This document shows positions 1 to 64,000 of a stretch of DNA of 64,000 nucleotides, piece by piece. Where the stretch lies: NCBI GenBank assembly GCA_021799035.1, contig JAJZBG010000004.1, positions 1 through 64,000 of the forward strand, written 5' to 3'. Source of the DNA: Actinomycetes bacterium (GTDB lineage Bacteria; Actinomycetota; Acidimicrobiia; Acidimicrobiales; Acidimicrobiaceae). Position 1 is the first letter of the stretch; every line of letters starts with the position of its first letter. The position numbers were made by a program, and so were the translations under genes. The notes beneath the pieces were generated by a model. It did no database searches, had not been told where the DNA came from, and was given only the letters and a program-made list of their open reading frames with translations.

Positions 1-174
1 TCAAGACGTATGGCACAGCCGGATAGCTGGGGTTTCGAGCGGATCCATTCCGCGACAAGCTCCGATGACGACCGTGCTTCGGCGGTCTGGGCAGTTTGTT
101 GAGCTTTCCGGAAAAGGAAAGCCATGTTTCACACGCGAATTGGCTGAAAAGGAAAATGGGGTGCAAGAGAGAGC
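1..174. other. Window-edge flank, no assigned gene
   Basis: No recognisable gene. One plus-strand frame (from base 2) stays open from the window edge until a TGA at 176-178 and would overlap the next gene's ATG at 175 in an ATGA arrangement. It could therefore be the tail of an upstream gene cut by the window, but its short translation matches no family I know. Bases beyond the edge are needed to decide. Confidence 0.3.
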
Positions 175-1419
175 ATGAAGGTATCCCGAAACTCGATGCT
201 GGCAATTGTTGCAATGCTTGTGGCGCTTTCAGTTGGCAGTTTCGTATTGCGCCAAAATTCACTAAATCGCTCGCGTTCCTTCTCAAAAGACCCGACTTTG
301 AACCAACAAGTGGGCCTAGCCGTCAACCAAGAAGGAGTTCTGACTCTGAACGGCAAGCCTTTTCGCGGCATTGGCGTCGACTACTATAACCTGTTCTCCA
401 GTCATCTTGAAAATCCCTCCGACCAGTCCTACATTTCTGGACTCCGACAGCTTGAACTGCACCACATACCGTTTGCTAGGTTCATGGCGACCGGGTACTG
501 GCCTAAGGATCTTCGCGTATACGAGACAGACCCAGCCCAGTACTGGAATTTGATGACTGACGTTGTCGACCAAGCACAAAGGGATCACATTGGGCTGATT
601 CCAGATTTCTTCTGGACAACTTTCACCGTTCCAGACCTCGTGGGCGAATCTGTGAGCCAGTGGGGCAATCCAAGCAGCAAGACGATTCGGTTTATGAAAA
701 CTTACGTTAATCAGTTTCTCAGCCGTTTCAAAAATTCGCCAGCAATATGGGGTTACGAGTTTGGCAACGAATTCAACAATGCTGTCGATATTCCGGATTG
801 GAAAACCCATCTACCTCCGATCAATATCAAGGAGGGCACCCCGGCCGTACGCACTTCTGCTGATCGCCTGACCAGTTCAGAAATTGAAGTTGCCTTCACG
901 GCTTTCGCCCGGGAGATCAGAGCAAGTGATCCTACTCGAGTGATAGAGAGTGGCAACTCCATTGACAGGATTTCAGCGTGGCATCAGAAACATGGGAACT
1001 CCTGGGTCACGGATAGCCAAAGTGAGTTTTCCAAGATGCTGGCGTACTTAAATCCCCCGCCGTTCGATATGACCAGTGTCCATTACTACCCAGGCAAGAA
1101 ACTGCTGCCACCATTTTCAAGCAACTTGGCATACTTGAAATTTCTCAATCAAATTGCAGTCGCCAACAGACAGCCACTGTTTGTCGGGGAATTTGGCGCT
1201 GAAAGCGCAGCAGATGTGTCTTCTGTTCAGACAAAGCAGACCTTCGGCGCGCTCCTCCAAGCAGTTGTCTCTAGCGGCACACCCCTAGCCGCTCTGTGGG
1301 TCTACGACTACCCGAAGCAACCTAATTGGTCCGTAACCTTTACGAACTCGAGAACATACCAGTTGGCTGAAATCGAACATGCCAATAGCGTCATCCTGCG
1401 GGGCACCTCTGGTTCATAG
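175..1419 (+). CDS. Membrane-anchored GH5-like glycoside hydrolase
   Basis: Predicted secreted or membrane-tethered glycoside hydrolase with a cellulase/mannanase-type TIM barrel. The N terminus has a basic stretch and one hydrophobic helix (about residues 8-25) with no clear lipobox, so it is a signal anchor or signal peptide. The barrel starts near residue 55 (LNGKPFRGIGVDYYN). Clan GH-A hallmarks are visible: E199 in YEFGNEF is the likely acid/base, H303 in SVHYYP a usual subsite residue, and E339 in FVGEFG the likely nucleophile. At 414 residues it is a normal single-domain size. The ribosome-binding site before the ATG is weak (GAGAG). The next gene begins about 210 bases downstream, so it is probably transcribed alone. 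Substrate cannot be read from sequence; GH5 is the best guess, with other clan A families possible. Confidence 0.75.
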   Translation: MKVSRNSMLAIVAMLVALSVGSFVLRQNSLNRSRSFSKDPTLNQQVGLAVNQEGVLTLNGKPFRGIGVDYYNLFSSHLENPSDQSYISGLRQLELHHIPFARFMATGYWPKDLRVYETDPAQYWNLMTDVVDQAQRDHIGLIPDFFWTTFTVPDLVGESVSQWGNPSSKTIRFMKTYVNQFLSRFKNSPAIWGYEFGNEFNNAVDIPDWKTHLPPINIKEGTPAVRTSADRLTSSEIEVAFTAFAREIRASDPTRVIESGNSIDRISAWHQKHGNSWVTDSQSEFSKMLAYLNPPPFDMTSVHYYPGKKLLPPFSSNLAYLKFLNQIAVANRQPLFVGEFGAESAADVSSVQTKQTFGALLQAVVSSGTPLAALWVYDYPKQPNWSVTFTNSRTYQLAEIEHANSVILRGTSGS

Positions 1420-1630
1420 GGTCTTAGACGACTTCATTGATTGTTGTACGATGGTTTGCCCAGGTTGCCCGGCACCACTAGACATTGCCCTCTTAGGCTC
1501 CAAGTGTTCTTCTTCTTGCATCGACTGCTGAGCTTTTGCCACCATTGAATAAAGCTGCTTTGCTGGTCTGCGAAGAGCGGCTAAATGGCGGGAACAAGAC
1601 TCGCCCCTCTTCAATCGCTTATGAGGAGAA

Positions 1631-2860
1631 ATGATGGCCGAAATCAAAGTATATGGTGCATCTTGGTGCCCGGATTGCCGCCGTTCCAAGAAATTCCTAT
1701 CCGAGCACAGAGTCGCTTATGACTGGGTCGACATCGACGAGGATCCTGATGGTCTTCAGTACGTTCAGGAACTCCAAAATGGGGGAAGAACAATTCCGAC
1801 CATCGTCTTCCCGGACGGATCCTATCTTCTCGAACCTACCGATGAAGATCTTGCCAACAAACTTGGCCTGGCACTGGCAGCAGAGCGCCAGTCCTATGAT
1901 CTCGTGATCGTTGGCGGAGGTCCAGCTGGCTTGACTGCTGCCATCTATGCAGCACGAGAAGGGATCCAGGCCGTGGTGGTTGATAGCGGAGGGCTTGGAG
2001 GGCAAGCCCGCGTCACTGAACGAGTGGACAACTACCCAGGATTCCCCGAAGGCATACGTGGATCTGAGCTTGCCGACCGTCTCGTCGACCATGCCCGACG
2101 ATATGGTGTAGAACTCCTAGGGGCCGTATCTGTTTCCACCATAGAGCGTGACCTGGCCAAGGGCCCCAATGACGAAGACTTGATAATTACACTCGGTTCG
2201 GGCCAGGAGCTGTGTTCACACGCAGTCTTGATTGCTACCGGCACCTCGTATCGTCGGCTCAACATTCCGGGCGAGGCGGAGTTGATCGGATCCGGGGTGC
2301 ATTTCTGTGCGACCTGTGACGGCCCGTTCTATTCCGGGGCAGACGAGCTGCTCGTGATCGGCGGCGGCAACTCGGGGCTTGAGGAGGGCATCTTCCTCAG
2401 CCAGTTCGCATCGAGGATTCGCATAGTGGAGTTCGCACCTGAACTTAGGGCCTCACGGCTCCTCCAAGACAAAGTGCGCAATGATCCACATTTCATAGTC
2501 CACACAAACACACAGATCACTGAAATCCGCGGCAAAGGCAAAGTTGAAGAAGTTTTGGCAAAAGATCGGGAAAGTGGAGAGGTGCAACGCTGGTTCCCCG
2601 CTGGCATATTCGTATTTATAGGTCTCGACCCCAACACCGAATTTCTAAGGGGCACGTTAGATCTCGATCAGTGGGGCTTTGTTCTTACCAACGAGAAGTT
2701 CGAAACCTCCCTGCCAGGGGTATTCGCTGCAGGGGACGTCCGTGCCGGTTCTACCAAACAGCTGGGAGCAGCGGTGGGTGAAGGCGTCACTGGCTTGCTC
2801 ATGGTTCGCAGCTATCTCCAGAACCACGCCCATCTGCCTGTAATAAATGTGAACGCATGA
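1631..2860 (+). CDS. trxB: Thioredoxin reductase with N-terminal mycoredoxin-like domain
   Basis: Two-domain NADPH-dependent disulfide reductase. Residues 1-80 form a glutaredoxin/mycoredoxin-like fold with a CPDC active site (C13, C16) and the TIPT cis-proline motif. Residues 88-405 are a low-molecular-weight thioredoxin reductase: FAD motif GGGPAG at 95-100, redox CATC (C226, C229), NADPH motif GGGNSG at 244-249, and the C-terminal FAD motif GVFAAGDVRA near 383-392. The usual reductase alone is about 310-330 residues, so the extra 80 are the fused domain. Inference: electrons pass from NADPH via FAD and CATC to the attached CPDC site, giving a self-contained relay for mycothiol-mixed disulfides or other oxidised proteins. 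Two adjacent ATG codons occur; GAGGAG at 1623-1628 lies only 2 bases from the first and 5 from the second (1634), so the second Met may be used. Confidence 0.9.
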   Translation: MMAEIKVYGASWCPDCRRSKKFLSEHRVAYDWVDIDEDPDGLQYVQELQNGGRTIPTIVFPDGSYLLEPTDEDLANKLGLALAAERQSYDLVIVGGGPAGLTAAIYAAREGIQAVVVDSGGLGGQARVTERVDNYPGFPEGIRGSELADRLVDHARRYGVELLGAVSVSTIERDLAKGPNDEDLIITLGSGQELCSHAVLIATGTSYRRLNIPGEAELIGSGVHFCATCDGPFYSGADELLVIGGGNSGLEEGIFLSQFASRIRIVEFAPELRASRLLQDKVRNDPHFIVHTNTQITEIRGKGKVEEVLAKDRESGEVQRWFPAGIFVFIGLDPNTEFLRGTLDLDQWGFVLTNEKFETSLPGVFAAGDVRAGSTKQLGAAVGEGVTGLLMVRSYLQNHAHLPVINVNA

Positions 2861-3612
2861 GATTATCTGATGGAAGGCTGCTGACCTGACAATACTCAGC
2901 AATCCTGTGCAACTCAGTCTTGTCGCCTTGAGTGCCAGTGAAGAAGAAAGCATGAATTGGAAAAGCGCTAGCACGTACTGCACCTGCGCGAGAATCAGTT
3001 CGCTCAATCGAGATGAATGGTAAGCGTCAAGCACCTGCAGAACGCCTCAGGAAACCTTTTGCTGACAGGAGATTCGCGTGGAAGCAAGCATTTTATTCGA
3101 AGTCTCTTGCAGGCTGCTTTGCAGAAAGATCGCAATGCGCCCAGGTTTTCCTTTTCACACGAAACCAGAAGCTATTTGCTCATATATGAGCTCAATGGAG
3201 ACTTGTGTCGAGGCCTCTAAACATCGATTTCTTGAATGCTGGCGCTGGGGCTGAGTTCAAAGGTTCCTCCGCCAGGCAGGGCCCAGATGTTGATCTCACA
3301 CGCCCACGCAGGGTTCGAGCGACCACTTTCACAACCTCAGAGGAAATAAGACAACGATGGTCTTGCCCGACTTGGATGAATCTATAAACGCTTTTCTTTC
3401 CAAGAAAAACTAAACCGGTATGAGCATTTTTTGCCATCAGCACGTGCAGATCAGCGTCAACATGCTGAGATTGCGCACCGGAGCCATTACTATCGTTTGT
3501 TAGGAAGGGGTCACCGACCCACCTTGAGCATGTCTTTAGTTAGATTTCTTTCGCTGGCACACGGAATCTCCCTTCTGTTTTGTAGGACTCTCATAGAAGG
3601 GAGGTCGCCGCT
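2861..3612. other. About 750 bases without a convincing gene
   Basis: This stretch between trxB and the cold-shock gene holds only short open frames (for example 3017-3220 on plus and 3192-3443 on minus). None has a recognisable domain or conserved motif, and none pairs a good ribosome-binding site with family-like sequence. The last part must carry the promoter and leader of the cold-shock gene. It could be a decayed gene, an untranslated RNA or plain spacer; the sequence alone does not say. Confidence 0.4.
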
Positions 3613-3813
3613 GTGGCGACCGGTACGGTAAAGTGGTTTAACTCTGAGAAGGGCTTCGGCTTCATTTCTCAGGATAACGGTGATGACGTCTTTGTTCACT
3701 TCAGTGCTATTCAAATGGATGGTTATAGAGGTCTTGAAGAGGGACAAGCTGTAGAGTTTGGGACTCAGGTTGGTCCCAAAGGTTTGCAGGCAGTTGACGT
3801 GAGACTCATCTAA
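3613..3813 (+). CDS. cspA: Cold-shock protein, CspA family
   Basis: Single cold-shock domain of 66 residues, the full usual length, predicted to bind single-stranded RNA or DNA in the cytoplasm and act as an RNA chaperone. The RNP1 motif (KGFGFI) and RNP2 motif (VFVHFS) are intact, as is the opening TGTVKWFN. The start is GTG at 3613, supported by a strong GGGAGGT at 3599-3605 with seven bases of spacing. The gene stands alone: upstream is a long gene-free region, downstream a perfect 15-base-pair hairpin. Whether it is cold-induced or constitutive cannot be told from sequence. Confidence 0.95.
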
Positions 3814-3854
3814 ATAATTCGATTCATAACTAGCGCTTTGACGCAGTTATTGCA

Positions 3855-3889
3855 AATGAAGCCAGGAACACCGAGTTCCTGGCTTCATT
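3855..3889 (+). terminator. Perfect hairpin downstream of cspA
   Basis: Fifteen uninterrupted base pairs (3855-3869 with 3875-3889) around a five-base loop, 41 bases after the cspA stop. The flanking A/T pairs (AA at the base, TT on the other side) could serve as short tracts on either strand. There is no long U-tract, so it is either a bidirectional terminator for cspA and the facing tRNA-Arg transcript or an RNA 3'-end stabiliser. Confidence 0.65.
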
Positions 3890-3963
3890 GATTAACGCAT
3901 GGAGAGAAAGAGAATTCTTGGATCCCGACATCAATTTGCCGAACTGATTCAGCTTCGAAATTG

Positions 3964-4036
3964 CGCGCCCGGAGGGACTCGAACCCCCAACCGTCTGATC
4001 CGAAGTCAGATGCTCTATCCATTAAGCTACGAGCGC
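3964..4036 (-). tRNA. tRNA-Arg (anticodon TCG)
   Basis: Reading the minus strand gives a complete 73-base cloverleaf: a seven-pair acceptor stem (GCGCTCG with CGGGCGC, one G-T pair), a D-arm, an anticodon stem TCTGA/TCAGA with loop CTTCGGA (anticodon TCG, for CGA codons), and a T-arm with TTCGAGT. The discriminator is G and CCA is not encoded. It stands alone between cspA and a glycosyltransferase. Confidence 0.95.
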
Positions 4037-4197
4037 AGATCGTTGAAGACATTTTACCTTAGATCTCACGCCGCCCCTGACTACCGTGATCAAGACTTCA
4101 ATGAGCATGACCGCAGATTCTCGCAAGCACGAACACCGTTGGGCAACTAATTATTTGCTATCATCTCAAACTGTATGAATGATCCGGCCAACCCAAC

Positions 4198-5250
4198 ATG
4201 AAAGTTGGAATTGTCGGAACAGATTTGGCGCCGCTCGACGCAAAGGTTGGCGCCCTTGAAAAGCTCTGTCTGGGCTGGGCTAGCCAACTTGAGGGCAATG
4301 GATTCCAGGTATACCTATTCTCGATTCCGCCTAGCCCACAAGGAACGCATCGCTTGATTCACTTCGATGACCCGGAAGATCTTGATGCAAAGCTGCAGCA
4401 AGCGCAGCTAGACACAGTCATTGTAAACAACCGACCTCTCTGGAGAGCTGGAGACATCACAAGGCGCATCAACATCTTCCATAACTACCCAGATGCGTGG
4501 ATGGCTGAAATAGGCCAGGAGCTTGAAAACCAAATGAGTACTGCAATCAACCTCGCAGTGAGTGGAGCGCTCGCCAAGGAGATAAACCGTTCACTTCCTA
4601 TGGCTCGCACACGCGCCCTCTACCCGTTTATCGACCAAGCAATCCTGGATTCTGGACCAAGCTTCGATCACGGTGACAAAGAAGGTTCGTCTGACAAAAT
4701 CAGGGTTCTTTTCCCAAACAGAACCCTTGAGAAGAAAGGCCTACGGTGGTTGCTTGACACAATCGACGGTTACTTGGCAAACAAGGTCTCGCTGACGGTG
4801 ATAAGGAACATCTCCCCCTGGATCAGCGAAACCCAAGAACACAAAGATCTGCTGAACCTAGCGAGATCACGTTCGTACGTGACTATTCGCGACAAGGTTC
4901 TTGACACCGACGGTCTCGTTGAGTTGTACCGATCACACGACGTTGTAGTGACTCCCTCAATGCTTCCGGAAGGTTTGGGCCTTATTCCACTGGAAGCTCA
5001 AGCTCTTGGAGTCCCAGTCGTCGCCTCAGAACTGGGGGGACTCAAAGAGTCCGTTCTAACTCCGAACCTAACCGTAGAGGTCGGATCGAAAGAACAGCTC
5101 GCTGATGCCATCGTCGAAGCAAGCCGCAGCTCTGCTGTAGAAAGGCAGCGCACCGCAAAGCTGGTGGCAGAAAGATTCTCCATGACCGCGTCAACAAACC
5201 AACTTGCTAAAGAGCTTTTGCGACTACTCGACGGTCACGGTTTTTGCTAG
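4198..5250 (+). CDS. GT4-like glycosyltransferase
   Basis: Cytoplasmic or membrane-associated retaining glycosyltransferase with two Rossmann domains (GT-B fold, GT4-like). The N-terminal half begins MKVGIVGTDLAPL and binds the acceptor. The C-terminal half has the donor-site signature E258-x7-E266 within PEGLGLIPLEA, followed by the LGVPVVASELGG loop. At 350 residues it is a usual size. Donor and acceptor are not readable; sugar transfer to a lipid, glycan or small solute is all possible. It is the last plus-strand gene before the long minus-strand block, and its 3' end overlaps the glmS 3' end by 27 bases, tail to tail. No terminator is seen in the overlap. Confidence 0.8.
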   Translation: MKVGIVGTDLAPLDAKVGALEKLCLGWASQLEGNGFQVYLFSIPPSPQGTHRLIHFDDPEDLDAKLQQAQLDTVIVNNRPLWRAGDITRRINIFHNYPDAWMAEIGQELENQMSTAINLAVSGALAKEINRSLPMARTRALYPFIDQAILDSGPSFDHGDKEGSSDKIRVLFPNRTLEKKGLRWLLDTIDGYLANKVSLTVIRNISPWISETQEHKDLLNLARSRSYVTIRDKVLDTDGLVELYRSHDVVVTPSMLPEGLGLIPLEAQALGVPVVASELGGLKESVLTPNLTVEVGSKEQLADAIVEASRSSAVERQRTAKLVAERFSMTASTNQLAKELLRLLDGHGFC

Positions 5251-7068
5251 ATTTCTCGGCCGGTCTACATCATGTCCTAGCGCCACAGCAAGATGGTAGG
5301 CAAAGAGCTGCAGGGGGATTACGTCAAGGATTGGGGCCAGCAAGGGGTGAGTCTGTGGCACCTCGAACACAGCATCACCAAGTGATATCGATTCGACGTC
5401 GCCATTATTTGCTATTAGAACTATCTTCGCGCCTCTGACACGCACTTCCTCAATGTTGGAGATCATCTTCTCCCAAAGACGGGTGCGGGTTACGATGCCA
5501 AAGACGACTGCATCAGAATCGATCATTGCTATCGGCCCGTGTTTGAGCTCTCCTGCCGGATAGCCCTCAGCAGGGAGGTAGCTGATTTCTTTGAGCTTCA
5601 GCGCTCCCTCAAGTGCAACAGGGTATCCGACATGCCTGCCTATGAAGTAGAACTTCTTTACGGTTGCCATCGACTGAGCCACCTCCTCGATGGCTGCATC
5701 GCCAACAAGCACCTCGTCGATCTTATCCGGCAGCCTGAGCATCTCTGAATAGATGTCGCTTATCTCAGACGGGTAAAGGCTGTGTCTCACCTGGGCAAGA
5801 TAGAGGGCCAGGAGCATGAGTGCCGAAATCTGCGCGGTATGAGTTTTGGTGGCAGCTACACCTATCTCTGGACCCGCGCGGGTGTAAAGAGCTGCATCAG
5901 CGGCGCGAGCCATGGATGACCCCATGACATTTGAGACTACCAAAGTCTTGGCTCCAAGGAGGGCTGCTTCGTTCATTGCAGCCATTGTGTCAAGGGTCTC
6001 GCCGGATTGACTGACTCCGATCACCAACGTCTGCTGATCCAGGACGGGATCCCGGTAGCGGAACTCTGAAGAGATATCCAGCTCAGTTGGAATCCGCGTC
6101 CAGTGCTCTACCGCATATTTGGCTACCATGCCGGCATGATAAGAGGTCCCACATCCAACGATGAAGATCTTGTTGATCTTTCTGAGTTCCTCGGGATCCA
6201 ACCTCATCTCGTCGAGAGCGATTTCACCTTTTGCATTCATGCGCCCGACTAACGAGTCTCTAACCGCGTTGGGCTGCTCGAAGATCTCCTTGGACATGAA
6301 GTCCCTGAATCCACCGCGAGCTGCCGCTTCCAAGTCCCACTCGACCACGATCTCTTTGAGTTCAAAGGGTTTCCCGGCCAGATCAAAGAGCTCGATCGCC
6401 TCAGGGGAGACTGTTACAACTTGATCATCTCCGATCTGATAAAAGACGTCAGCCTTTCCAAGTATTGCCGGTATATCGGATGCTACAAAATTTGCCTTGT
6501 CGCCTTTTCCAACGATCAGCGGTGCCATCCGCTTTGTAGCAACCATGACCTTCGGGTCCTTTGCATTTATCGCCACAAAGGACATCGCGCCCCGCAACCG
6601 TGCAACCGAAGACATCACCGCATCCTTGAGTGACAGACCATCTTTTAGATAGCTTTCAAGAAGATGCGCTATTACCTCGGTGTCAGTTTGGGAGCTGAAG
6701 ACGTGGCCTGCCTGTTCAAGCTCTTCCTTGAGCTCCCTGAAATTCTCCACGATTCCATTGTGAACGACTCCGACCTCACCAGAACAGTCCATGTGAGGAT
6801 GGGCATTATCTGTAGTGACCCTTCCATGGGTAGCCCAACGGGTGTGGCCAAGACCAGCGATGTAGCCATCGGACCTGTCCTTCGCCAGCTCAGCCAGCAA
6901 CCTGAGAGACCCGGTGCCGTCAACAGCGCGAATCCTCTCGAGAGTGCCGTCTGCCCTGGCAACAGCCACTCCCGCCGAGTCATAGCCGCGATATTCGAGT
7001 CTGGCCAATCCTTCTACAAGGTCATTCAAAGTTGCTGCTTCACCGGTGGAACCTATTATTCCGCACAT
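5224..7068 (-). CDS. glmS: Glutamine--fructose-6-phosphate aminotransferase (isomerizing)
   Basis: Makes glucosamine-6-phosphate from fructose-6-phosphate and glutamine, the first step toward UDP-GlcNAc and peptidoglycan. The N terminus MCGIIG exposes C2, the Ntn-hydrolase nucleophile of the glutaminase domain (about 1-230, with the RYDSAG-type loop RGYDSAG). Two SIS sugar-isomerase domains follow, showing SQSGET and ATKTHTAQ, and the protein ends in the expected LAKTVTVE. At 614 residues it is full length. It lies 84 bases after glmM, whose product uses the GlcN-6-P made here, so the pair is probably one transcript. No glmS ribozyme-like leader is expected in such a short gap and I do not see one. 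Confidence 0.98.
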   Translation of the reverse strand: MCGIIGSTGEAATLNDLVEGLARLEYRGYDSAGVAVARADGTLERIRAVDGTGSLRLLAELAKDRSDGYIAGLGHTRWATHGRVTTDNAHPHMDCSGEVGVVHNGIVENFRELKEELEQAGHVFSSQTDTEVIAHLLESYLKDGLSLKDAVMSSVARLRGAMSFVAINAKDPKVMVATKRMAPLIVGKGDKANFVASDIPAILGKADVFYQIGDDQVVTVSPEAIELFDLAGKPFELKEIVVEWDLEAAARGGFRDFMSKEIFEQPNAVRDSLVGRMNAKGEIALDEMRLDPEELRKINKIFIVGCGTSYHAGMVAKYAVEHWTRIPTELDISSEFRYRDPVLDQQTLVIGVSQSGETLDTMAAMNEAALLGAKTLVVSNVMGSSMARAADAALYTRAGPEIGVAATKTHTAQISALMLLALYLAQVRHSLYPSEISDIYSEMLRLPDKIDEVLVGDAAIEEVAQSMATVKKFYFIGRHVGYPVALEGALKLKEISYLPAEGYPAGELKHGPIAMIDSDAVVFGIVTRTRLWEKMISNIEEVRVRGAKIVLIANNGDVESISLGDAVFEVPQTHPLLAPILDVIPLQLFAYHLAVALGHDVDRPRNLAKTVTVE

Positions 7069-7152
7069 GGGTTCATTCTAGGGTTTCAGTATCGGCCAAT
7101 GCGGCAAGAGAATGGTAAGCAGGACACCCTCAATTGCACGCAATACGACAGG

Positions 7153-8469
7153 TCAGCGATACTGTTCGAGATACCGGCAGATCTCTGCGACGACCTGTTC
7201 AGCCTTGTCCCTGGTGGCGGCCTCGGCCATCACTCGCACCTTCGGCTCTGTCCCGCTGGCCCTTACTAGAATCCTTCCCGAGTTCTCCAGAGACTGCTCA
7301 AGCCTGGCAAGCAGATCAGAGAGTCCAGGTATCCGATCTACCCTTTTAGGGTCTTCGAACTCCATAGAAGTCATTGATTGCGGAAGCTTCACCATAGCAC
7401 GCTTTGCGAGTTCGCCTAAAGGCTCATTTCGCCTCGTCAACAGCTCGACGAGCCTTACTGCGCTTAGAAGGCCGTCACCGGTAGTTGCCAGGTCTCGAAA
7501 GATTATGTGGCCGGATTGCTCGCCACCAAGTACGAGCCCCCGCTGCTCCAACTCCTTCAGAACATACCTGTCACCGACTTGGGTCTCTACGACCTCAATT
7601 TCACTCGCGGCCATGGCCTGGCGGAATCCCAGGTTAGTCATGACCGTCACTACAACGGAATTGCCAAGAAGCTTCGATCTCTCTTTGAGATCGAGAGCGA
7701 ATACAGCCATCAGCTGATCGCCGTCTATAAGGTTCCCTTCGGCATCAACGGCCAGCATCCTGTCGGCATCGCCATCCAACGCAATGCCAAAGTCCGCCCT
7801 GCTGCTCAACACGGTCTCGATCAGCAGTTCGGGATGGACCGAACCGCATCCTTGATTGATGTTCCTTCCGTCAGGTGTCACACCGATGAACTTCACGTCA
7901 AGATTCATCGCTGAAAACAGCCCGGGGGCCACTGCAACTGCTGCACCGTTGGAGCAGTCGATCACGACTGTCTGCCTTTGCGACTCTGAGATGTCGCAAT
8001 TGGAGAGAAGGTAGGAGGTGTACTCATCGCGCGCTGTGGAGTCGGAAACGATCTCACCAACGTTCACAGTTGCAGGATCGAAATTACCCGACAAGACCAA
8101 AGAGTGGATCTGCATTTCCAGCTCGTCTTCCAGCTTCAACCCTCCTGAGGCGAATACCTTAATTCCGTTATCCTCGTAAGGGTTGTGTGAAGCAGAAATC
8201 ACCACGCCTGCAAGACTTCTCTTGGCTGAAATATATGCCACTCCAGGAGTTGGAATTATTCCAAGATCAACAACCGAAACCCCTGCAGAGCTGAGGCCGC
8301 TTGCGAGGGCACTCGATAGCATGGCACCTGACACCCTTGTGTCGCGACCAATGACTACCGTCTCCGGCCGGAATACCCCCGCCAGAGCGCGCCCAAAAGA
8401 GAGGGCGAACTCAGGAGTCAGCTCCTGGTTCGCCCTGCCTCTAACACCGTCGGTCCCGAATTCGAGCAT
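7153..8469 (-). CDS. glmM: Phosphoglucosamine mutase
   Basis: Interconverts glucosamine-6-phosphate and glucosamine-1-phosphate in the UDP-GlcNAc pathway. All four alpha-D-phosphohexomutase signatures are present: the phosphoserine loop SASHNP with S94 as catalytic residue, the metal loop DGDADR at 232-237, the sugar loop GEQSG at 316-320, and the phosphate loop RASGTEP near the C terminus. At 438 residues it matches the family (about 445), and the FGTDGVRG opening fixes the start. It begins 7 bases after rpsI and precedes glmS, a linkage of S9 to glmM common in Gram-positive bacteria. Confidence 0.98.
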   Translation of the reverse strand: MLEFGTDGVRGRANQELTPEFALSFGRALAGVFRPETVVIGRDTRVSGAMLSSALASGLSSAGVSVVDLGIIPTPGVAYISAKRSLAGVVISASHNPYEDNGIKVFASGGLKLEDELEMQIHSLVLSGNFDPATVNVGEIVSDSTARDEYTSYLLSNCDISESQRQTVVIDCSNGAAVAVAPGLFSAMNLDVKFIGVTPDGRNINQGCGSVHPELLIETVLSSRADFGIALDGDADRMLAVDAEGNLIDGDQLMAVFALDLKERSKLLGNSVVVTVMTNLGFRQAMAASEIEVVETQVGDRYVLKELEQRGLVLGGEQSGHIIFRDLATTGDGLLSAVRLVELLTRRNEPLGELAKRAMVKLPQSMTSMEFEDPKRVDRIPGLSDLLARLEQSLENSGRILVRASGTEPKVRVMAEAATRDKAEQVVAEICRYLEQYR

Positions 8470-8476
8470 CTCGTGA

Positions 8477-8869
8477 TTATCTCTTGGAGTACTGAGGGGC
8501 CTTCCTGGCCTTTTTAAGGCCGTACTTCTTCGATTCCTTCTCGCGAGCGTCCCTGGTCAAAAACCCAGCCCGCTTGAGGGTAACGCGCAGCTCCGGAGAT
8601 ACCTCGACGATCCCACGCGCAATTCCAAGACGAAGCGCCCCGGCTTGCCCAGAGAGGCCCCCGCCATCGATTGTCGCATCGATGTCGTAGTTGCTAATCA
8701 CGTTTGCAACCCTGAGCGGCTCGGTGGCCAGGTTCCTTTGCGCAAGGGAGGTGAAATAGTCTTCGATCGGTCTCTTGTTGATCGTTATTACACCGGTTCC
8801 TGGACGAAGGCGGACACGTGCAACCGCCTCTTTGCGTCGTCCTGTTGACTGTGACAGTGGAGTAGCCAT
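8477..8869 (-). CDS. rpsI: Ribosomal protein S9
   Basis: Small-subunit head protein whose C-terminal tail reaches the P-site tRNA. The conserved core [12 protein letters not shown] and the basic ending [12 protein letters not shown] are both present, the final KR being the residues that contact tRNA. It has 130 residues, the normal bacterial size. It follows rplM by 9 bases, forming the standard L13-S9 pair, and reads on into glmM. Confidence 0.99.
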
Positions 8870-8878
8870 CTGAACCTT

Positions 8879-9334
8879 CTATCCTTGCGAAACCCTGCGG
8901 GCATTTTCGATTACATAGGGGACGGGGTTCTGGGCAGTGTGCGGATGCTCCGGCCCAGCGTAAACCTTGAGCTTCTTTGCCATGGCATGGCCAAGGCGGT
9001 TGTGGGGAAGCATGCCCTTGATGGATTTCTCGACGACAAACTCCGGCTTGGTCGCCAGAAGGTCTGCGTAGCTTGTGATGGTAAGAGCACCTGGATAACC
9101 AGAGTGACGGTAGTCGAACTTTCGCTCGGCCTTGTTCGAACTCATCGCAACCTTAGCTGCATTGACGACAATGACGTAATCGCCGGTGTCAAGATGTGGT
9201 GCATATATTGCCTTGTGCTTGCCACGAAGCAGGCTCGCGGCTACGGTGCTCAAACGACCCAGTACCAGGTCTTGGGCATCAATCACGTGCCACGTGCGCT
9301 TTATATCCGCTGGCTTCGTCGAGTAGGTACGCAT
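8879..9334 (-). CDS. rplM: Ribosomal protein L13
   Basis: Large-subunit assembly protein bound early to 23S rRNA. It opens with [16 protein letters not shown] and contains the family block [29 protein letters not shown]. At 151 residues it is slightly longer than E. coli L13 (142), mainly at the N terminus. It heads the L13-S9 pair after a 143-base gap from truA that contains a small hairpin, so a promoter or leader control here is plausible. Confidence 0.99.
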
Positions 9335-9416
9335 TCATTCCTCGCATGAAAACTGAAAACTCGGTCGAAAGAGATCGTCTCCTCCACCGCCAGCACAGCA
9401 CGGCAGAATTTCGACA

Positions 9417-9434
9417 CGGTATTCAATAATACCG
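9417..9434 (-). promoter_or_regulatory. Small hairpin in the rplM leader
   Basis: A seven-pair stem (CGGTATT with AATACCG) and four-base loop sit in the truA-rplM gap, about 83 bases before the rplM start. It lacks a U-tract. It may be part of an L13-type autoregulatory leader or have no function; only comparison across relatives could tell. Confidence 0.25.
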
Positions 9435-9477
9435 GATTATCCACAGACCTCGGTACGCTCGCCACGAGATTTGTGGT

Positions 9478-10323
9478 TCAATGCCAGCTCGGAACCACAC
9501 CCTCGTCATAGCCAACTTCCCAAAGCATCAGACCCGAAGCCGGAGCAAGCAGCTTCACCCACGAGCGATCGCGCGCGCCAAGGGCATCGGCAAGGTAGCC
9601 AGGACTCTTTTTCCCAGTGCCGACTTGATACAAAAGCCCAGCTATCGATCTGACCATCTGGTGGCAGAACGATGAGGCGGTTATCCATAGGTCGAGCCCG
9701 TCGGGCGTCTCTTCGAAAGAGACCTCGTCCACCCTTCTCGTAAGCGAAGCACCATTGGGGTCCTTGCGGCAAAAGCTCGAGAAATCGTGCTCCCCGATCA
9801 GAGCTTGGGCTGCATCGTGCATCTTGGACACGTTCAGCCTTTCGGAGACTGTCCAGCTGATCGGGCCGTTAAATGGGTCTCGGGTGGTGCCATATGCATA
9901 TCGGTACCTGTACTTGCGGTACTTTGCAGAGAATCTGGCGTTGAAATCATCTTTGGCAATCCACGCCCTCCGAACGGAAATCCTCTCGTCCACAAGCGAG
10001 TTCATCGACTTCACGAACCGCTGCCAGTCAAACTCCAGGCTGCGAGGGATTGGGAAGGATATCACCTGAGCTCGGGCATGCACCCCTGAGTCCGTCCTGC
10101 CGGCAACGGTGATCTTGGGTCGAAACCCCAGGCAGATCTCCATGACGCGAAGGAGCTCTCCTGCAACGGTTGGACGGCCCCACTGGTAAGCGAAGCCGGA
10201 AAAGCCCTTTCCCAGATACGAGACTATAGTGCCTACAATCTTCTGGTCAGAAACCAAAAGATCCGCATCCCGGCCTAGCTGGCCAGCGAAGCGGATCTCG
10301 GCAGATTCTGCGGAGTCAGTCAC
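9478..10323 (-). CDS. truA: tRNA pseudouridine synthase A
   Basis: Converts uridines 38-40 in tRNA anticodon stems to pseudouridine. The catalytic aspartate is D78 in [10 protein letters not shown], and the family motifs [16 protein letters not shown] and [13 protein letters not shown] follow. At 281 residues it has about 30 extra at the N terminus before the usual first strand. The start is GTG at 10323, overlapping the rplQ stop in a GTGA arrangement, which argues for translational coupling and supports the longer form. The L17-truA link is common in Gram-positive bacteria. Confidence 0.95.
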
Positions 10324-10673
10324 ACAAGCTCTATGACCGCCATGGCGGCGTTGTCTCCGTTTCGGGTTCCGAGCTTCAGAACCCTGGTATAGCCCCCGGG
10401 CCGGCCCTCATAGCGCGGACCGATCTCCTCGAACAGTTTGTGAGCCATGTCTTTATCCCGTAGAAATGACATCACCAAACGATGATTGTGCAAGCCACCG
10501 GTCTTGGCCTTCGTTATCAACTTCTCAGCCACTGGCCGCAGAGCTTTCGCCTTTGCCTCCGTGGTCACGATGGACTCCGCAGCAAAAAGCGAAGCGGCCA
10601 AATTCGCCATGATGGCCTTCTGATGTTGTGCATCACCGCCGAAACGGCGGCCCTTCTTTGGACGTCCCGGCAT
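10320..10673 (-). CDS. rplQ: Ribosomal protein L17
   Basis: Large-subunit protein near the exit tunnel. It contains the family start block [19 protein letters not shown] and the middle [16 protein letters not shown]. Its 117 residues are a normal core length without the long acidic tail seen in some actinobacteria. It begins 2 bases after rpoA and its stop overlaps the truA GTG by four bases. Confidence 0.99.
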
Positions 10674-10675
10674 TT

Positions 10676-11614
10676 CTAATCCTTACTCTTTAGCATCAGT
10701 CCACGCTCTTGCAGGCGCGAGGTTACCTCGTCGAGCGACTTCTGACCGAAGTTTGTGATTGAAAGAAGGTCATCGGCTGTCCGCATGATCAGCTCGCCGA
10801 TGGTGTTGATCTGAGCCCTCTTGAGACAGTTGCGAGGCCTCTCGGTAAGATCAAGCTCTTCAATGGGCAGGCTAAGATCCGGCGAAATCTCCTCTTCCTC
10901 GACAATCTCAGACAGCTCGAGACCCATGGGATTCTCGCTCATCTCGGCTATGACGCCGAACAGGGTCCTGAGAGTGTCTCCTGCGGAAGCCAGGGCCTCC
11001 ACAGGTGTAATGGACCCGTCGCTCTCGATATCCAATATGAGCATGTCATAGTCGTTGGACTGCTCGACACGGGTTGGCTCGACAGTAATCATCACTCGCC
11101 TGATTGGAGAGAATATCGAATCCACAGGAATCACGCCGATAACTGACGAAGTCTTGTTCCTCTCAGCCGAACGATATCCCCTTCCACGATCCACCGTGGC
11201 ATCCAAGGCGAGACGGCCTCTCTCCGAAAGGGTCGCCAGCGCAAGATCGGGATTGATGATCTCTACATCGGAGGAAAGCTGGAAGTCTCCAGCCCGAACT
11301 ACTCCAGGACCTCTTACGTCAAGCCGGATGGTCACCGGCTCGTCGGAGTAGCTTCGAAAGACTATGTCCTTCAGGTTCAAGATGACGTCGGTCACGTCTT
11401 CTTTGACGCCAGGAAGGGTTGTGAATTCGTGCAACGCTTCATCGAAGCGCACCTGAGTGAGAGCCGCCCCTGGGATTGAGGAGAGCAATGCACGGCGAAG
11501 AGAGTTTCCAATCGTGTGGCCGAAGCCTGGCTCCAGGGGGCCGATTGCAAACTTTTGCCGATTGCCGACTTGTTCTCCTAGTTCCTCAACGGAAGGCCTC
11601 TGAATAAAGAGCAA
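10676..11614 (-). CDS. rpoA: RNA polymerase alpha subunit
   Basis: Assembly scaffold of RNA polymerase and target for activators and UP elements. The N-terminal domain (about 1-230) includes the dimer motif [21 protein letters not shown]; after an acidic linker ([11 protein letters not shown]) the C-terminal domain (about 250-312) has the helix-hairpin-helix [13 protein letters not shown] and [10 protein letters not shown]. At 312 residues it is typical. It sits between rpsD and rplQ in the standard alpha operon order, 18 bases from rpsD. Confidence 0.99.
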
Positions 11615-11632
11615 CGTATCTCCTTAGATCGT

Positions 11633-12259
11633 CTACTTGGAGTAAAGCTCAACTATGAGCTGCTCACGCACAGGAACATCGATGTGCTCGCGCAAAGGTG
11701 GGTTGAGAACGGTTGCTTCAAAACCGTCAGCGCTGAGCTCTAGCCATCCTGGGGCCTGTCGATCGATGGTGTCGCGGTTGTGCACCACGACAATGTATTC
11801 TCGAGCCTTTTCGACAATGGTCACCACGTCACCTTTTCGAACCCGCAGGGACGGAATTGTGACCCGCTTGCCGTTGACTCTGATAAGGCCATGCCGAACG
11901 AACTGGCGTGCCTGTGCCCTAGAAGACGCCCAACCGGTTCGGAACACCACGTTGTCGATCCGCATCTCAAGCATTGTGAGAAGGTTCTCTCCGGTAATCC
12001 CGTGCTGGCGATTGGCTTCCTTATACGTGTTCACGAATTGCTTCTCGAGAACACCGTAAATCCTTCGTGCCTTCTGCTTCTCACGAAGCTGAACCAGGTA
12101 CTCAGAGCCTTGACGTCCACGCTCGCGTCCGTGAACTCCAGGAGGGAACGGTCGGGACTCCATGGGGCACTTCGAAGAGTCACACTTTGGACCCTTCAGA
12201 TAAAGCTTCATCTTCTCTCTTCTGCAGAGACGGCAAACTGGTCCGGTATAACGAGCCAC
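11633..12259 (-). CDS. rpsD: Ribosomal protein S4, zinc-binding form
   Basis: Primary 16S rRNA-binding protein that nucleates assembly of the 30S body. The N terminus keeps a full four-cysteine zinc site (C9, C12, C26, C31), the C+ form, unlike E. coli S4. The S4 RNA-binding domain follows with RQFVRHGLIRVNGKRVTIPS. It has 208 residues, normal length. In some bacteria S4 represses its operon; I see no specific leader structure here to claim that. It lies 17 bases after rpsK and before rpoA. Confidence 0.99.
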   Translation of the reverse strand: MARYTGPVCRLCRREKMKLYLKGPKCDSSKCPMESRPFPPGVHGRERGRQGSEYLVQLREKQKARRIYGVLEKQFVNTYKEANRQHGITGENLLTMLEMRIDNVVFRTGWASSRAQARQFVRHGLIRVNGKRVTIPSLRVRKGDVVTIVEKAREYIVVVHNRDTIDRQAPGWLELSADGFEATVLNPPLREHIDVPVREQLIVELYSK

Positions 12260-12276
12260 TTGCTTCCTTTCTCGTA

Positions 12277-12675
12277 CTAGACCCTACGGCGCTTCTTGGG
12301 ACGGCAGCCGTTGTGGGGAACCGGAGTTACATCCTTGATGGACTTGATTTCGATGCCAGAGTTGGCAATTGCGCGGTGTGCCGTATCTCGGCCAGATCCC
12401 GGCCCCTTGAGCAGCACGTCGACATGACGGACGCCGTGCTCCATTGCCCTTTTCGCACAGGCCTCAGCAGCAAGCTGAGCGGCAAATGGGGTGGACTTTC
12501 TCGAGCCCTTGAAGCCTACGTTTCCCGCACTCGCCCACGCAAGAACGTTGCCTTCCTGATCTGTTATGGAGACGATCGTGTTGTTGAAGGATGAATGAAT
12601 ATGGGCCACCCCATATGCGATGTTCTTCCTATCGCGCCGTCTGGGGCGCCTGCCGCCTGGCTTGGTCTTGGCCAT
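12277..12675 (-). CDS. rpsK: Ribosomal protein S11
   Basis: 30S platform protein beside the E site. Conserved blocks are [31 protein letters not shown] and the basic end [13 protein letters not shown]. Its 132 residues are the normal size. The start shares one base with the rpsM stop (TAATG), so the two are translationally linked. Confidence 0.99.
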
Positions 12676-13052
12676 TACTTACGTACCTTCTTCTTACCAG
12701 CTACTGTCTTCTTCGGACCCTTGCGCGTTCTCGCGTTAGTGTGAGTTCTTTGACCTCGCACAGGCAGCCCTTTGCGGTGCCGCAAACCCTGGTAAGAAGC
12801 AATCTCCATCTTCCGCTTGATGTCTTGGGCCACATCTCGTCTCAGATCACCTTCGACCTTGAGATTGGCATCGATCCAAGTCCTAAGCTTCAGTACTTCC
12901 TCATCGGTAAGATCTCGAACCCTTGTGTTGGGGTCGACACCCGTTGCTTCGCAAATCTGCTGAGAGGTGGTCAAACCCACTCCAAAGATGTAGGTCAGAG
13001 CTACCTCCAACCTCTTTTCCCTTGGAATGTCTACTCCGGCTATACGTGCCAT
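12675..13052 (-). CDS. rpsM: Ribosomal protein S13
   Basis: 30S head protein that contacts P-site tRNA and forms the intersubunit bridge with L5. It opens [23 protein letters not shown], continues with the helix-two-turn-helix region, and ends in the family pattern [19 protein letters not shown] plus a lysine-rich tail. Length is 125 residues, as expected. It follows rpmJ by four bases. Confidence 0.99.
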
Positions 13053-13056
13053 GTAA

Positions 13057-13170
13057 TTAACCCTGCCGTTGCTTGTGTCGTGGATTTTCGCAAATGACTT
13101 GAACCCGCCCGTGACGGCGGATCACCTTGCACTTTTCACAAATTGTCTTGACGCTAGCTCTAACCTTCAA
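13057..13170 (-). CDS. rpmJ: Ribosomal protein L36, TTG start
   Basis: A 37-residue zinc-ribbon protein of the large subunit, too short and with too unusual a start to be picked up easily. Reading the minus strand from TTG at 13168-13170 gives [20 protein letters not shown] and a normal ending KQRQG before TAA. The zinc ligands C11, C14, C27 and H32 are all present, the C+ form. A purine-rich stretch (AGGGGAAAAAG) precedes the TTG. It lies between infA and rpsM, the standard place. I am confident because sequence, length and position all match the family. Confidence 0.97.
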
Positions 13171-13224
13171 CTTTTTCCCCTGATCAGTTGGGATTTTCCA
13201 TTGGAACCTGCCGGTTCGTGGACC

Positions 13225-13449
13225 TTACTTGTATCGGTAGGTAATTCTTCCTCTTGTGAGGTCGTAAGGAGTAAGTTCAATCTGGACCCTGTCGCCTGGA
13301 AGTATGCGGATCCGGTGCATCCTCATCTTTCCAGAACTGTGCGCAAGCACCTTGTGTCCATTCTCAAGCTCGACACGGAACATAGCATTCGGCAAGGGCT
13401 CGATAACGGTCCCTTCCAAAACGATCACATCTTCCTTGGGCTTGGTCAG
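13225..13449 (-). CDS. infA: Translation initiation factor IF-1, probable CTG start
   Basis: OB-fold protein that blocks the A site during initiation. The core [27 protein letters not shown] and the end [13 protein letters not shown] are typical. The longest frame opens at TTG 13467, but AAGGAGG at 13455-13461 lies inside that frame and is spaced five bases from an in-frame CTG at 13447-13449. Starting there gives about 74 residues (TKPKEDVI...), the usual IF-1 length of 71-75, and no ATG, GTG or TTG offers a better fit. CTG initiation is therefore inferred, with the TTG as fallback. It follows map after a 242-base spacer with no other gene and precedes rpmJ by 54 bases. Confidence 0.9.
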
Positions 13450-13691
13450 CTCACCCTCCTTAAACAAAATCCCATCACTGCAGGAACTCTCCGATACGCC
13501 AATTCAAACTTCGCGAATAGCTCACTAAAAATTCAGCGAGGTATTCGACTTGGTCCGGTTTACAGGTCTCAGCTTTGCTAAAGTTGGGCATAGCTCTGCC
13601 AAAGACCCGAGGAAACATTATATTAGCTGTTGCAGCGTATTCAGTCTGCCGAACCTCGGCTTTTCCTTGCTGTAAGATCACAGATTTATGT

Positions 13692-14429
13692 TCACTGCGT
13701 AAGGATCTCCGGCCCGTTTTCCAAAATTGCTATGGTGTGCTCGAAGTGAGCTGACAGCGACCCATCCGCCGTCACAACGCTCCAGCCGTCGTCTAGGGTC
13801 ACCGTCTCTTGTCCTCCCACATTTACCATGGGCTCAACTGCCAAAACGTTTCCCACCTTGAGTTTGGGACCGGCGTTCCCTGGCCAATAGTTCGGCACGC
13901 TCGGCGGCTCGTGCATCGCCGTTCCGATTCCATGGCCAACGTAGTCTTTGACCACGCTGAAGCCCTCAGCTTCGACAATCTTCTCGACGACCCTGCCTAT
14001 GTCGTGAAGGCGGTTGCCTTCGACCATCACGTCTACTGCTGCCATCAGGGAGCGTTCCGTGACGTCAATCAGGTGTTGCGCCAACTTCGATATCTTTCCC
14101 ACTCCCATCGTGTAGGCAGAGTCTCCATGGTAGCCATCGACGATGGCTCCGCAGTCGATGGAGATGATGTCACCTTCCTTGAGCCTGTAATTGCCCGGGA
14201 TGCCATGGACAATCATCGAATTCGGCGAGGTGCAGATCGTTGCGGGAAAGCCGTGGTAATTCAGAAAATTGGATTTGGCACCCCGCTTTTCAAGAACCTG
14301 CCTGGATGCTTTGTCAAGCTCCATGGTGGTGATTCCGGGGCGCACCATGTCCATGATCCGCTCCTTGATCTCGACAACCACTTTGCCGGCCTTGCGCATC
14401 TTTGCTATCTCTTCGCTATTGCGCCTCAC
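13692..14429 (-). CDS. map: Methionine aminopeptidase, type I
   Basis: Removes the initiator methionine from new proteins. All five metal ligands are present: D92, D103, H166, E199 and E230, with the catalytic H75 as well. Length is 245 residues, the short type I form without the N-terminal SH3-binding zinc extension found in a second actinobacterial MetAP. The start is GTG at 14429; the nearby ATG is out of frame and soon stops. It follows adk after 36 bases in the secY-adk-map order. Confidence 0.97.
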   Translation of the reverse strand: MRRNSEEIAKMRKAGKVVVEIKERIMDMVRPGITTMELDKASRQVLEKRGAKSNFLNYHGFPATICTSPNSMIVHGIPGNYRLKEGDIISIDCGAIVDGYHGDSAYTMGVGKISKLAQHLIDVTERSLMAAVDVMVEGNRLHDIGRVVEKIVEAEGFSVVKDYVGHGIGTAMHEPPSVPNYWPGNAGPKLKVGNVLAVEPMVNVGGQETVTLDDGWSVVTADGSLSAHFEHTIAILENGPEILTQ

Positions 14430-14465
14430 ACATGCCCCAAATCCATGCTGACGAGCCAGCAGTCT

Positions 14466-15131
14466 CTAACTTTTGCCATTCCGTGCAGCTTCGACAACCT
14501 CAATCAGCCGTTCCATGACCTCGTCTGGCGTGCCAACTCCGTCGACTACAACCAGCAGATTCCTATCCGAATAAAACTTGAGAAGTGGCGCGGTGGACTC
14601 TTCGTAAAGATCGAGCCTGCGACGTATTGCCGTCTCGGTGTCGTCAGGACGTTGGACAACCTCGCCTCCACACAGATCACAAGTCCAATTCAGTTTAGGC
14701 GGCGCTTCGAGGGAGTAGTTCGCCCCACACGTGGCGCAGACTCTTCGGGATGATAGTCGTCGAAGAACCAATTCGGTAGGGACATCCAGATCTAGAACGA
14801 GGTCCAGGGAGTTGGGCTTCACCATCTCATCGAGTGCCTTTGCCTGGACAGTGGTCCTTGGGAACCCATCGAGCAAAAAGCCGCGCGAAGCATCCGCCTC
14901 TGCGAGCCGCTCTTCGACGATCCCCATTACGACGTCATCGGGGATGAGCTCTCCGCTGTCCATATAGGATTTAGCGAGGCGACCGAACTCAGTCCCAGCC
15001 TTTACCGCAGCCCTAAGCATGTCTCCTGTAGATATGTGGGGCACCGCAAGGTAGTGTGACAGCCGAACACACTGCGTGCCTTTTCCTGCGCCCTGTTTCC
15101 CGAGGACCACCAGCCTTGCGCCGCGCGTCAC
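14466..15131 (-). CDS. adk: Adenylate kinase with zinc lid
   Basis: Interconverts AMP plus ATP with two ADP, setting the adenylate balance. The P-loop is GKQGAGKGT at 11-19. The long LID domain carries a four-cysteine zinc site (C132, C135, C151, C154), typical of Gram-positive and many thermophilic enzymes; the 221-residue length fits the long-lid class. The AMP site DGFPRT is intact at 88-93. It follows secY by 21 bases. Confidence 0.98.
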   Translation of the reverse strand: MTRGARLVVLGKQGAGKGTQCVRLSHYLAVPHISTGDMLRAAVKAGTEFGRLAKSYMDSGELIPDDVVMGIVEERLAEADASRGFLLDGFPRTTVQAKALDEMVKPNSLDLVLDLDVPTELVLRRLSSRRVCATCGANYSLEAPPKLNWTCDLCGGEVVQRPDDTETAIRRRLDLYEESTAPLLKFYSDRNLLVVVDGVGTPDEVMERLIEVVEAARNGKS

Positions 15132-15152
15132 CTACAACCTCCCATTCAATCT

Positions 15153-16451
15153 CTAATGAAGAAACCCTTCATAGTTGCGCATAGTCAACTGAGAATCGAC
15201 CTGCTTCATCGTCTCCAACGCCACCACTACAGCGATAAGCAGCGTCGTTCCGGCAAATGGATAACCAGTTATGTGCCATAGCGCCAAGGCTACGGAAGGA
15301 AGAAGCGCAACTACAGCTAGGAATAGAGATCCGGGAAGCGTGATCCTGTTGAGGATCTTCGACAAGAACCGCTCCGTGGCCTGCCCGGGCCTTATGCCGG
15401 GAATGTATCCCCCCTGCTTCCTGAGAATGTCAGCCTGCTGGTAAGGGTCAAAGGTCACTTGGACGTAGAAGAAGGTGAAAAGAACAATCAGAACTCCGTA
15501 TACGGAGATATAGACAAAGCTGGTGGGTGAAACCAGATGGTTGTTGATGAAGGACCTGAAGCCTGCGCCAGGAATCACGTTGGAAAGAAGCACTGGAAAG
15601 TAGAGGATCGATGACGCGAAGATAATCGGAACAACACCGGCCTGGTTCACCTTCAGGGGGATGTGAGTCGTCTCTCCGCCATACAGCTGGCGACCCACCA
15701 CCCTTCGAGGAAAGGTGACCGGAATACGCCTCTGTCCCTGCTCCACGAAAACGATCGCGACAAGAATCAAGATGGCAAGCACGATTATCACGGCGAATTT
15801 CAGCTTCCCAGCCTGCGCGTAGATGATCCTTCCCCCACCTGGAATGCCTGCAACGACACTAGCAAATATAAGGATGGACATCCCCTGCCCAATTCCGCGA
15901 ACCGTGATGAGTTCGGCAAGCCACATCACGAAGGCGGTTCCTGCGGTCATCGTGACAACGATGAACAGGACCCTAGGCACCGTAAAGTTCGGAATCAAAT
16001 CCACACTCTGTCCCGTGGGAAGGATTCCTGCCCCGCCGTTGTGAAAGACAAAGGCGAGCCCTGTCGACTGCATCACGGCGAGTGCAACTGTGAAATACCT
16101 GGTTGTCTGAGTAATCTTTTTCTGGCCGACAGCGCCTTCGTCCCTCCACTCAGCCAGCTTGGGAATTACCGAAGTAAGCAGCTGAATGATGATGGATGCC
16201 GTGATGTACGGCATGATGCCAAGCCCGAAGACGGCGAAGCGCGTCAAGGCGCCTCCAGAAAACAGGTTCAGAAAGCCCAGCACCCCTCCAAGGCCACTGG
16301 TGCCTGTCTCGAACTGTCTCACCGCATTGAAATCGATGCCCGGAACTGGGACATTGGAACCAAGCTGGTAAATAGCCACAACCAGCAGGGTGAACAGAAC
16401 CTTGTTCCGCAGCTCTCTGACTTTGAAGATATTCGACAATGACCCAAACAC
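15153..16451 (-). CDS. secY: Protein translocase subunit SecY
   Basis: Channel subunit of the Sec translocon, ten predicted membrane helices over 432 residues. The opening FKVRELRNKVLFTLLVVAIYQLG, the plug-region glycines and the cytosolic loop RRVVGRQLYGGETTHIPLKVNQAGV are family features. The start is GTG at 16451. It works with SecE (encoded at 42335-42634) at the plasma membrane. A terminator-like hairpin separates it from rplO, so secY-adk-map and what follows may have their own promoter in the 183-base spacer, or be expressed below the upstream ribosomal genes by attenuation. Confidence 0.98.
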   Translation of the reverse strand: MFGSLSNIFKVRELRNKVLFTLLVVAIYQLGSNVPVPGIDFNAVRQFETGTSGLGGVLGFLNLFSGGALTRFAVFGLGIMPYITASIIIQLLTSVIPKLAEWRDEGAVGQKKITQTTRYFTVALAVMQSTGLAFVFHNGGAGILPTGQSVDLIPNFTVPRVLFIVVTMTAGTAFVMWLAELITVRGIGQGMSILIFASVVAGIPGGGRIIYAQAGKLKFAVIIVLAILILVAIVFVEQGQRRIPVTFPRRVVGRQLYGGETTHIPLKVNQAGVVPIIFASSILYFPVLLSNVIPGAGFRSFINNHLVSPTSFVYISVYGVLIVLFTFFYVQVTFDPYQQADILRKQGGYIPGIRPGQATERFLSKILNRITLPGSLFLAVVALLPSVALALWHITGYPFAGTTLLIAVVVALETMKQVDSQLTMRNYEGFLH

Positions 16452-16579
16452 AAATTACCGCCAGTTCATCTCTACGATCCGCCACTTGAGAGCCAATCCC
16501 AATGGCCTGCTTTTCAACGAAGTACTCTCACACTAGTTCAACAGCTTGCAAATTTCGAATGCGTCTCCACGGTTATAGC

Positions 16580-16616
16580 AAAAAACAGGCGGCCGGATTG
16601 CAACCAACCACCTGTT
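16580..16616 (-). terminator. Terminator-like hairpin between rplO and secY
   Basis: On the minus strand, a stem of 12-13 pairs with three G-U wobbles (16604-16616 with 16584-16596) and a seven-base loop is followed directly by six U residues. It begins about 19 bases past the rplO stop. Stem, loop and U-tract are those of an intrinsic terminator, so transcription from the spc cluster should be cut or reduced before secY. Confidence 0.8.
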
Positions 16617-16634
16617 CCCACACGAAACCGCAAC

Positions 16635-17135
16635 CTATCTATTGGTTATTGCGTTTCCCTTTGCAGGCGGACGGCCATTGCCAAACGGGAGATCCAGCTT
16701 GATCGCCGACCCGCCTTTCGAGACAATTGCGGCATGCGCCGACTCAGAAAAGGCGTGGGCCGAGACCGTTACTCCGCTACTGAGAGTCCCTCTTCCCAAC
16801 ACCTTGACAAGTCCATTTTTGGATACCAAGCCATAGGCCTTCAGAACTTCGACATCGATGACAACGACCCCTTGAGATGCCAGGGTTTGGATATCGTCCA
16901 AGTTCACAACGTTGTACTCGACACGAAACGGGTTCTTGAATCCCTTCAGCTTGGGTATGCGCTGAACCAGCGGCAGCTGTCCACCCTCGAAACCTACAGG
17001 TATCGTGTCGCGAGCTCCCTGCCCCTTGGTGCCTCTTCCGGCTGTCTTTCCACCCCTACCTGCCGTGCCTCTACCAACGCGCTTCTCGCGCTTGGTAGCA
17101 CCGGCGGCGGGAGCCAAATCATGCAGCTTTATCAT
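16635..17135 (-). CDS. rplO: Ribosomal protein L15
   Basis: Late-assembling large-subunit protein at the central part of 23S rRNA. The glycine- and arginine-rich N terminus (KREKRVGRGTAGRGGKTAGRG) and the block GFEGGQLPLVQRIPKLKGF are typical. At 166 residues it is slightly longer than E. coli L15 (144). It follows rpmD by 2 bases and is last before the hairpin preceding secY. Confidence 0.99.
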   Translation of the reverse strand: MIKLHDLAPAAGATKREKRVGRGTAGRGGKTAGRGTKGQGARDTIPVGFEGGQLPLVQRIPKLKGFKNPFRVEYNVVNLDDIQTLASQGVVVIDVEVLKAYGLVSKNGLVKVLGRGTLSSGVTVSAHAFSESAHAAIVSKGGSAIKLDLPFGNGRPPAKGNAITNR

Positions 17136-17137
17136 CT

Positions 17138-17329
17138 CTACGCCTCTTTTTCCTCTACAGACACGAGGTGGCTAACCCTGGCAATCATCCCGCGAATCTC
17201 GGGACGATCAGCGTGAAGACGTGTCTTTCCAATGCGGCCAAGCCCCAGAGCCTTGAGAGTACCCCGATGCTTCGGCTTGGTTCCGATTGAAGAGCGGACC
17301 TGTCGAACCAAAAGTTGCCTCTCAGCCAT
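17138..17329 (-). CDS. rpmD: Ribosomal protein L30
   Basis: Small large-subunit protein, 63 residues. It shows the family pattern QVRSSIGTKPKHRGTLKALGLGRI and ends with a short acidic tail (VSVEEKEA). The start overlaps the rpsE stop by one base (TGATG). Its presence between S5 and L15 is standard; some bacteria lack it. Confidence 0.98.
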   Translation of the reverse strand: MAERQLLVRQVRSSIGTKPKHRGTLKALGLGRIGKTRLHADRPEIRGMIARVSHLVSVEEKEA

Positions 17330-17874
17330 CAGCCAACCTCCCCGCTCTGGGAAACAGCCTTCGACTCTTTGTACGCGTTGAGAATGCCCCGAGGGATAAT
17401 CTCGTCAGCTGGCTTCCCTCTAAGATCGGCAATCTCGTCAGGTCTTTTAAGGTTTCTCAATCCAGCTATTGTTGCATGGGCCACGTTGATCCCGTTAGAC
17501 GACCCGAGGCTTTTTGCCAGTATGTCGTGTATGCCAGCCATCTCCAGGATTGCCCTAGCTGCACCTCCTGCAATGACCCCGGTACCAGGAGCCGCAGGCT
17601 TGAGCAAAACCCTTCCTGCTCCAGCTTGACCTATAGTCGGGTGCGTGATGGTCGATCCCGCTAGCGGCACATCGAACAGGTTCTTCTTGGCCTCCTCGAT
17701 CCCCTTCTGGACGGCCAAACCGGCCTCCTTGGCCTTCCCGTACCCAAGGCCAACCTTTCCATGTCCATCACCTATAACCATCAAAGCGGTGAAGGAGAAC
17801 CTTCTACCACCTTTCACCACCTTGGCGACACGGTTGACCTTTATGGTGCGCTCTTCGAATCCGGTATCAGCCAT
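17329..17874 (-). CDS. rpsE: Ribosomal protein S5
   Basis: 30S protein important for decoding fidelity and mRNA unwinding at the entry tunnel. The double-stranded-RNA-binding fold and the S5 fold are both present: [25 protein letters not shown], then [20 protein letters not shown]. Length is 181 residues. It starts 2 bases after rplR and overlaps rpmD by one base. Confidence 0.99.
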
Positions 17875-17876
17875 TC

Positions 17877-18236
17877 CTAAAACTCCAATCCACCGGCACG
17901 AGCGCTGTCGGCCAAAGCAGCAACCCTACCGTGATACTTGAATCCGCCTCGGTCGAATACAACGACGGAAATATCCTTCTCCTTGGCCCGGGAGGCCAGC
18001 AGCTCTCCAACCCTGCGCGCTGCATCGATATTGCCGGTGGCCTTTCCCTTGAACTCTGCTTCGACGGTAGAGGCTGCAACCAGGGTCTTGCTAGCGGAGT
18101 CATCGATCAACTGGGCAACGATGTGCTTGTTGGATCGGAACACCGCCAGTCGTGGTCTCGCTGCCGAACCCACCACAAGCCGCCGAACTCTAAAATGACG
18201 CTTCTGCCTCAGCGCCTGTGAGCTTTGCGTTGACAT
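17877..18236 (-). CDS. rplR: Ribosomal protein L18
   Basis: Binds 5S rRNA together with L5 and L25. Family motifs are [20 protein letters not shown] and the ending [19 protein letters not shown]. Length is 119 residues, normal. It follows rplF after 73 bases, a larger gap than its neighbours, containing only a five-pair inverted repeat without U-tract. Confidence 0.99.
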
Positions 18237-18309
18237 CTAAAACTTTCCTTCCAATACCACTAACCTGCACCATGCCCCAGTCGATCTTCCAGATCGAACC
18301 AAAGGCCTG

Positions 18310-18849
18310 CTACTTGCCTGACTTGCCAGCCTTTCGGAGCACTTTCTCTCCGAGATAGCGGACTCCCTTCCCCTTGTAAGGCTCCGGCTTGCGAATTTTG
18401 CGAATATTCGCGGCTACCTGCCCTACCAACTCCTTGTCAATCCCTTTGACGTTGATCCTGGTGGGCTGCGGAGTCTCGAATGTCACTCCCTCGGGGGCCG
18501 GCACCACTACCGGATGCGAAAACCCGAGCGCGAGTTCCAGCTGCGTCGGAGACTTGGCCGCAGCCCTATATCCGACTCCGACAATTTCCAGCTCCTTGTT
18601 GAAGCCATCGGTGACTCCAACCACCATATTCGATACCAAAGTCCTGCAAAGGCCGTGCAGCGCTCGATTGCGCCGCTCATCGTTGGGCCTCTCCACAACG
18701 ATGGTTTCCCCATCCTTCTTCAAGATGATCTCAGAAGGGAAGGTTCGCTCAAGCGAACCCTTTGGCCCCTGCACCTTGACGGTGCTGCCGGAAATATCAA
18801 CGCTAACACCAGCAGGAACCTGAACCGGAACTTTACCAATACGAGACAC
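18310..18849 (-). CDS. rplF: Ribosomal protein L6
   Basis: Large-subunit protein near the sarcin-ricin loop and factor-binding site. It opens [18 protein letters not shown] and ends with the signature [14 protein letters not shown] plus a basic tail. The two repeated domains are intact over 179 residues. It follows rpsH by 26 bases. Confidence 0.99.
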
Positions 18850-18875
18850 TGTCTTTTCCTTTGTCCTAGAACCCG

Positions 18876-19280
18876 CTACCAGACATAGCAGAGGACCTCG
18901 CCGCCGATCCTGTTGCGGCGAGCCTCTGAATCAGTCATCAAACCTTTCGAAGTGGACAAAACAGCCACCCCCAGGCCACCGAGCACGCGTGGAATCGAGT
19001 CAGCCCTCGAGTAAACCCGGAGACCCGGCTTGGAGACCCGCTGAATGCCTGAAATAGTCCTCGCGCGCTCGTTCGAGTACTTCATCTCGATCTCGAGAAC
19101 CGTTCCGGGCTTGTCCGGGAGATCCAGCGTCTTATAACCAGAGATGAAGCCCTCGCGTGCGAGAATTGCCGCGAGCGACTCCCTCAGCTTCGAGCCTGGC
19201 ATCCGGATCGTATCGTGCATCGCCACGTTCCCGTTTCGGATACGGGTCAGCATGTCGGCTATTGGATCTGTCATTGTCAT
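18876..19280 (-). CDS. rpsH: Ribosomal protein S8
   Basis: Early 16S rRNA-binding protein of the 30S platform, and in E. coli the repressor of the spc operon. It opens [18 protein letters not shown] and shows [20 protein letters not shown] near the end. Length is 134 residues. I see no clear copy of the S8 regulatory helix upstream of rplE, so regulation is not claimed. It follows rpsN by 15 bases. Confidence 0.99.
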
Positions 19281-19295
19281 GCTTGTACCCTCCTC

Positions 19296-19481
19296 CTACC
19301 AGCTCGACTTGGTCACGCCTGGGATCTCTCCCTGGTGCACCATCTCTCTCAGGCAAATTCTGCAAAGACCGAATTTGCGGAATACCGAATGGGGACGACC
19401 GCAACGCCTGCATCGGGTGTAAGCCCGCACCTTGAACTTAGGCTTCGCTTGCTGCTTCTGAATCAATGCCTTCTTGGCCAT
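19296..19481 (-). CDS. rpsN: Ribosomal protein S14, zinc type
   Basis: Short zinc-binding form of S14 (61 residues) in the 30S head. The zinc ligands C24, C27, C40 and C43 are all present. This is the ancestral type Z form; many actinobacteria have in addition a longer zinc-free paralogue elsewhere, which this window does not contain. It lies between rplE and rpsH in the standard order. Confidence 0.99.
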
Positions 19482-19491
19482 GTTGCTCCCG

Positions 19492-20058
19492 CTACCCTTC
19501 CCGCTTGAATGGGAAATTGAATGCGCTCAGCAGAGCTCGACCGGCTTCGTCTGTCTCTGCTGAGGTCACGATTGTAATGTCCATGCCCCGAACAGCATCT
19601 ACCTTGTCATAGTCGATCTCCGCGAAGATCAGCTGTTCGGTGACTCCAAAGGTGTAGTTGCCCTTGCCGTCGAAAGAGCTAGGGTTCAGGCCCCTAAAGT
19701 CTCTGATTCTGGGAATCGAAATGCTCACGAGCCTGTCAAAGAACTCCCACATGCGGTCCCCGCGCAGGGTCACCTTCGCGCCTATGGCATTCCCCGCACG
19801 CAGCTTGAAGCCTGCAACAGACTTGCGCGCACGCGTGACTACCGGCTTCTGGCCGGTGACTATCTCCAGGTCCCTCAATGCCCCTTCAAGCTGGGAGGCC
19901 TGCTGCAAAGCACGGCCAACGCCTATGTTGAGCACGATCTTTTCCATCCGGGGCACCTGCATGATGTTCGAGAGCCCAAGGGTCTCTTTCAGCTGGCTGC
20001 GGATCTCGTCGTCATACTTGGCCTTCAACCGAGGCTTCTCGATCGTCTGCTGAGCCAC
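19492..20058 (-). CDS. rplE: Ribosomal protein L5
   Basis: Binds 5S rRNA and reaches P-site tRNA and S13. It has the family blocks [38 protein letters not shown] and [20 protein letters not shown]. Length is 188 residues. Its start shares one base with the rplX stop. Confidence 0.99.
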
Positions 20059-20363
20059 TACAGGTCACCTCCGCACTTCCTGCAGATCCTGTTCTTCGCA
20101 CCTGTCTCTTCGATCTTGTATCCCACGCGAGTCACTCCGCACTTGGAACAAACCACGGCGACGTTTGACGCCTGAATCGGCATCAGCTTGTCAAGAATGC
20201 CACCGGTCTGCATCGCCTTTGTGGGCCGCTGGTGCTTCCTGACGGAGTTCACACCCTCGACGATCACCTTGTTCTCCTTGGGCAGGACCGTGATTATATC
20301 GCCGACCTTGCCGACATCTTTGCCCGAGAGAACCTGAACCTTGTCACCCTTGCGTAGACGCAA
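20058..20363 (-). CDS. rplX: Ribosomal protein L24 with C-terminal zinc ribbon
   Basis: Assembly initiator of the large subunit, with a KOW motif at about residues 5-32. Unlike E. coli L24, it has a four-cysteine ribbon in the second half (C72, C75, C94, C97), the zinc form seen in several phyla. Length is 101 residues. It follows rplN directly and overlaps rplE by one base. Confidence 0.99.
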
Positions 20364-20732
20364 CTAGATCACCTCCGGTGCTAGCGAAATGATTCGCATG
20401 AACTGCTTGTCGCGGAGCTCACGACCAACGGGCCCAAAGATACGCGTACCCCTTGGCTGCTTCTGATCATTGATGAGCACCGCTGCGTTCTCGTCGAAGC
20501 GGATATATGAGCCGTCACCCCTGCGACGCTCCTTGGTCGTGCGCACGACCACACACTTGACCACGTCACCCTTTTTCACGGCGGCGCCTGGAATTGCGTC
20601 TTTCACGGTCCCGACGATGATATCGCCTATCGATGCGTAACGCCTGCGAGATCCCCCGAGCACCTTGATGCAAAGGACCTCACGCGCACCCGAGTTGTCG
20701 GCGACCTTCAACCTTGTTTCTTGCTGGATCAC
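20364..20732 (-). CDS. rplN: Ribosomal protein L14
   Basis: Large-subunit protein at the intersubunit face that contacts h14 of 16S rRNA. The core [22 protein letters not shown] and the end [17 protein letters not shown] are typical. The open frame can be extended to 20765, but the GTG at 20730-20732 gives the family-standard 122 residues beginning with IQQETRL and overlaps the rpsQ stop in a GTGA arrangement, so I place the start there. Confidence 0.98.
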
Positions 20733-21019
20733 TTTGCACGCTCCAAGATTTCCACAAGCCTCCAACGCTTCAGCTTCGACAGAGGCCTAGTCTCGGCAAC
20801 GCGAACGCTGTCGCCCACTCCTGCCTCATTGTTGGCGTCATGGACATACAGCTTCTTGGTGCGCTGGACAGTCTTCTTATAGCGAGGGTGGCGGACTCGC
20901 TCTGTAATAGCCACGACCAGGGTCTTGTCCATCGAAGATGACAGAACCATTCCCTCGCGGAACTTCCGGCGATTAGACCGGGCCGGGGCTTCCACCTTAA
21001 CACTCTCTGATTCGCTCAT
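20729..21019 (-). CDS. rpsQ: Ribosomal protein S17
   Basis: OB-fold protein that binds 16S rRNA early in assembly. After about 20 extra polar residues at the N terminus come the core blocks [20 protein letters not shown] and [19 protein letters not shown]. Length is 96 residues against about 84 in E. coli, the N-terminal extension accounting for the difference. It overlaps rplN by four bases and abuts rpmC. Confidence 0.99.
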
Positions 21020-21234
21020 TACCTCTCACCTGCCACGACTTCAAGCTCCCTCTCACGAAGCAGCGTCAAGATCCTCGCGATTTCATGCTTGAGCGTCCCG
21101 ATCCGCGCCACATTTGACAGCTGCGCAGTGGCCACTTGAAAGCGCAGGTTGAAAAGCTCAGACCTCGCCTCCTCAAGCTTGTTGCGCAACTCGTCGTCAT
21201 CCATTGCTCTAAGTTCCGACACCTTTGCCATCAC
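21019..21234 (-). CDS. rpmC: Ribosomal protein L29
   Basis: Helical protein beside the tunnel exit, part of the docking site for trigger factor and SRP. The long helix pair [20 protein letters not shown] and [20 protein letters not shown] identifies it. The first codon is GTG, overlapping the rplP stop as GTGA; an ATG follows immediately, so the true start is one of these two. Length is 71 or 70 residues. Confidence 0.98.
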
Positions 21235-21665
21235 TCGGCACCTCCGGCTACGTTCGCGTAGTCTCTCACGATGAAGCGCGCCTTGATAGGCAGCTTCTGG
21301 ATCGCCCTTTCCATAGCGGCGCGAGCGAGCTCTTCAGGGACTCCATCCAGTTCAAAGAGGATGCGCCCGGGCTTTACCACTGCCACCCAGAACTCGGGAT
21401 TTCCCTTTCCAGAGCCCATGCGCGTCTCCGCTGGCTTCTGCGTCACAGGCTTATCCGGGAAGACGCGGATCCATACCTTTCCGCCTCTTCGGACATGGCG
21501 GGTCATGGCAATACGGGCGGCCTCAATCTGTCTGGCGGTGAGCCAGCAAGCTTCCAAAGCCTGGATCCCGTAGCTGCCAAAGTTCAGCTCCGTACCCCCC
21601 TTTGAAAGACCTGTCCTCCGGCCCCGCTGCACCTTGCGGTGCTTCACCTTTCTAGGCATCAGCAT
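21231..21665 (-). CDS. rplP: Ribosomal protein L16
   Basis: Large-subunit protein contacting A-site tRNA and 5S rRNA. It opens [16 protein letters not shown] and contains [23 protein letters not shown] and [20 protein letters not shown]. Length is 144 residues, slightly more than E. coli (136). It follows rpsC by 2 bases and overlaps rpmC by four. Confidence 0.99.
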
Positions 21666-21667
21666 GT

Positions 21668-22612
21668 TCAGTCAACCTCCCGCTTGAAATGAGGGGTCTC
21701 ATGATGGCTGTCGCGGGTGCGACGCTCAATGTCTTCCTCCTCGGCAAGCAATTCTTCTAACTCGTCGTTGGCAGGGGCAGCGCTCTTTTTCTCAGCCTCT
21801 TCGGGCTGAGGGACCACTGTCTTTTCTAGATCTGCTACCTGGTCGCCTGCGGCTGCCGATGAGCCGGGTGCCCCCTGCTCTGGACGGCGGCGTCCTCCAC
21901 CGGCGCTTATCACGCGGCGCGGCTTTGCTGCGGCCTCGGCCACCGGAATCTCCTTTGCTGCAGCCTCGGTCGAAGAGACCTTGTAGGGAAGTATGTCTCC
22001 CTTGTAAATCCAGACTTTCACTCCGATTCGGCCAAATGTGGTGCGTGCCTCTCGGAATCCATAATCAATATCGGCGCGAAGTGTGTGAAGTGGAACGCGA
22101 CCCTCTCGGTACTGCTCCTTGCGTGACATTTCTGCACCGCCGAGGCGACCCGAGCACTGGACCTTGACTCCTTGGCCGCCAGCCTTCTCAACCGACTGGA
22201 TCGCCCTTTTCATTGCACGGCGGAAGCTCACTCTGCGAGAAAGCTGGTCTGCAATGCCTTGAGCCACCAGTGCGGCATCCAGCTCCGGCTGCTTTATCTC
22301 CTGGATATTGAGCTGCACCTTTGGATTCCCGGTGATCTCCACGAGCTTCGCCCTGAGTCGCTCCGCCTCGGCACCCTTCCTTCCGATGACGATCCCGGGG
22401 CGAGCTGTGTGGATATCGACCTTAAGGCGATCACGCGTCCTCTCAACCTCTATCCGTGAAACCGCTGCCGACTCCAGCTCCGTGGAGAGAAAGTTCCTTA
22501 TCTGCCAGTCCTGAACCACTGAATCCTGATAGGTGCGGTCGTCAAACCAGCGCGACTTCCAGTCTGTAGTTACTCCAAGACGGAATCCATAGGGGTTTAC
22601 CTTCTGACCCAT
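21668..22612 (-). CDS. rpsC: Ribosomal protein S3 with long charged tail
   Basis: 30S head protein at the mRNA entry channel, with mRNA helicase activity together with S4 and S5. It opens [13 protein letters not shown]; the KH domain (about 60-110) contains the GxxG-type loop in [19 protein letters not shown], and the C-terminal fold spans to about 210. The remaining 100 residues are an Ala-, Glu- and Arg-rich low-complexity tail, making 314 residues against 233 in E. coli. Similar tails occur in actinobacterial S3. It follows rplV by 2 bases. Confidence 0.98.
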
Positions 22613-22614
22613 CT

Positions 22615-23325
22615 TTACTTCTCCTCTTCCTCGGACTCCGTCGATTCGCTGGACTCATCGACAGCATCTGAAACCTCGGCCGCTTCCTCGGAAATACCCT
22701 CTCCGGCTGCAGCTGCCTCATTCTCTACAGGTTCAGCCGCAACAGCCTCAGCCTCCACAGATTCTTCCGTCGCCATTGGAGCCTCTGCCACCGACTCGGC
22801 AACCGCCGTCTCCTGCTCGCCAAAAGCGGCCTCGACAACTTCAGGCTGCTTCTCCTCTTCAGCTTTCCTGGAAGCAGCGCTTCCACGGGTGCGGGCAACC
22901 CGCCGAGCCCGTCGCTTGGCTTCCTCGGCATCCCTCTTCGATCGGATCACCTTCAGCTGGTCTTCTTCCATGCGGGCCACTATCACAGTCACATGCGAGG
23001 TCCTCTTGCGCAGAGCGCCGGCACGGCCTCGCGCTCGCGCGCGGAACCGCCTCATGGTTGGCCCTTCATCGGCATAGCATGACGCCACATAGAGCTCATC
23101 CGCCGAGATGTGATCGTTGTTCACCGCATTCGCAATAGCCGAGTCCAGCAGCTTCGAAACAACACCTGCAACATCGCGCTCAAGCCCGGCCAGGATCTCT
23201 TTGGCGGTCTTGACGTCGCGTCCTCTGATCAGATTCAGAACCTCGCGGAACTTGTATGCCGAGGCTCGATACGAACTCAAAACCGCCCTGGTACCGGGTT
23301 TCTCGTTTGTCTTGACCGCAGTCAC
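22615..23325 (-). CDS. rplV: Ribosomal protein L22 with long acidic tail
   Basis: Lines the exit tunnel through its beta hairpin. The ribosomal core covers about residues 10-115 ([39 protein letters not shown]). After a basic linker ([13 protein letters not shown]) comes a tail of roughly 90 residues dominated by Glu, Ala and Val, ending [11 protein letters not shown]. The total of 236 is more than twice the E. coli size (110). The tail is presumably solvent-exposed; its role is unknown. The start is GTG sharing one base with the rpsS stop. Confidence 0.97.
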
Positions 23326-23603
23326 TATCGCCTCCCTGCCCTCTCTTGACCGGCGTGGTAGCGGAAGGTGCGCGTCGGCGCAAACTCGCCAAGCTTGTGG
23401 CCAACCATCGATTCGGTGATGTAGACAGGCACGTGCTTGCGCCCGTCATGCACAGCAAGCGTATGTCCCACCATGTCCGGTATGATCGTGGAACGCCTTG
23501 ACCAGGTCTTGATGACCTTCTTCTCGTTCGCGGCATTCATGGCGTCAACCTTCTTGAGAAGGTGGTCGTCCACGAATGGGCCCTTTTTCAAACTACGAGG
23601 CAT
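23325..23603 (-). CDS. rpsS: Ribosomal protein S19
   Basis: 30S head protein forming intersubunit bridges with S13. It opens [19 protein letters not shown] and includes [29 protein letters not shown]. Its 92 residues are the standard size. It follows rplB by 12 bases and overlaps rplV by one. Confidence 0.99.
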
Positions 23604-23615
23604 GGCAGCTACTTC

Positions 23616-24452
23616 CTATCGCCTAGCACCGCGTCCACGGCGCCGTCTAATGATCAACTTGTCCGATTCTTTCTGCAGAGCTCTGGTACGCCCCTCCGGC
23701 TTACCCCAGGGAGAGACTGGGTGCCGGCCACCTGAAGTCTTTCCTTCGCCACCACCAAGAGGGTGGTCAACAGGGTTCATCGCAACACCTCGGGTCTGCG
23801 GGCGAACGCCCTTCCATCTGTTGCGGCCAGCCTTTCCAACTGAGATCAGCTCATGCTCTGCGTTGCCAACTTCGCCAACTGTGGCCCTGCAATCAATGGA
23901 GACCTTCCGCATTTCGGTGGAAGGAAGCCGCAAGGTGGCAAAATCTCCTTCTTTGGCAACGAGCTGAATGCTCATTCCAGCTCCGCGGGCGAGCTTTCCA
24001 CCCTGCCCTGGTCGGAGCTCGACATTGTGCACGACCGTTCCTACCGGGATGCTTCGCAACGGGAGAGCGCAACCGACCTTGATGTCGGCGTCGACCCCAC
24101 TCTGAACTATGTCGCCTACCTTGAGCTTCGCAGGCGCAAGGATGTAGCGCTTCTCACCGTCAAAGTAGTGGAGCAGGACAATCCGGGCGTTCCGGTTCGG
24201 ATCATATTCAATTGCCGCCACTCGGGCTGGAACCCCATCCTTATTGCGCTTGAAGTCGATCAGGCGGTACTGCTGCTTGTGGCCACCGCCACGATGCCTT
24301 GCCGTCTTGCGCCCGTAGCTGTTGCGGCCGCCGGACCTCTTTTGCGGCGCAAGAAGCGATCGCTCTGGAGTGCTCTTGGTTATCTCGGCGAAATCGGATA
24401 CCGACTGGAACCTTCGCCCTGCGCTTGTCGGCTTTCTTTTTCTAATTGCCAT
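23616..24452 (-). CDS. rplB: Ribosomal protein L2
   Basis: Largest conserved large-subunit protein, needed for subunit joining and the peptidyl-transferase centre. The key C-terminal block [20 protein letters not shown] carries the conserved histidine implicated in activity. It ends in a basic tail rich in Arg. Length is 278 residues, as usual. It follows rplW by 14 bases in the S10 order. Confidence 0.99.
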
Positions 24453-24466
24453 TGCTCACTCTTTGC

Positions 24467-24757
24467 TTACTTCTCGAACAGATCGATGCGATCGTTCTCG
24501 GCCAGCTTTACAATCGCCCTCTTGGTGTCGGGCTTCGAGGAATACACGCCAGTGCGGCGGTTCCTCTTCCTCTTGCCTTTGCGGTTCAAGGTATTCACGT
24601 TGACAACCTTGACTCCAAAAATCTGCTCTACAGCCTTGCGAATCTCGATCTTGTTGGCTCTAGGGTCGACAATGAAGGTGTAGAAGTTCTCGTCCATCTG
24701 TCTGTAAGATTTTTCAGAAACCACCGGCCTGAGAATGATGGAGCGCGGGTTCTCCAT
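24467..24757 (-). CDS. rplW: Ribosomal protein L23
   Basis: Tunnel-exit protein and main docking point for trigger factor. It shows IILRPVVSEKSYRQMDENFYTF and the docking loop region VNTLNRKGKRKRNRRTG. Length is 96 residues. Its start directly abuts the rplD stop, consistent with translational coupling. Confidence 0.99.
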   Translation of the reverse strand: MENPRSIILRPVVSEKSYRQMDENFYTFIVDPRANKIEIRKAVEQIFGVKVVNVNTLNRKGKRKRNRRTGVYSSKPDTKRAIVKLAENDRIDLFEK

Positions 24758-25480
24758 TTACTCCTCCCCTTCCTCTGAATCTTCATCCGATGCGTCGAAT
24801 GCGACCTCGACCACTGCACTTGCGGCCTCCGACCCCTCATCGACACCAGGCAGAAGATTCTCTGTGAATACGACCACGTCGCTCTTGAGAATGTCGTAGG
24901 CGTTCAGCTCGTCCACGTCAATAAGCTGAACTTCTGGTATGTTCGAGAAGCTCCTCACCGTGTTGTAGTCATAAGGATCTACGACTATGAGAATCCTTCC
25001 CTCCAGCTGCAATGCCTTCAAGGCTGCTGCTGCATCTTTGGTCTTGATTTCCGGAAAGCTCCAAGCATCTAAAACTGTGATCGCGTCAGACTGCGCCCTG
25101 TCCGAGAGCGCCTGCAAAAGAGCAAGGCGGATCATCTTTTTGGGGGTCTTCTGAGCATAGCTTCTCGGCTTGGGGCCAAGCGCAACGCCACCACCTGTCC
25201 AGTGAGGGGACCTGTTAGAACCTTGGCGGGCACGCCCGGTGCCCTTCTGGCGGAATGGCTTGGCTCCTCCGCCGGACACCTCCGCACGCGTCTTCGTGCT
25301 CTGAGTGCCTGCGCGAGCCGCAGCTAGCTGAGCCGTGACAACCTGGTGAAGAAGAGCGATGTTCGGCTGGAGGCCGAATATGGCTGGCTCGAGATCGATG
25401 GTCCCTAGCTCCTCGCCCTTCTGGTTTCGCTTCGTGACAGAGACCTTTACCAGCTCTCTTTCGATCTGAGCAATGGCCAT
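24758..25480 (-). CDS. rplD: Ribosomal protein L4 with acidic C-terminal tail
   Basis: Tunnel-wall protein and, in E. coli, repressor of the S10 operon. The extended loop that reaches the tunnel is present ([20 protein letters not shown]). The core ends near residue 212; the last 25-30 residues are acidic ([12 protein letters not shown]). Length is 240 against 201 in E. coli. No L4-binding leader could be recognised before rpsJ, so autoregulation is only a possibility. It follows rplC by 2 bases. Confidence 0.98.
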
Positions 25481-25482
25481 TT

Positions 25483-26124
25483 CTACTTGCCGCCTTTCAC
25501 CGCGTCGCGGATGATCACGGTTCCGCCCTTTGGCCCCGGAACAGCTCCTTTGACCAGAATCAGCTGCTTCTCCGGATCGGACTTAACCACCTCTAAATTC
25601 AGCGTGGTGACCTTCTCCGAACCATACTGTCCAGCCATGCGCGTACCCTTGAACACCCTTGCAGGAGTGGCACAGGCGCCGATCGAGCCCGGAGCGCGGT
25701 GGTGCTTGTGGTTACCGTGCGCCCCTCCCTGCCCTTTGAAGTTATGCCTCTTCATTCCGCCCGAAAATCCGTGCCCCTTGGAAATTGCAGTGACGTCCAC
25801 CCGCTCGCCTGGAGCAAGCAGGTCTGCGGTCAGCTCAGTGCCAACACCGAAACCGTTGGTATCCTCAACACGCAGCTCTAAGAGCTTCTTACCCGGCTCG
25901 ACGCCCGCTGAGCGGTAGTGTCCTGCTAACGGCTTTGTGAGCTTCGACTCCTTCTTGAAGCCGTATGTCACCTGCAAAGCCGAGTAGCCGTCAGTGTCAG
26001 GCGTCTTGGCCTGAACTACTCGTACCGGGGCGATCTTAATCACTGTCACAGCGACTGCACGATTCTGGTCATCCCAGATCTGAGTCATGCCGACCTTCTC
26101 GCCGACGATCGCCTTTGTTGCCAT
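25483..26124 (-). CDS. rplC: Ribosomal protein L3
   Basis: Early-assembly large-subunit protein whose internal loop approaches the peptidyl-transferase centre. It opens GEKVGMTQIWDDQNRAVAVT and contains SKGHGFSGGMKRHNFKGQ and GSIGACATPARVFKGTRMAGQ. Length is 213 residues. Unlike most genes here it is preceded by a 207-base spacer with a hairpin separating it from rpsJ, which is unusual because S10 and L3 are normally close. Confidence 0.99.
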   Translation of the reverse strand: MATKAIVGEKVGMTQIWDDQNRAVAVTVIKIAPVRVVQAKTPDTDGYSALQVTYGFKKESKLTKPLAGHYRSAGVEPGKKLLELRVEDTNGFGVGTELTADLLAPGERVDVTAISKGHGFSGGMKRHNFKGQGGAHGNHKHHRAPGSIGACATPARVFKGTRMAGQYGSEKVTTLNLEVVKSDPEKQLILVKGAVPGPKGGTVIIRDAVKGGK

Positions 26125-26176
26125 CGCTAAAAATCCTTCGTCTCTTGATAATCAGAGTGATCAATCACACGCAAAC

Positions 26177-26202
26177 GCTCCGCTGGCGAAGCCAAACGGA
26201 GC
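26177..26202 (-). promoter_or_regulatory. Hairpin in the rpsJ-rplC spacer
   Basis: The minus strand forms an outer six-pair stem (GCTCCG with CGGAGC) and an inner four-pair stem (TGGC with GCCA) around a small loop, separated by a small internal loop. No U-tract follows in the direction of transcription. It sits about 53 bases before the rplC start. It may be a leader structure for rplC or a transcript-processing site. Confidence 0.35.
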
Positions 26203-26331
26203 TTTGAATCTGTTTTGCCAAGCGGTACCCAACCTAGGGGCCTACCTGGACGTCATACTCAACGGAAGCTCAGAAAAGTATAGACGGACTCTCGGACTTA
26301 ACCGCCCGACGTCAGTGAGCCTTCCGACCTA

Positions 26332-26658
26332 TTAGGCACTTTGTATCTTTATCTCAATATCGACGCCAGCGGGCAGATCCAGCCGTTGCAATGAATCAAC
26401 GGTCCTTGGCGTGTGGTCGACAATGTCGAGCAGCCTCTTGTGAACCCGCATCTCGAAATGCTCTCTTGAGTCCTTGTACTTGTGGGGAGAGCGGATCACG
26501 GTGTAACGATGCAGCTCGGTTGGCAGGGGAACGGGCCCCTTCACCTTGGCCGAGGTGCGCAGAACGGTCTCCACGATCTTCTTGGTGGAATTGTCGATCA
26601 GCTCATGATCGTATGCCTTGAGGCGAATCCTAATTCTCTGCTTGCTGCTGTCAGCCAT
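26332..26658 (-). CDS. rpsJ: Ribosomal protein S10
   Basis: 30S head protein that also acts as NusE in antitermination with NusB. It shows [24 protein letters not shown], the loop [30 protein letters not shown] and the end [12 protein letters not shown]. Length is 108 residues, slightly longer than usual (about 102). It follows tuf after a 117-base gap with two hairpins and is followed by an unusually long spacer before rplC. Confidence 0.99.
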
Positions 26659-26688
26659 CGCTATCCTTGGTGCTAGCTGTAGATGTCG

Positions 26689-26705
26689 GCTCCCAAAATG
26701 GGAGC
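26689..26705 (-). promoter_or_regulatory. Small hairpin upstream of rpsJ
   Basis: A seven-pair stem (GCTCCCA with TGGGAGC) and three-base loop, about 31 bases before the rpsJ start. It lies just downstream of a stronger hairpin in the same tuf-rpsJ gap. Together they may form a leader or a partial terminator; no U-tract is seen. Confidence 0.35.
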
Positions 26706-26732
26706 TGGGACTTCCTGAACTCTGTGCAGGTT

Positions 26733-26758
26733 CGGGTCCACTGAACCCAGTGGACCCG
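26733..26758 (-). terminator. Perfect hairpin after tuf
   Basis: Eleven perfect, mostly G/C pairs (26733-26743 with 26748-26758) around a four-base loop, about 18 bases past the tuf stop on the minus strand. It lacks a following U-tract, so it may attenuate, stop transcription in a factor-dependent way, or protect the tuf mRNA end. It fits a boundary between the str and S10 clusters. Confidence 0.5.
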
Positions 26759-26775
26759 CAAACCTTGACTAATCG

Positions 26776-27963
26776 CTACTTGATGATCTTTGTGACTCTA
26801 CCGGCACCCACCGTGCGGCCACCTTCACGAATGGCGAACCGCAAACCCTCGTCCATTGCGATTGGTTTGCCCAGCTCGACAGTCATGTTGATGTTGTCAC
26901 CCGGAAGAACCATTTCAGTGCCTTCTGGAAGGGTGATCGTACCGGTGACATCAGTTGTGCGGAAGTAGAACTGTGGACGATAGTTGTTGAAGAACGGCTT
27001 GTGGCGTCCACCTTCCTCCTTGGAAAGGACATACACGTTGGCCTCGAAGTTTGTGTGAGGAGTGACCGTGCCTGGCTTGCCCAGAACCTGGCCGCGCTCC
27101 ACCTCGTTCTTCTTGGTGCCGCGAAGCAGGACACCTATATTGTCACCAGCGCGACCTTCGTCAAGAAGCTTGTTGAACATCTCAACGCCGGTGCAGACAG
27201 TCTTCTGGGTCGGGCGCAATCCCACGATCTCGATTTCCTCGCCAACGTGGATGACGCCTGACTCGACTTTTCCGGTCACAACGGTTCCACGACCCTGAAT
27301 GGTGAAAACATCCTCGATTGGCATCAAGAACGACTTGTCGACATCACGCTGCGGCTCGGGAATGTACTCGTCCACGGCTGACATGAGCTCAAGGATCTTG
27401 GCGGTCCATTCCGGATCGCCTTCCAGAGCCTTTAGAGCAGAAACCCTAATGACAGGGGTGTCGTCACCAGGAAACTCGTACTCGTTCAGAAGCTCTCTGA
27501 CTTCAAGCTCGACGAGGTCAAGAAGCTCTTCATCGTCGACCATATCGGCCTTGTTCAAAGCTACGACGATATATGGGACGCCCACCTGACGAGCAAGCAG
27601 GACGTGCTCACGTGTCTGCGGCATCGGGCCATCAGCCGCTGACACAACAAGAATCGCACCGTCGACCTGCGCGGCACCGGTGATCATGTTCTTGATGTAG
27701 TCGGCGTGACCCGGCATGTCTACGTGAGCGTAGTGTCGGCGATCAGTCTCGTACTCGACGTGGGCAATGGAAATTGTTATACCACGCGCCCTCTCTTCGG
27801 GTGCCTTGTCGATCTGATCAAACGGGGTAAACTTCACGTGTGGGTTCACGCCGGCCAGCGTCTTTGTGATGGCCGCTGTGAGCGTGGTCTTTCCGTGGTC
27901 GATGTGGCCCATTGTACCCACATTGATGTGAGGCTTAGAGCGCTCAAACTTCTGCTTGGCCAT
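26776..27963 (-). CDS. tuf: Elongation factor Tu
   Basis: GTPase that delivers aminoacyl-tRNA to the ribosome. The P-loop GHIDHGKT is at residues 19-26, followed by the switch motif [13 protein letters not shown] and NKADM. Domains II and III complete the 395 residues, and the ending [13 protein letters not shown] is normal. It follows fusA after 74 bases in the usual S12-S7-G-Tu order. It is the only tuf copy in this window. Confidence 0.99.
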
Positions 27964-28037
27964 AGTTAAAAAATGCTCCGTGTGTTTAGAGCGACGCTAC
28001 GTGAGCGCCGGCGATACGAACAAAGAACCATTACAGA

Positions 28038-30122
28038 CTACTCTCCCCGGACCCTTGCGACAATCTCTTTGGAGATTGACTCAGGAACTTCCTGGTATGA
28101 GTTGAACTGCATAGTATAGGTAGCGCGACCCTGAGTACGCGACCTTAGATCAGTAGCGTAGCCGAACATTTCAGAAAGTGGGACCTGAGCACGTATTACG
28201 TGGCTCGTTCCCCTTTGATCCATTCCTTCGACCTTGCCACGCCGGGAAGAAAGGTCGCCGATGACGTCTCCCATATAATCTTCTGGCGTCACAACTTCTA
28301 CTGACATTATTGGCTCCAAAAGTACGGGCGATGCCTTTCTAGCAGCTTCTTTAAAAGCCATCGACCCAGCAATCTTGAAGGCCATTTCCGATGAGTCAAC
28401 TTCGTGGTATGAACCGTACGTTAGCGTCGCCCTCAGATCCACCGTCGGGTATCCCGCCAGCACTCCGGAGGCTAGAGCCTCCCTAATCCCAGTGTCAACC
28501 GCAGGTATGTACTCCTTGGGAATAACACCTCCCGTGATCTTGTCCACGAATTCGTAGCCTCCGCCAGGCCCGGTCGGCTCCAGACTGATCACTACGTGCC
28601 CATACTGACCTCGACCGCCACTCTGGCGAACGTACTTCATCTCGACCTTGTCGACGCTCTTGCGGATCGTCTCACGGTACGCAACCTGAGGCTTGCCGAC
28701 GTTTGCGTCAACTTTGAACTCTCTGAGCATGCGGTCCACCAGCACCTCAAGGTGAAGCTCACCCATGCCAGAGATCACGGTCTGACCCGTCTCTTCATCG
28801 GTATGCACCTTGAAGGTTGGGTCCTCCTCGGACAAGGCATAGAGTGCCTTGCCAAGCTTGTCCTGGTCCGCCTTCGTCTTAGGCTCCACCGCCACGTGGA
28901 TGACCGGCTCCGGGAAGGTCAGAGACTCCAGGATTACAGGTTTGTCTGGATCACACAAAGTGTCTCCAGTCGTAGTGTTCTTCAACCCAACCGCGGCCAC
29001 GATGTCTCCGGCATGAATTCTGTCGATGTCTTCACGCGTGTTGGCATGCATCAAAAGGAGGCGTCCGATTCGCTCTTTTTTATCCTTGGTAGAGTTCAAG
29101 ATCGTGGAACCCTTCTCGAGAGTCCCCGAGTACACCCGGAAATAAGTCAGCTTGCCGACGTAGGGATCGCTCATGATCTTGAAGGCGAGTGCCGCGAAAG
29201 GTGCGCTGTCGGAAGCTTCGCGAGAGACGACCTCGTCACCCCTGAGATCGGTGCCGGTTGCAGGCGGGATATCAAGCGGAGACGGCAAATAGTAGACAAC
29301 GGCATCCAGCATCGGCTGCACGCCCTTGTTCTTGAACGCCGATCCACAAAGGACAGGCACCACCTGTCCGCTCACCGTCGCCTTGCGCAGGGAGCTTCTG
29401 ATCTCAGCAGGGGTGATGTACTCCCCCTCCAGATACTTCTCCATTAGATCGTCATCGAAGTTTGCAAGGTTCTCGAGCAGCTTGTGGTGATACTCCTGAG
29501 CCTTGTCGTGCATGTCAGCGGGTATATCTACGATGTCGTACTTCTCGCCAAGGAGATCCTCGTACACCAAGGCGCTCATCTCGATAAGATCGATCACCCC
29601 GACGAAGTTCGCCTCAGATCCTATTGGAAGCTGGATAACGCACTCGTTCGCATCAAGCCTGTCCCTTATCATGTCGACGCAGCGATAAAAGTCGGCTCCG
29701 GTGCGGTCCATCTTGTTGACGAAACACATTCTTGGAACGTTGTACTTGTTCGCCTGGCGCCACACAGTCTCGGTCTGCGGCTCCACTCCGGCAACCGCAT
29801 CGAAAACCGCCACGGCACCGTCAAGCACCCTCAAAGACCGCTCCACTTCGACAGTGAAGTCCACGTGGCCTGGAGTGTCGATTATGTTGACGCGGCAATC
29901 CTTCCAGAAGCAGGTCGTGGCGGCAGAGGTGATTGTGATGCCACGCTCTTGCTCCTGCACCATCCAGTCCATGGTGGCTGCGCCTTCGTGGACCTCTCCA
30001 ATCTTGTAGTTCTTCCCCGTGTAGTAGAGAATGCGCTCGGTAGTCGTCGTCTTACCGGCGTCGATATGCGCCATGATACCGATGTTTCGATATTTCTCTA
30101 GGGGGTATTCCCTGCCTGCCAT
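28038..30122 (-). CDS. fusA: Elongation factor G
   Basis: GTPase that catalyses ribosomal translocation. The P-loop AHIDAGKT lies at 18-25, with switch [18 protein letters not shown] and [10 protein letters not shown]. Domains II to V follow through the ending IVARVRGE. Length is 694 residues, the canonical size without insertions. It is separated from rpsG by a 176-base spacer that holds an AT-rich stretch and imperfect inverted repeats but no gene, so an internal promoter is possible. Confidence 0.99.
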
Positions 30123-30298
30123 AGTTATGCTGCCTCTTTTTTAAACACCTGAAAACAAACTTTGTCCGTTATTTGCTGAACGAACCATTTTAATCGGCTC
30201 AAAAAGTAAATACGTCCAGAATCGAACCGCAGAAAGTCCGGGAACTTCTGCCCTGAATCGACCTATGTCCCCCGGGGACCAATTCCCGGAATTATTTT

Positions 30299-30769
30299 CT
30301 ACCAGCGGTAGTGTGCAAACGCCTTGTTGGACTCCGCCATCTTATGTAGATCCTCACGCCGCTTGACCGAGGCACCGACTCCGTTTGCCGCATCCATCAG
30401 CTCATTTGCCAAGCGCTGCGCCATCGTCTTCTCACGCCTCTTGCGCGAAAATCCAACGATCCAGCGGATTGAGAGCGTAGTGGCCCTACGGCCTTTGATC
30501 TCGACGGGAACCTGGTATGTGGCTCCTCCAACACGGCGCGAACGCACTTCGAGCTCCGGCTTGGTGTTCTCGATCGCCTTCTTCAGGATTCCAAGAGCAT
30601 CGCCGCCGTTCTTCTCCTGGATGATGTCGAGAGCGTCGTAGACTATGTGCTCCGCCAGCGTCTTCTTCCCTCTGGAAAGGACCTTGTTTACGAGCTGAGA
30701 CACAAGGATCGAGTGGTAGATCGGATCTGGGTGAATCTCCCTGCGAGGAGCTGGTCCCTTACGAGGCAT
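30299..30769 (-). CDS. rpsG: Ribosomal protein S7
   Basis: Organiser of the 30S head and, in E. coli, repressor of the str operon. It opens [20 protein letters not shown] and contains [23 protein letters not shown]. Length is 156 residues. It follows rpsL by 4 bases, so the pair is surely co-transcribed. Confidence 0.99.
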
Positions 30770-30773
30770 TCGG

Positions 30774-31145
30774 CTACTTCTCCTTCTTAGCGCCGTAGCG
30801 GCTTCTAGCTTGCTTACGGTTCTTCACGCCAGAAGTGTCAAGCGTCCCGCGAATGATCTTGTACCGAACACCCGGGAGATCCTTGACTCTTCCACCTCGA
30901 ACCAGCACGATTGAGTGCTCTTGGAGGTTATGGCCGACACCGGGAATGTAGGCAGTAACCTCCACCCCGCTTGTCAAGCGGACGCGGGCAACTTTTCTCA
31001 GGGCCGAGTTCGGCTTCTTCGGCGTGGTCGTGTAGACCCTTGTGCAAACCCCGCGACGCTGCGGCGCGCCTTTCAATGCCGGCGTCTTGGTCTTTGATTG
31101 TTTCGATTCGCGTCCACTCCGGACGAGCTGTGCTATCGTGGGCAC
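30774..31145 (-). CDS. rpsL: Ribosomal protein S12, GTG start
   Basis: Decoding-centre protein and streptomycin-resistance target. The open frame extends to a TTG at 31160, but GGAGAGG at 31152-31158 lies inside that extension and is six bases from the GTG at 31143-31145. Starting there gives [11 protein letters not shown], the family opening, 123 residues, and places K43 in the conserved TPKKPN loop at its canonical number. The second streptomycin loop ([12 protein letters not shown]) is wild type. It follows rpoC after a 193-base spacer. Confidence 0.98.
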
Positions 31146-31233
31146 GCCATACCTCTCCAATTGTCAATTTGTCTACCTAAACCGAACCAGCTCAGCCTTA
31201 CGCTCGGCTACTTGATTCGGGTCAGAAATCTAC

Positions 31234-31249
31234 TGCACTATAAAGTGCA
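31234..31249 (-). promoter_or_regulatory. Small AT-centred hairpin in the rpoC-rpsL spacer
   Basis: A six-pair stem (TGCACT with AGTGCA) and four-base AT loop about 90 bases before the rpsL start. The surrounding 193 bases are AT-rich and contain repeated TATAGT- and TAGTG-like words that could include a promoter minus-10 element for the str genes, but I found no convincing minus-35 partner. Confidence 0.25.
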
Positions 31250-31338
31250 CACTATGCCAGTCTTACACTATAGAGGCTTCGCGATTGGCACCCTCTATTT
31301 TTATTCAGAGCGATGCCAAACCGCGTTCGAGCTTCATC

Positions 31339-34300
31339 CTAAGATGCACCCTGGTCCATCTCCTTGGGACCTTCGTCATCTGAATCGACATCGCCTATCG
31401 AGAACTCGACAAACTCCTCGCCTTCGGCTTCGATGTTTGCCAGCTCAGCAAAATCAGGCTCGTCGAAGTCAAAGTCTCCAAAGCCCTCCATGCCTTCCGA
31501 AGACCAGAAGGAGATTCTCTGGGCCTCTGGAGCCTCCACCTTCACCGACCGATAAATGCCAAGGCCCGTGCCCGCAGGTATCAGCTTGCCGATGATGATG
31601 TTCTCCTTCAACCCCAGCAGTGCGTCACTCTTGCCCTCGATGGCCGCCTCAGTCAGGACACGGGTGGTCTCCTGGAACGAAGCTGCAGAAAGCCAAGAGT
31701 CGGTGGCAAGCGAGGCCTTGGTGATACCCATCAGCTCCGGCCTGCCCTCTGCAGGACGCTTGTCCTGAGCTACCAGGCTCCTGTTGGCATCGGAGTAGAG
31801 CTTGGTATCAACCCGCTCACCTGGCAAGAACTGAGAGTCTCCCGGCTCAGCCACTGTAACCCTCTTCAGCATCTGCCGCACTATCAACTCGATGTGCTTA
31901 TCGTGGATCGATACACCCTGGTCACGATAGACTTTCTGGACCTCCTCGACAAGGTATTGCTGCGTCTCGCGGATACCTTTGATATCCAGCAGCTCCTTGG
32001 GATCGCGAGGTCCCTCGATGATCGGATCTCCCGCTGAAATCTCCTGACCGTCTGTGACTTCGAGGTGTGAGCGATACGAAAGGATGTGAGTTTCTTCCTC
32101 GCCGTCTTCACCGACGATGGTCACGCTCCTTCCAGCCTCCTCCTCGACCACGCGGACGACTCCAGTAGTCCTCGAGAGAAGTGCAGCCCCTTTGGGAGTT
32201 CGAGCTTCGAAGAGCTCCACAACCCGGGGGAGACCGTGTGTTATGTCTTCTCCGGCGATACCACCTTGGTGGAAAGTACGCATTGTCAGCTGGGTGCCCG
32301 GCTCGCCGATCGACTGAGCAGCGATGACTCCGACGGCCTCACCAAGCTCAATCAGCCTTGAAGAGGCCAGTGCTTTCCCGTAACAGACCGCACAAACTCC
32401 ATGAGCTGCATCGCAGGTGAGGACTGAGCGAACCCTCAGCCTATTGATCTTGGGATCATGGCTGATTTGATTGAGCACGCCCTCGTCAAGCATGGTGCCG
32501 GCCGCGAACTCCTCCCCTGACTCAAGCCTCACCGATTCGGCCAAGATCCGGCCATAGGCCCTGGTCTCGACGTAGTATCGCTTCCCAGCCTCATCAGGGC
32601 GGACATCCTCGATCCAAATGCCTCGCGTTGTTCCGCAGTCGTCCTCGCGGACTATCAACTCCTGCGCCACGTCGACGAGCCTTCTCGTCAAATAGCCCGA
32701 GTCAGCAGTCCTGAGAGCGGTGTCTGCAAGGCCTTTTCGGGCTCCGTGAGTTGAAATGAAGTACTCCAATACAGAGAGCCCTTCACGGAAAGAGGACTTG
32801 ATCGGCCTGGGGATCATCTCACCGCGCGGATTGGACACAAGACCCTTCATCCCCGAAATCTGCCGGATCTGCTGGGCATTTCCTCTTGCACCAGAGTCCA
32901 CCATCATGTCGAGCGGATTGAAGGTGATAGCCGAGAGCATCGACTCCATCGCCTTTCCGATGTCGGAGTTCGCACTTGTCCAGATCTCGATCTCCTTCTG
33001 GCGGCGCTCATCGTCCGTGATGATTCCCCGTTTGAACTGGATCTCCGCCTTCTCGGCTTCTTGCTCGTATCGATCAAGGATCTCCGCCTTCTCGCTGGGA
33101 GTCCTCACGTCGTCGATCGAGATGGTCAAGCCTGATTGGGCGGCGTACCTGAAGCCAAGCTCCTTGATCTTGTCGAGCGCTTGTGCAACTTCCAGTTTCG
33201 GATAGTTGTTGGCGATCTCCTCGACGATCGAACCGATGGTCGTGTAGCGCTTTCCTATCAGGGTGTTGACGAAGCGGAACCCTTCCGGAAGTGCGGTGTT
33301 GAATATCAACCGACCAGGAGTCGTCTCGAGCTCCTCTGTGGCCAGCTCTCCCGACTCGTCAACCACCGTGCGGCGTATCTTCACGAGTGCATGGAGATCG
33401 AGGTCTCCCGCTTCATAGGCCATCTCCACCTCGTAGAGATGGCGGTAATGGTTGCCCTGACCCTTCGCGCCGTCTACCGTCATGGTCAAGTAATAGATAC
33501 CGAACACCATGTCCTGGGTAGGCACGGTAATGGGTCGGCCTGTAGCCGGCGAAAGAATGTTGTTCGCCGAGAGCATGAGAATTCTGGCCTCTGCCTGAGC
33601 CTCAGTAGACAGTGGCAGGTGAACCGCCATCTGGTCACCATCGAAGTCCGCGTTGAAAGCTGTGCAGACCAGCGGGTGGATCTGGATGGCCTTACCCTCC
33701 ACCAGCACCGGCTCGAAGGCCTGGATTCCCAGCCTGTGAAGGGTGGGGGCTCGGTTCAACAAAACCGGATGCTCTTTGATCACATCCTCTAGAACGTCCC
33801 AGACCTGGGGCCGCCTTCTCTCGACCATCCGCTTGGCGCTCTTGATGTTCTGCGCATACTCCAGGTCCACAAGCTTTTTCATCACGAAAGGCTTGAAGAG
33901 CTCGAGAGCCATCTGCTTTGGAAGCCCACACTGGTGCAGCTTGAGCGTCGGGCCCACCACGATGACCGAACGGCCCGAGTAATCCACCCTCTTGCCCAAA
34001 AGGTTCTGGCGGAAGCGGCCCTGCTTACCCTTCAACATATCCGAAAGGCTCTTGAGGGGACGGTTGCCGGGCCCAGTCACCGGCCTTCCTCTCCGGCCGT
34101 TGTCGAACAGGGCGTCGACCGCTTCCTGGAGCATCCTCTTTTCGTTGTTGACGATGATCTCAGGAGCCCCGAGGTCCAAAAGACGCTTGAGGCGGTTGTT
34201 GCGATTTATGACCCTGCGATATAGATCGTTCAGGTCAGACGTTGCGAACCTTCCACCATCGAGCTGAACCATTGGCCTCAGGTCCGGTGGAATGACTGGA

Positions 34301-35307
34301 ACCGCGTCGAGAATCATCGCCCTCGGATCGTTCATCCTGGTGCCATCAGCGTGCCTTGCATTGAAGGCGGTAACAATCTTCAGCCTCTTGATCGCCTTCT
34401 GCCGCCGCTGGGTGGAAAGTGGCCTGCGGCCATCCATTGGCTCTATTGCCTCGCGAAGCTTTTGCTCCTCCTCGTCAAGGTCTAGGCGGTCTATAAGCTT
34501 GCCGATAGCCTCAGCCCCCATCCCTCCTTCGAAGTACGAGCCGTACCTGTCTCGCAGCTCTCTCCAGAGGATCTCGTCCTCAACTATCTTGCGCGAGTGC
34601 AGCTCCTTGAACTCGTCGAAAGCACGTTGCGCCATTTCCGCCTCGTAGGCAAAGCGCTCCCTGACCGCTGCTATCTCTTTCTCCCCAGCCCTCTGGCGAG
34701 CTCTTATCTCCGACTCTTTTGACCCGCCAGCCTCTAGCTGCGCGAGCTCGTCCTCCAGCTCCTTGAACAGACGATCGAGCTCCACATCGCGAGCAGAGTT
34801 GATTTCGGAGATCTCTTCGAGCAGCTCCGCCTCCAAAGAGGGGAGGTCGTCATGGCGCTTCTCCTCATCAACCCAGGTGACAAGATTGGCTGCAAAGTAA
34901 ATGACCTTCTCGAGCTGCTTGGCCTTCAGCTCCTCCTTGACGGTTGTGCCCATGAGCAGGTAGGCGAGCCATGAGCGCGTTCCACGGAGGTACCAGATGT
35001 GAACAACCGGAGCGGCAAGCTCTATGTGCCCCATCCGCTCCCGGCGCACCTTCGAACGGGTTACCTCCACGCCACAACGCTCGCAGATGATCCCCTTGAA
35101 CCGGACCCTCTTGTACTTTCCGCAGTAGCATTCCCAGTCTCGCGTAGGGCCAAAGATCTTCTCGCAGAAAAGACCATCCTTTTCCGGCCGAAGGGTCCTG
35201 TAGTTGATAGTTTCCGGCTTCTTTACCTCGCCGTGCGACCAATACCTGATCGAGTCTGCGGTGGCGAGCCCAATCCGAAGCTGGTCGAAATTGTTGACGT
35301 CTAACAC
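31339..35307 (-). CDS. rpoC: RNA polymerase beta-prime subunit
   Basis: Catalytic subunit of RNA polymerase. The first zinc finger has C60, C62, C75 and C78; the active-site motif NADFDGDQ is at 552-559, with the three magnesium-binding aspartates at 554, 556 and 558. The second zinc site is in the region of [13 protein letters not shown]. Length is 1322 residues, the actinobacterial size, and an acidic C-terminal tail ([13 protein letters not shown]) follows the conserved core. The start is GTG at 35307, overlapping the rpoB TAG by one base. Confidence 0.99.
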
Positions 35308-38300
35308 TAAAGGCTCCCCTCTCCTCTGACGCGCCTGAGATCCTCTTCTTCCGATCCGCGCTCAGGTCTGGAGATATCGATTCCTAGCTCTTCTGCAGTT
35401 CTGAATATGTCCTCGTCAAGTTCCTTGATCTGGATCTCCTCGCCCGAATCGGACAGCACCTCAACATTGAGGCACAAAGACTGCATCTCTTTGATAAGAA
35501 CCTTGAAACTCTCGGGAATTCCCGGTTCCGGTATGTTTTCGCCCTTGACGATGGCCTCGTACACCTTCACGCGCCCAAGCACGTCATCAGACTTGATGGT
35601 GAGAAGCTCTTGAAGCGCGTACGCAGCTCCATATGCCTCGAGCGCCCACACCTCCATCTCTCCGAAACGCTGGCCACCGAACTGGGCCTTCCCACCCAGG
35701 GGTTGCTGGGTGATCATGGAGTAAGGACCGGTGGAACGAGCGTGAATCTTGTCATCGACCAGGTGGGCCAGCTTGAGGATGTATACATACCCGACCGAAA
35801 TCGGGTTGTCATAAGCCAAGCCGGTGCGACCGTTGTAAAGGGTAACCTTGCCGTCGGTGCCGATCAATCGCTTGCCATCCACCGACTCTGGGGTGAGCGT
35901 GGAAAAGATCTTCTGCATCGTGGGATGCTTCCCAGCCTTGTCCTCCTCGTCCCAGTGCGCACCATCGAAAACCGGAGTGGAAACCCACGTGGAGGGCTCC
36001 GTCGTAGGCCTCGTCTTCTTCTCGGTTCCCCTGAGAGGTGGTTTGGCGACGGAGTTGCCGTCCCAGCCCCACCGAGCAGCGTACCCAAGATGGGATTCGA
36101 GAACCTGCCCGACGTTCATACGCGAAGGAACTCCAAGCGGGTTCAAAATTATGTCCACCGGGGTGCCATCTTCCATATACGGCATGTCCTCGATCGGGAG
36201 GATCTTGGAAATAACGCCCTTGTTCCCGTGGCGGCCAGCAAGCTTGTCACCTTCAGTGATCTTCCTCTTCTGGCCGATATAGACTCTGACAAGCTGGTTT
36301 ACGCCCGGCGCAAGCTCGGCGGAGTCCTCACGGGTGAATACCTTGACATCGATCACCTTTCCTGACTCCCCGTGGGGGACCTTCAGGGACGTGTCGCGGA
36401 CTTCGCGAGACTTCTCACCAAAAATTGCGCGCAAAAGTCTTTCCTCAGGTGTCAGCTCGGTCTCACCCTTGGGAGTGACTTTTCCTACAAGGATGTCGCC
36501 GGGACCGACCTCAGCCCCGATCCTGACTATGCCCCTTTCGTCGAGATCGGCAAGGATCTCCTCGGAGAGGTTCGGAATGTCTCGGGTGATCTCCTCAGCC
36601 CCGAGCTTTGTGTCCCGGGCATCGATCTCGTGCTCTTCAATATGGATTGAGGTCAAAACGTCGTCACGCACCAGCCGTTCCGAGAGAATGATGGCGTCTT
36701 CGTAGTTGTAGCCTTCCCACGGCATAAATGCCACAAGAAGGTTCTTCCCGAGCGCCAGCTCACCCCTGCTGGTGGCAGGCCCGTCAGCTAGAAGGTCGCC
36801 AAGCTCAACTTCTTGGCCGGGATCCACCACTACCTTCTGGTTGATGCACGTGTTTTGGTTTGACCTTTTGAACTTCGAAAGGTGGTAGACCTTTCTGCCG
36901 AGCGGGCGCCCATTTCGGTCAACCTGTCCGGCACGATACTCAACCTCGATTGACTCGCCCGAAACGCTCGTCACCACTCCTGAGCCTTCGGCGAGAATCA
37001 CGTCGCCGGCATCCCGGGCGGCACGGGCCTCAACACCTGTGCCGATGTAGGGTGCTTCCGGTGCCACTAGCGGCACCGCTTGCTTCTGCATGTTGGCGCC
37101 CATCAGTGCGCGGTTGGCATCATCGTGTTCGATGAAGGGGATGAGAGATGTAGATACTGAGACGATCTGCTTAGGGGAGACGTCCATCAAATCGATCTCT
37201 GATGGCGGGACAAAGTCGATCTCTGAGGTGGAGCCATACGAGGTGGCGGTAGCACCGACCCGGACCCCGGACCCCTGAGGGCCGCGCCGCACAAGCACCT
37301 TGTCCTCGAGGAACGAGCCGTCCTCCGCAAGAGGCGCGTTTGCCTGGGCTATGACGTACTCCTCCTCCTCGTCGGCGGCGAAGTAAGCGATCTCATTGGT
37401 TACTCGCCCGTCAACAACCTTGCGGTAAGGAGTCTCGATGAAGCCAAACTCGTTCACTCTTGCATAGCTTGCAAGGGCGCCGATCAGTCCGATGTTCGGC
37501 CCTTCCGGAGTCTCGATCGGGCACATCCTCCCATAGTGCGAAGTGTGAACGTCGCGAACTTCGAAACCTGCGCGCTCACGGGAAAGGCCTCCGGGCCCCA
37601 AAGCCGAAAGGCGCCGCTTGTGGGCGAGGCCAGAAAGCGGGTTGTTCTGATCCATGAACTGGCTCAACTGGCTCGTCCCGAAGAACTCCTTGATTGCCGC
37701 GACAACAGGACGGATGTTGATGAGGGTTTGCGGGGTGATTGCCTCAACATCCTGAGTGGTCATGCGCTCTCTTACGAGGCGCTCCAGTCGCGAAAGGCCG
37801 AGCCTCAACTGATTTTGGATCAGCTCTCCAACGCTCCTTATGCGCCTGTTCGCAAAATGATCCTGGTCATCGAGACGATATCCGGCTTCTCCGTTAGCCA
37901 GGTGAAGCATGTACGTGGCAGTGGCGAGCATCTCCGAAGGAGTAAGCACTCCCTGATCCGGGGCCGGATGGGCCAGCTCGATCCCTAGGATCTCGCTCAT
38001 CTTGTCAATCTCCGGACCCAGCTTCCGGTCGAGCTTGTAGCGACCCACTCGAGTAAGGTCGTATCGCTTGGGTGAGAAGAATGCGTTCTCGAAGTATCCG
38101 CGAGCAGACTCGACGGTAGGTGGCTCGCCAGGACGTGCCCTCTTGTAAATCTCGACCAAGGCCTCTTCCCGGGTTGAGACAAGATCTCTGTCCTTCTCCC
38201 ACTGGCCCTCCAAGAAATCGAAGTGGCGCACGAAACGCTGAAGAACGTCAGGGTCTTCGAAGCCGAGAGCGCGCAGAAGCGTAAAGAGGCTCACACGCCT

Positions 38301-38870
38301 CTTGCGCGCCACACGCGTGCCTGCTGTAATATCGCGGCCCGGCTTCGCCTCTACGTCAAACTCGATCCATTCCCCACGGTATGGGTGAATAGTCCCGTTG
38401 ACGATGATTTTTGGATCCCTGCCGGGCTGAAAGATCACACCCGGCGAACGGACCAGCTGGGATACTACGACCCTTTCGGTCCCGTTTATTATGAAGGTGC
38501 CTTTGTTGGTCATCATCGGGAAATCACCCATGAAGACTGTTTGCTCCTTGATCTCGCCGGTTCCGGCGTTCATGAAGCGGGCGCGAACGAAGATGGGTGC
38601 AGAATAGGTAATGTCCTTCTCTTTGCACTCCTCTATCGAATACTTTGGATCAGGCCTTAGGTCGGGATCGTCGGGATCAAAATCTAGCTCGAGCCTGAGT
38701 TGACCTGTAAAATCCTCTATTGGGGAAATATCCTGGAAGGTTTCTGCCAAACCTTTTCTCAAGAACCAATCGAACGAATCACGCTGGATTGCGATAAGGT
38801 CTGGTAGCGGCAATGCCTCTTCCAAGTTGGCGAATGAAAAACGTTCCGGAGACTGGGAACGAGAGCTCAA
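35307..38870 (-). CDS. rpoB: RNA polymerase beta subunit
   Basis: Forms the RNA polymerase cleft with beta-prime. The rifampicin region ([21 protein letters not shown], around residues 395-430) keeps the D, H and S residues that make the enzyme drug-sensitive in other bacteria. The lysines of the catalytic part and the C-terminal blocks ([19 protein letters not shown]) are present. Length is 1187. The start is TTG at 38870 with GAGGAG nearby upstream. A 230-base spacer with an attenuator-like hairpin separates it from rplL. Confidence 0.99.
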
Positions 38871-39056
38871 CGGCTTACTCCTCGCTTATGTACACCGATT
38901 TAAAGCTGGAAATGGCACTGGAAATTTGGCGCGTAAACACCACTCCATTTTGGCACTACTAGATGGATAGGGACAGCTTTAACGAGCATAATGACTTTGT
39001 TAACAGCCTACAGCCAAATAAGTGCTGCTATTCCTTAAAAAGTTAAACACCAATAC

Positions 39057-39080
39057 AGAGGTGCTCGTCGAGCACCTCTG
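39057..39080 (-). terminator. Attenuator-like hairpin between rplL and rpoB
   Basis: Near-perfect stem of about ten pairs (core GTGCTC with GAGCAC at 39061-39075) and a three-base loop, starting about 20 bases past the rplL stop. Downstream on the minus strand come T-rich stretches, including a run of five T. The position matches the known rplL-rpoB attenuator of E. coli, which lets ribosomal-protein mRNA exceed rpoBC mRNA. Read-through to rpoB is inferred, with an alternative being a separate rpoB promoter in the remaining spacer. Confidence 0.6.
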
Positions 39081-39100
39081 TAAATGAAATTGTAGCCGAA

Positions 39101-39487
39101 CTACTTAAGTTCCACTGTAGCGCCGGCGGACTCGAGTTGAGCCTTCGCCTTTTCGGCATCTTCCTTCGAAACTTTCTCAAGCACGGTCTTGGGTGCTCCG
39201 TCGACAAGATCCTTGGCTTCCTTCAGACCGAGGCTGGTGAGGGTGCGAACTTCCTTGATAACCTGGATCTTCTTGTCGCCAGCCGAGGTGAGGACGACGT
39301 CAAACTCGTCCTGCTCAGCAACTGCCGCCTCTGCGGCACCGCCACCAGCTGCTGGAGCGGCCGCCACCGCTGCAACAGGAGCCGCTGCGGTAACGCCAAA
39401 CTTCTCTTCGAACTCCTTGAGAAGCTCGGAAAGCTCGAGCACGGTCATCGATGCGATCGCGTCGAGAATCTCGGATTTTGTAGCCAT
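39101..39487 (-). CDS. rplL: Ribosomal protein L7/L12
   Basis: Multicopy stalk protein that recruits translation factors. An N-terminal dimerising helix ([21 protein letters not shown]) is followed by an Ala- and Gly-rich hinge (about residues 35-55) and the C-terminal factor-binding domain with [24 protein letters not shown]. Length is 128. It follows rplJ after 86 bases, in keeping with the need for several L12 copies per L10. Confidence 0.99.
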
Positions 39488-39573
39488 TTTGTTGCTCCTT
39501 ATATGTTTCTAAGCTCACTGTCTAACACTTGTCCAGCAAAAGCTGGCGTCCAGCACACCTCTCGGGTGGTGAA

Positions 39574-40227
39574 CTAGCCCTCTGCCTGGGGCTTTTCTGC
39601 CTCAGGAGAGGAAGCCTCTCCGGAATCTGGCTCCTCAACGGGAGCCTCCGCCGCCACCTCTGGAATCTGGCTTTCAGTCTGAGCGGCTGAAGGGGCCTCT
39701 CCAGCCCCGCCCTTGGCAATTAGGGCGGACAGGGCATAGGCGAAGCTTTGCGGCACGGCCTGGAGCAGGCCGGCAAACTTCTGCATAGGTGCGGCCAGAC
39801 CGCCGGCAATCTTGGCAAGCAGAACGTCTCGAGACGGAAGCTCTGCCAGGCTGGTGATCTCTTTGGCGCCGAGGATGTTCTCACCGAGCACTCCACCCTT
39901 GATTATCAAAAGGGGATTCTCACGGCTGAACTCGCGGATGGCCTTGGCAACTGCTGCTGCATCAGCGTCTACAAAAACGATCCCAACCGGCCCCTCTAGC
40001 AACGGGATCAAATCGGTGAGACCCTTGTCATTTGCGACGAATCTTACGAAGGTGTTCTTGAAGATCTTGTACTCGCCGCCGCTGTCCCTTAGCCGACGAC
40101 GCAGCGTTTCAAGCTCTGAAACCTTCAGACCTCGATATTCAGTGAGCAATACCGCTGAGGAGGAGTCGAAACGCTCCTTAAGCTCATCAACGATCGCCAC
40201 TTTATTTGGCCTTGGACTTCTTTCCAT
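39574..40227 (-). CDS. rplJ: Ribosomal protein L10
   Basis: Base of the L12 stalk. The N-terminal rRNA-binding domain shows RPNKVAIVDELKERFDSSSAVLLTEYRGL, and the helix for L12 dimers follows near residues 135-165. After it comes a Glu- and Ala-rich tail of roughly 45 residues (AEAPVEEPDSGEASSPEAEKP). The frame extends 16 codons upstream, but AGGAG about 4 bases before the ATG at 40227 and the family opening make that ATG the better start, giving 217 residues. Confidence 0.97.
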   Translation of the reverse strand: MERSPRPNKVAIVDELKERFDSSSAVLLTEYRGLKVSELETLRRRLRDSGGEYKIFKNTFVRFVANDKGLTDLIPLLEGPVGIVFVDADAAAVAKAIREFSRENPLLIIKGGVLGENILGAKEITSLAELPSRDVLLAKIAGGLAAPMQKFAGLLQAVPQSFAYALSALIAKGGAGEAPSAAQTESQIPEVAAEAPVEEPDSGEASSPEAEKPQAEG

Positions 40228-40434
40228 CTCTCTCCTGACATCAAATGCCGCAGTCAGAGAGACCAAATGCTCCAAGGTGCCACCTCCTCAGGCGGGTTAC
40301 CCATTATGTCTCGGCTGAGCGCCTCGACACCTGATCTCTCCGGCGACTGCTATAAATTTTCAGTTTCGACAAAGCGAAACACAGAACACAGATTGTAGTG
40401 GCGCGCGCACGATCTCGTGCATCAAGCTCGAGTT
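40228..40434 (-). promoter_or_regulatory. Spacer with possible L10 leader
   Basis: The 207 bases between rplA and rplJ hold two hairpins on the minus strand: five pairs GCACG/CGTGC at about 40408-40421 and six pairs GTTTCG/CGAAAC at 40363-40380, the latter followed by an AT-rich run. L10 (with L12) commonly binds its own leader to repress translation, and this is where such a leader would be. I cannot confirm the conserved L10-leader fold by eye. Confidence 0.35.
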
Positions 40435-41163
40435 CTAAGCTGCCGAACTCTGATTGATCATTTCATCGGTCAGACGCAGCTGGTTCGTGTCGATCTTGAC
40501 TCCCGGGCCCATTGTCGAAGAAAGCGTTACTGACTTGAAGTAGCGCCCCTTGGCTGATGACGGCTTAGCTCTGGTCAACTCGTCAATCACCGCACGAAAA
40601 TTCTCAAGAAGACGGCTGCTGTCGAACGAGACCTTCCCTATCGGCACGTGCACGTTGCCGACCTTGTCAGTTCTGTACTCGATCCTTCCGCCTTTGAATT
40701 CAGTCACGGCTTTGCCAACGTCCTGGGTCACCGTCCCAGTCTTCGGATTTGGCATCAGGCCTCGAGGCCCAAGAACGCGGCCCAAACGACCAACCTGACC
40801 CATCAGGTCCGGGGTGGCAATTGCGACATCAAATTCTAGGAAACCCTCATTCAGGCAGCGATTCACCAGATCGTCAGCCCCAACTACGTCCGCTCCGGCA
40901 TCGCGCGCCGCCTGAGCCGCCTCACCCGCCGCAAACACTGCAACCCGGACGGTGCGGCCGCTCCCTGCCGGCAATGAGACCGTTCCTCGAAGGATCTGAT
41001 CTGCCTTGCGCGGATCAACGCCGAGGCGAACCGCAAACTCGACAGTCTCGTCGAATTTGGCCCTAGCAGACTTCTTGACTATCTCTACTGCTTCAGCCAC
41101 CGTGTACAGCTTTTCACGGCTGTACTCCGCGGCTGATGCGGTGTATCGCTTTCCTTTTTTCAC
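40435..41163 (-). CDS. rplA: Ribosomal protein L1
   Basis: L1-stalk protein that handles E-site tRNA release, and an operon repressor in E. coli. It contains [20 protein letters not shown], the signature [15 protein letters not shown], and [19 protein letters not shown]. Length is 242 residues. It follows rplK after 33 bases. Confidence 0.99.
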
Positions 41164-41196
41164 TGTAAATCTCCCAAAGTTACATAAAAGGCCGGA

Positions 41197-41625
41197 TCAG
41201 CCCTCAACCTTTATCCCCATGGAGCGCGCTGTGCCTTCAATCTGGCGCTTGGCGGCTTCGAGGTCATTGGCATTCAGGTCCGGCATCTTGGTGCGTGCGA
41301 TTTCAGCTAACTGAGCATCGGTGACGGTGCCGACCATCACCTTCGCATTTGTAGAAGATCCCTTCTCGACCCCCGCCGCCTGTCGAAGCAGGACGGGAGT
41401 TGGAGGTGTCTTCAACACAAAGCTGAACGAGCGATCGTCGAAGATGGTTACCTCGACTGGGACCACCGTTCCGCGCTGTGCCTCTGTTGCAGCATTGTAC
41501 TGCTTTACGAATTCCATGGTCTGGATTCCGTGAGGTCCTAAGGCTGTGCCAACCGGAGGCGCGGGCGTAGCCGCACCGGCTGGAAGCTGAATTTTTACGA
41601 CTGCTGTTACACGGCGCTTTGCCAT
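41197..41625 (-). CDS. rplK: Ribosomal protein L11
   Basis: Protein of the GTPase-associated centre, the site of thiostrepton action and of stringent-factor activation. It shows [23 protein letters not shown], whose prolines line the thiostrepton pocket, and [13 protein letters not shown] place the start at the ATG at 41625 (142 residues, [10 protein letters not shown]); a TTG two codons upstream is closer to the GGAG and cannot be excluded. It follows nusG after about 28 bases. Confidence 0.98.
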
Positions 41626-41653
41626 TTTCAATCGACTCCGTACTATTTTTCAA

Positions 41654-42334
41654 CTAAAGCTTCGAGACCTGGGAGAACTCCAGCTCCACAGGGGTTTCTC
41701 TCCCGAATATGTTCACCAATACCTTGAGCTTGAGGTGGTCCTCGTTGATCTCTGCAATCTGGCCCGAGAAGTCCGCGAAAGGACCCTCCTTGACCCGCAC
41801 AGTCTCTCCAATCTCAAACTCAAGCAGCGGCTTGGCCTTCTTGACCTCTTTTGTGCTCTCTTCGGGCACGGCCAGTATGCTCTCCACTTCCTTGCGTGAA
41901 AGAGGAGTCGGCTTGGTGCCGAGGCCGACAAAACCGGTCACACCGGGAGTATTTCGGATAACCGACCAAGATTCGTCAGTCAGGTAGCATCTCACCAACA
42001 GGTAACCAGGAAAGACCTTTTTCGAAACGGTGACTTTCCTGCCATTTTTGACCTCGACCACATCCTCAAGAGGTATCACCACTTCGAAGATCTGATCCTC
42101 GATATTCATGGACGAAATTCTGCTCTCAAGATTGGACTTCACCTTGTTTTCGTAACCGGCATACGAGTGGATAACGTACCAGGCGCCCGGGCGATCGTAG
42201 GGGCTCTGAGCACGAGCAGGCGGCTCTTCTTCGAGCAGCTGCTCTACCTCGTCACGAGACTCCGGGTCGTCGCCCGACCCGGCTTCGCTCTCAAGATTCT
42301 GGTTTTCCGTCTCTTCTGGTTCGATTTCAGGCAT
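41654..42334 (-). CDS. nusG: Transcription elongation/antitermination factor NusG
   Basis: Binds RNA polymerase through its NGN domain (about residues 50-165: [18 protein letters not shown], then [10 protein letters not shown]) and links to Rho or S10 through the C-terminal KOW domain ([18 protein letters not shown]). About 48 acidic residues precede the NGN core ([19 protein letters not shown]), which makes the 226-residue protein longer than E. coli NusG (181); such acidic N termini are common in actinobacteria. Its ATG directly follows the secE stop codon. Confidence 0.99.
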
Positions 42335-42634
42335 CTACTTGTACAGGAACAGTACGGCCTTGGAAAAGGCAAGGTTCAAAACAAAAATAACGACTACCAA
42401 GATTACCAGGGTGAAGAAAACTACAGTCGAGTAATTCACTACCTGTGCCCGCTTGGGCCAGATCACTTTGCGCAGTTCCGATCTGACCTCGCTAAAGTAG
42501 CCCTTGATTGTGGACCTCTTCTCGACTCCAGCACTTCTGGCAGAAGCCTGGCGGCGCGCAGCCGTCGCTGCGGCTCCAGTATCGACCCCGCCTTGGCGTC
42601 GCTCCATCATTCTCTTGGTCTGACGATTTACCAC
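42335..42634 (-). CDS. secE: Protein translocase subunit SecE
   Basis: Clamps SecY in the plasma membrane. The Actinobacteria-type short form has one transmembrane helix (about residues 68-92, VVNYSTVVFFTLVILVVVIF) preceded by the conserved amphipathic helix GYFSEVRSELRKVIWPKR. The N terminus (about 40 residues) is basic and low-complexity. The start is GTG at 42634 with GCGAGGGA about 6 bases before. It sits between tRNA-Trp and nusG, a common bacterial neighbourhood. Confidence 0.97.
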   Translation of the reverse strand: MVNRQTKRMMERRQGGVDTGAAATAARRQASARSAGVEKRSTIKGYFSEVRSELRKVIWPKRAQVVNYSTVVFFTLVILVVVIFVLNLAFSKAVLFLYK

Positions 42635-42662
42635 GAAATTCCCTCGCAGATATTGAACTGAG

Positions 42663-42735
42663 CAGGGCAGGAGGGACTCGAACCCCCAACCGCCGGTTTT
42701 GGAGACCGGTGCTCTACCAATTGAGCTACTACCCT
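42663..42735 (-). tRNA. tRNA-Trp (anticodon CCA)
   Basis: Minus-strand cloverleaf of 73 bases: acceptor AGGGTAG with CTGCCCT (one G-T pair), D-arm with AATTGGTA, anticodon loop CTCCAAA giving CCA, and T-loop TTCGAGT. The discriminator G fits tRNA-Trp. It is embedded just upstream of secE and is likely cut from the same transcript. Confidence 0.96.
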
Positions 42736-42813
42736 AAAGAGACTTACGAGCATAGTAGGTAGAAGGCCTCCTTAGGTTCAAGACTATTAGCCGCGATACA
42801 AGAACCGCAATTT

Positions 42814-43413
42814 CTAAACCGCCCTTGGCAGCTCCACATCTGATTCTGCACCGCGGATCCGGCTCTTGGCGATCTTTCCAAGCTCTTCTTTCAGCTTGAC
42901 TCGGCCGCGATGAAGCCGGACTTTAGCTGCGGATTCCGATATTCCCAGACGGTCCGCAATCTCTTTGTGGGCAAAACCGTACACATCCCTCAGGAGCACT
43001 ACAATCTGGAGCCTCTTTGGAAGGCTCATCAATGCAGTCCTTATCCGATCGCGATCGATTGATTGGCTGGCCATCTCTTCGATGTCCGACTCTCTCGAGG
43101 TGTCCGCCACCTGGGCAGCCCTATCCAAAATCTCATGACTCCTGGCTTTTCCCGAAGCTATTAGGGTGCTTGCGCAGTTGGAAGTTATCCGGTACAGCCA
43201 CGTTGGAAATGAGGAGTCTGCCCTGAACTTCTTCAACGATCCGTAGGCCCTGAAATAGGACTCTTGAAGGACATCAAAGGCGTCGTCAACATTTCCCGTG
43301 AGCTTCAGCGCGAGCTGATATGTCGACTTGTAAGTTCGACGCACAAGCTCATCAAAGGCAGAGACGTCACCTGCCTTGGCCCGCTCTACAAGCTTTGAGA
43401 TGTCCCAACCCAT
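42814..43413 (-). CDS. ECF-type RNA polymerase sigma factor
   Basis: Alternative sigma factor of the extracytoplasmic-function group, 199 residues. Region 2 (about 20-90) includes FDELVRRTYKSTYQLALKLTG, the core-binding DAFDVLQESYFRAYGSL and the minus-10-reading FRADSSFPTWLYRITSNCAST. Region 4 (about 125-180) has the helix-turn-helix HKEIADRLGISESAAKVRLHRGR. No zinc-finger anti-sigma gene is adjacent, unlike typical ECF pairs. It lies between rpmG and tRNA-Trp within a ribosomal block, an uncommon place; it may be co-transcribed with rpmG (63 bases upstream). Signal and regulon cannot be inferred. Confidence 0.93.
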   Translation of the reverse strand: MGWDISKLVERAKAGDVSAFDELVRRTYKSTYQLALKLTGNVDDAFDVLQESYFRAYGSLKKFRADSSFPTWLYRITSNCASTLIASGKARSHEILDRAAQVADTSRESDIEEMASQSIDRDRIRTALMSLPKRLQIVVLLRDVYGFAHKEIADRLGISESAAKVRLHRGRVKLKEELGKIAKSRIRGAESDVELPRAV

Positions 43414-43476
43414 ATTCGTCTGCAGTACCTTTCACGGTCAGTTGCAGACCGCATCTAAAGATTATCAAACGCTAAA

Positions 43477-43641
43477 CTATCGCGTTTCTTTGTGAAGCGT
43501 GTGAGATCGGTCCCATTTGCAGTACTTCTGCATCTCGATCCTCTCACGGTCGTTCTGACGATTCTTGGTTGTGATGTAGTTTCTCCGCTTGCACTGCTCG
43601 CAAGCGAGAGTCACCTTTACGCGCTTTTCATTCTTCGCCAT
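43477..43641 (-). CDS. rpmG: Ribosomal protein L33, partial zinc site
   Basis: Small large-subunit protein of 54 residues at the E-site region. The frame reaches 43671, but the ATG at 43641 has AAGGAT six bases before it and gives the family opening [17 protein letters not shown]. The first cysteine pair (C14, C17) is present. Of the second pair only C41 remains; the position of the fourth cysteine is D44 (CKWD), so zinc binding is doubtful or needs Asp as ligand. It follows the Thr and Met tRNAs. Confidence 0.96.
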
Positions 43642-43749
43642 CTTTAGATCCTTCTGGGCCATGGTCTTCAAGCCAAGCTTGAAGCCAGTCCAACAGCCTA
43701 GCTTCTCTGGTCCACCATTCCGACACAGGAGATTTTACTAATCCTCTGC

Positions 43750-43826
43750 TGGTAGCGGCGGTCGGGATCGAACCGACGACCTCACGATTATGAGCCGTGC
43801 GCTCTAACCATCTGAGCTACGCCGCC
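43750..43826 (-). tRNA. tRNA-Met (anticodon CAT), CCA encoded
   Basis: Minus-strand cloverleaf with acceptor GGCGGCG, anticodon loop CTCATAA (CAT) and T-loop TTCGATC; the 3' CCA is encoded. The anticodon stem is CACGG/TCGTG and lacks the three G-C pairs of initiator tRNA, so this is an elongator tRNA-Met (a lysidine-modified tRNA-Ile cannot be fully excluded). It begins 4 bases after tRNA-Thr. Confidence 0.93.
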
Positions 43827-43830
43827 ATCG

Positions 43831-43903
43831 AGCCCCCTGTCGGAATCGAACCGACGACCCCAGCCTTACCATGGCTGTGCTCTGCCGTCTGAGCTAAGGG
43901 GGC
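43831..43903 (-). tRNA. tRNA-Thr (anticodon GGT)
   Basis: Minus-strand cloverleaf of 73 bases: acceptor GCCCCCT with AGGGGGC, anticodon stem CAGCC/GGCTG with loop ATGGTAA (GGT, for ACC and ACT codons), T-loop TTCGATT. Discriminator T; CCA is not encoded. It is the first gene of the long minus-strand translation block. Confidence 0.95.
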
Positions 43904-44029
43904 AGTACTTCTAGTTCTAGCGTAACGATTCTAGGAGCCTGAAGCCCCTAAGACAGCATCAATAACGCTTTTTCCGCAATATTTAGTCCTCGCGCTGTCA
44001 CCAGTGGGTGGGCGCGAAAGAAGGAGCGT

Positions 44030-44527
44030 ATGCTTAGTGGCGTGGAGATAAGAAGAGCGATCTCAGAAGACGCTGAGGCCATTAGGTCCATCTACAACCA
44101 AGAGGTGCTCAACTCGCTGGTCACACTTGACCTAATTCCCCGGTCCGAGGCGGAACAACGGCACTGGATCGCCGAGCACTCAGGAGTCTACCCAGCGATA
44201 GTGGCCGTAATAGATGGCAAGGTTTGCGGCTACGCCAGCCTTTCCCCCTACCGCGCGCGAGCCGGATACTCCACGACCGTGGAGGACTCCATCTATGTAG
44301 ATTCGGGCTATAGGAAGCAAGGCATAGGTACCGCCCTTCTCAACGGAATTCTCAACCTCGCCAATCAGCACGGCTTTCATGCCTGCATGGCCCGAGTGAT
44401 GGCCGACCACCAGGCGTCTTTGACCCTTCATGAGTCATGCGGCTTCGTATTGGTGGGGATCGAGCGCGAAGTGGGCAGGAAGTTCGGTAAGTGGCTCGAT
44501 GTTGCTCTGCTCCAGAAGCTGCTCTAG
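44030..44527 (+). CDS. GNAT-family N-acetyltransferase
   Basis: Predicted acetyl-CoA-dependent N-acetyltransferase of 165 residues, in the group that includes phosphinothricin/methionine-sulfone acetyltransferases. It shows the N-terminal helix-turn pattern IRRAISEDAEAIRSIYNQEV, the acetyl-CoA loop YRKQGIG at 94-100, and the late strand ESCGFVLVGIEREVGRKFGKWLDV typical of that group. A good GAAGGAG precedes the ATG. The gene is convergent with alkA, 12 bases apart. Substrate is not determinable; resistance or metabolite repair are options. Confidence 0.87.
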   Translation: MLSGVEIRRAISEDAEAIRSIYNQEVLNSLVTLDLIPRSEAEQRHWIAEHSGVYPAIVAVIDGKVCGYASLSPYRARAGYSTTVEDSIYVDSGYRKQGIGTALLNGILNLANQHGFHACMARVMADHQASLTLHESCGFVLVGIEREVGRKFGKWLDVALLQKLL

Positions 44528-44539
44528 CTCAGCCGCAGA

Positions 44540-45220
44540 TCAGCTCGAGAGTGAGCGCCACAGGTACCATGCCACCAGCGAGCGGTACGGCCTGAACCTC
44601 TCGCCGAGTTGGAGAAGCTCTCTTGGGCTGGGTATCTCCTCAAGGCCATAGCTCGCGCGGTAGCCCTTCCGGACTCCCAAATCCCCTACCGGCCAAACGT
44701 CGATCCGTCCCAGCGAGAACATGAGAAACATCTGCGCCGACCACGGGCCGAAACCCCTCAGCTTGGATAGCTCCCATGTGACCGCATCGTCACCAAGATC
44801 GACTAACGACTCGAGGGAGAGCTCTCCTTGAACAACCGCATTCGCCAAGCCGGCAATAGCAGCAATCTTTGCCCCCGAAAGGCCTGCTGTTCTGAGTACT
44901 TCAGGGGAGCAGCCCTGAACCCTCTCCGCTGTTATTTGGCCGTCGAACGCTTGCCGCACCCTGGAAGTTATAGCCACCGCGGCCTTTCCAGCCAGCTGTT
45001 GATGAATGACCACTTCGACCAGCTCAGAAAAGAGAAGGTCCGCCCTAGAGTAAGCAGGATCCTCCCAACCCTCCACAGTGAAATCAACAAGGGATCTCTT
45101 TTCCAGGATCGGGAGGCCATGCAGGCTCGCCAGGCGCGCAATCACTGGATCAGCCTCGGAGAGGACGGCCACAGCCGCACTTATTTCAGCTGACGCATTA
45201 TTGGGAATCACTCCGGCCAA
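44540..45220 (-). CDS. AlkA-like DNA-3-methyladenine glycosylase
   Basis: Predicted monofunctional DNA glycosylase of the helix-hairpin-helix GPD superfamily that removes alkylated bases. The HhH motif is at about 151-165 (LSKLRGFGPWSAQMF), followed by the catalytic D180 in WPVGDLGVRKG. At 226 residues it lacks the Ada-type N-terminal regulator and the E. coli AlkA N domain, so it is the compact form. The start appears to be TTG at 45220, or GTG three codons later. It begins 15 bases after the mannosyltransferase and may share its transcript. Confidence 0.87.
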   Translation of the reverse strand: MAGVIPNNASAEISAAVAVLSEADPVIARLASLHGLPILEKRSLVDFTVEGWEDPAYSRADLLFSELVEVVIHQQLAGKAAVAITSRVRQAFDGQITAERVQGCSPEVLRTAGLSGAKIAAIAGLANAVVQGELSLESLVDLGDDAVTWELSKLRGFGPWSAQMFLMFSLGRIDVWPVGDLGVRKGYRASYGLEEIPSPRELLQLGERFRPYRSLVAWYLWRSLSS

Positions 45221-45235
45221 CTCGCAAGTCCTGCA

Positions 45236-46759
45236 CTACGCCGGTTGAATCTGGCCAAAATATTTCTTCACCAAAGGCATTACCTTTTCCCTGGGAAGGA
45301 TGTTGAAACGCAGGGAAACCGCAATGAAGACGGCAGCAGCCACAACCACGTAGAACGCGACGGCGATAATGGGCGGCCCACCTGGAAGGCCCAGCACCAT
45401 TGCCGAGATTGACACGATGACTATTCCCCAGGTGACCCTATTGCTTGGAACCACCGCCAAAATGATGATGCCCCATGCTATATACCACGGCTGTATCACC
45501 GGCGCAAAGAGGGTTACTATCAAAAACGTGTAGCCTATCGCCTTCAGCGAGCCGTAGTAGCTGGAATGCGTCAAGAAATAGAGTCCGCCTATCCCGGAGA
45601 TCGCGAAACCGATCAGTCTGGTAAGCGTAAGGAAGGCGCCCACACCTGCAGCGACCCCTACCAGATGTGAAACGGAGTGAAGCCAGTATGCGAGCGCGGT
45701 TGTTGGATCAGCAGGGGAACGGACCTTTCCCGGCGTGGAAAGAGCGAATATCCAGCCCCATCCCAGCCCGGTAACCTTGGCGACCACCTCCATAACGATG
45801 CCGGAGACGAGAAATGCCGTGACTACTGGACGTATGCGTTCCTTAAAGGGCTTGCCATCACCGAGCCAGCGCCAACCTATGTACAGCACTCCTATCTCAG
45901 CAGGAACTTTAACCATTGCGCCCAGCGTTACCAGGATGACACCCAGTACAGGCCTGGATATCTTGGCATAATATAGACCAGCCAGAAGGAACGCCAGCAT
46001 CAGAACGTCGTTGTGACCGGCTGAGATCAAGTGGTAGATAGTCAGCGGGTTGAGAACAGCAAGTGTGAAAGCAAGGCTCTTGTCGAAGCCGTGCGCTCCT
46101 GCGAGACGGGGTACATAAATCCCAATCCCGACAGCACTCGCTAGAGCCAGAATCCGCAGGCCGACCATTGTCGCAAAGGCGTGATGTAATGTAACGGTGG
46201 TGATCAGTGCAGACAAACCAAGAAAGACAGGGCCGTACGGACTTTTGGCATTTCCCCAGAACGGGTCGACCGTTGTCAGATATGAAGTGCCTCCAAGGAC
46301 ATTCGGCCCGTACTGGTACGGCGAGATATGGTGAGTGACCATCTCTCCGAGTGCAGCATAGCTGTAGATGTCCCGTGAGAACAACGGCCCGGCAATCGCA
46401 AGCGGCAGAACCCACGCAGCACCTAGATACCATAGGGCAGCCACGGGGATACTCGGGTGCGATCTCACCCTTCTCAGCAAATCGAGCCAGACCGCGATTC
46501 CAAGTACAAGCCCAACCACAACTATGACTTTGGCGGGAAACTCAAACCTGGAGGATGGCAGAGCCCCGGGAGCCGCTATTCCCAGCCACCAGGAACCGGC
46601 TACTTTCGAAGTGAACGGCGAGAGCTGCTGAAGGCTTCCCAACGCGACCATAAGCGAAGAGACGAACCCAAGCACCATGTGTTTTCCGAAAGCTCTGAAT
46701 GTGTTTGAGAAAGACCGCTTCGAAGCTAGTGCGGAGTAGCGGTCCAACTCACCGGTCAT
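45236..46759 (-). CDS. MptB-like polyprenol-phosphomannose alpha-mannosyltransferase
   Basis: Multi-pass GT-C glycosyltransferase with about 12 hydrophobic segments across 507 residues. The catalytic extracytoplasmic loop motif SRDIYSYA lies at about residues 128-135, and a YGPVFLGL block follows. In Corynebacterium and Mycobacterium, MptB extends the alpha-1,6-mannan core of lipomannan using decaprenyl-phosphomannose. I infer a mannan or lipoglycan role here, but the acceptor may differ in a lineage without mycolic acids. I place the start at the ATG at 46759, with AGGA before it, rather than the TTG nine codons upstream. A 211-base gap, shared with tRNA-Tyr upstream, likely carries its promoter. 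Confidence 0.8.
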   Translation of the reverse strand: MTGELDRYSALASKRSFSNTFRAFGKHMVLGFVSSLMVALGSLQQLSPFTSKVAGSWWLGIAAPGALPSSRFEFPAKVIVVVGLVLGIAVWLDLLRRVRSHPSIPVAALWYLGAAWVLPLAIAGPLFSRDIYSYAALGEMVTHHISPYQYGPNVLGGTSYLTTVDPFWGNAKSPYGPVFLGLSALITTVTLHHAFATMVGLRILALASAVGIGIYVPRLAGAHGFDKSLAFTLAVLNPLTIYHLISAGHNDVLMLAFLLAGLYYAKISRPVLGVILVTLGAMVKVPAEIGVLYIGWRWLGDGKPFKERIRPVVTAFLVSGIVMEVVAKVTGLGWGWIFALSTPGKVRSPADPTTALAYWLHSVSHLVGVAAGVGAFLTLTRLIGFAISGIGGLYFLTHSSYYGSLKAIGYTFLIVTLFAPVIQPWYIAWGIIILAVVPSNRVTWGIVIVSISAMVLGLPGGPPIIAVAFYVVVAAAVFIAVSLRFNILPREKVMPLVKKYFGQIQPA

Positions 46760-46970
46760 ATTCCTAGAATCCGGTCGTAACAGCAATGGTCCTGGTCCTT
46801 ACGAGACAAAATATTCGACGATCTACACAGCAATGCCAGGCACAAGTGACTCTGGATCTCGTAATAATAAGCTATAGAAACTAAATAAGAAAAACCAGAG
46901 AAATTAGCTCAATTGCTCCTGAGAATTACCTGGGAATCCTGCTGGCAATCAAGCGCTTCAACATTATGCG

Positions 46971-47052
46971 TGGGCCGGGAGGGATTCGAACCCCCGTAGG
47001 CAGAGCCGGCAGATTTACAGTCTGCTTCCTTTGGCCACTCGGACACCGACCC
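46971..47052 (-). tRNA. tRNA-Tyr (anticodon GTA)
   Basis: Minus-strand class II tRNA of 82 bases: acceptor GGGTCGG with CCGGCCC, anticodon stem GCAGA/TCTGC with loop CTGTAAA (GTA), a 13-base variable arm, and T-loop TTCGAAT. Discriminator A. It is divergent from the following YajQ gene, only 27 bases away. Confidence 0.95.
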
Positions 47053-47079
47053 GCAACAAACAGGATAGCCTGTTAGCCA

Positions 47080-47568
47080 ATGCCTACCTTCGATGTTGTT
47101 TCAGAAGTAAATATGCAAGAAGTGAAAAATGCCTTGGATCAGGCAAACCGTGAAGCCGGAACCCGCTTTGACTTCAAGGACACCAACTCGACCATCGAGA
47201 TTTCAGGCCAGGATATGACCCTGAGCTCATCCAGCGCTGACCGTCTGAAGGCCCTAGAGCAAGTTCTCGAAGAGAAGCTTGTCAAGAGACAGGTTTCCCT
47301 TAAGTGCCTTGACCGTGGAGAAGTCACCGAGGGCTCAAAGGGCACTGCGCGTCGAACCATTAGAATCGTTGCTGGCATCTCCTCTGACAAGGCCAAGGAG
47401 ATAAACAAGTACATCAAAGACCTTGGGTTAAAAGGTGTAAGCGGCTCTATACAGGGTGACGCGCTCAGGGTATCCGGGAAGAAGAGGGATGACCTGCAGG
47501 AGGTTATCTCCAAGCTCAAAGAACATGATTTCAACATCCCTTTGCAGTTCAATAACTTCAGAGATTGA
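47080..47568 (+). CDS. YajQ-family nucleotide-binding protein
   Basis: A 162-residue cytoplasmic protein of the YajQ family, made of two ferredoxin-like halves: MPTFDVVSEVNMQEVKNALDQ at the start and KYIKDLGLKGVSGSIQGD near the end. Family members bind nucleotides, and in Xanthomonas cyclic di-GMP, acting as a regulator; whether this holds in actinobacteria is unproven. The length is normal. Its 3' end overlaps the HAD gene by 11 bases, tail to tail. Confidence 0.92.
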   Translation: MPTFDVVSEVNMQEVKNALDQANREAGTRFDFKDTNSTIEISGQDMTLSSSSADRLKALEQVLEEKLVKRQVSLKCLDRGEVTEGSKGTARRTIRIVAGISSDKAKEINKYIKDLGLKGVSGSIQGDALRVSGKKRDDLQEVISKLKEHDFNIPLQFNNFRD

Positions 47569-48085
47569 GGTGGTCGTAGTAGCCTGAGTGGATGTACACG
47601 CAAGGAACACCGTTGGATCTGAACATGTCCACGTTTCTCCGGTCGTCTTCGAAGGCAAGTATGGGATCAATGCCCTGTTGCCTGATCTCTTCCAGGCTTT
47701 GAGCTTTGAAGTCCTTGGCCGCTGAATAGTCGCCGTAGTTGCGCATGATCAGCAGATCCCAACGCATTGGGTAGTCCTTCAACCATCTGATCGTCTGTGA
47801 CTGGACTGATGCTGGACGTCCAGTGAGAAGGACCACGAGCAGCTCTTTGTCCAGCAATTTGAGCAGCGTTGCAACCTCATCGATGTAAGGATCATCGCCG
47901 CACTTGGCAAAGAAGCCATCCCAGTCCTTGTCCTCTCCTCTGCCAATCAGAGGCTGTCTCCAGGCGGCATCTGAAAGAACCCCGTCTAGATCGCAGACGA
48001 CGGCAGGCCCGAATAGTTTAGATGCGTCTCGGCTCTCTTCGGGAGGAAAGATCCAGTGACTTGGAAGGGGAGTAAATGAAGCCAT
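47558..48085 (-). CDS. HAD-superfamily phosphatase-like protein
   Basis: Predicted Mg-dependent hydrolase of 175 residues. Motif I is CDLDGVLSD with nucleophile D32 and acid D34; motif II is T88 in VLLTGRP; motif III/IV is AFEDD at 144-148. The spacing resembles polynucleotide kinase 3'-phosphatase and other small HAD enzymes acting on nucleotides, but the substrate is not clear. It stands alone on the minus strand, convergent with the YajQ gene and divergent from the large membrane protein (84 bases between their starts). Confidence 0.8.
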   Translation of the reverse strand: MASFTPLPSHWIFPPEESRDASKLFGPAVVCDLDGVLSDAAWRQPLIGRGEDKDWDGFFAKCGDDPYIDEVATLLKLLDKELLVVLLTGRPASVQSQTIRWLKDYPMRWDLLIMRNYGDYSAAKDFKAQSLEEIRQQGIDPILAFEDDRRNVDMFRSNGVPCVYIHSGYYDHLNL

Positions 48086-48169
48086 GTATCCATGGTAACG
48101 GTGATCAGGTTCAGTTAAATTACAATTGAACAGCGTGGCTGGTTGAAGGCGCTAAGAATATAGAGAAGC

Positions 48170-51100
48170 ATGAGCAATACCCAAGGCGGCCTTTACGGCT
48201 GCGATGATAACGAAAACTCCGCAACCTGCCCAGCGGTTCGAGAAGTCGAGGTCCACATTGGCGAAAAAGTCGTTGTGGCATCGGACTTTTTCATCCAACC
48301 TGGCGTTCAGATAAAGGCTTCCAATTCGGATAAGCCGTCACTTGAGCGCTTCATCGCAGCTGTGAACGGTTGGGATGGGCCGGGAGTGTTGATAATCGCA
48401 GGCAACTTGCTGGATTTGCCCAACGCCGGAAACAGCGAGCAATGGGACTCGCCTCTTTTCGAAGCTTTGAGCTCACTGTCCAACCGAGCAGCGGTGAGGA
48501 TCTATCTCATTCCGGGCTCGAGGGACTCGAGGCTTGCATCTGATGCCCGACTTGTGAAAAGTCTAGGTGAGCTGTTTTCCTTCGAGCTTGCCCTAGAGAT
48601 AGAGCTCCATGTCCAAAGCCTCCAGGGCTGGGAAAAGATAAGCGTAAGCTCTGGAGAAGGATTCGCGCCCTCGACGCTTGCAAGCCCGTTTTCCACCGTG
48701 GCAGCTTCATATCAAGGTGCTGCTCCCCAGTCCTCAAGGCGACACAAGAAGAGGGCGGGATTGCTGGCAGGCGTGGACCGATTAAGGGAGCCGTCTTCCG
48801 CTATCCGGTTCCTTATTTCGAGAATGACCTACAGAAGAGTGGCTCGCATTACCCCATGGGTGGTGCTCGCCATAGTAGTGTCGTTTCTCATAAAGCTGCC
48901 GCTGGCGATATCGCTGCCGGTTGTAAGAAACTTCAGGCATCATGCCATCAATGTCGGCTCCCGAGTCCTCTTTATAGGAATAACCACTCTCATAGACGCG
49001 ACGCTGATACTCCTGGCAATCCTCATCATCCTCAGGATCTCGTATTCGAGGCTTTTCTCTGAAGATCAAATAGCGCCCAGAACCTTCGACAACAACGTCG
49101 ATGCCAGGATCGGAGCAGCAAAGAAGATCGACGAAGGCTTCTCAGGCGTAATAGTGGGCCACTTTTTGACGCCTGAGCTCTCCCAGGTTGGCTCGGGCTT
49201 CTTTGCCTGCACGGGATCGGTATCTAGGATCTATGTTGAAGCTGAGGCAGCCTTGGGACTGCCCCCGATTTTCAGACCGAAACAGCAGGCAACCTGGCTC
49301 GAGATAGAGGCGGGTGCCAAGACGCACGTCAGGCTTCTGAGTAGGACCGCCTTCGCCAAAGCTGACTCGTTTCTCGAACAGGTGCTGACGATCAAGCTCC
49401 GAGACAAAGAAGCTGGAATGGGACAGCTGGCTTCCTTCCCGGGCGGTAATGACTATCGCGAAAACCAGCTTCCAATGATGAGGCAAGTGCGTTCCAGAAG
49501 GATAGCAGCTGCAGCAATCTTCGTTGTGGGTGCCCTCAACCTTGCATCAGCCCTTACTCCGCCAATACGAGCTCGCCTGCACTTCATCCGCGAATTCCTG
49601 CCCGTGACAGTCTCTACCACGGCAGACGCCCTTGTGGCGATGGCGTCGATAGGCCTGATGTTCCTTGCCGGCGGAATACGCAGGGGCCAACGCCAAGCAT
49701 GGGCATTTGCTCTTGCCATTTCGGTTGGCGCGGCAAGCCTCAACTTGATCAAGGGAGGCGACTTCGAAGAGGCGCTCACCTTGATCATCCTCGTTCTCTA
49801 TCTTGTGAGCAAAAGGGACAGCTTCAGGGCCCCCTCAGACCGCCCCTCGCTCAATAGAGGGATTCGCGCCCTGATCTTTGGTTCTGCGGCGATCATCTTC
49901 TTCAGCACTGCCATCATCTTCAGCTATATCAAACTTTTTCGCCATGACTATCATCTCTCCTTTTTTACGGTGCTAACCGCAGTCGGCGAGCGCATGGCGG
50001 GATTCTCGACGCACCCCCTGCCAGGCGCCACCATAAACGAATTCGCCACTCCGGCTCTCGCATTTTCCGGAATCTGTCTCGCTGCAATCGCGCTCTTTCT
50101 GGCGTTTCGCCCTGTTGTCGACCGCTCCAGGAGCTTCGCCACACGACTGGGCAGCCATTCAGACCGCGAGCGCGCACGAGCCATAGTGCACAGCTTCTCG
50201 AGTGGCACCCTTGACTACTTCGCTCTCAGGGACGACAAGCGCTACTTCTTTGCCCACGGCTGCGTCATCGCTTACGCCAACTACGGGTCTGTCGCACTCG
50301 TATCACCGGATCCCATCGGCCCGGCAACCACCAAGGACCAGGCCTGGAAGGAGTTTCTCAGCTTCGCCAATGGGAAAGGATGGATCGTCGGGGTTCTAGG
50401 CGCAGACGAAAGCTGGCTGGATACCTACCATGACACGGGCATGCACTCCATCTATGTGGGTGATGAGGCGATAGTCGCTCTAAAGAGCTTCAACCTGGCT
50501 GGCAAAAAGAACAAAGGTCTTCGCCAGGCGGTTGGCCGGATCCGCAAATATGGCTACACGGCAGAGTTTTACGATCCGTCAAGTGTCGATTCCCAAATCC
50601 GGAGCGGAGTGATGTCCGTGATGACCCAAAGCCGCAAGGGAGAAGCGGAGAGGGGATTTTCAATGACCCTCGGCCGGGTCTTCGATGCGTCAGACAAGAA
50701 CCTTCTGCTCACGGTTTGCAAAGATAGCACTGGCAGGGTCGTCGGCTTCTGCCAGTGGGTCCCATCACCGGAGATCAACGGCTACTCGCTCGACCTAATG
50801 AGGAGAGATCTGGGAAACCATCCCAACGGTCTCACTGACTTCATGATCGTCTCTACGATCGAACATCTTCTTGAACATCGCTACGAACATCTGAGCCTCA
50901 ACTTCGCCACGATGAGAGCCGTTCTTTCAGGCGACATGGACTCGATGACACAGCGGATGGAAAAGTGGTTCCTCAAGCGGATGAGCGATTCCATGCAGAT
51001 CGAAAGCCTCTGGCGATTCAATGCCAAGTTCGATCCAATCTGGCATCCGCGCTACGTCATTTACGATAACGCAGAGCACGCGCCTGCCATTGCTCTGGCA

Positions 51101-51181
51101 ATAGCGCGGGCAGAAGCGCTCTGGGAATTGCCGATAATTGGAAGGTTTCTCAACCCTGGTGACGCCGACGTTAAGTCCTGA
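48170..51181 (+). CDS. Fusion: degenerate phosphoesterase, membrane helices, MprF-like synthase
   Basis: A 1003-residue multidomain membrane protein. Residues 30-210 and about 320-410 resemble a metallophosphoesterase, but the metal motifs are changed: VASDF (D39, no histidine), AGNLLD in place of GD, PGSRD in place of GNHD, and VGHFL (H331 only) in place of GHTH. Two membrane helices (about 228-250 and 262-290) are inserted between those halves. Further helices lie at about 444-462, 480-502, 508-525, 535-548, 565-590 and 625-648. Residues 665-985 are a DUF2156/LPG-synthase C domain, as in MprF and the N part of LysX, which transfer an amino acid from tRNA to phosphatidylglycerol. Inference: aminoacyl-phospholipid synthase with a regulatory or dead phosphoesterase module. 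It ends 15 bases from nuoN, convergent. Confidence 0.8.
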   Translation: MSNTQGGLYGCDDNENSATCPAVREVEVHIGEKVVVASDFFIQPGVQIKASNSDKPSLERFIAAVNGWDGPGVLIIAGNLLDLPNAGNSEQWDSPLFEALSSLSNRAAVRIYLIPGSRDSRLASDARLVKSLGELFSFELALEIELHVQSLQGWEKISVSSGEGFAPSTLASPFSTVAASYQGAAPQSSRRHKKRAGLLAGVDRLREPSSAIRFLISRMTYRRVARITPWVVLAIVVSFLIKLPLAISLPVVRNFRHHAINVGSRVLFIGITTLIDATLILLAILIILRISYSRLFSEDQIAPRTFDNNVDARIGAAKKIDEGFSGVIVGHFLTPELSQVGSGFFACTGSVSRIYVEAEAALGLPPIFRPKQQATWLEIEAGAKTHVRLLSRTAFAKADSFLEQVLTIKLRDKEAGMGQLASFPGGNDYRENQLPMMRQVRSRRIAAAAIFVVGALNLASALTPPIRARLHFIREFLPVTVSTTADALVAMASIGLMFLAGGIRRGQRQAWAFALAISVGAASLNLIKGGDFEEALTLIILVLYLVSKRDSFRAPSDRPSLNRGIRALIFGSAAIIFFSTAIIFSYIKLFRHDYHLSFFTVLTAVGERMAGFSTHPLPGATINEFATPALAFSGICLAAIALFLAFRPVVDRSRSFATRLGSHSDRERARAIVHSFSSGTLDYFALRDDKRYFFAHGCVIAYANYGSVALVSPDPIGPATTKDQAWKEFLSFANGKGWIVGVLGADESWLDTYHDTGMHSIYVGDEAIVALKSFNLAGKKNKGLRQAVGRIRKYGYTAEFYDPSSVDSQIRSGVMSVMTQSRKGEAERGFSMTLGRVFDASDKNLLLTVCKDSTGRVVGFCQWVPSPEINGYSLDLMRRDLGNHPNGLTDFMIVSTIEHLLEHRYEHLSLNFATMRAVLSGDMDSMTQRMEKWFLKRMSDSMQIESLWRFNAKFDPIWHPRYVIYDNAEHAPAIALAIARAEALWELPIIGRFLNPGDADVKS

Positions 51182-51196
51182 CCCGAAGAGCTCTGA

Positions 51197-52771
51197 CTAG
51201 AACAGCAATACCGCTCGGTTGGCCACGCTGACAAGTGGCCCGGCCCAGATGCCAAGACCGACCGTTATTACCACTGCAACGGCAATCACGACTGCAGCCG
51301 CATCCACCTTCGTCTTGACCTTCACGTCCTCTTTCACCAGGACAGCCGTGCCACCGCCGTATTCCCCTTCCTCCAGGCCGGCCTGAGCCTCATCCTCAGA
51401 CCCTGCGGCCCTGAATGGAAGCAACGCCATTCGAAGATAGAAGAACACCGCTATGGCTGCCGAGATCATTGCCACAAGCGCGACTGGGTAGTGTCGCGAA
51501 CTGACCGCGGCGAGTACCACGTTGAACTTGGCGAGGAAGCCCGTTGTGAAGGGAGCGCCAGCCTGGGCAAGGATAAGCGCAACAAAGGAAAAGGTCAGGA
51601 ATGGCGACTTCTTGGCGAGGCCGCGAAGATCGTCAAGCTGGAGTCCCCTCTTGCCTAAAAGCCTCTCCATTGCTCCGATAGTGGCAAATGCGCCAACGAT
51701 AACGACCGAGTATGTGATCAAGAAGTAAAGCGAAGCTCCAATGCCCCTGTTGCTCGCAGCGTAAAGCCCAAGAAGGATGAAGCCCGCCTGGTTAATGGAA
51801 GAATAGGCCAGCGTCCGTTTGATGTCCCGCTGGACGACTGCCAGTATCGCACCAACAAGCATTGTAAGCACCGCGAGAGTCCCTACAACTGGGACCCAGT
51901 CGCTCTGGTTGGTGATGAGCCCGGAAAAAAAGACCCTCAGCAGTGCAGCAAAGCCCGCCGCCTTGGCCGTGGCCGCCATATAACCAGTGACAGGACTTGG
52001 CGCGCCTTGATAAACGTCAGGCGCCCAGAAGTGAAACGGCACCGCAGAGATTTTGAAACCAAGGCCAACGAGCAGCATCCCCATGCCAGCCAGCAAGACG
52101 CCGTTGGATTTGATCAAGTTGTTGGCGAGGAATGTGAAGATCTGCCCGATATTCGTGGTTCCAGTTGCTCCGTATATCAATGCAACGCCATACAGGAATA
52201 CTGCAGACGAAAATCCTCCAAGCATGAAGTACTTGATCGACGACTCCCGTCCCCTGTCGCTTCCAGATTCGATGGCGACAAGAACATAAAGGGAGATTGA
52301 AAGGATCTCCAGACCCAAGAACAGCACGATCAAATCCAGGGCAGAAGCCATCAGCATGGCGCCGGAAGTCGATAGCAGCACAAGAACCACAAACTCTGGA
52401 ATTCTTCCCTTGTTCAGATCCATCAGATCTTGGCCCAGGAGAATGGTCAGAAGCGCAACTATGGAGAACAGCACGAAGAAAAAGATTGCGAACTTGTCCA
52501 GCGCCACTGCACCAGCAAGCACCGCCTTGTTGGCGTTCTGGCCTCCTGATCTGAACGCCAAGTAGATTGAATCCACGAGGCTGACAATCGCCACGACAGA
52601 GCCGAGCGCTACCGACGTCGCCTTTGAAAGGTGCTTTGTGACCAGCGAGCTGACCAGCAGGACGACCACGGCTCCAACGATCATGATCAGCTCCGGCGCA
52701 ATCGCCGAATACTCGATCGGCGGCAGCTTGATTGGTGTTGAAGATGCTACCTGAGCAATGAGAAACGACAT
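51197..52771 (-). CDS. nuoN: NADH-quinone oxidoreductase subunit N
   Basis: Antiporter-like proton-pumping subunit of complex I, multi-pass membrane protein with about 14 helices. The shared antiporter core is visible (LVGLGFKISAVPFHFWAPDVYQGAPSPVTGYMA), including the lysine and the proline-bracketed helix. The open frame can extend to 52852, deep into nuoM, but ATG at 52771 is five bases past the nuoM stop and opens with a normal N terminus (about 524 residues), so I use it. Last gene of the operon. Confidence 0.96.
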   Translation of the reverse strand: MSFLIAQVASSTPIKLPPIEYSAIAPELIMIVGAVVVLLVSSLVTKHLSKATSVALGSVVAIVSLVDSIYLAFRSGGQNANKAVLAGAVALDKFAIFFFVLFSIVALLTILLGQDLMDLNKGRIPEFVVLVLLSTSGAMLMASALDLIVLFLGLEILSISLYVLVAIESGSDRGRESSIKYFMLGGFSSAVFLYGVALIYGATGTTNIGQIFTFLANNLIKSNGVLLAGMGMLLVGLGFKISAVPFHFWAPDVYQGAPSPVTGYMAATAKAAGFAALLRVFFSGLITNQSDWVPVVGTLAVLTMLVGAILAVVQRDIKRTLAYSSINQAGFILLGLYAASNRGIGASLYFLITYSVVIVGAFATIGAMERLLGKRGLQLDDLRGLAKKSPFLTFSFVALILAQAGAPFTTGFLAKFNVVLAAVSSRHYPVALVAMISAAIAVFFYLRMALLPFRAAGSEDEAQAGLEEGEYGGGTAVLVKEDVKVKTKVDAAAVVIAVAVVITVGLGIWAGPLVSVANRAVLLF

Positions 52772-52775
52772 CGAC

Positions 52776-54296
52776 CTAACCCTTTGACTGAGCGCTGTAG
52801 TTGGCGGAAGAAGGATAAGTTGGGGCGTGTGCCACCTTTGTGACGAGTGCATTCACAGTGGGATTGACTCGGTCCAGCATTGGCTTGGGGTATATCCCCA
52901 AGAAGATGATCAGTGCAACTAGCGGAATCACCAGTGCCAGCTCACCCTTGGTGATCTCTTTGAAGCCCTCCTTGGAGACCTCCTCTGATTGCTTTCCGTG
53001 GAACATCCTCTGGTAAGCCCACAGCATGTAGATTGCGCTCAGCACAACTCCGCTAGCGCCAACCACTGCCCACCATCTATGAGTTACAAAGGTTCCAACC
53101 AGAATGAGGAACTCTCCTACGAAGCCGCTCAGACCTGGTAGACCCACGGACGCCATTACCACAATTGTTGCAATCCCTGCCATGAGCGGAGCCGTCTTCT
53201 GGAGTCCCCCCAGCCCTTCGAACCCCATTTTCTTGCGCCTCTCGTAGATGAAACCTATGACAAGTAGAAGGGCAGCGGTGTAGATACCGTGGTTGAACAT
53301 CTGGACCACCGCTCCACTGACCCCTTGAGGAGTAAGGGCGAACAAGCCGAGCACGATAAAGCCGACGTGGGAAATTGATGAGAAGGCCACGAACCGCCGC
53401 ATGTGCGAAGCGGTTGCAGCGACAATCGCGCCATAAATGATTCCAGCGACACCCAAGGTCAAAAGTACCGGAGCGAGGATGTGTGCCGCCCGCGGGAAGA
53501 GTTCCAGATCGAAGCGGATCATGCCGTATATCCCAAGCTTCGCCATTACCGATGCGATGATCACAACCGGACCCAAAGGCGACTCTCCATAGGTATCGGG
53601 CGACCAAGTATGCAGCGGGAAAAGGGGAGCCTTGATGGCGAAGGCGATTGTGAAAGCAATCAGCAGCCACTCCTGCGCAGTATTGGAAAGATGCGTAGAA
53701 TTCGCAAGGGTTACAAGGTCAAATGTCGTGTGCCCCGTCTGCGCTTCATGAATGAAGACCAAGGCAAGTATGCCCACCAGAAGAAATGCCGAACCGAAGA
53801 ATGTGTATACGAAAAATTTCACCGCGGCAAAGCCGGACCTGCTGTACCCCCACCTTGCAATCAAGAAGTAAGCCGGGATCAATGTCAGCTCAAACATCAG
53901 AAAGAATCCGAACAGATCCAGGGAGAGAAAGCTGCCGATGAGGGAGGCTTCAAGAAGAAGCATCCAAGCTCCGTACGAGCCAAGCGAGCGTGACTCTTTG
54001 GAACCGTACAATGCGATCGGAAACAGGATCGCCGTGAGAAGCACAAGGAAGAGCGAGATGCCGTCGACACCCAGTTTCCAAGATATTCCGAAAGACGGCA
54101 CCCATGTAAGGCTCGAGACTCCTTGAAAGCCGGTGATGGCCGTGTTGAATTGGACCAGCACAATGACTGCGAGCACGAAGGTCACCAAGGCCGCCACCTT
54201 GGCAGCCGTGAGCGCTGCCTTTTTCGAACCGATCAACGCTGCGACTATTGCGCCCACGACCGGAACAAAGACCAGAAGGTTCAAAAGTGTACTCAA
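52776..54296 (-). CDS. nuoM: NADH-quinone oxidoreductase subunit M
   Basis: Second antiporter-like subunit of complex I, 506 residues. It shows SFLSLDLFGFFLMFELTLIPAYFLI with the conserved glutamate of transmembrane helix 5, and AFAIKAPLFPLHTWSPDTYGESP with the pump lysine. The start is TTG at 54296 with AAGG upstream. It lies 47 bases after nuoL and 4 bases before nuoN. Confidence 0.97.
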   Translation of the reverse strand: MSTLLNLLVFVPVVGAIVAALIGSKKAALTAAKVAALVTFVLAVIVLVQFNTAITGFQGVSSLTWVPSFGISWKLGVDGISLFLVLLTAILFPIALYGSKESRSLGSYGAWMLLLEASLIGSFLSLDLFGFFLMFELTLIPAYFLIARWGYSRSGFAAVKFFVYTFFGSAFLLVGILALVFIHEAQTGHTTFDLVTLANSTHLSNTAQEWLLIAFTIAFAIKAPLFPLHTWSPDTYGESPLGPVVIIASVMAKLGIYGMIRFDLELFPRAAHILAPVLLTLGVAGIIYGAIVAATASHMRRFVAFSSISHVGFIVLGLFALTPQGVSGAVVQMFNHGIYTAALLLVIGFIYERRKKMGFEGLGGLQKTAPLMAGIATIVVMASVGLPGLSGFVGEFLILVGTFVTHRWWAVVGASGVVLSAIYMLWAYQRMFHGKQSEEVSKEGFKEITKGELALVIPLVALIIFLGIYPKPMLDRVNPTVNALVTKVAHAPTYPSSANYSAQSKG

Positions 54297-54343
54297 ATCA
54301 ATGCCTTCCCAGAAATAGACCCCTTCACGACCCCTTGTTTCAT

Positions 54344-56218
54344 TTAGGCACCCACCCTTGTCAGGAAGTAACCAAGGATCAACAGGGCACCGACGCTTAT
54401 ATAGAGGGCGTAGTTGCGGATATACCCGCTCTGAACCTTTCGAACATATTTTCCAACTAGGCCGACCAGCGATGCCACTGACATAGTTGCCCCATCTACA
54501 ACCTTCACCTCTATGACAGTGCTAAAGAACTGAGACAATCGCGTTGACGATCGGGAAATCGCGCGATCGTAAAAGCGGTCTATGCCCCACCCGGCAGCGA
54601 GAAAGGCCGGCTCGGCCGCAGGACGAGATGCACTCTTGATCCACAGGGAGCTCGCTATGGCAATACCAATAGCTGCAAGGACTCCGTCGGTGGCACCGAG
54701 CACAAACCTGGTGGCGCTCGAAATCGTTGAAGGAGCAAGCGAGTGTGCAAACACCGGCGTTAGCCAGTCCTCGAGGAATCTGAGGTGCGAGATAGGCAGA
54801 TCGAGGGCACCTCCGAAAGCAGACAGAATGGCAAGGATATAAAGGGGAACCGTCATAACCTTGGGCGACTCATGCACTTTGACCGCCGGATCAAAGCGCT
54901 GCTTCCCAAAGAAGACCAGGTAGACCTCGCGACCCATGTAGTAGGCCGTAAGTATGGCCGACACCGCGCCTATCACCCAAAGGATCACGGACTTCTCGTA
55001 AGCTCCGGCGAGGACATCCCCCTTTGAAAAGAACCCCGAAAAAGGAGGAAAACCGGCGATAGAAAGCCAGGCGACAATGAAAGTAACCGCAGTCACCGGC
55101 ATGAACTTCCTCAGCGCACCCATCCTCTTTATGTTCTGTTCGTCGTGCATGCCATGTATGACCGAACCGGCGCCAAGGAAAAGAAGGGCCTTGTAAAAGG
55201 CGTGGGTTACCATCAAGAAGATGGCCGCAATATACTGCCCGGTGCCGATACCCAAGAACATGTAGCCGAGCTGCGAAACGGTGGAATATGCCAGAACCTT
55301 CTTGATGTCGGTCTGGGACGTAGCCGCCATTGCGGCTACAAAAGCTGTGATCGCACCTACATACGCGACAATCGTGCCGACTCCCGCTGTTAGATGTAGG
55401 ATCGGAGCGATCCTGGCCATTAGGTAGACACCCGCGGTAACCATTGTTGCGGCATGGATAAGCGCTGAAACCGGCGTCGGACCTTCCATGGCATCAACGA
55501 GCCACACGAACAGTGGGAGCTGGGCTGACTTTCCAATGGCACCAACAAAAAACAAGAGCGCAATCGCCACAACCGTTCCGTGGCTCAAGTTACCCACTCC
55601 GCTAAATACTTGGCTGTAGGAGAGTGTGCCTAGGTAGTTGAAGAGCAGAAACACTGCCATCAAGTAACCGAAATCGCCGATCCTGTTGACTATGAAAGCC
55701 TTTTTGCCTGCCGCAGCAGCTGTGGGCCTTTCGAACCAGAACGCGATCAGCCAGTAGGAGGTGGCACCCACACCCTCCCATCCGAGGAACGTAAAGACGA
55801 AGTTGCCGGAAAGAACCAGCACCAGCATTGCAAAGACGAAGAGGTTGAGATATATGAAGAAGGTGCTGAACCTCTCATCGTGACCCATGTAGCCAATGGA
55901 GTAGAAGTGAATCAATGCAGATATTCCTGTGACAAAAAGAACCATCGTCACAGATAGCGGGTCCACGTAGGCGCCGAAGTTCAGGTGAAGGTTTCCCGCT
56001 GAAATCCAGTTGAAGAGCGTATAGTTGAACACTCTCTGATTGGATGCTTTGCTTAAAAGCCCTAACCAGGTGATAACGGCCAAGACGAATGAGGCAGCTA
56101 CGAAAAGACTGGCAATTACACCCGCCAAGGGCCGTTTCAACTTCTTCCCAAAGGCCATATTGAAGACAGCGCCCGCCAAGGGCAACAACATCAATGTGAA
56201 AACCACCGTGCTATTCAA
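54344..56218 (-). CDS. nuoL: NADH-quinone oxidoreductase subunit L
   Basis: Distal antiporter-like subunit with the long lateral helix that couples the pumps of complex I. It has 624 residues and contains FVFTFLGWEGVGATSYWLIAF (conserved glutamate) and FFVGAIGKSAQLPLFVWLVDAMEGPTPVSALIHAATMV (pump lysine region). The start is TTG at 56218, two bases after the nuoK stop, with AGGGG seven bases upstream. Confidence 0.97.
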   Translation of the reverse strand: MNSTVVFTLMLLPLAGAVFNMAFGKKLKRPLAGVIASLFVAASFVLAVITWLGLLSKASNQRVFNYTLFNWISAGNLHLNFGAYVDPLSVTMVLFVTGISALIHFYSIGYMGHDERFSTFFIYLNLFVFAMLVLVLSGNFVFTFLGWEGVGATSYWLIAFWFERPTAAAAGKKAFIVNRIGDFGYLMAVFLLFNYLGTLSYSQVFSGVGNLSHGTVVAIALLFFVGAIGKSAQLPLFVWLVDAMEGPTPVSALIHAATMVTAGVYLMARIAPILHLTAGVGTIVAYVGAITAFVAAMAATSQTDIKKVLAYSTVSQLGYMFLGIGTGQYIAAIFLMVTHAFYKALLFLGAGSVIHGMHDEQNIKRMGALRKFMPVTAVTFIVAWLSIAGFPPFSGFFSKGDVLAGAYEKSVILWVIGAVSAILTAYYMGREVYLVFFGKQRFDPAVKVHESPKVMTVPLYILAILSAFGGALDLPISHLRFLEDWLTPVFAHSLAPSTISSATRFVLGATDGVLAAIGIAIASSLWIKSASRPAAEPAFLAAGWGIDRFYDRAISRSSTRLSQFFSTVIEVKVVDGATMSVASLVGLVGKYVRKVQSGYIRNYALYISVGALLILGYFLTRVGA

Positions 56219-56220
56219 TC

Positions 56221-56526
56221 TCAGCCCCTAAATATCGAGAGATCGTCTGCGGTAGCAGAACTCCTGCGTCGGAAGATGGCCATTATGATTCCAAGGCCAA
56301 CCACAACCTCGGCAGCCGCTACAACCAAGACGAAAAAGACCATCGTCTGACCGCCAATGTCACCCAGCATTCGGGAAAACGTCACAAAAGTCAAATTGAC
56401 CGCATTCAGCATCAGTTCCAAGCTCATGAACATGATGAGGACGTTTCTTCGCGTGAAGAACCCGAGTGCACCCAGAGAAAATAGAAGTGCGGACAGAATC
56501 AAATACCAGCTTCCAGGTACCGTCAT
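56221..56526 (-). CDS. nuoK: NADH-quinone oxidoreductase subunit K
   Basis: Small three-helix membrane subunit, 101 residues, with the conserved glutamates of the central proton path in [19 protein letters not shown] and [15 protein letters not shown]. Its ATG overlaps the nuoJ stop as ATGA. Confidence 0.98.
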
Positions 56527-57122
56527 TTCATCTCACTTTCGGCCTCAAGCTCAATTGCCTGTCCTTCCCCAACTGTCCTCTCCTCAGAGCGCCTAACCAG
56601 CACTACGGCCCCTACAACCGCAATTATCAGAAGCACTGAAGTGGCTTCGAACGGAAGAAGATAGGTGGTGAATATTGTCCGGGCAATCTGCTCAACATTT
56701 GTGATTGGAGAAGTTGTCGAGAGCACAGTTGCCTTTGCCCCCGTAGCCCAGTTCCCTCGCGAAAGAGTGAGAATCTCGACAAAGATAATCAAGACCGCCA
56801 AAAACGCCAGCGGCCTCTGACCGCGCAGCCGATCCTTGCCCAAGTATTCCTTCTTGTCTACGCCCAAGAGCATTATGACAAACAGGAACAGAACCACTAT
56901 TGCACCTGCATATACAATCACCTGAACAGCTGCAAGGAACTGAGCATCTTGCTCGATGAACAGGATCGCGATTGCAAACAGGGTCATGATCATTGAAAGC
57001 GCAGAGTGCACCGGGTTCCTCATGAACACGACACCAAGAGCTCCCAAGACCACCGCACAGCCAGCTATCAAAAATGTGATGAGGTCGGGCAGCGCTATCT
57101 GTGTCGCCAGCAAGTCGATCAT
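56523..57122 (-). CDS. nuoJ: NADH-quinone oxidoreductase subunit J
   Basis: Membrane subunit of complex I, 199 residues with five predicted helices including the conserved [20 protein letters not shown] block whose pi-bulge gates proton coupling. The C terminus is a short hydrophilic acidic tail. It overlaps nuoI and nuoK by four bases each (ATGA), a strong sign of translational coupling. Confidence 0.98.
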
Positions 57123-57802
57123 CTAGCCTTACCCCCGTGACGCTTGGATATCCGGTCTGCATCAATCTTGCGGACCATGTATCTCGGAGCAGCTTCCTCG
57201 GGGCTTATTCCGGACTGTCCAGCCTCCGGTTTGCGCACCCCTTCTCCCAGTTCACCAGACCAGTGCACCATGCCTTCGAACTCCTTGGAACCCTGAGGAG
57301 AAGTAGCCCTCATCCAGCCTGACGTCTGCTCGTCATCTCCGACGCGCCAGTCTTCCCATGGAAGTCGCTTCGGCGTGCCATCGTTGTTCACCACGAGCTC
57401 CTTCTTGGTGTAGATCGCTTCGCGCCGTGACGTGAAAGAGAACTCCAGGATCTTTGACTCGGTGATCGCTTCGGTAGGGCACGCCTCTACGCAAAGGTCG
57501 CAGTGTATGCAACGGAGGAAGTTGATTTCATAGACGTAGCCGTACCTCTCTCCAGGAGAGACTGGCGCGTCCGGAGGATTGTCCTTTCCTCTCACGTAGA
57601 TGCATCCGACAGGGCACACACCAGCGCACAGTTCACATCCGATGCACTTCTCGCTCCCGTCCTCGTAACGGTTGAGAACGTGGCGACCATGAAAGCGTGG
57701 AGGCTTCTTCCTCTTCTCCTCCGGGTACTGCTTGGTGACTCGAGGCTGAACGACCTGCTCTATCGTGACTTTGAAACCCTTCAGACCATCAAATACAGCC
57801 AT
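57119..57802 (-). CDS. nuoI: NADH-quinone oxidoreductase subunit I
   Basis: Carries the two tetranuclear clusters N6a and N6b near the quinone site. The two ferredoxin motifs are complete: C53, C56, C59, C63 and C98, C101, C104, C108. The 227-residue length includes a hydrophilic C-terminal tail of about 70 residues beyond the usual core, rich in acidic and polar residues. Its ATG directly follows the nuoH stop. Confidence 0.98.
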   Translation of the reverse strand: MAVFDGLKGFKVTIEQVVQPRVTKQYPEEKRKKPPRFHGRHVLNRYEDGSEKCIGCELCAGVCPVGCIYVRGKDNPPDAPVSPGERYGYVYEINFLRCIHCDLCVEACPTEAITESKILEFSFTSRREAIYTKKELVVNNDGTPKRLPWEDWRVGDDEQTSGWMRATSPQGSKEFEGMVHWSGELGEGVRKPEAGQSGISPEEAAPRYMVRKIDADRISKRHGGKAR

Positions 57803-58987
57803 CTACTCCACCCCCTTTCCCACAGAACGGCTTCTGCCCAAGCGGAATTGCTCACCAAGATTCCCAATTCCGCTGGCTCGAGAAAGAAATGCTGCCAGAA
57901 TCAAAACTATGACGAAGACTGCAAATCCCAAGTAGCTCGATACTTGCATGCCAGCAACGATCAAGAACCACGCGAGGGAGGCCGGTATCAGGACCTTCCA
58001 ACCCATAGTCATGAGCTGGTCATAACGGAGACGAGGAAGCGCAGCCCGGACCCATACGTAAAAGTAGAGGAACACTCCGGTCTTGACCAAGAACCAGATG
58101 ATCGGCCAAATCCAACTTGGCCCTATGATGTCCGGGCCGGACGCGCCCCCGAAAAACAGGGTGACTATCACCGCCGACATCGTAACGGTATTCATGAACT
58201 CTGCAAGGAAGAAGAGTGCAAACCTCAGCGAAGAATACTCGGTATGGAATCCGCCTACGAGCTCGGACTCCGCCTCGACGAGGTCAAATGGCGGCCGGTT
58301 CATTTCGGCGGTTATAGCCACCAGAAAGATCAGAAATGGCACCACTCCAAGACGTATCAAGTTCCACTTCGGAATAAATCCCAGATAGGTCCCCATCTGG
58401 GAAATTATGATGTCCCTGGTCGAGAGCGACCCCGATATCAGAACAACTGCGGCAATTGAGAGCCCCATGGCGGCCTCATAGGAGATCATCTGAGCCGTTG
58501 CGCGCACCCCACCGAGTAGCGGGTACTTGGAACCCGAACTCCAGCCCGCGAGAGTTACGCCGTAGACCGAAATGGACGACATCACCAGCAGAAATAGAAT
58601 TCCCATTGGAGGATCGGCCACCTGGAGCTCGGTCGTGTGGCCGAAGATGTGCACGACGCCTCCAACAGGCACGATTGCAAAGACCAAAAATGCGGGAATA
58701 ACCGACAGATACGGCGCCAACTTGAACACTGCCCTGTCAGCGGACTCAGGAACCAGATCCTCTTTGAAGAACAGCTTTGTTCCATCGGCAAGTGTCTGGA
58801 GAATGCCAAACGGCCCAGCCCTGTTTGGCCCGATTCTGTTCTGCATGTCGGACAAGACCTTGCGTTCGAACCAAATCATCAGAAGGACGCTCACGAGCAG
58901 AACCGCAAAGGCGACCACCACTTTGACGATGACGATCAGGATTACCGCCAAGGTAATTCCATGTAAAAACAGCGGGTCAGATCCCAT
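57803..58987 (-). CDS. nuoH: NADH-quinone oxidoreductase subunit H
   Basis: Membrane subunit joining the quinone site to the pumps, 394 residues with eight or more helices. The E-channel loop is present (AEMNRPPFDLVEAESELVGGFHTEYSS), as is NRIGPNRAGPFGILQTLADG. Its ATG overlaps the nuoG stop by one base. Confidence 0.98.
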   Translation of the reverse strand: MGSDPLFLHGITLAVILIVIVKVVVAFAVLLVSVLLMIWFERKVLSDMQNRIGPNRAGPFGILQTLADGTKLFFKEDLVPESADRAVFKLAPYLSVIPAFLVFAIVPVGGVVHIFGHTTELQVADPPMGILFLLVMSSISVYGVTLAGWSSGSKYPLLGGVRATAQMISYEAAMGLSIAAVVLISGSLSTRDIIISQMGTYLGFIPKWNLIRLGVVPFLIFLVAITAEMNRPPFDLVEAESELVGGFHTEYSSLRFALFFLAEFMNTVTMSAVIVTLFFGGASGPDIIGPSWIWPIIWFLVKTGVFLYFYVWVRAALPRLRYDQLMTMGWKVLIPASLAWFLIVAGMQVSSYLGFAVFVIVLILAAFLSRASGIGNLGEQFRLGRSRSVGKGVE

Positions 58988-61629
58988 TATGCACGCTCCA
59001 ACTTGACATAGTTGACAGTCTCATCCGTTCGAACCGGCGAAAACCCTGAAACAGCAAACGATCCACGAGTCAGCTCGACGGTTCCGCGGCTCACCGCGTC
59101 GTCAATCTCAACTTCGAACGAGGCCTCGCCTCCAACCTTGTCGATTATCCGGACCATGTCCCCCGACTCCAAATCCAGCTGCTTTGCGGTGTGGCTGGAT
59201 ATTCGGCACTTTGCCTCCACGATCAAGCGGGAAAGGTGCGGGCTGTTCTTCAAATGCTCGCCGCGAGAGTAGAGCTTCTGCACATAGGCAAGATTCAAAT
59301 AACCAGTCGGCTGTATAGACGGGAGTGGCCAGATCGGTTCCATAAGACCCATTCCGCTGACCGCATTGGGCGGCGTTCCGACAGGGCTGACTTCCCCGAC
59401 TTCTTCTTCGCCTTCGACGTATGCCGTCTTGGAGGATGCAAGACCCTGGTTCCAAACCGAGGCTATACCTGGCGTAGAGACTTGGTCCAGCATTGCTCGA
59501 GGCCTGATCGAAAGGGCTGTACCTGAAACAGGCACCAAAACCCCTTCAACGGTAGCCATCTTCGACAACCGAGCCCATGAAAGCCCCCAGTGAAGCGGCG
59601 AAACATCTGCTATCTCATCGAGTATTTCCGAAACTGAGCTGAATCCGAGATCATCACCCAATTCCAGAGCGATTTCGCTGGCAATTGTCCAGTCTGTCCG
59701 GCACACTCCCGGGGGGGTCACCTTCTGGTTAAGGGTGAAGACCCTACCCTCAAGATTCGTAGTGGTTCCGGACTTCTCTGCAAATGCGGCCGCCGGCAGC
59801 ACTAGATCGGCCTTCAAAGTTGACCCACTCAGGTACGTATCCACGCTAACAACGAACCCCACCCTGTCCAGAGCGGAGTCGGCCAACTCTGAGTCGACAT
59901 AGTCGGCCCTTGGATCAGACCCCACAAGGAAAACCACATCTAGCTCGCCCTGAAGCGCGCCCTTGAACATCTCTTTGACCCCACGACCAACCTGCGAGGG
60001 AAGACGAGTCCACTTTTGGCCTAAAGCAGCCGACGCGTTCTCGAGCAGACTTCTGCCGGGTAGCAGCCGTGGCGCTGCGCCCAGATCCACACTGCCGGCA
60101 AAGTTGGTTGCCCGCAGAGTCACCAGGAACCTCGCCTTCGGCAAGGCTCTGGAGAGTTCGACTGCAAACGCCTCAACGACAGATTGATCAACGGCCAGAT
60201 TCTCGCGACCCAGCAGCACCACGAGACCTTCTCCGTCTGAGCTGACCCCCTGCCGGGAGAAGACGGAAGCTATCTCAGCAAACTTCGAGTTAGAGCTGAC
60301 CAACTCTCTCGCAAGTAGTTGAAGCTGGTCAATGCCGACGTTGGCCTTGACTTCGCTGAGCTCATCAAGGGAGCTGGATCTCGTGCCGATGGTTACAAGC
60401 TTCGTCTTGCCCGATCGCACCGCCTCTCGCATCCTGAGAAACAGAACCGGAATCTCCTCTTTAATGTCTCCGGTGAATGCGAGCACGGCCTTCGCAGTAA
60501 CAGCCTCGCTTATGGTCGCACGGGGCAGGCCTGCAATTACCTCGCCCCTCAATCCGTCTCCCAGTTGAGAGTCGACGTTGTCTGTGCCTATGACGCCTTT
60601 TGCCAGTTTGACCCAGGCGTAGATGTCTTCGTTGGTCAGTCTGGAGCCCAGGATGAAGCCGATTCGGTTGGCATCTCCGCCTGCCTTCGCTCCAGAGACT
60701 TTCGAGGCAATCAGTGCCAGCGCGCTTGCCCAAGTTGTTTCAACAAATTCGTCACCTTTGCGCAGCAGAGGTACCGTAACCCTCTCGTCCGAGTTGATGG
60801 CTTCGAATCCGAACCGGCCTTTATCACAGAGCCAGCCATGATTGACTGCGTCTGAGTCGAGACCCAAATACCTGGTCAGCTCGTTCTGCGACGATTGGAC
60901 CATAATGCGGCACCCCATCGAACAGGTATTGCAGCTCGATTCGATCTGCGAAAGATCCCAAGGGCGTGCCTTGAACCTGTAAGGGGATGCTGTTAGCGCT
61001 CCGACTGGACAGATCTGAACCGTGTTGCCCGAGAAATAGGAAGAGAACGGCCTCTCTGGAAATACGTTCACCTCTGTATGATCGCCTCGCCCGAAGAATT
61101 CGATCAAGGCATCTCCGGCAACCACGTCCGCAAATCTTGTGCACCGGTCGCATTGAATGCAGCGCTCACGATCTAGGTAAACAAGCTCTGAGATGGCTAT
61201 TGGCTTCTCCCAGTGTCGCTTCTCTTCGATGAACCGGCTTTCCCCTGGGCCATAGGTCAGGGTTTGATCCTGCAGTGGGCACTCGCCGCCCTTGTCACAG
61301 GTTGGACAGTCAAGCGGGTGGTTTATCAGCAGAAACTCGAGCACACCGTCTTGAGCCTTCTGCACCTTTTCGGATTCGGTAATTACCTCCATGCCCTCAG
61401 TCACGGGCAGGTAGCACGAAGGCTGAAGGGTGAACCCTCTTGGGCCCTTCACTTCGACAAGGCACATCCGGCACATTCCGACCTGGGGTAGCCTGTTGTG
61501 GAAGCAGAATCGGGGGATGAAGATTCCAGCCTTCTCCGCCGCCTCAATCAGTAGCTCTCCGCTCTTGGCCTGTATCTCCTTGCCGTCTACGGAAATGGTA
61601 ATCAGATTCTGAGAAACGTCAGTGGACAA
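58987..61629 (-). CDS. nuoG: NADH-quinone oxidoreductase subunit G
   Basis: Largest hydrophilic subunit, 880 residues, with the electron chain toward N2. Ligands are visible for N1b (C42, C53, C56, C72), N5 (H104, C108, C111, C117) and N4 (C157, C160, C163, C207). The N7 set C233, C236, C240, C268 is also complete, a cluster found only in some bacteria. The remaining two thirds is a molybdopterin-oxidoreductase-like fold without cofactor. The start is TTG at 61629, overlapping the nuoF end by 11 bases, with AAGGG before it. Confidence 0.97.
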   Translation of the reverse strand: MSTDVSQNLITISVDGKEIQAKSGELLIEAAEKAGIFIPRFCFHNRLPQVGMCRMCLVEVKGPRGFTLQPSCYLPVTEGMEVITESEKVQKAQDGVLEFLLINHPLDCPTCDKGGECPLQDQTLTYGPGESRFIEEKRHWEKPIAISELVYLDRERCIQCDRCTRFADVVAGDALIEFFGRGDHTEVNVFPERPFSSYFSGNTVQICPVGALTASPYRFKARPWDLSQIESSCNTCSMGCRIMVQSSQNELTRYLGLDSDAVNHGWLCDKGRFGFEAINSDERVTVPLLRKGDEFVETTWASALALIASKVSGAKAGGDANRIGFILGSRLTNEDIYAWVKLAKGVIGTDNVDSQLGDGLRGEVIAGLPRATISEAVTAKAVLAFTGDIKEEIPVLFLRMREAVRSGKTKLVTIGTRSSSLDELSEVKANVGIDQLQLLARELVSSNSKFAEIASVFSRQGVSSDGEGLVVLLGRENLAVDQSVVEAFAVELSRALPKARFLVTLRATNFAGSVDLGAAPRLLPGRSLLENASAALGQKWTRLPSQVGRGVKEMFKGALQGELDVVFLVGSDPRADYVDSELADSALDRVGFVVSVDTYLSGSTLKADLVLPAAAFAEKSGTTTNLEGRVFTLNQKVTPPGVCRTDWTIASEIALELGDDLGFSSVSEILDEIADVSPLHWGLSWARLSKMATVEGVLVPVSGTALSIRPRAMLDQVSTPGIASVWNQGLASSKTAYVEGEEEVGEVSPVGTPPNAVSGMGLMEPIWPLPSIQPTGYLNLAYVQKLYSRGEHLKNSPHLSRLIVEAKCRISSHTAKQLDLESGDMVRIIDKVGGEASFEVEIDDAVSRGTVELTRGSFAVSGFSPVRTDETVNYVKLERA

Positions 61630-62917
61630 AGGGACACCCTTCTTCCTTGATGTGGATCATGAACTCGTCCCTAAACATCTTGATGGCACTAACCACCGAT
61701 GACGGAATCGACGGACCCAGGACACATATCGTTGTCTGCTGAGGAGGCCAGGTGAGACCGGGTGCAATATTGTCGCATGCATCAAGAACTAGGTCCAGGT
61801 CGCTCTCCGTTCCAGAACCCATCTCAATTCTGTGCATGATCTTCTCGATCCAACCAGACCCCTCTCGGCAAGGTGTGCACTGGCCGCAGGACTCTCTATT
61901 GAAGAACTTTGTGATGCGCCAGGCGGCGCGAACTGCACAGGAATGGTCATCCAAAACTATGATCGATCCAGATCCGAGCATCGAGCCTGCTTGGGCTACC
62001 TCATCCTGTCCAAGAGGAAGATCAAGGTTGTCGGGTCCGATCCACGGTGCGGACACCCCGCCGGGAATCACAGCCTTGACTGTCCTCCCCTCTTTGAGAC
62101 CGCCTCCAAGATCAGGATCGTAGATGAGTTCCCTAAAAGTCTTCGAAGTCATCTCGAGCTCGTAACTTCCCGGCCTCAGGACATCTCCTGAAAGCGCGAA
62201 GAGCCTGGTTCCAGTGGAACGTCCCTTGCCGAGTGCCGCAAAAGCCTTTCCGCCGTTTGCAACAATCCAAGGAACGTTCGACATCGTCTCTACGTTGTTG
62301 ACGATCGTCGGCGCCCCATAGAGCCCTATCACTGCGGGAAAGTAAGGCGGCTTGATCCTCGGATAGCCTCTTTTCCCCTCCAATGACTCGATCAAAGCCG
62401 TCTCTTCACCGCAGATGTAAGCGCCGGCACCTGGCTGCAACACCAAGTCTATGGAGAAGCCGGAACCGAAAATGTTCCTGCCAATGGCGCCATGAGCATA
62501 GGCTTCGTTGATAGCCGTCTGTACTCTTTCAAGGCCTAGGGCAAATTCACCTCGAAGATAGATGAATGCCCTGGTAGCCCCGATGGCATACGCCGTGATG
62601 AGTGTGCCTTCAACCAGTTGATGCGGATCATTCTCAACCAGCAAATGGTCTTTGAATGTAGAAGGCTCCGACTCGTCCCCGTTGACAACAAGATATCTGA
62701 TCGGATCTTGTTTCAGCATGGACCACTTGCGCCCCGTCTCGAAGCCGGCGCCGCCACGGCCCAACATCCCCGATGCGGTCACCTCGGCCTGGACCTCTTC
62801 CGGCGTCATCTCAAGCAGCGCCTTCCGAAGGGACTGATAGCCACCGTGCTCAAGATAACTGGCGATTGTGTAAGAGTTCGGAATTCCTACCCTGGCAGTG
62901 ACAATCTTGTCGCTCAT
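61619..62917 (-). CDS. nuoF: NADH-quinone oxidoreductase subunit F
   Basis: NADH- and FMN-binding subunit, 432 residues. GRGGAGFETGRKWS (from residue 53) is the NADH loop, GDESEP (80-85) and GAGAYICGEETALIESLEGKRG (163 on) are the FMN and NADH contacts. The N3 cluster ligands C344, C347, C350 are followed by C398 in TICVLG. The start overlaps the nuoE stop by four bases. Confidence 0.98.
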   Translation of the reverse strand: MSDKIVTARVGIPNSYTIASYLEHGGYQSLRKALLEMTPEEVQAEVTASGMLGRGGAGFETGRKWSMLKQDPIRYLVVNGDESEPSTFKDHLLVENDPHQLVEGTLITAYAIGATRAFIYLRGEFALGLERVQTAINEAYAHGAIGRNIFGSGFSIDLVLQPGAGAYICGEETALIESLEGKRGYPRIKPPYFPAVIGLYGAPTIVNNVETMSNVPWIVANGGKAFAALGKGRSTGTRLFALSGDVLRPGSYELEMTSKTFRELIYDPDLGGGLKEGRTVKAVIPGGVSAPWIGPDNLDLPLGQDEVAQAGSMLGSGSIIVLDDHSCAVRAAWRITKFFNRESCGQCTPCREGSGWIEKIMHRIEMGSGTESDLDLVLDACDNIAPGLTWPPQQTTICVLGPSIPSSVVSAIKMFRDEFMIHIKEEGCPFVH

Positions 62918-63552
62918 TGCTTGCCCCCTGCCTCTTGGCTCTGAGCAGCCAACCTGGCCTTCTTGGCCTCATCCATCACTCGACGCTCCTCGTGGATTAT
63001 CTCAAGAGAAACCATGGGAGGGGCGTCTCGGAAAACTCGCGACAGAACTCCATGGTGAGGTACCGAGTCAGAGAGCCTGCCGCTTTTCAAATCGTCAACA
63101 AGGTTGTCGAAGTCATCGTTCGCGAGAGGACCAAAGTACCTGTAATTCACCTGGGCACAAGGAGCCTTATCACAGTGGGCAACGCACTCGACCTCCTCAA
63201 GAGTGAACATCCCGTCCTCGGTAGTTCCACCCGGAGGCACGCCAAGCACATCGCTCGCATGGTCCAGCAACTCCTGGCCGCCTCCAAGCAAGCACGCAAC
63301 GTTGGTGCATACGCCAACCAAGTACTTACCAACCTCCTCGGTGTGCAGCATGTCGTAGAACGAGGCCGTGCCCATTACCTCAGCAGGCTGAATTCCTAGA
63401 AGCTCTGCAATCTCTTCCATTGCCTCTTTCGACAAGTGGCCGTGCTGGCTTTGGGCCAAATGGCAGAGCGGTATGAGAGCTGAGCGCTTGTCTGGATAAA
63501 GGCCAACAAGAACCTGAGCTTTTTCCAAATTCTCGGGGGTAAAGAAGGACAT
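62914..63552 (-). CDS. nuoE: NADH-quinone oxidoreductase subunit E
   Basis: Holds the off-path cluster N1a. Its four ligands are C82, C87, C123 and C127 in a thioredoxin-like fold. The protein has 212 residues; the last about 50 are a basic and polar tail beyond the core, longer than E. coli NuoE (166). It lies 2 bases after nuoD and overlaps nuoF. Confidence 0.98.
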   Translation of the reverse strand: MSFFTPENLEKAQVLVGLYPDKRSALIPLCHLAQSQHGHLSKEAMEEIAELLGIQPAEVMGTASFYDMLHTEEVGKYLVGVCTNVACLLGGGQELLDHASDVLGVPPGGTTEDGMFTLEEVECVAHCDKAPCAQVNYRYFGPLANDDFDNLVDDLKSGRLSDSVPHHGVLSRVFRDAPPMVSLEIIHEERRVMDEAKKARLAAQSQEAGGKQ

Positions 63553-63554
63553 TT

Positions 63555-64000
63555 CTAGCGATCAACCTCTCCCAATACCGGATCAACTGAAGAAATAGAA
63601 GCTATGGCATCGGCGATTATGCCACCGCGAAGCATTGTCGGAAGCGTTTGGAGGTTCACAAAAGACGGTCCTCGAATATGCATCCTGTAGGGCTTTGCCG
63701 AACCGTCCGACACCATGTAGCAGCCAATCTCTCCGCGAGCTGATTCAATCCCCACGTAGACCTCACCCTCTGGCACCTTGAAGCCCTCGGTGTAGATCTT
63801 GAAGTGGTGAATCAAGGCCTCCATCGATTCATCGATCCTGACCCTGGGGGGCGGAGTGACTTTCCTATCCTGCGTCTTGTAATCACCGGCTGGCATCTTC
63901 TCGACTATTTGGGCAATTATCCTAAGAGACTCGCGAATCTCGTTCAGTCTCACAGAGTACCGATCGAAACAGTCGCCTATTGAGCCCACAATCACGTCGA
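63555..64000 (-). CDS. nuoD: NADH-quinone oxidoreductase subunit D, 3' part
   Basis: C-terminal 149 or so residues of the 49-kDa-type quinone-site subunit; the N terminus lies beyond the window edge. The visible part has VGSIGDCFDRYSVRLNEIRESLRI, GEVYVGIESARGEIGCYMVSDGSAKPYRMHIRGPSF and the ending block GIIADAIASISSVDPVLGEVDR, all family-typical. The frame stays open to the last base. Confidence 0.97.
   Translation of the reverse strand, partial: DVIVGSIGDCFDRYSVRLNEIRESLRIIAQIVEKMPAGDYKTQDRKVTPPPRVRIDESMEALIHHFKIYTEGFKVPEGEVYVGIESARGEIGCYMVSDGSAKPYRMHIRGPSFVNLQTLPTMLRGGIIADAIASISSVDPVLGEVDR

Follow-up and report, generated by a model that had tools for sequence, protein, structure and literature searches.

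What can a phosphoesterase-like domain be doing at the front of a lipid aminoacylation enzyme if it has lost most of its metal site? The question is raised by one gene in the window, by which we mean the whole stretch of DNA analysed here, 64,000 nucleotides from an Actinomycetes bacterium of the family Acidimicrobiaceae (contig JAJZBG010000004.1, positions 1 to 64,000). A preliminary description, made from the sequence alone, had read the gene as a three-part fusion of an inactive-looking phosphoesterase, a membrane domain and an MprF-like synthase. Our answer proceeds from the architecture of the protein and its synthase half, through the state of the metal site and the history of the fusion, to the roles that the N-terminal domain may have kept.

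Architecture of the protein and its synthase half

Our analysis confirms that the window protein is a single chain made of a domain derived from metallophosphoesterases (MPEs), a set of membrane helices and an LPG_synthase_C domain of the LysX/MprF type (Table 1). The frame begins at an ATG, closely preceded by a stop in the same frame, and runs for 1003 codons, in which the three parts follow one another as first described. The MPE-like part was correctly identified but is larger than the N-terminal third allotted to it: it reaches to about residue 436 and makes up nearer 43% of the protein. Upstream of the gene lies a HAD phosphatase-like gene of the PNKP type (47558-48085, minus strand), with a gene for a DUF520 protein beside it (47080-47568, plus strand), and downstream convergent NADH dehydrogenase-like genes begin at 51197, their names being taken from a reading of the translations. 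The window also encodes, at 45236-46786 on the minus strand, a protein of 516 residues that is apparently a membrane protein and has no Pfam match.

Table 1. Features of the fusion gene and its product, in window coordinates (MPE, metallophosphoesterase; full-ligand, having all seven metal ligands)
Feature	Residues	Position	Strand	Basis
Whole gene	1003 in all	48170..51181	+	Open frame; full-length relative L032 77% identical
First half of MPE-like domain, LpxH-like fold	26-165	48245..48664	+	LpxH fold matches; profile match to full-ligand stand-alone MPEs
Motif I, D39-F40-F41, H lost (DxH in full-ligand relatives)	39-41	48284..48292	+	Alignment
Motif II, IAGNLLDL, D79 to N (GDxxD in full-ligand relatives)	76-83	48395..48418	+	Alignment
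Motif III, G116-S-R-D119, N to S (GNHD in full-ligand relatives)	116-119	48515..48526	+	Alignment
Motif IV region, H161 to S (V-E-H-G in full-ligand relatives)	159-163	48644..48658	+	Alignment
Two-helix membrane hairpin within MPE-like domain	229-296	48854..49057	+	Hydropathy; present in all aligned relatives shown
Second half of MPE-like domain	297-436	49058..49477	+	Alignment, profile comparison
Motif V, G330-H-F-L333, last H lost (GHTH/GHSH in full-ligand relatives)	330-333	49157..49168	+	Alignment
About six membrane helices	437-655	49478..50134	+	Hydropathy, NCBIfam/Pfam, MprF structures
LPG_synthase_C domain, predicted aminoacyl-tRNA:lipid transferase	678-965	50201..51064	+	PF09924 and invariant positions

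We assign the last ~560 residues to about six helices and a synthase domain because Pfam, NCBIfam and alignments to MprF structures all indicate it. The match to PF09924 (E 2.2e-64; 217.8 bits against a cut-off of 27.5) covers model positions 10-298 of 298, in agreement with the earlier assignment of a C-terminal DUF2156/LPG-synthase C domain, and the window protein keeps 40/40 of the positions that are near-invariant in fused and non-fused synthases. The “membrane domain” of the preliminary description is likewise present and can be refined to helices whose homologues form the half of the MprF membrane region adjoining the synthase; four of the roughly six are clear hydropathy peaks, the other two are taken from helices in a low-confidence model, and the Pfam LysX membrane region matches residues 444-585 just below its cut-off.

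The best NCBIfam match is to LysX of Actinobacteria (276.5 bits over residues 437-989), in which six membrane helices likewise lead into LPG_synthase_C. However, LysX continues into a C-terminal lysyl-tRNA synthetase, whereas the window protein ends at the synthase and has the phosphoesterase-like domain in front. The match to the LysX model stops at position 573 of 1102, and the score is far below the equivalog cut-off of 742. In MprF it is the synthase-proximal helices and the catalytic domain that align (residues 445-979, the solved structures from about 445), and the NCBIfam model of MprF pairs residues 443-980 with its second half, from model position 323, at 251.6 bits against a cut-off of 600. 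The flippase helices of MprF (subdomain 1), by contrast, are missing: the Pfam flippase family LPG_synthase_TM was not found in the window protein, which has the phosphoesterase-like domain there instead.

In S. aureus MprF the first eight helices are not needed for synthesis (PMC2774229), and the catalytic domain together with six helices gives full synthesis (PMC8974105), a number that the window protein roughly matches. Since its synthase sequence is complete, and since this much of MprF is enough, the synthase half should be active, transferring an amino acid from an aminoacyl-tRNA to a lipid of the membrane. This lipid may be other than phosphatidylglycerol, since lysyl-diacylglycerol is the product of LysX in several Actinobacteria (PMC10580965). 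The window gene is the only LPG_synthase_C gene in its genome, which also holds four separate LPG_synthase_TM genes; flipping in trans is therefore possible, and flipping of the product, if any, would be carried out by a separate protein.

A phosphoesterase-derived domain and the decay of its metal site

The first 436 residues of the window protein have no Pfam match, and the descent of this region emerges from comparisons of profiles. An alignment of the window protein with close relatives (five sequences) matches one of 12 stand-alone MPEs at 99.7% probability, with an E value of 3.2e-27 over 397 columns. The Pfam family Metallophos scores above its cut-off in the stand-alone relatives L039, L047 and L050, and in the fused relative L037 it does so in one chain with LPG_synthase_C. 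We also built AlphaFold models of the N domain alone (five sequences) and of the full-length protein (four sequences). These were poor, with mean pLDDT of 42 and 35, and reached moderate confidence only at about residues 20-160, where much of the range has pLDDT 60-80 in both. The top Foldseek matches are LpxH structures (E 2.5e-4), and so are the top VIA-align matches, at Z 7-8 over 108-125 residues of the N-terminal half, the fold matches to this low-confidence model spanning residues 33-170; polymerase B-subunits appear further down the list. A Z under 8 may reflect a common arrangement; here the match to LpxH is in line with the evidence from sequence. The profile of the stand-alone relatives reaches LpxH itself at E 0.015. 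By fold and by descent, then, profiles and models place the N domain in the MPE superfamily. The N-terminal half of the domain has its best fold match in LpxH (UDP-2,3-diacylglucosamine hydrolase), from which the window protein differs in having a membrane hairpin inside the domain, in the loss of five of seven ligands and in the fused synthase. As had been noted from the sequence, two hydrophobic segments, at about 231-249 and 269-287 by hydropathy, split the domain between the fourth and fifth MPE motifs. This hairpin occurs also in stand-alone relatives and therefore predates the fusion.

We scored the seven ligand positions on one alignment of stand-alone and fused relatives. The motifs named in the preliminary description lie at residues 38-40 (SDF), 78-79 (GN), 116-119 (GSRD) and 330-333 (GHFL), and its statement that most metal ligands are gone holds when the protein is set against relatives in which the site is preserved: D39 and H331 are retained, and an H has been replaced at F41, S161 and L333, a D at N79 and an N at S117. 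The window protein thus has 2/7 of the di-metal ligands that mark an active MPE. All of the stand-alone relatives (16/16) have 7/7. Among fused relatives the full set is found in five, namely L057 and L058 (family f66), L068 (f99), and L069 and L070 (f128); intermediate states occur in L059 (5/7), L072 (4/7) and L071 (3/7); and about 40, the window protein included, keep 0-2. Since both stand-alone and fused relatives carry complete sites, the origin of the pseudoenzyme is shown. Moreover, the intermediates have lost different ligands (L072 lacks the first H and keeps the second D, and L071 the opposite), which argues for a stepwise decay. The preliminary description had held that relatives with intact metal sites and separate genes would refute its interpretation; such relatives exist, and yet the pseudoenzyme reading stands.

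Could the window domain still be a hydrolase, using an altered or a single-metal site? D39, D119 and H331 remain and could be taken in this sense. However, the second D (79), the N (117) and all three H (41, 161, 333) are substituted, and by residues that differ even among close relatives, position 117 being S, Y or F, and we regard residual hydrolysis as very improbable. Because the lost ligands have been replaced differently from lineage to lineage, no substitute site is apparent in the degenerate members. The residues that these members keep best include G78, D119, S217, R218, Y221, G349 and L389; S217-R218 and Y221 sit just before the first hairpin helix, and the conserved positions are mainly those of the fold and of the membrane flank.

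Distribution and history of the fusion

The N domain is present in 39 of 60 near relatives. Within the phylum a single-sequence search recovered it from 15 of 296 genomes, and a profile search from 83 of 396 genomes, many of these being short matches to generic MPEs. In the class sample LPG_synthase_C occurs in 71 of 292 genomes, and in 37 of the 71 the N domain is matched as well; this overlap comes from a manual comparison of two lists, the genomes sampled for them being the same but for a few. A phosphoesterase fold without its metal site, fused to the synthase in many relatives, is what the preliminary description had led one to look for, and it is what the domain and structure comparisons return. 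A search of plasmids gave, among the rows listed, the synthase half only, with no record covering 80% of the query. The remark that no protein of this arrangement had been described agrees with the open-access literature searched, in which we found none; the architecture would be an addition to the known MprF/LysX enzymes, and its absence from that literature is not proof of novelty.

Other arrangements of the synthase were seen in passing. L116 (839-4342, minus strand) reverses the LysX order: ahead of its LPG_synthase_C domain (822-1113) it carries, at the N-terminal end, a class II tRNA synthetase of the lysyl type (OB fold 121-198, tRNA-synt_2 215-552). Its sister on the tree, L117 (1888-5409, plus strand), is of nearly equal length. 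The LPG_synthase_C proteins L120 (996-3398, minus strand) and L121 (1443-4160, minus strand) have a weak Rhomboid_2-like match before the synthase.

When a tree is built from the membrane and synthase parts, all N-domain proteins fall into one group of 48 rows with 100% SH-aLRT, which also includes L114, a protein without the N domain. The tree of the N domain brings the fused proteins together, except that the stand-alone proteins L052 and L061 fall among them; a topology in which the fused ones form a single clade is not rejected (p-AU 0.33). L061 (7731-9761, minus strand) is a stand-alone MPE with 7/7 ligands in a genome, G037, that has no LPG_synthase_C match, and its position among fused proteins could reflect loss of the synthase half. 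Several independent losses of the metal site were suggested by the first trees, but a tree without long branches set all the degenerate fused members to one side, with a weak support of 31. One clade of these members is likewise not rejected in a test on the N domain (p-AU 0.25). Trees and motif states together make it most likely that an active phosphoesterase was fused a single time, and that its metal site later decayed in most descendants, the window genus among them. In the simplest history a few lineages would later have lost one half of the fusion. The trees and tests settle neither the number of metal-site losses nor a single fusion.

Has the degenerate domain been kept by selection? 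In degenerate pairs with dS below 1 the N-domain dN/dS is 0.12 (L075/L076), 0.12 (L076/L077), 0.17 (L105/L106) and 0.30 (L067/L083), and in the very diverged pair L103/L104 it is 0.53; within the window genus it is 0.08-0.17, rough values since synonymous sites are almost saturated there (dS at least 1.8). These values, mostly 0.1-0.3, point to purifying selection on the degenerate N domains. Between the window protein and L032, dN is 0.225 in the N domain as against 0.109 in the synthase, and the degenerate pairs also show the N domain as the faster part. Of the pairs with 7/7 ligands L069/L070 does so too, whereas L057/L058 and L057/L068 do not. In L062, L096 and L107 much of the N domain is deleted or unrecognisable. 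L062 (6149-8698, plus strand) is a fused protein that has kept the synthase and lost most of the MPE core, window residues ~79-320 being without a recognisable counterpart. The faster change of the N domain and these deletions suggest that the role it retains may be slight.

One could go further and regard the N domain as without any role in the window lineage, persisting only as an in-frame lead to the synthase. The loss of ligands, the rate of change, the large deletions or unrecognisable stretches and the existence of L114 within the clade would all be in keeping with such a relic, which we nevertheless consider unlikely, given that dN/dS of the degenerate domains is well under 1, that the frame stays open over many genera and that the residues beside the first hairpin helix are conserved.

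Possible roles of the N-terminal domain

How might a domain that no longer cleaves anything still serve the synthase? Loss of catalysis with the MPE fold structurally kept is familiar from the B-subunits of eukaryotic replicative DNA polymerases, a role in which catalytically dead MPE domains serve, and from Vps29. The parallel goes only so far, as those proteins belong to an unrelated pathway, whereas the window domain is membrane-bound and lies in one chain with its catalytic partner. The reading to which we incline, with some reserve, is that the protein belongs with LysX and MprF among the lipid aminoacyl transferases and that its dead LpxH-like domain is kept as a membrane scaffold in the place of the MprF flippase. 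The domain descends from an MPE with seven metal ligands, a set that some fused relatives of the same order retain in full in the alignment, and would now act as a cytoplasmic, membrane-bound scaffold, either holding the synthase at the membrane or feeding it lipid.

A cytoplasmic scaffold presupposes a particular orientation. With the topology reversed, both soluble domains would face outward, the orientation measured in M. tuberculosis for the MprF-like part of LysX2 (PMC8974105). However, LysX, the closer model, is cytoplasmic (PMC8974105), and both the likely helix count of 2 + ~6 and the lysine/arginine-rich stretches that precede helices fit cytoplasmic domains; we judge the outward orientation quite improbable.

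The preliminary description had itself proposed a sensor, in which the pocket of the lost active site would take up a lipid or a nucleotide, leave it uncleaved and turn the synthase on or off. Purifying selection on an N domain that shares its chain with the synthase would suit this proposal, as would the retention of D39 and H331 across most of the window genus. A sensor pocket sits less well with the lack of a conserved substitute site, the replacements varying by lineage, with an N domain that evolves faster than the synthase, and with relatives in which much of the domain core is gone, and we find it rather doubtful.

The scaffold may also have had a catalytic past. In the ancestral fusion, and in the members still intact, the LpxH-like domain might make an acceptor lipid that the synthase then aminoacylates, the window lineage having lost the first of these two steps and the domain having become a lipid-presenting scaffold; we offer this two-step history tentatively. 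Hypothetically, the first step would remove a phosphate or a head group from a membrane lipid, for example giving diacylglycerol, which is the substrate aminoacylated by LysX of several Actinobacteria (PMC10580965). The stand-alone 7/7 MPE L088 (4938-7473, plus strand) lies 76 bases upstream of a same-strand MGDG_synth/family 28 glycosyltransferase gene, and this neighbour, being like a diacylglycerol glycosyltransferase, weakly favours an acceptor-making role. Taken together, the neighbours of stand-alone MPEs (ArsA, DksA-like, PGA_cap, an oxidoreductase, a glycolipid synthase) indicate no common pathway. We also considered a phosphoesterase that replaces phosphatidylglycerophosphate phosphatase and set it aside: PgpA (PF04608) is absent in 16/16 genomes with or without a full-ligand MPE, and the test is uninformative because this absence is independent of whether such an MPE is present.

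Through enzymes of the MprF/LysX kind the charge of membranes is altered, and so is resistance to antimicrobial peptides and acid. These enzymes would gain an architecture in which a phosphoesterase-derived domain replaces the flippase. Moreover, one fused family spans the range from a full to a lost metal site and so provides a good natural series from enzyme to pseudoenzyme.
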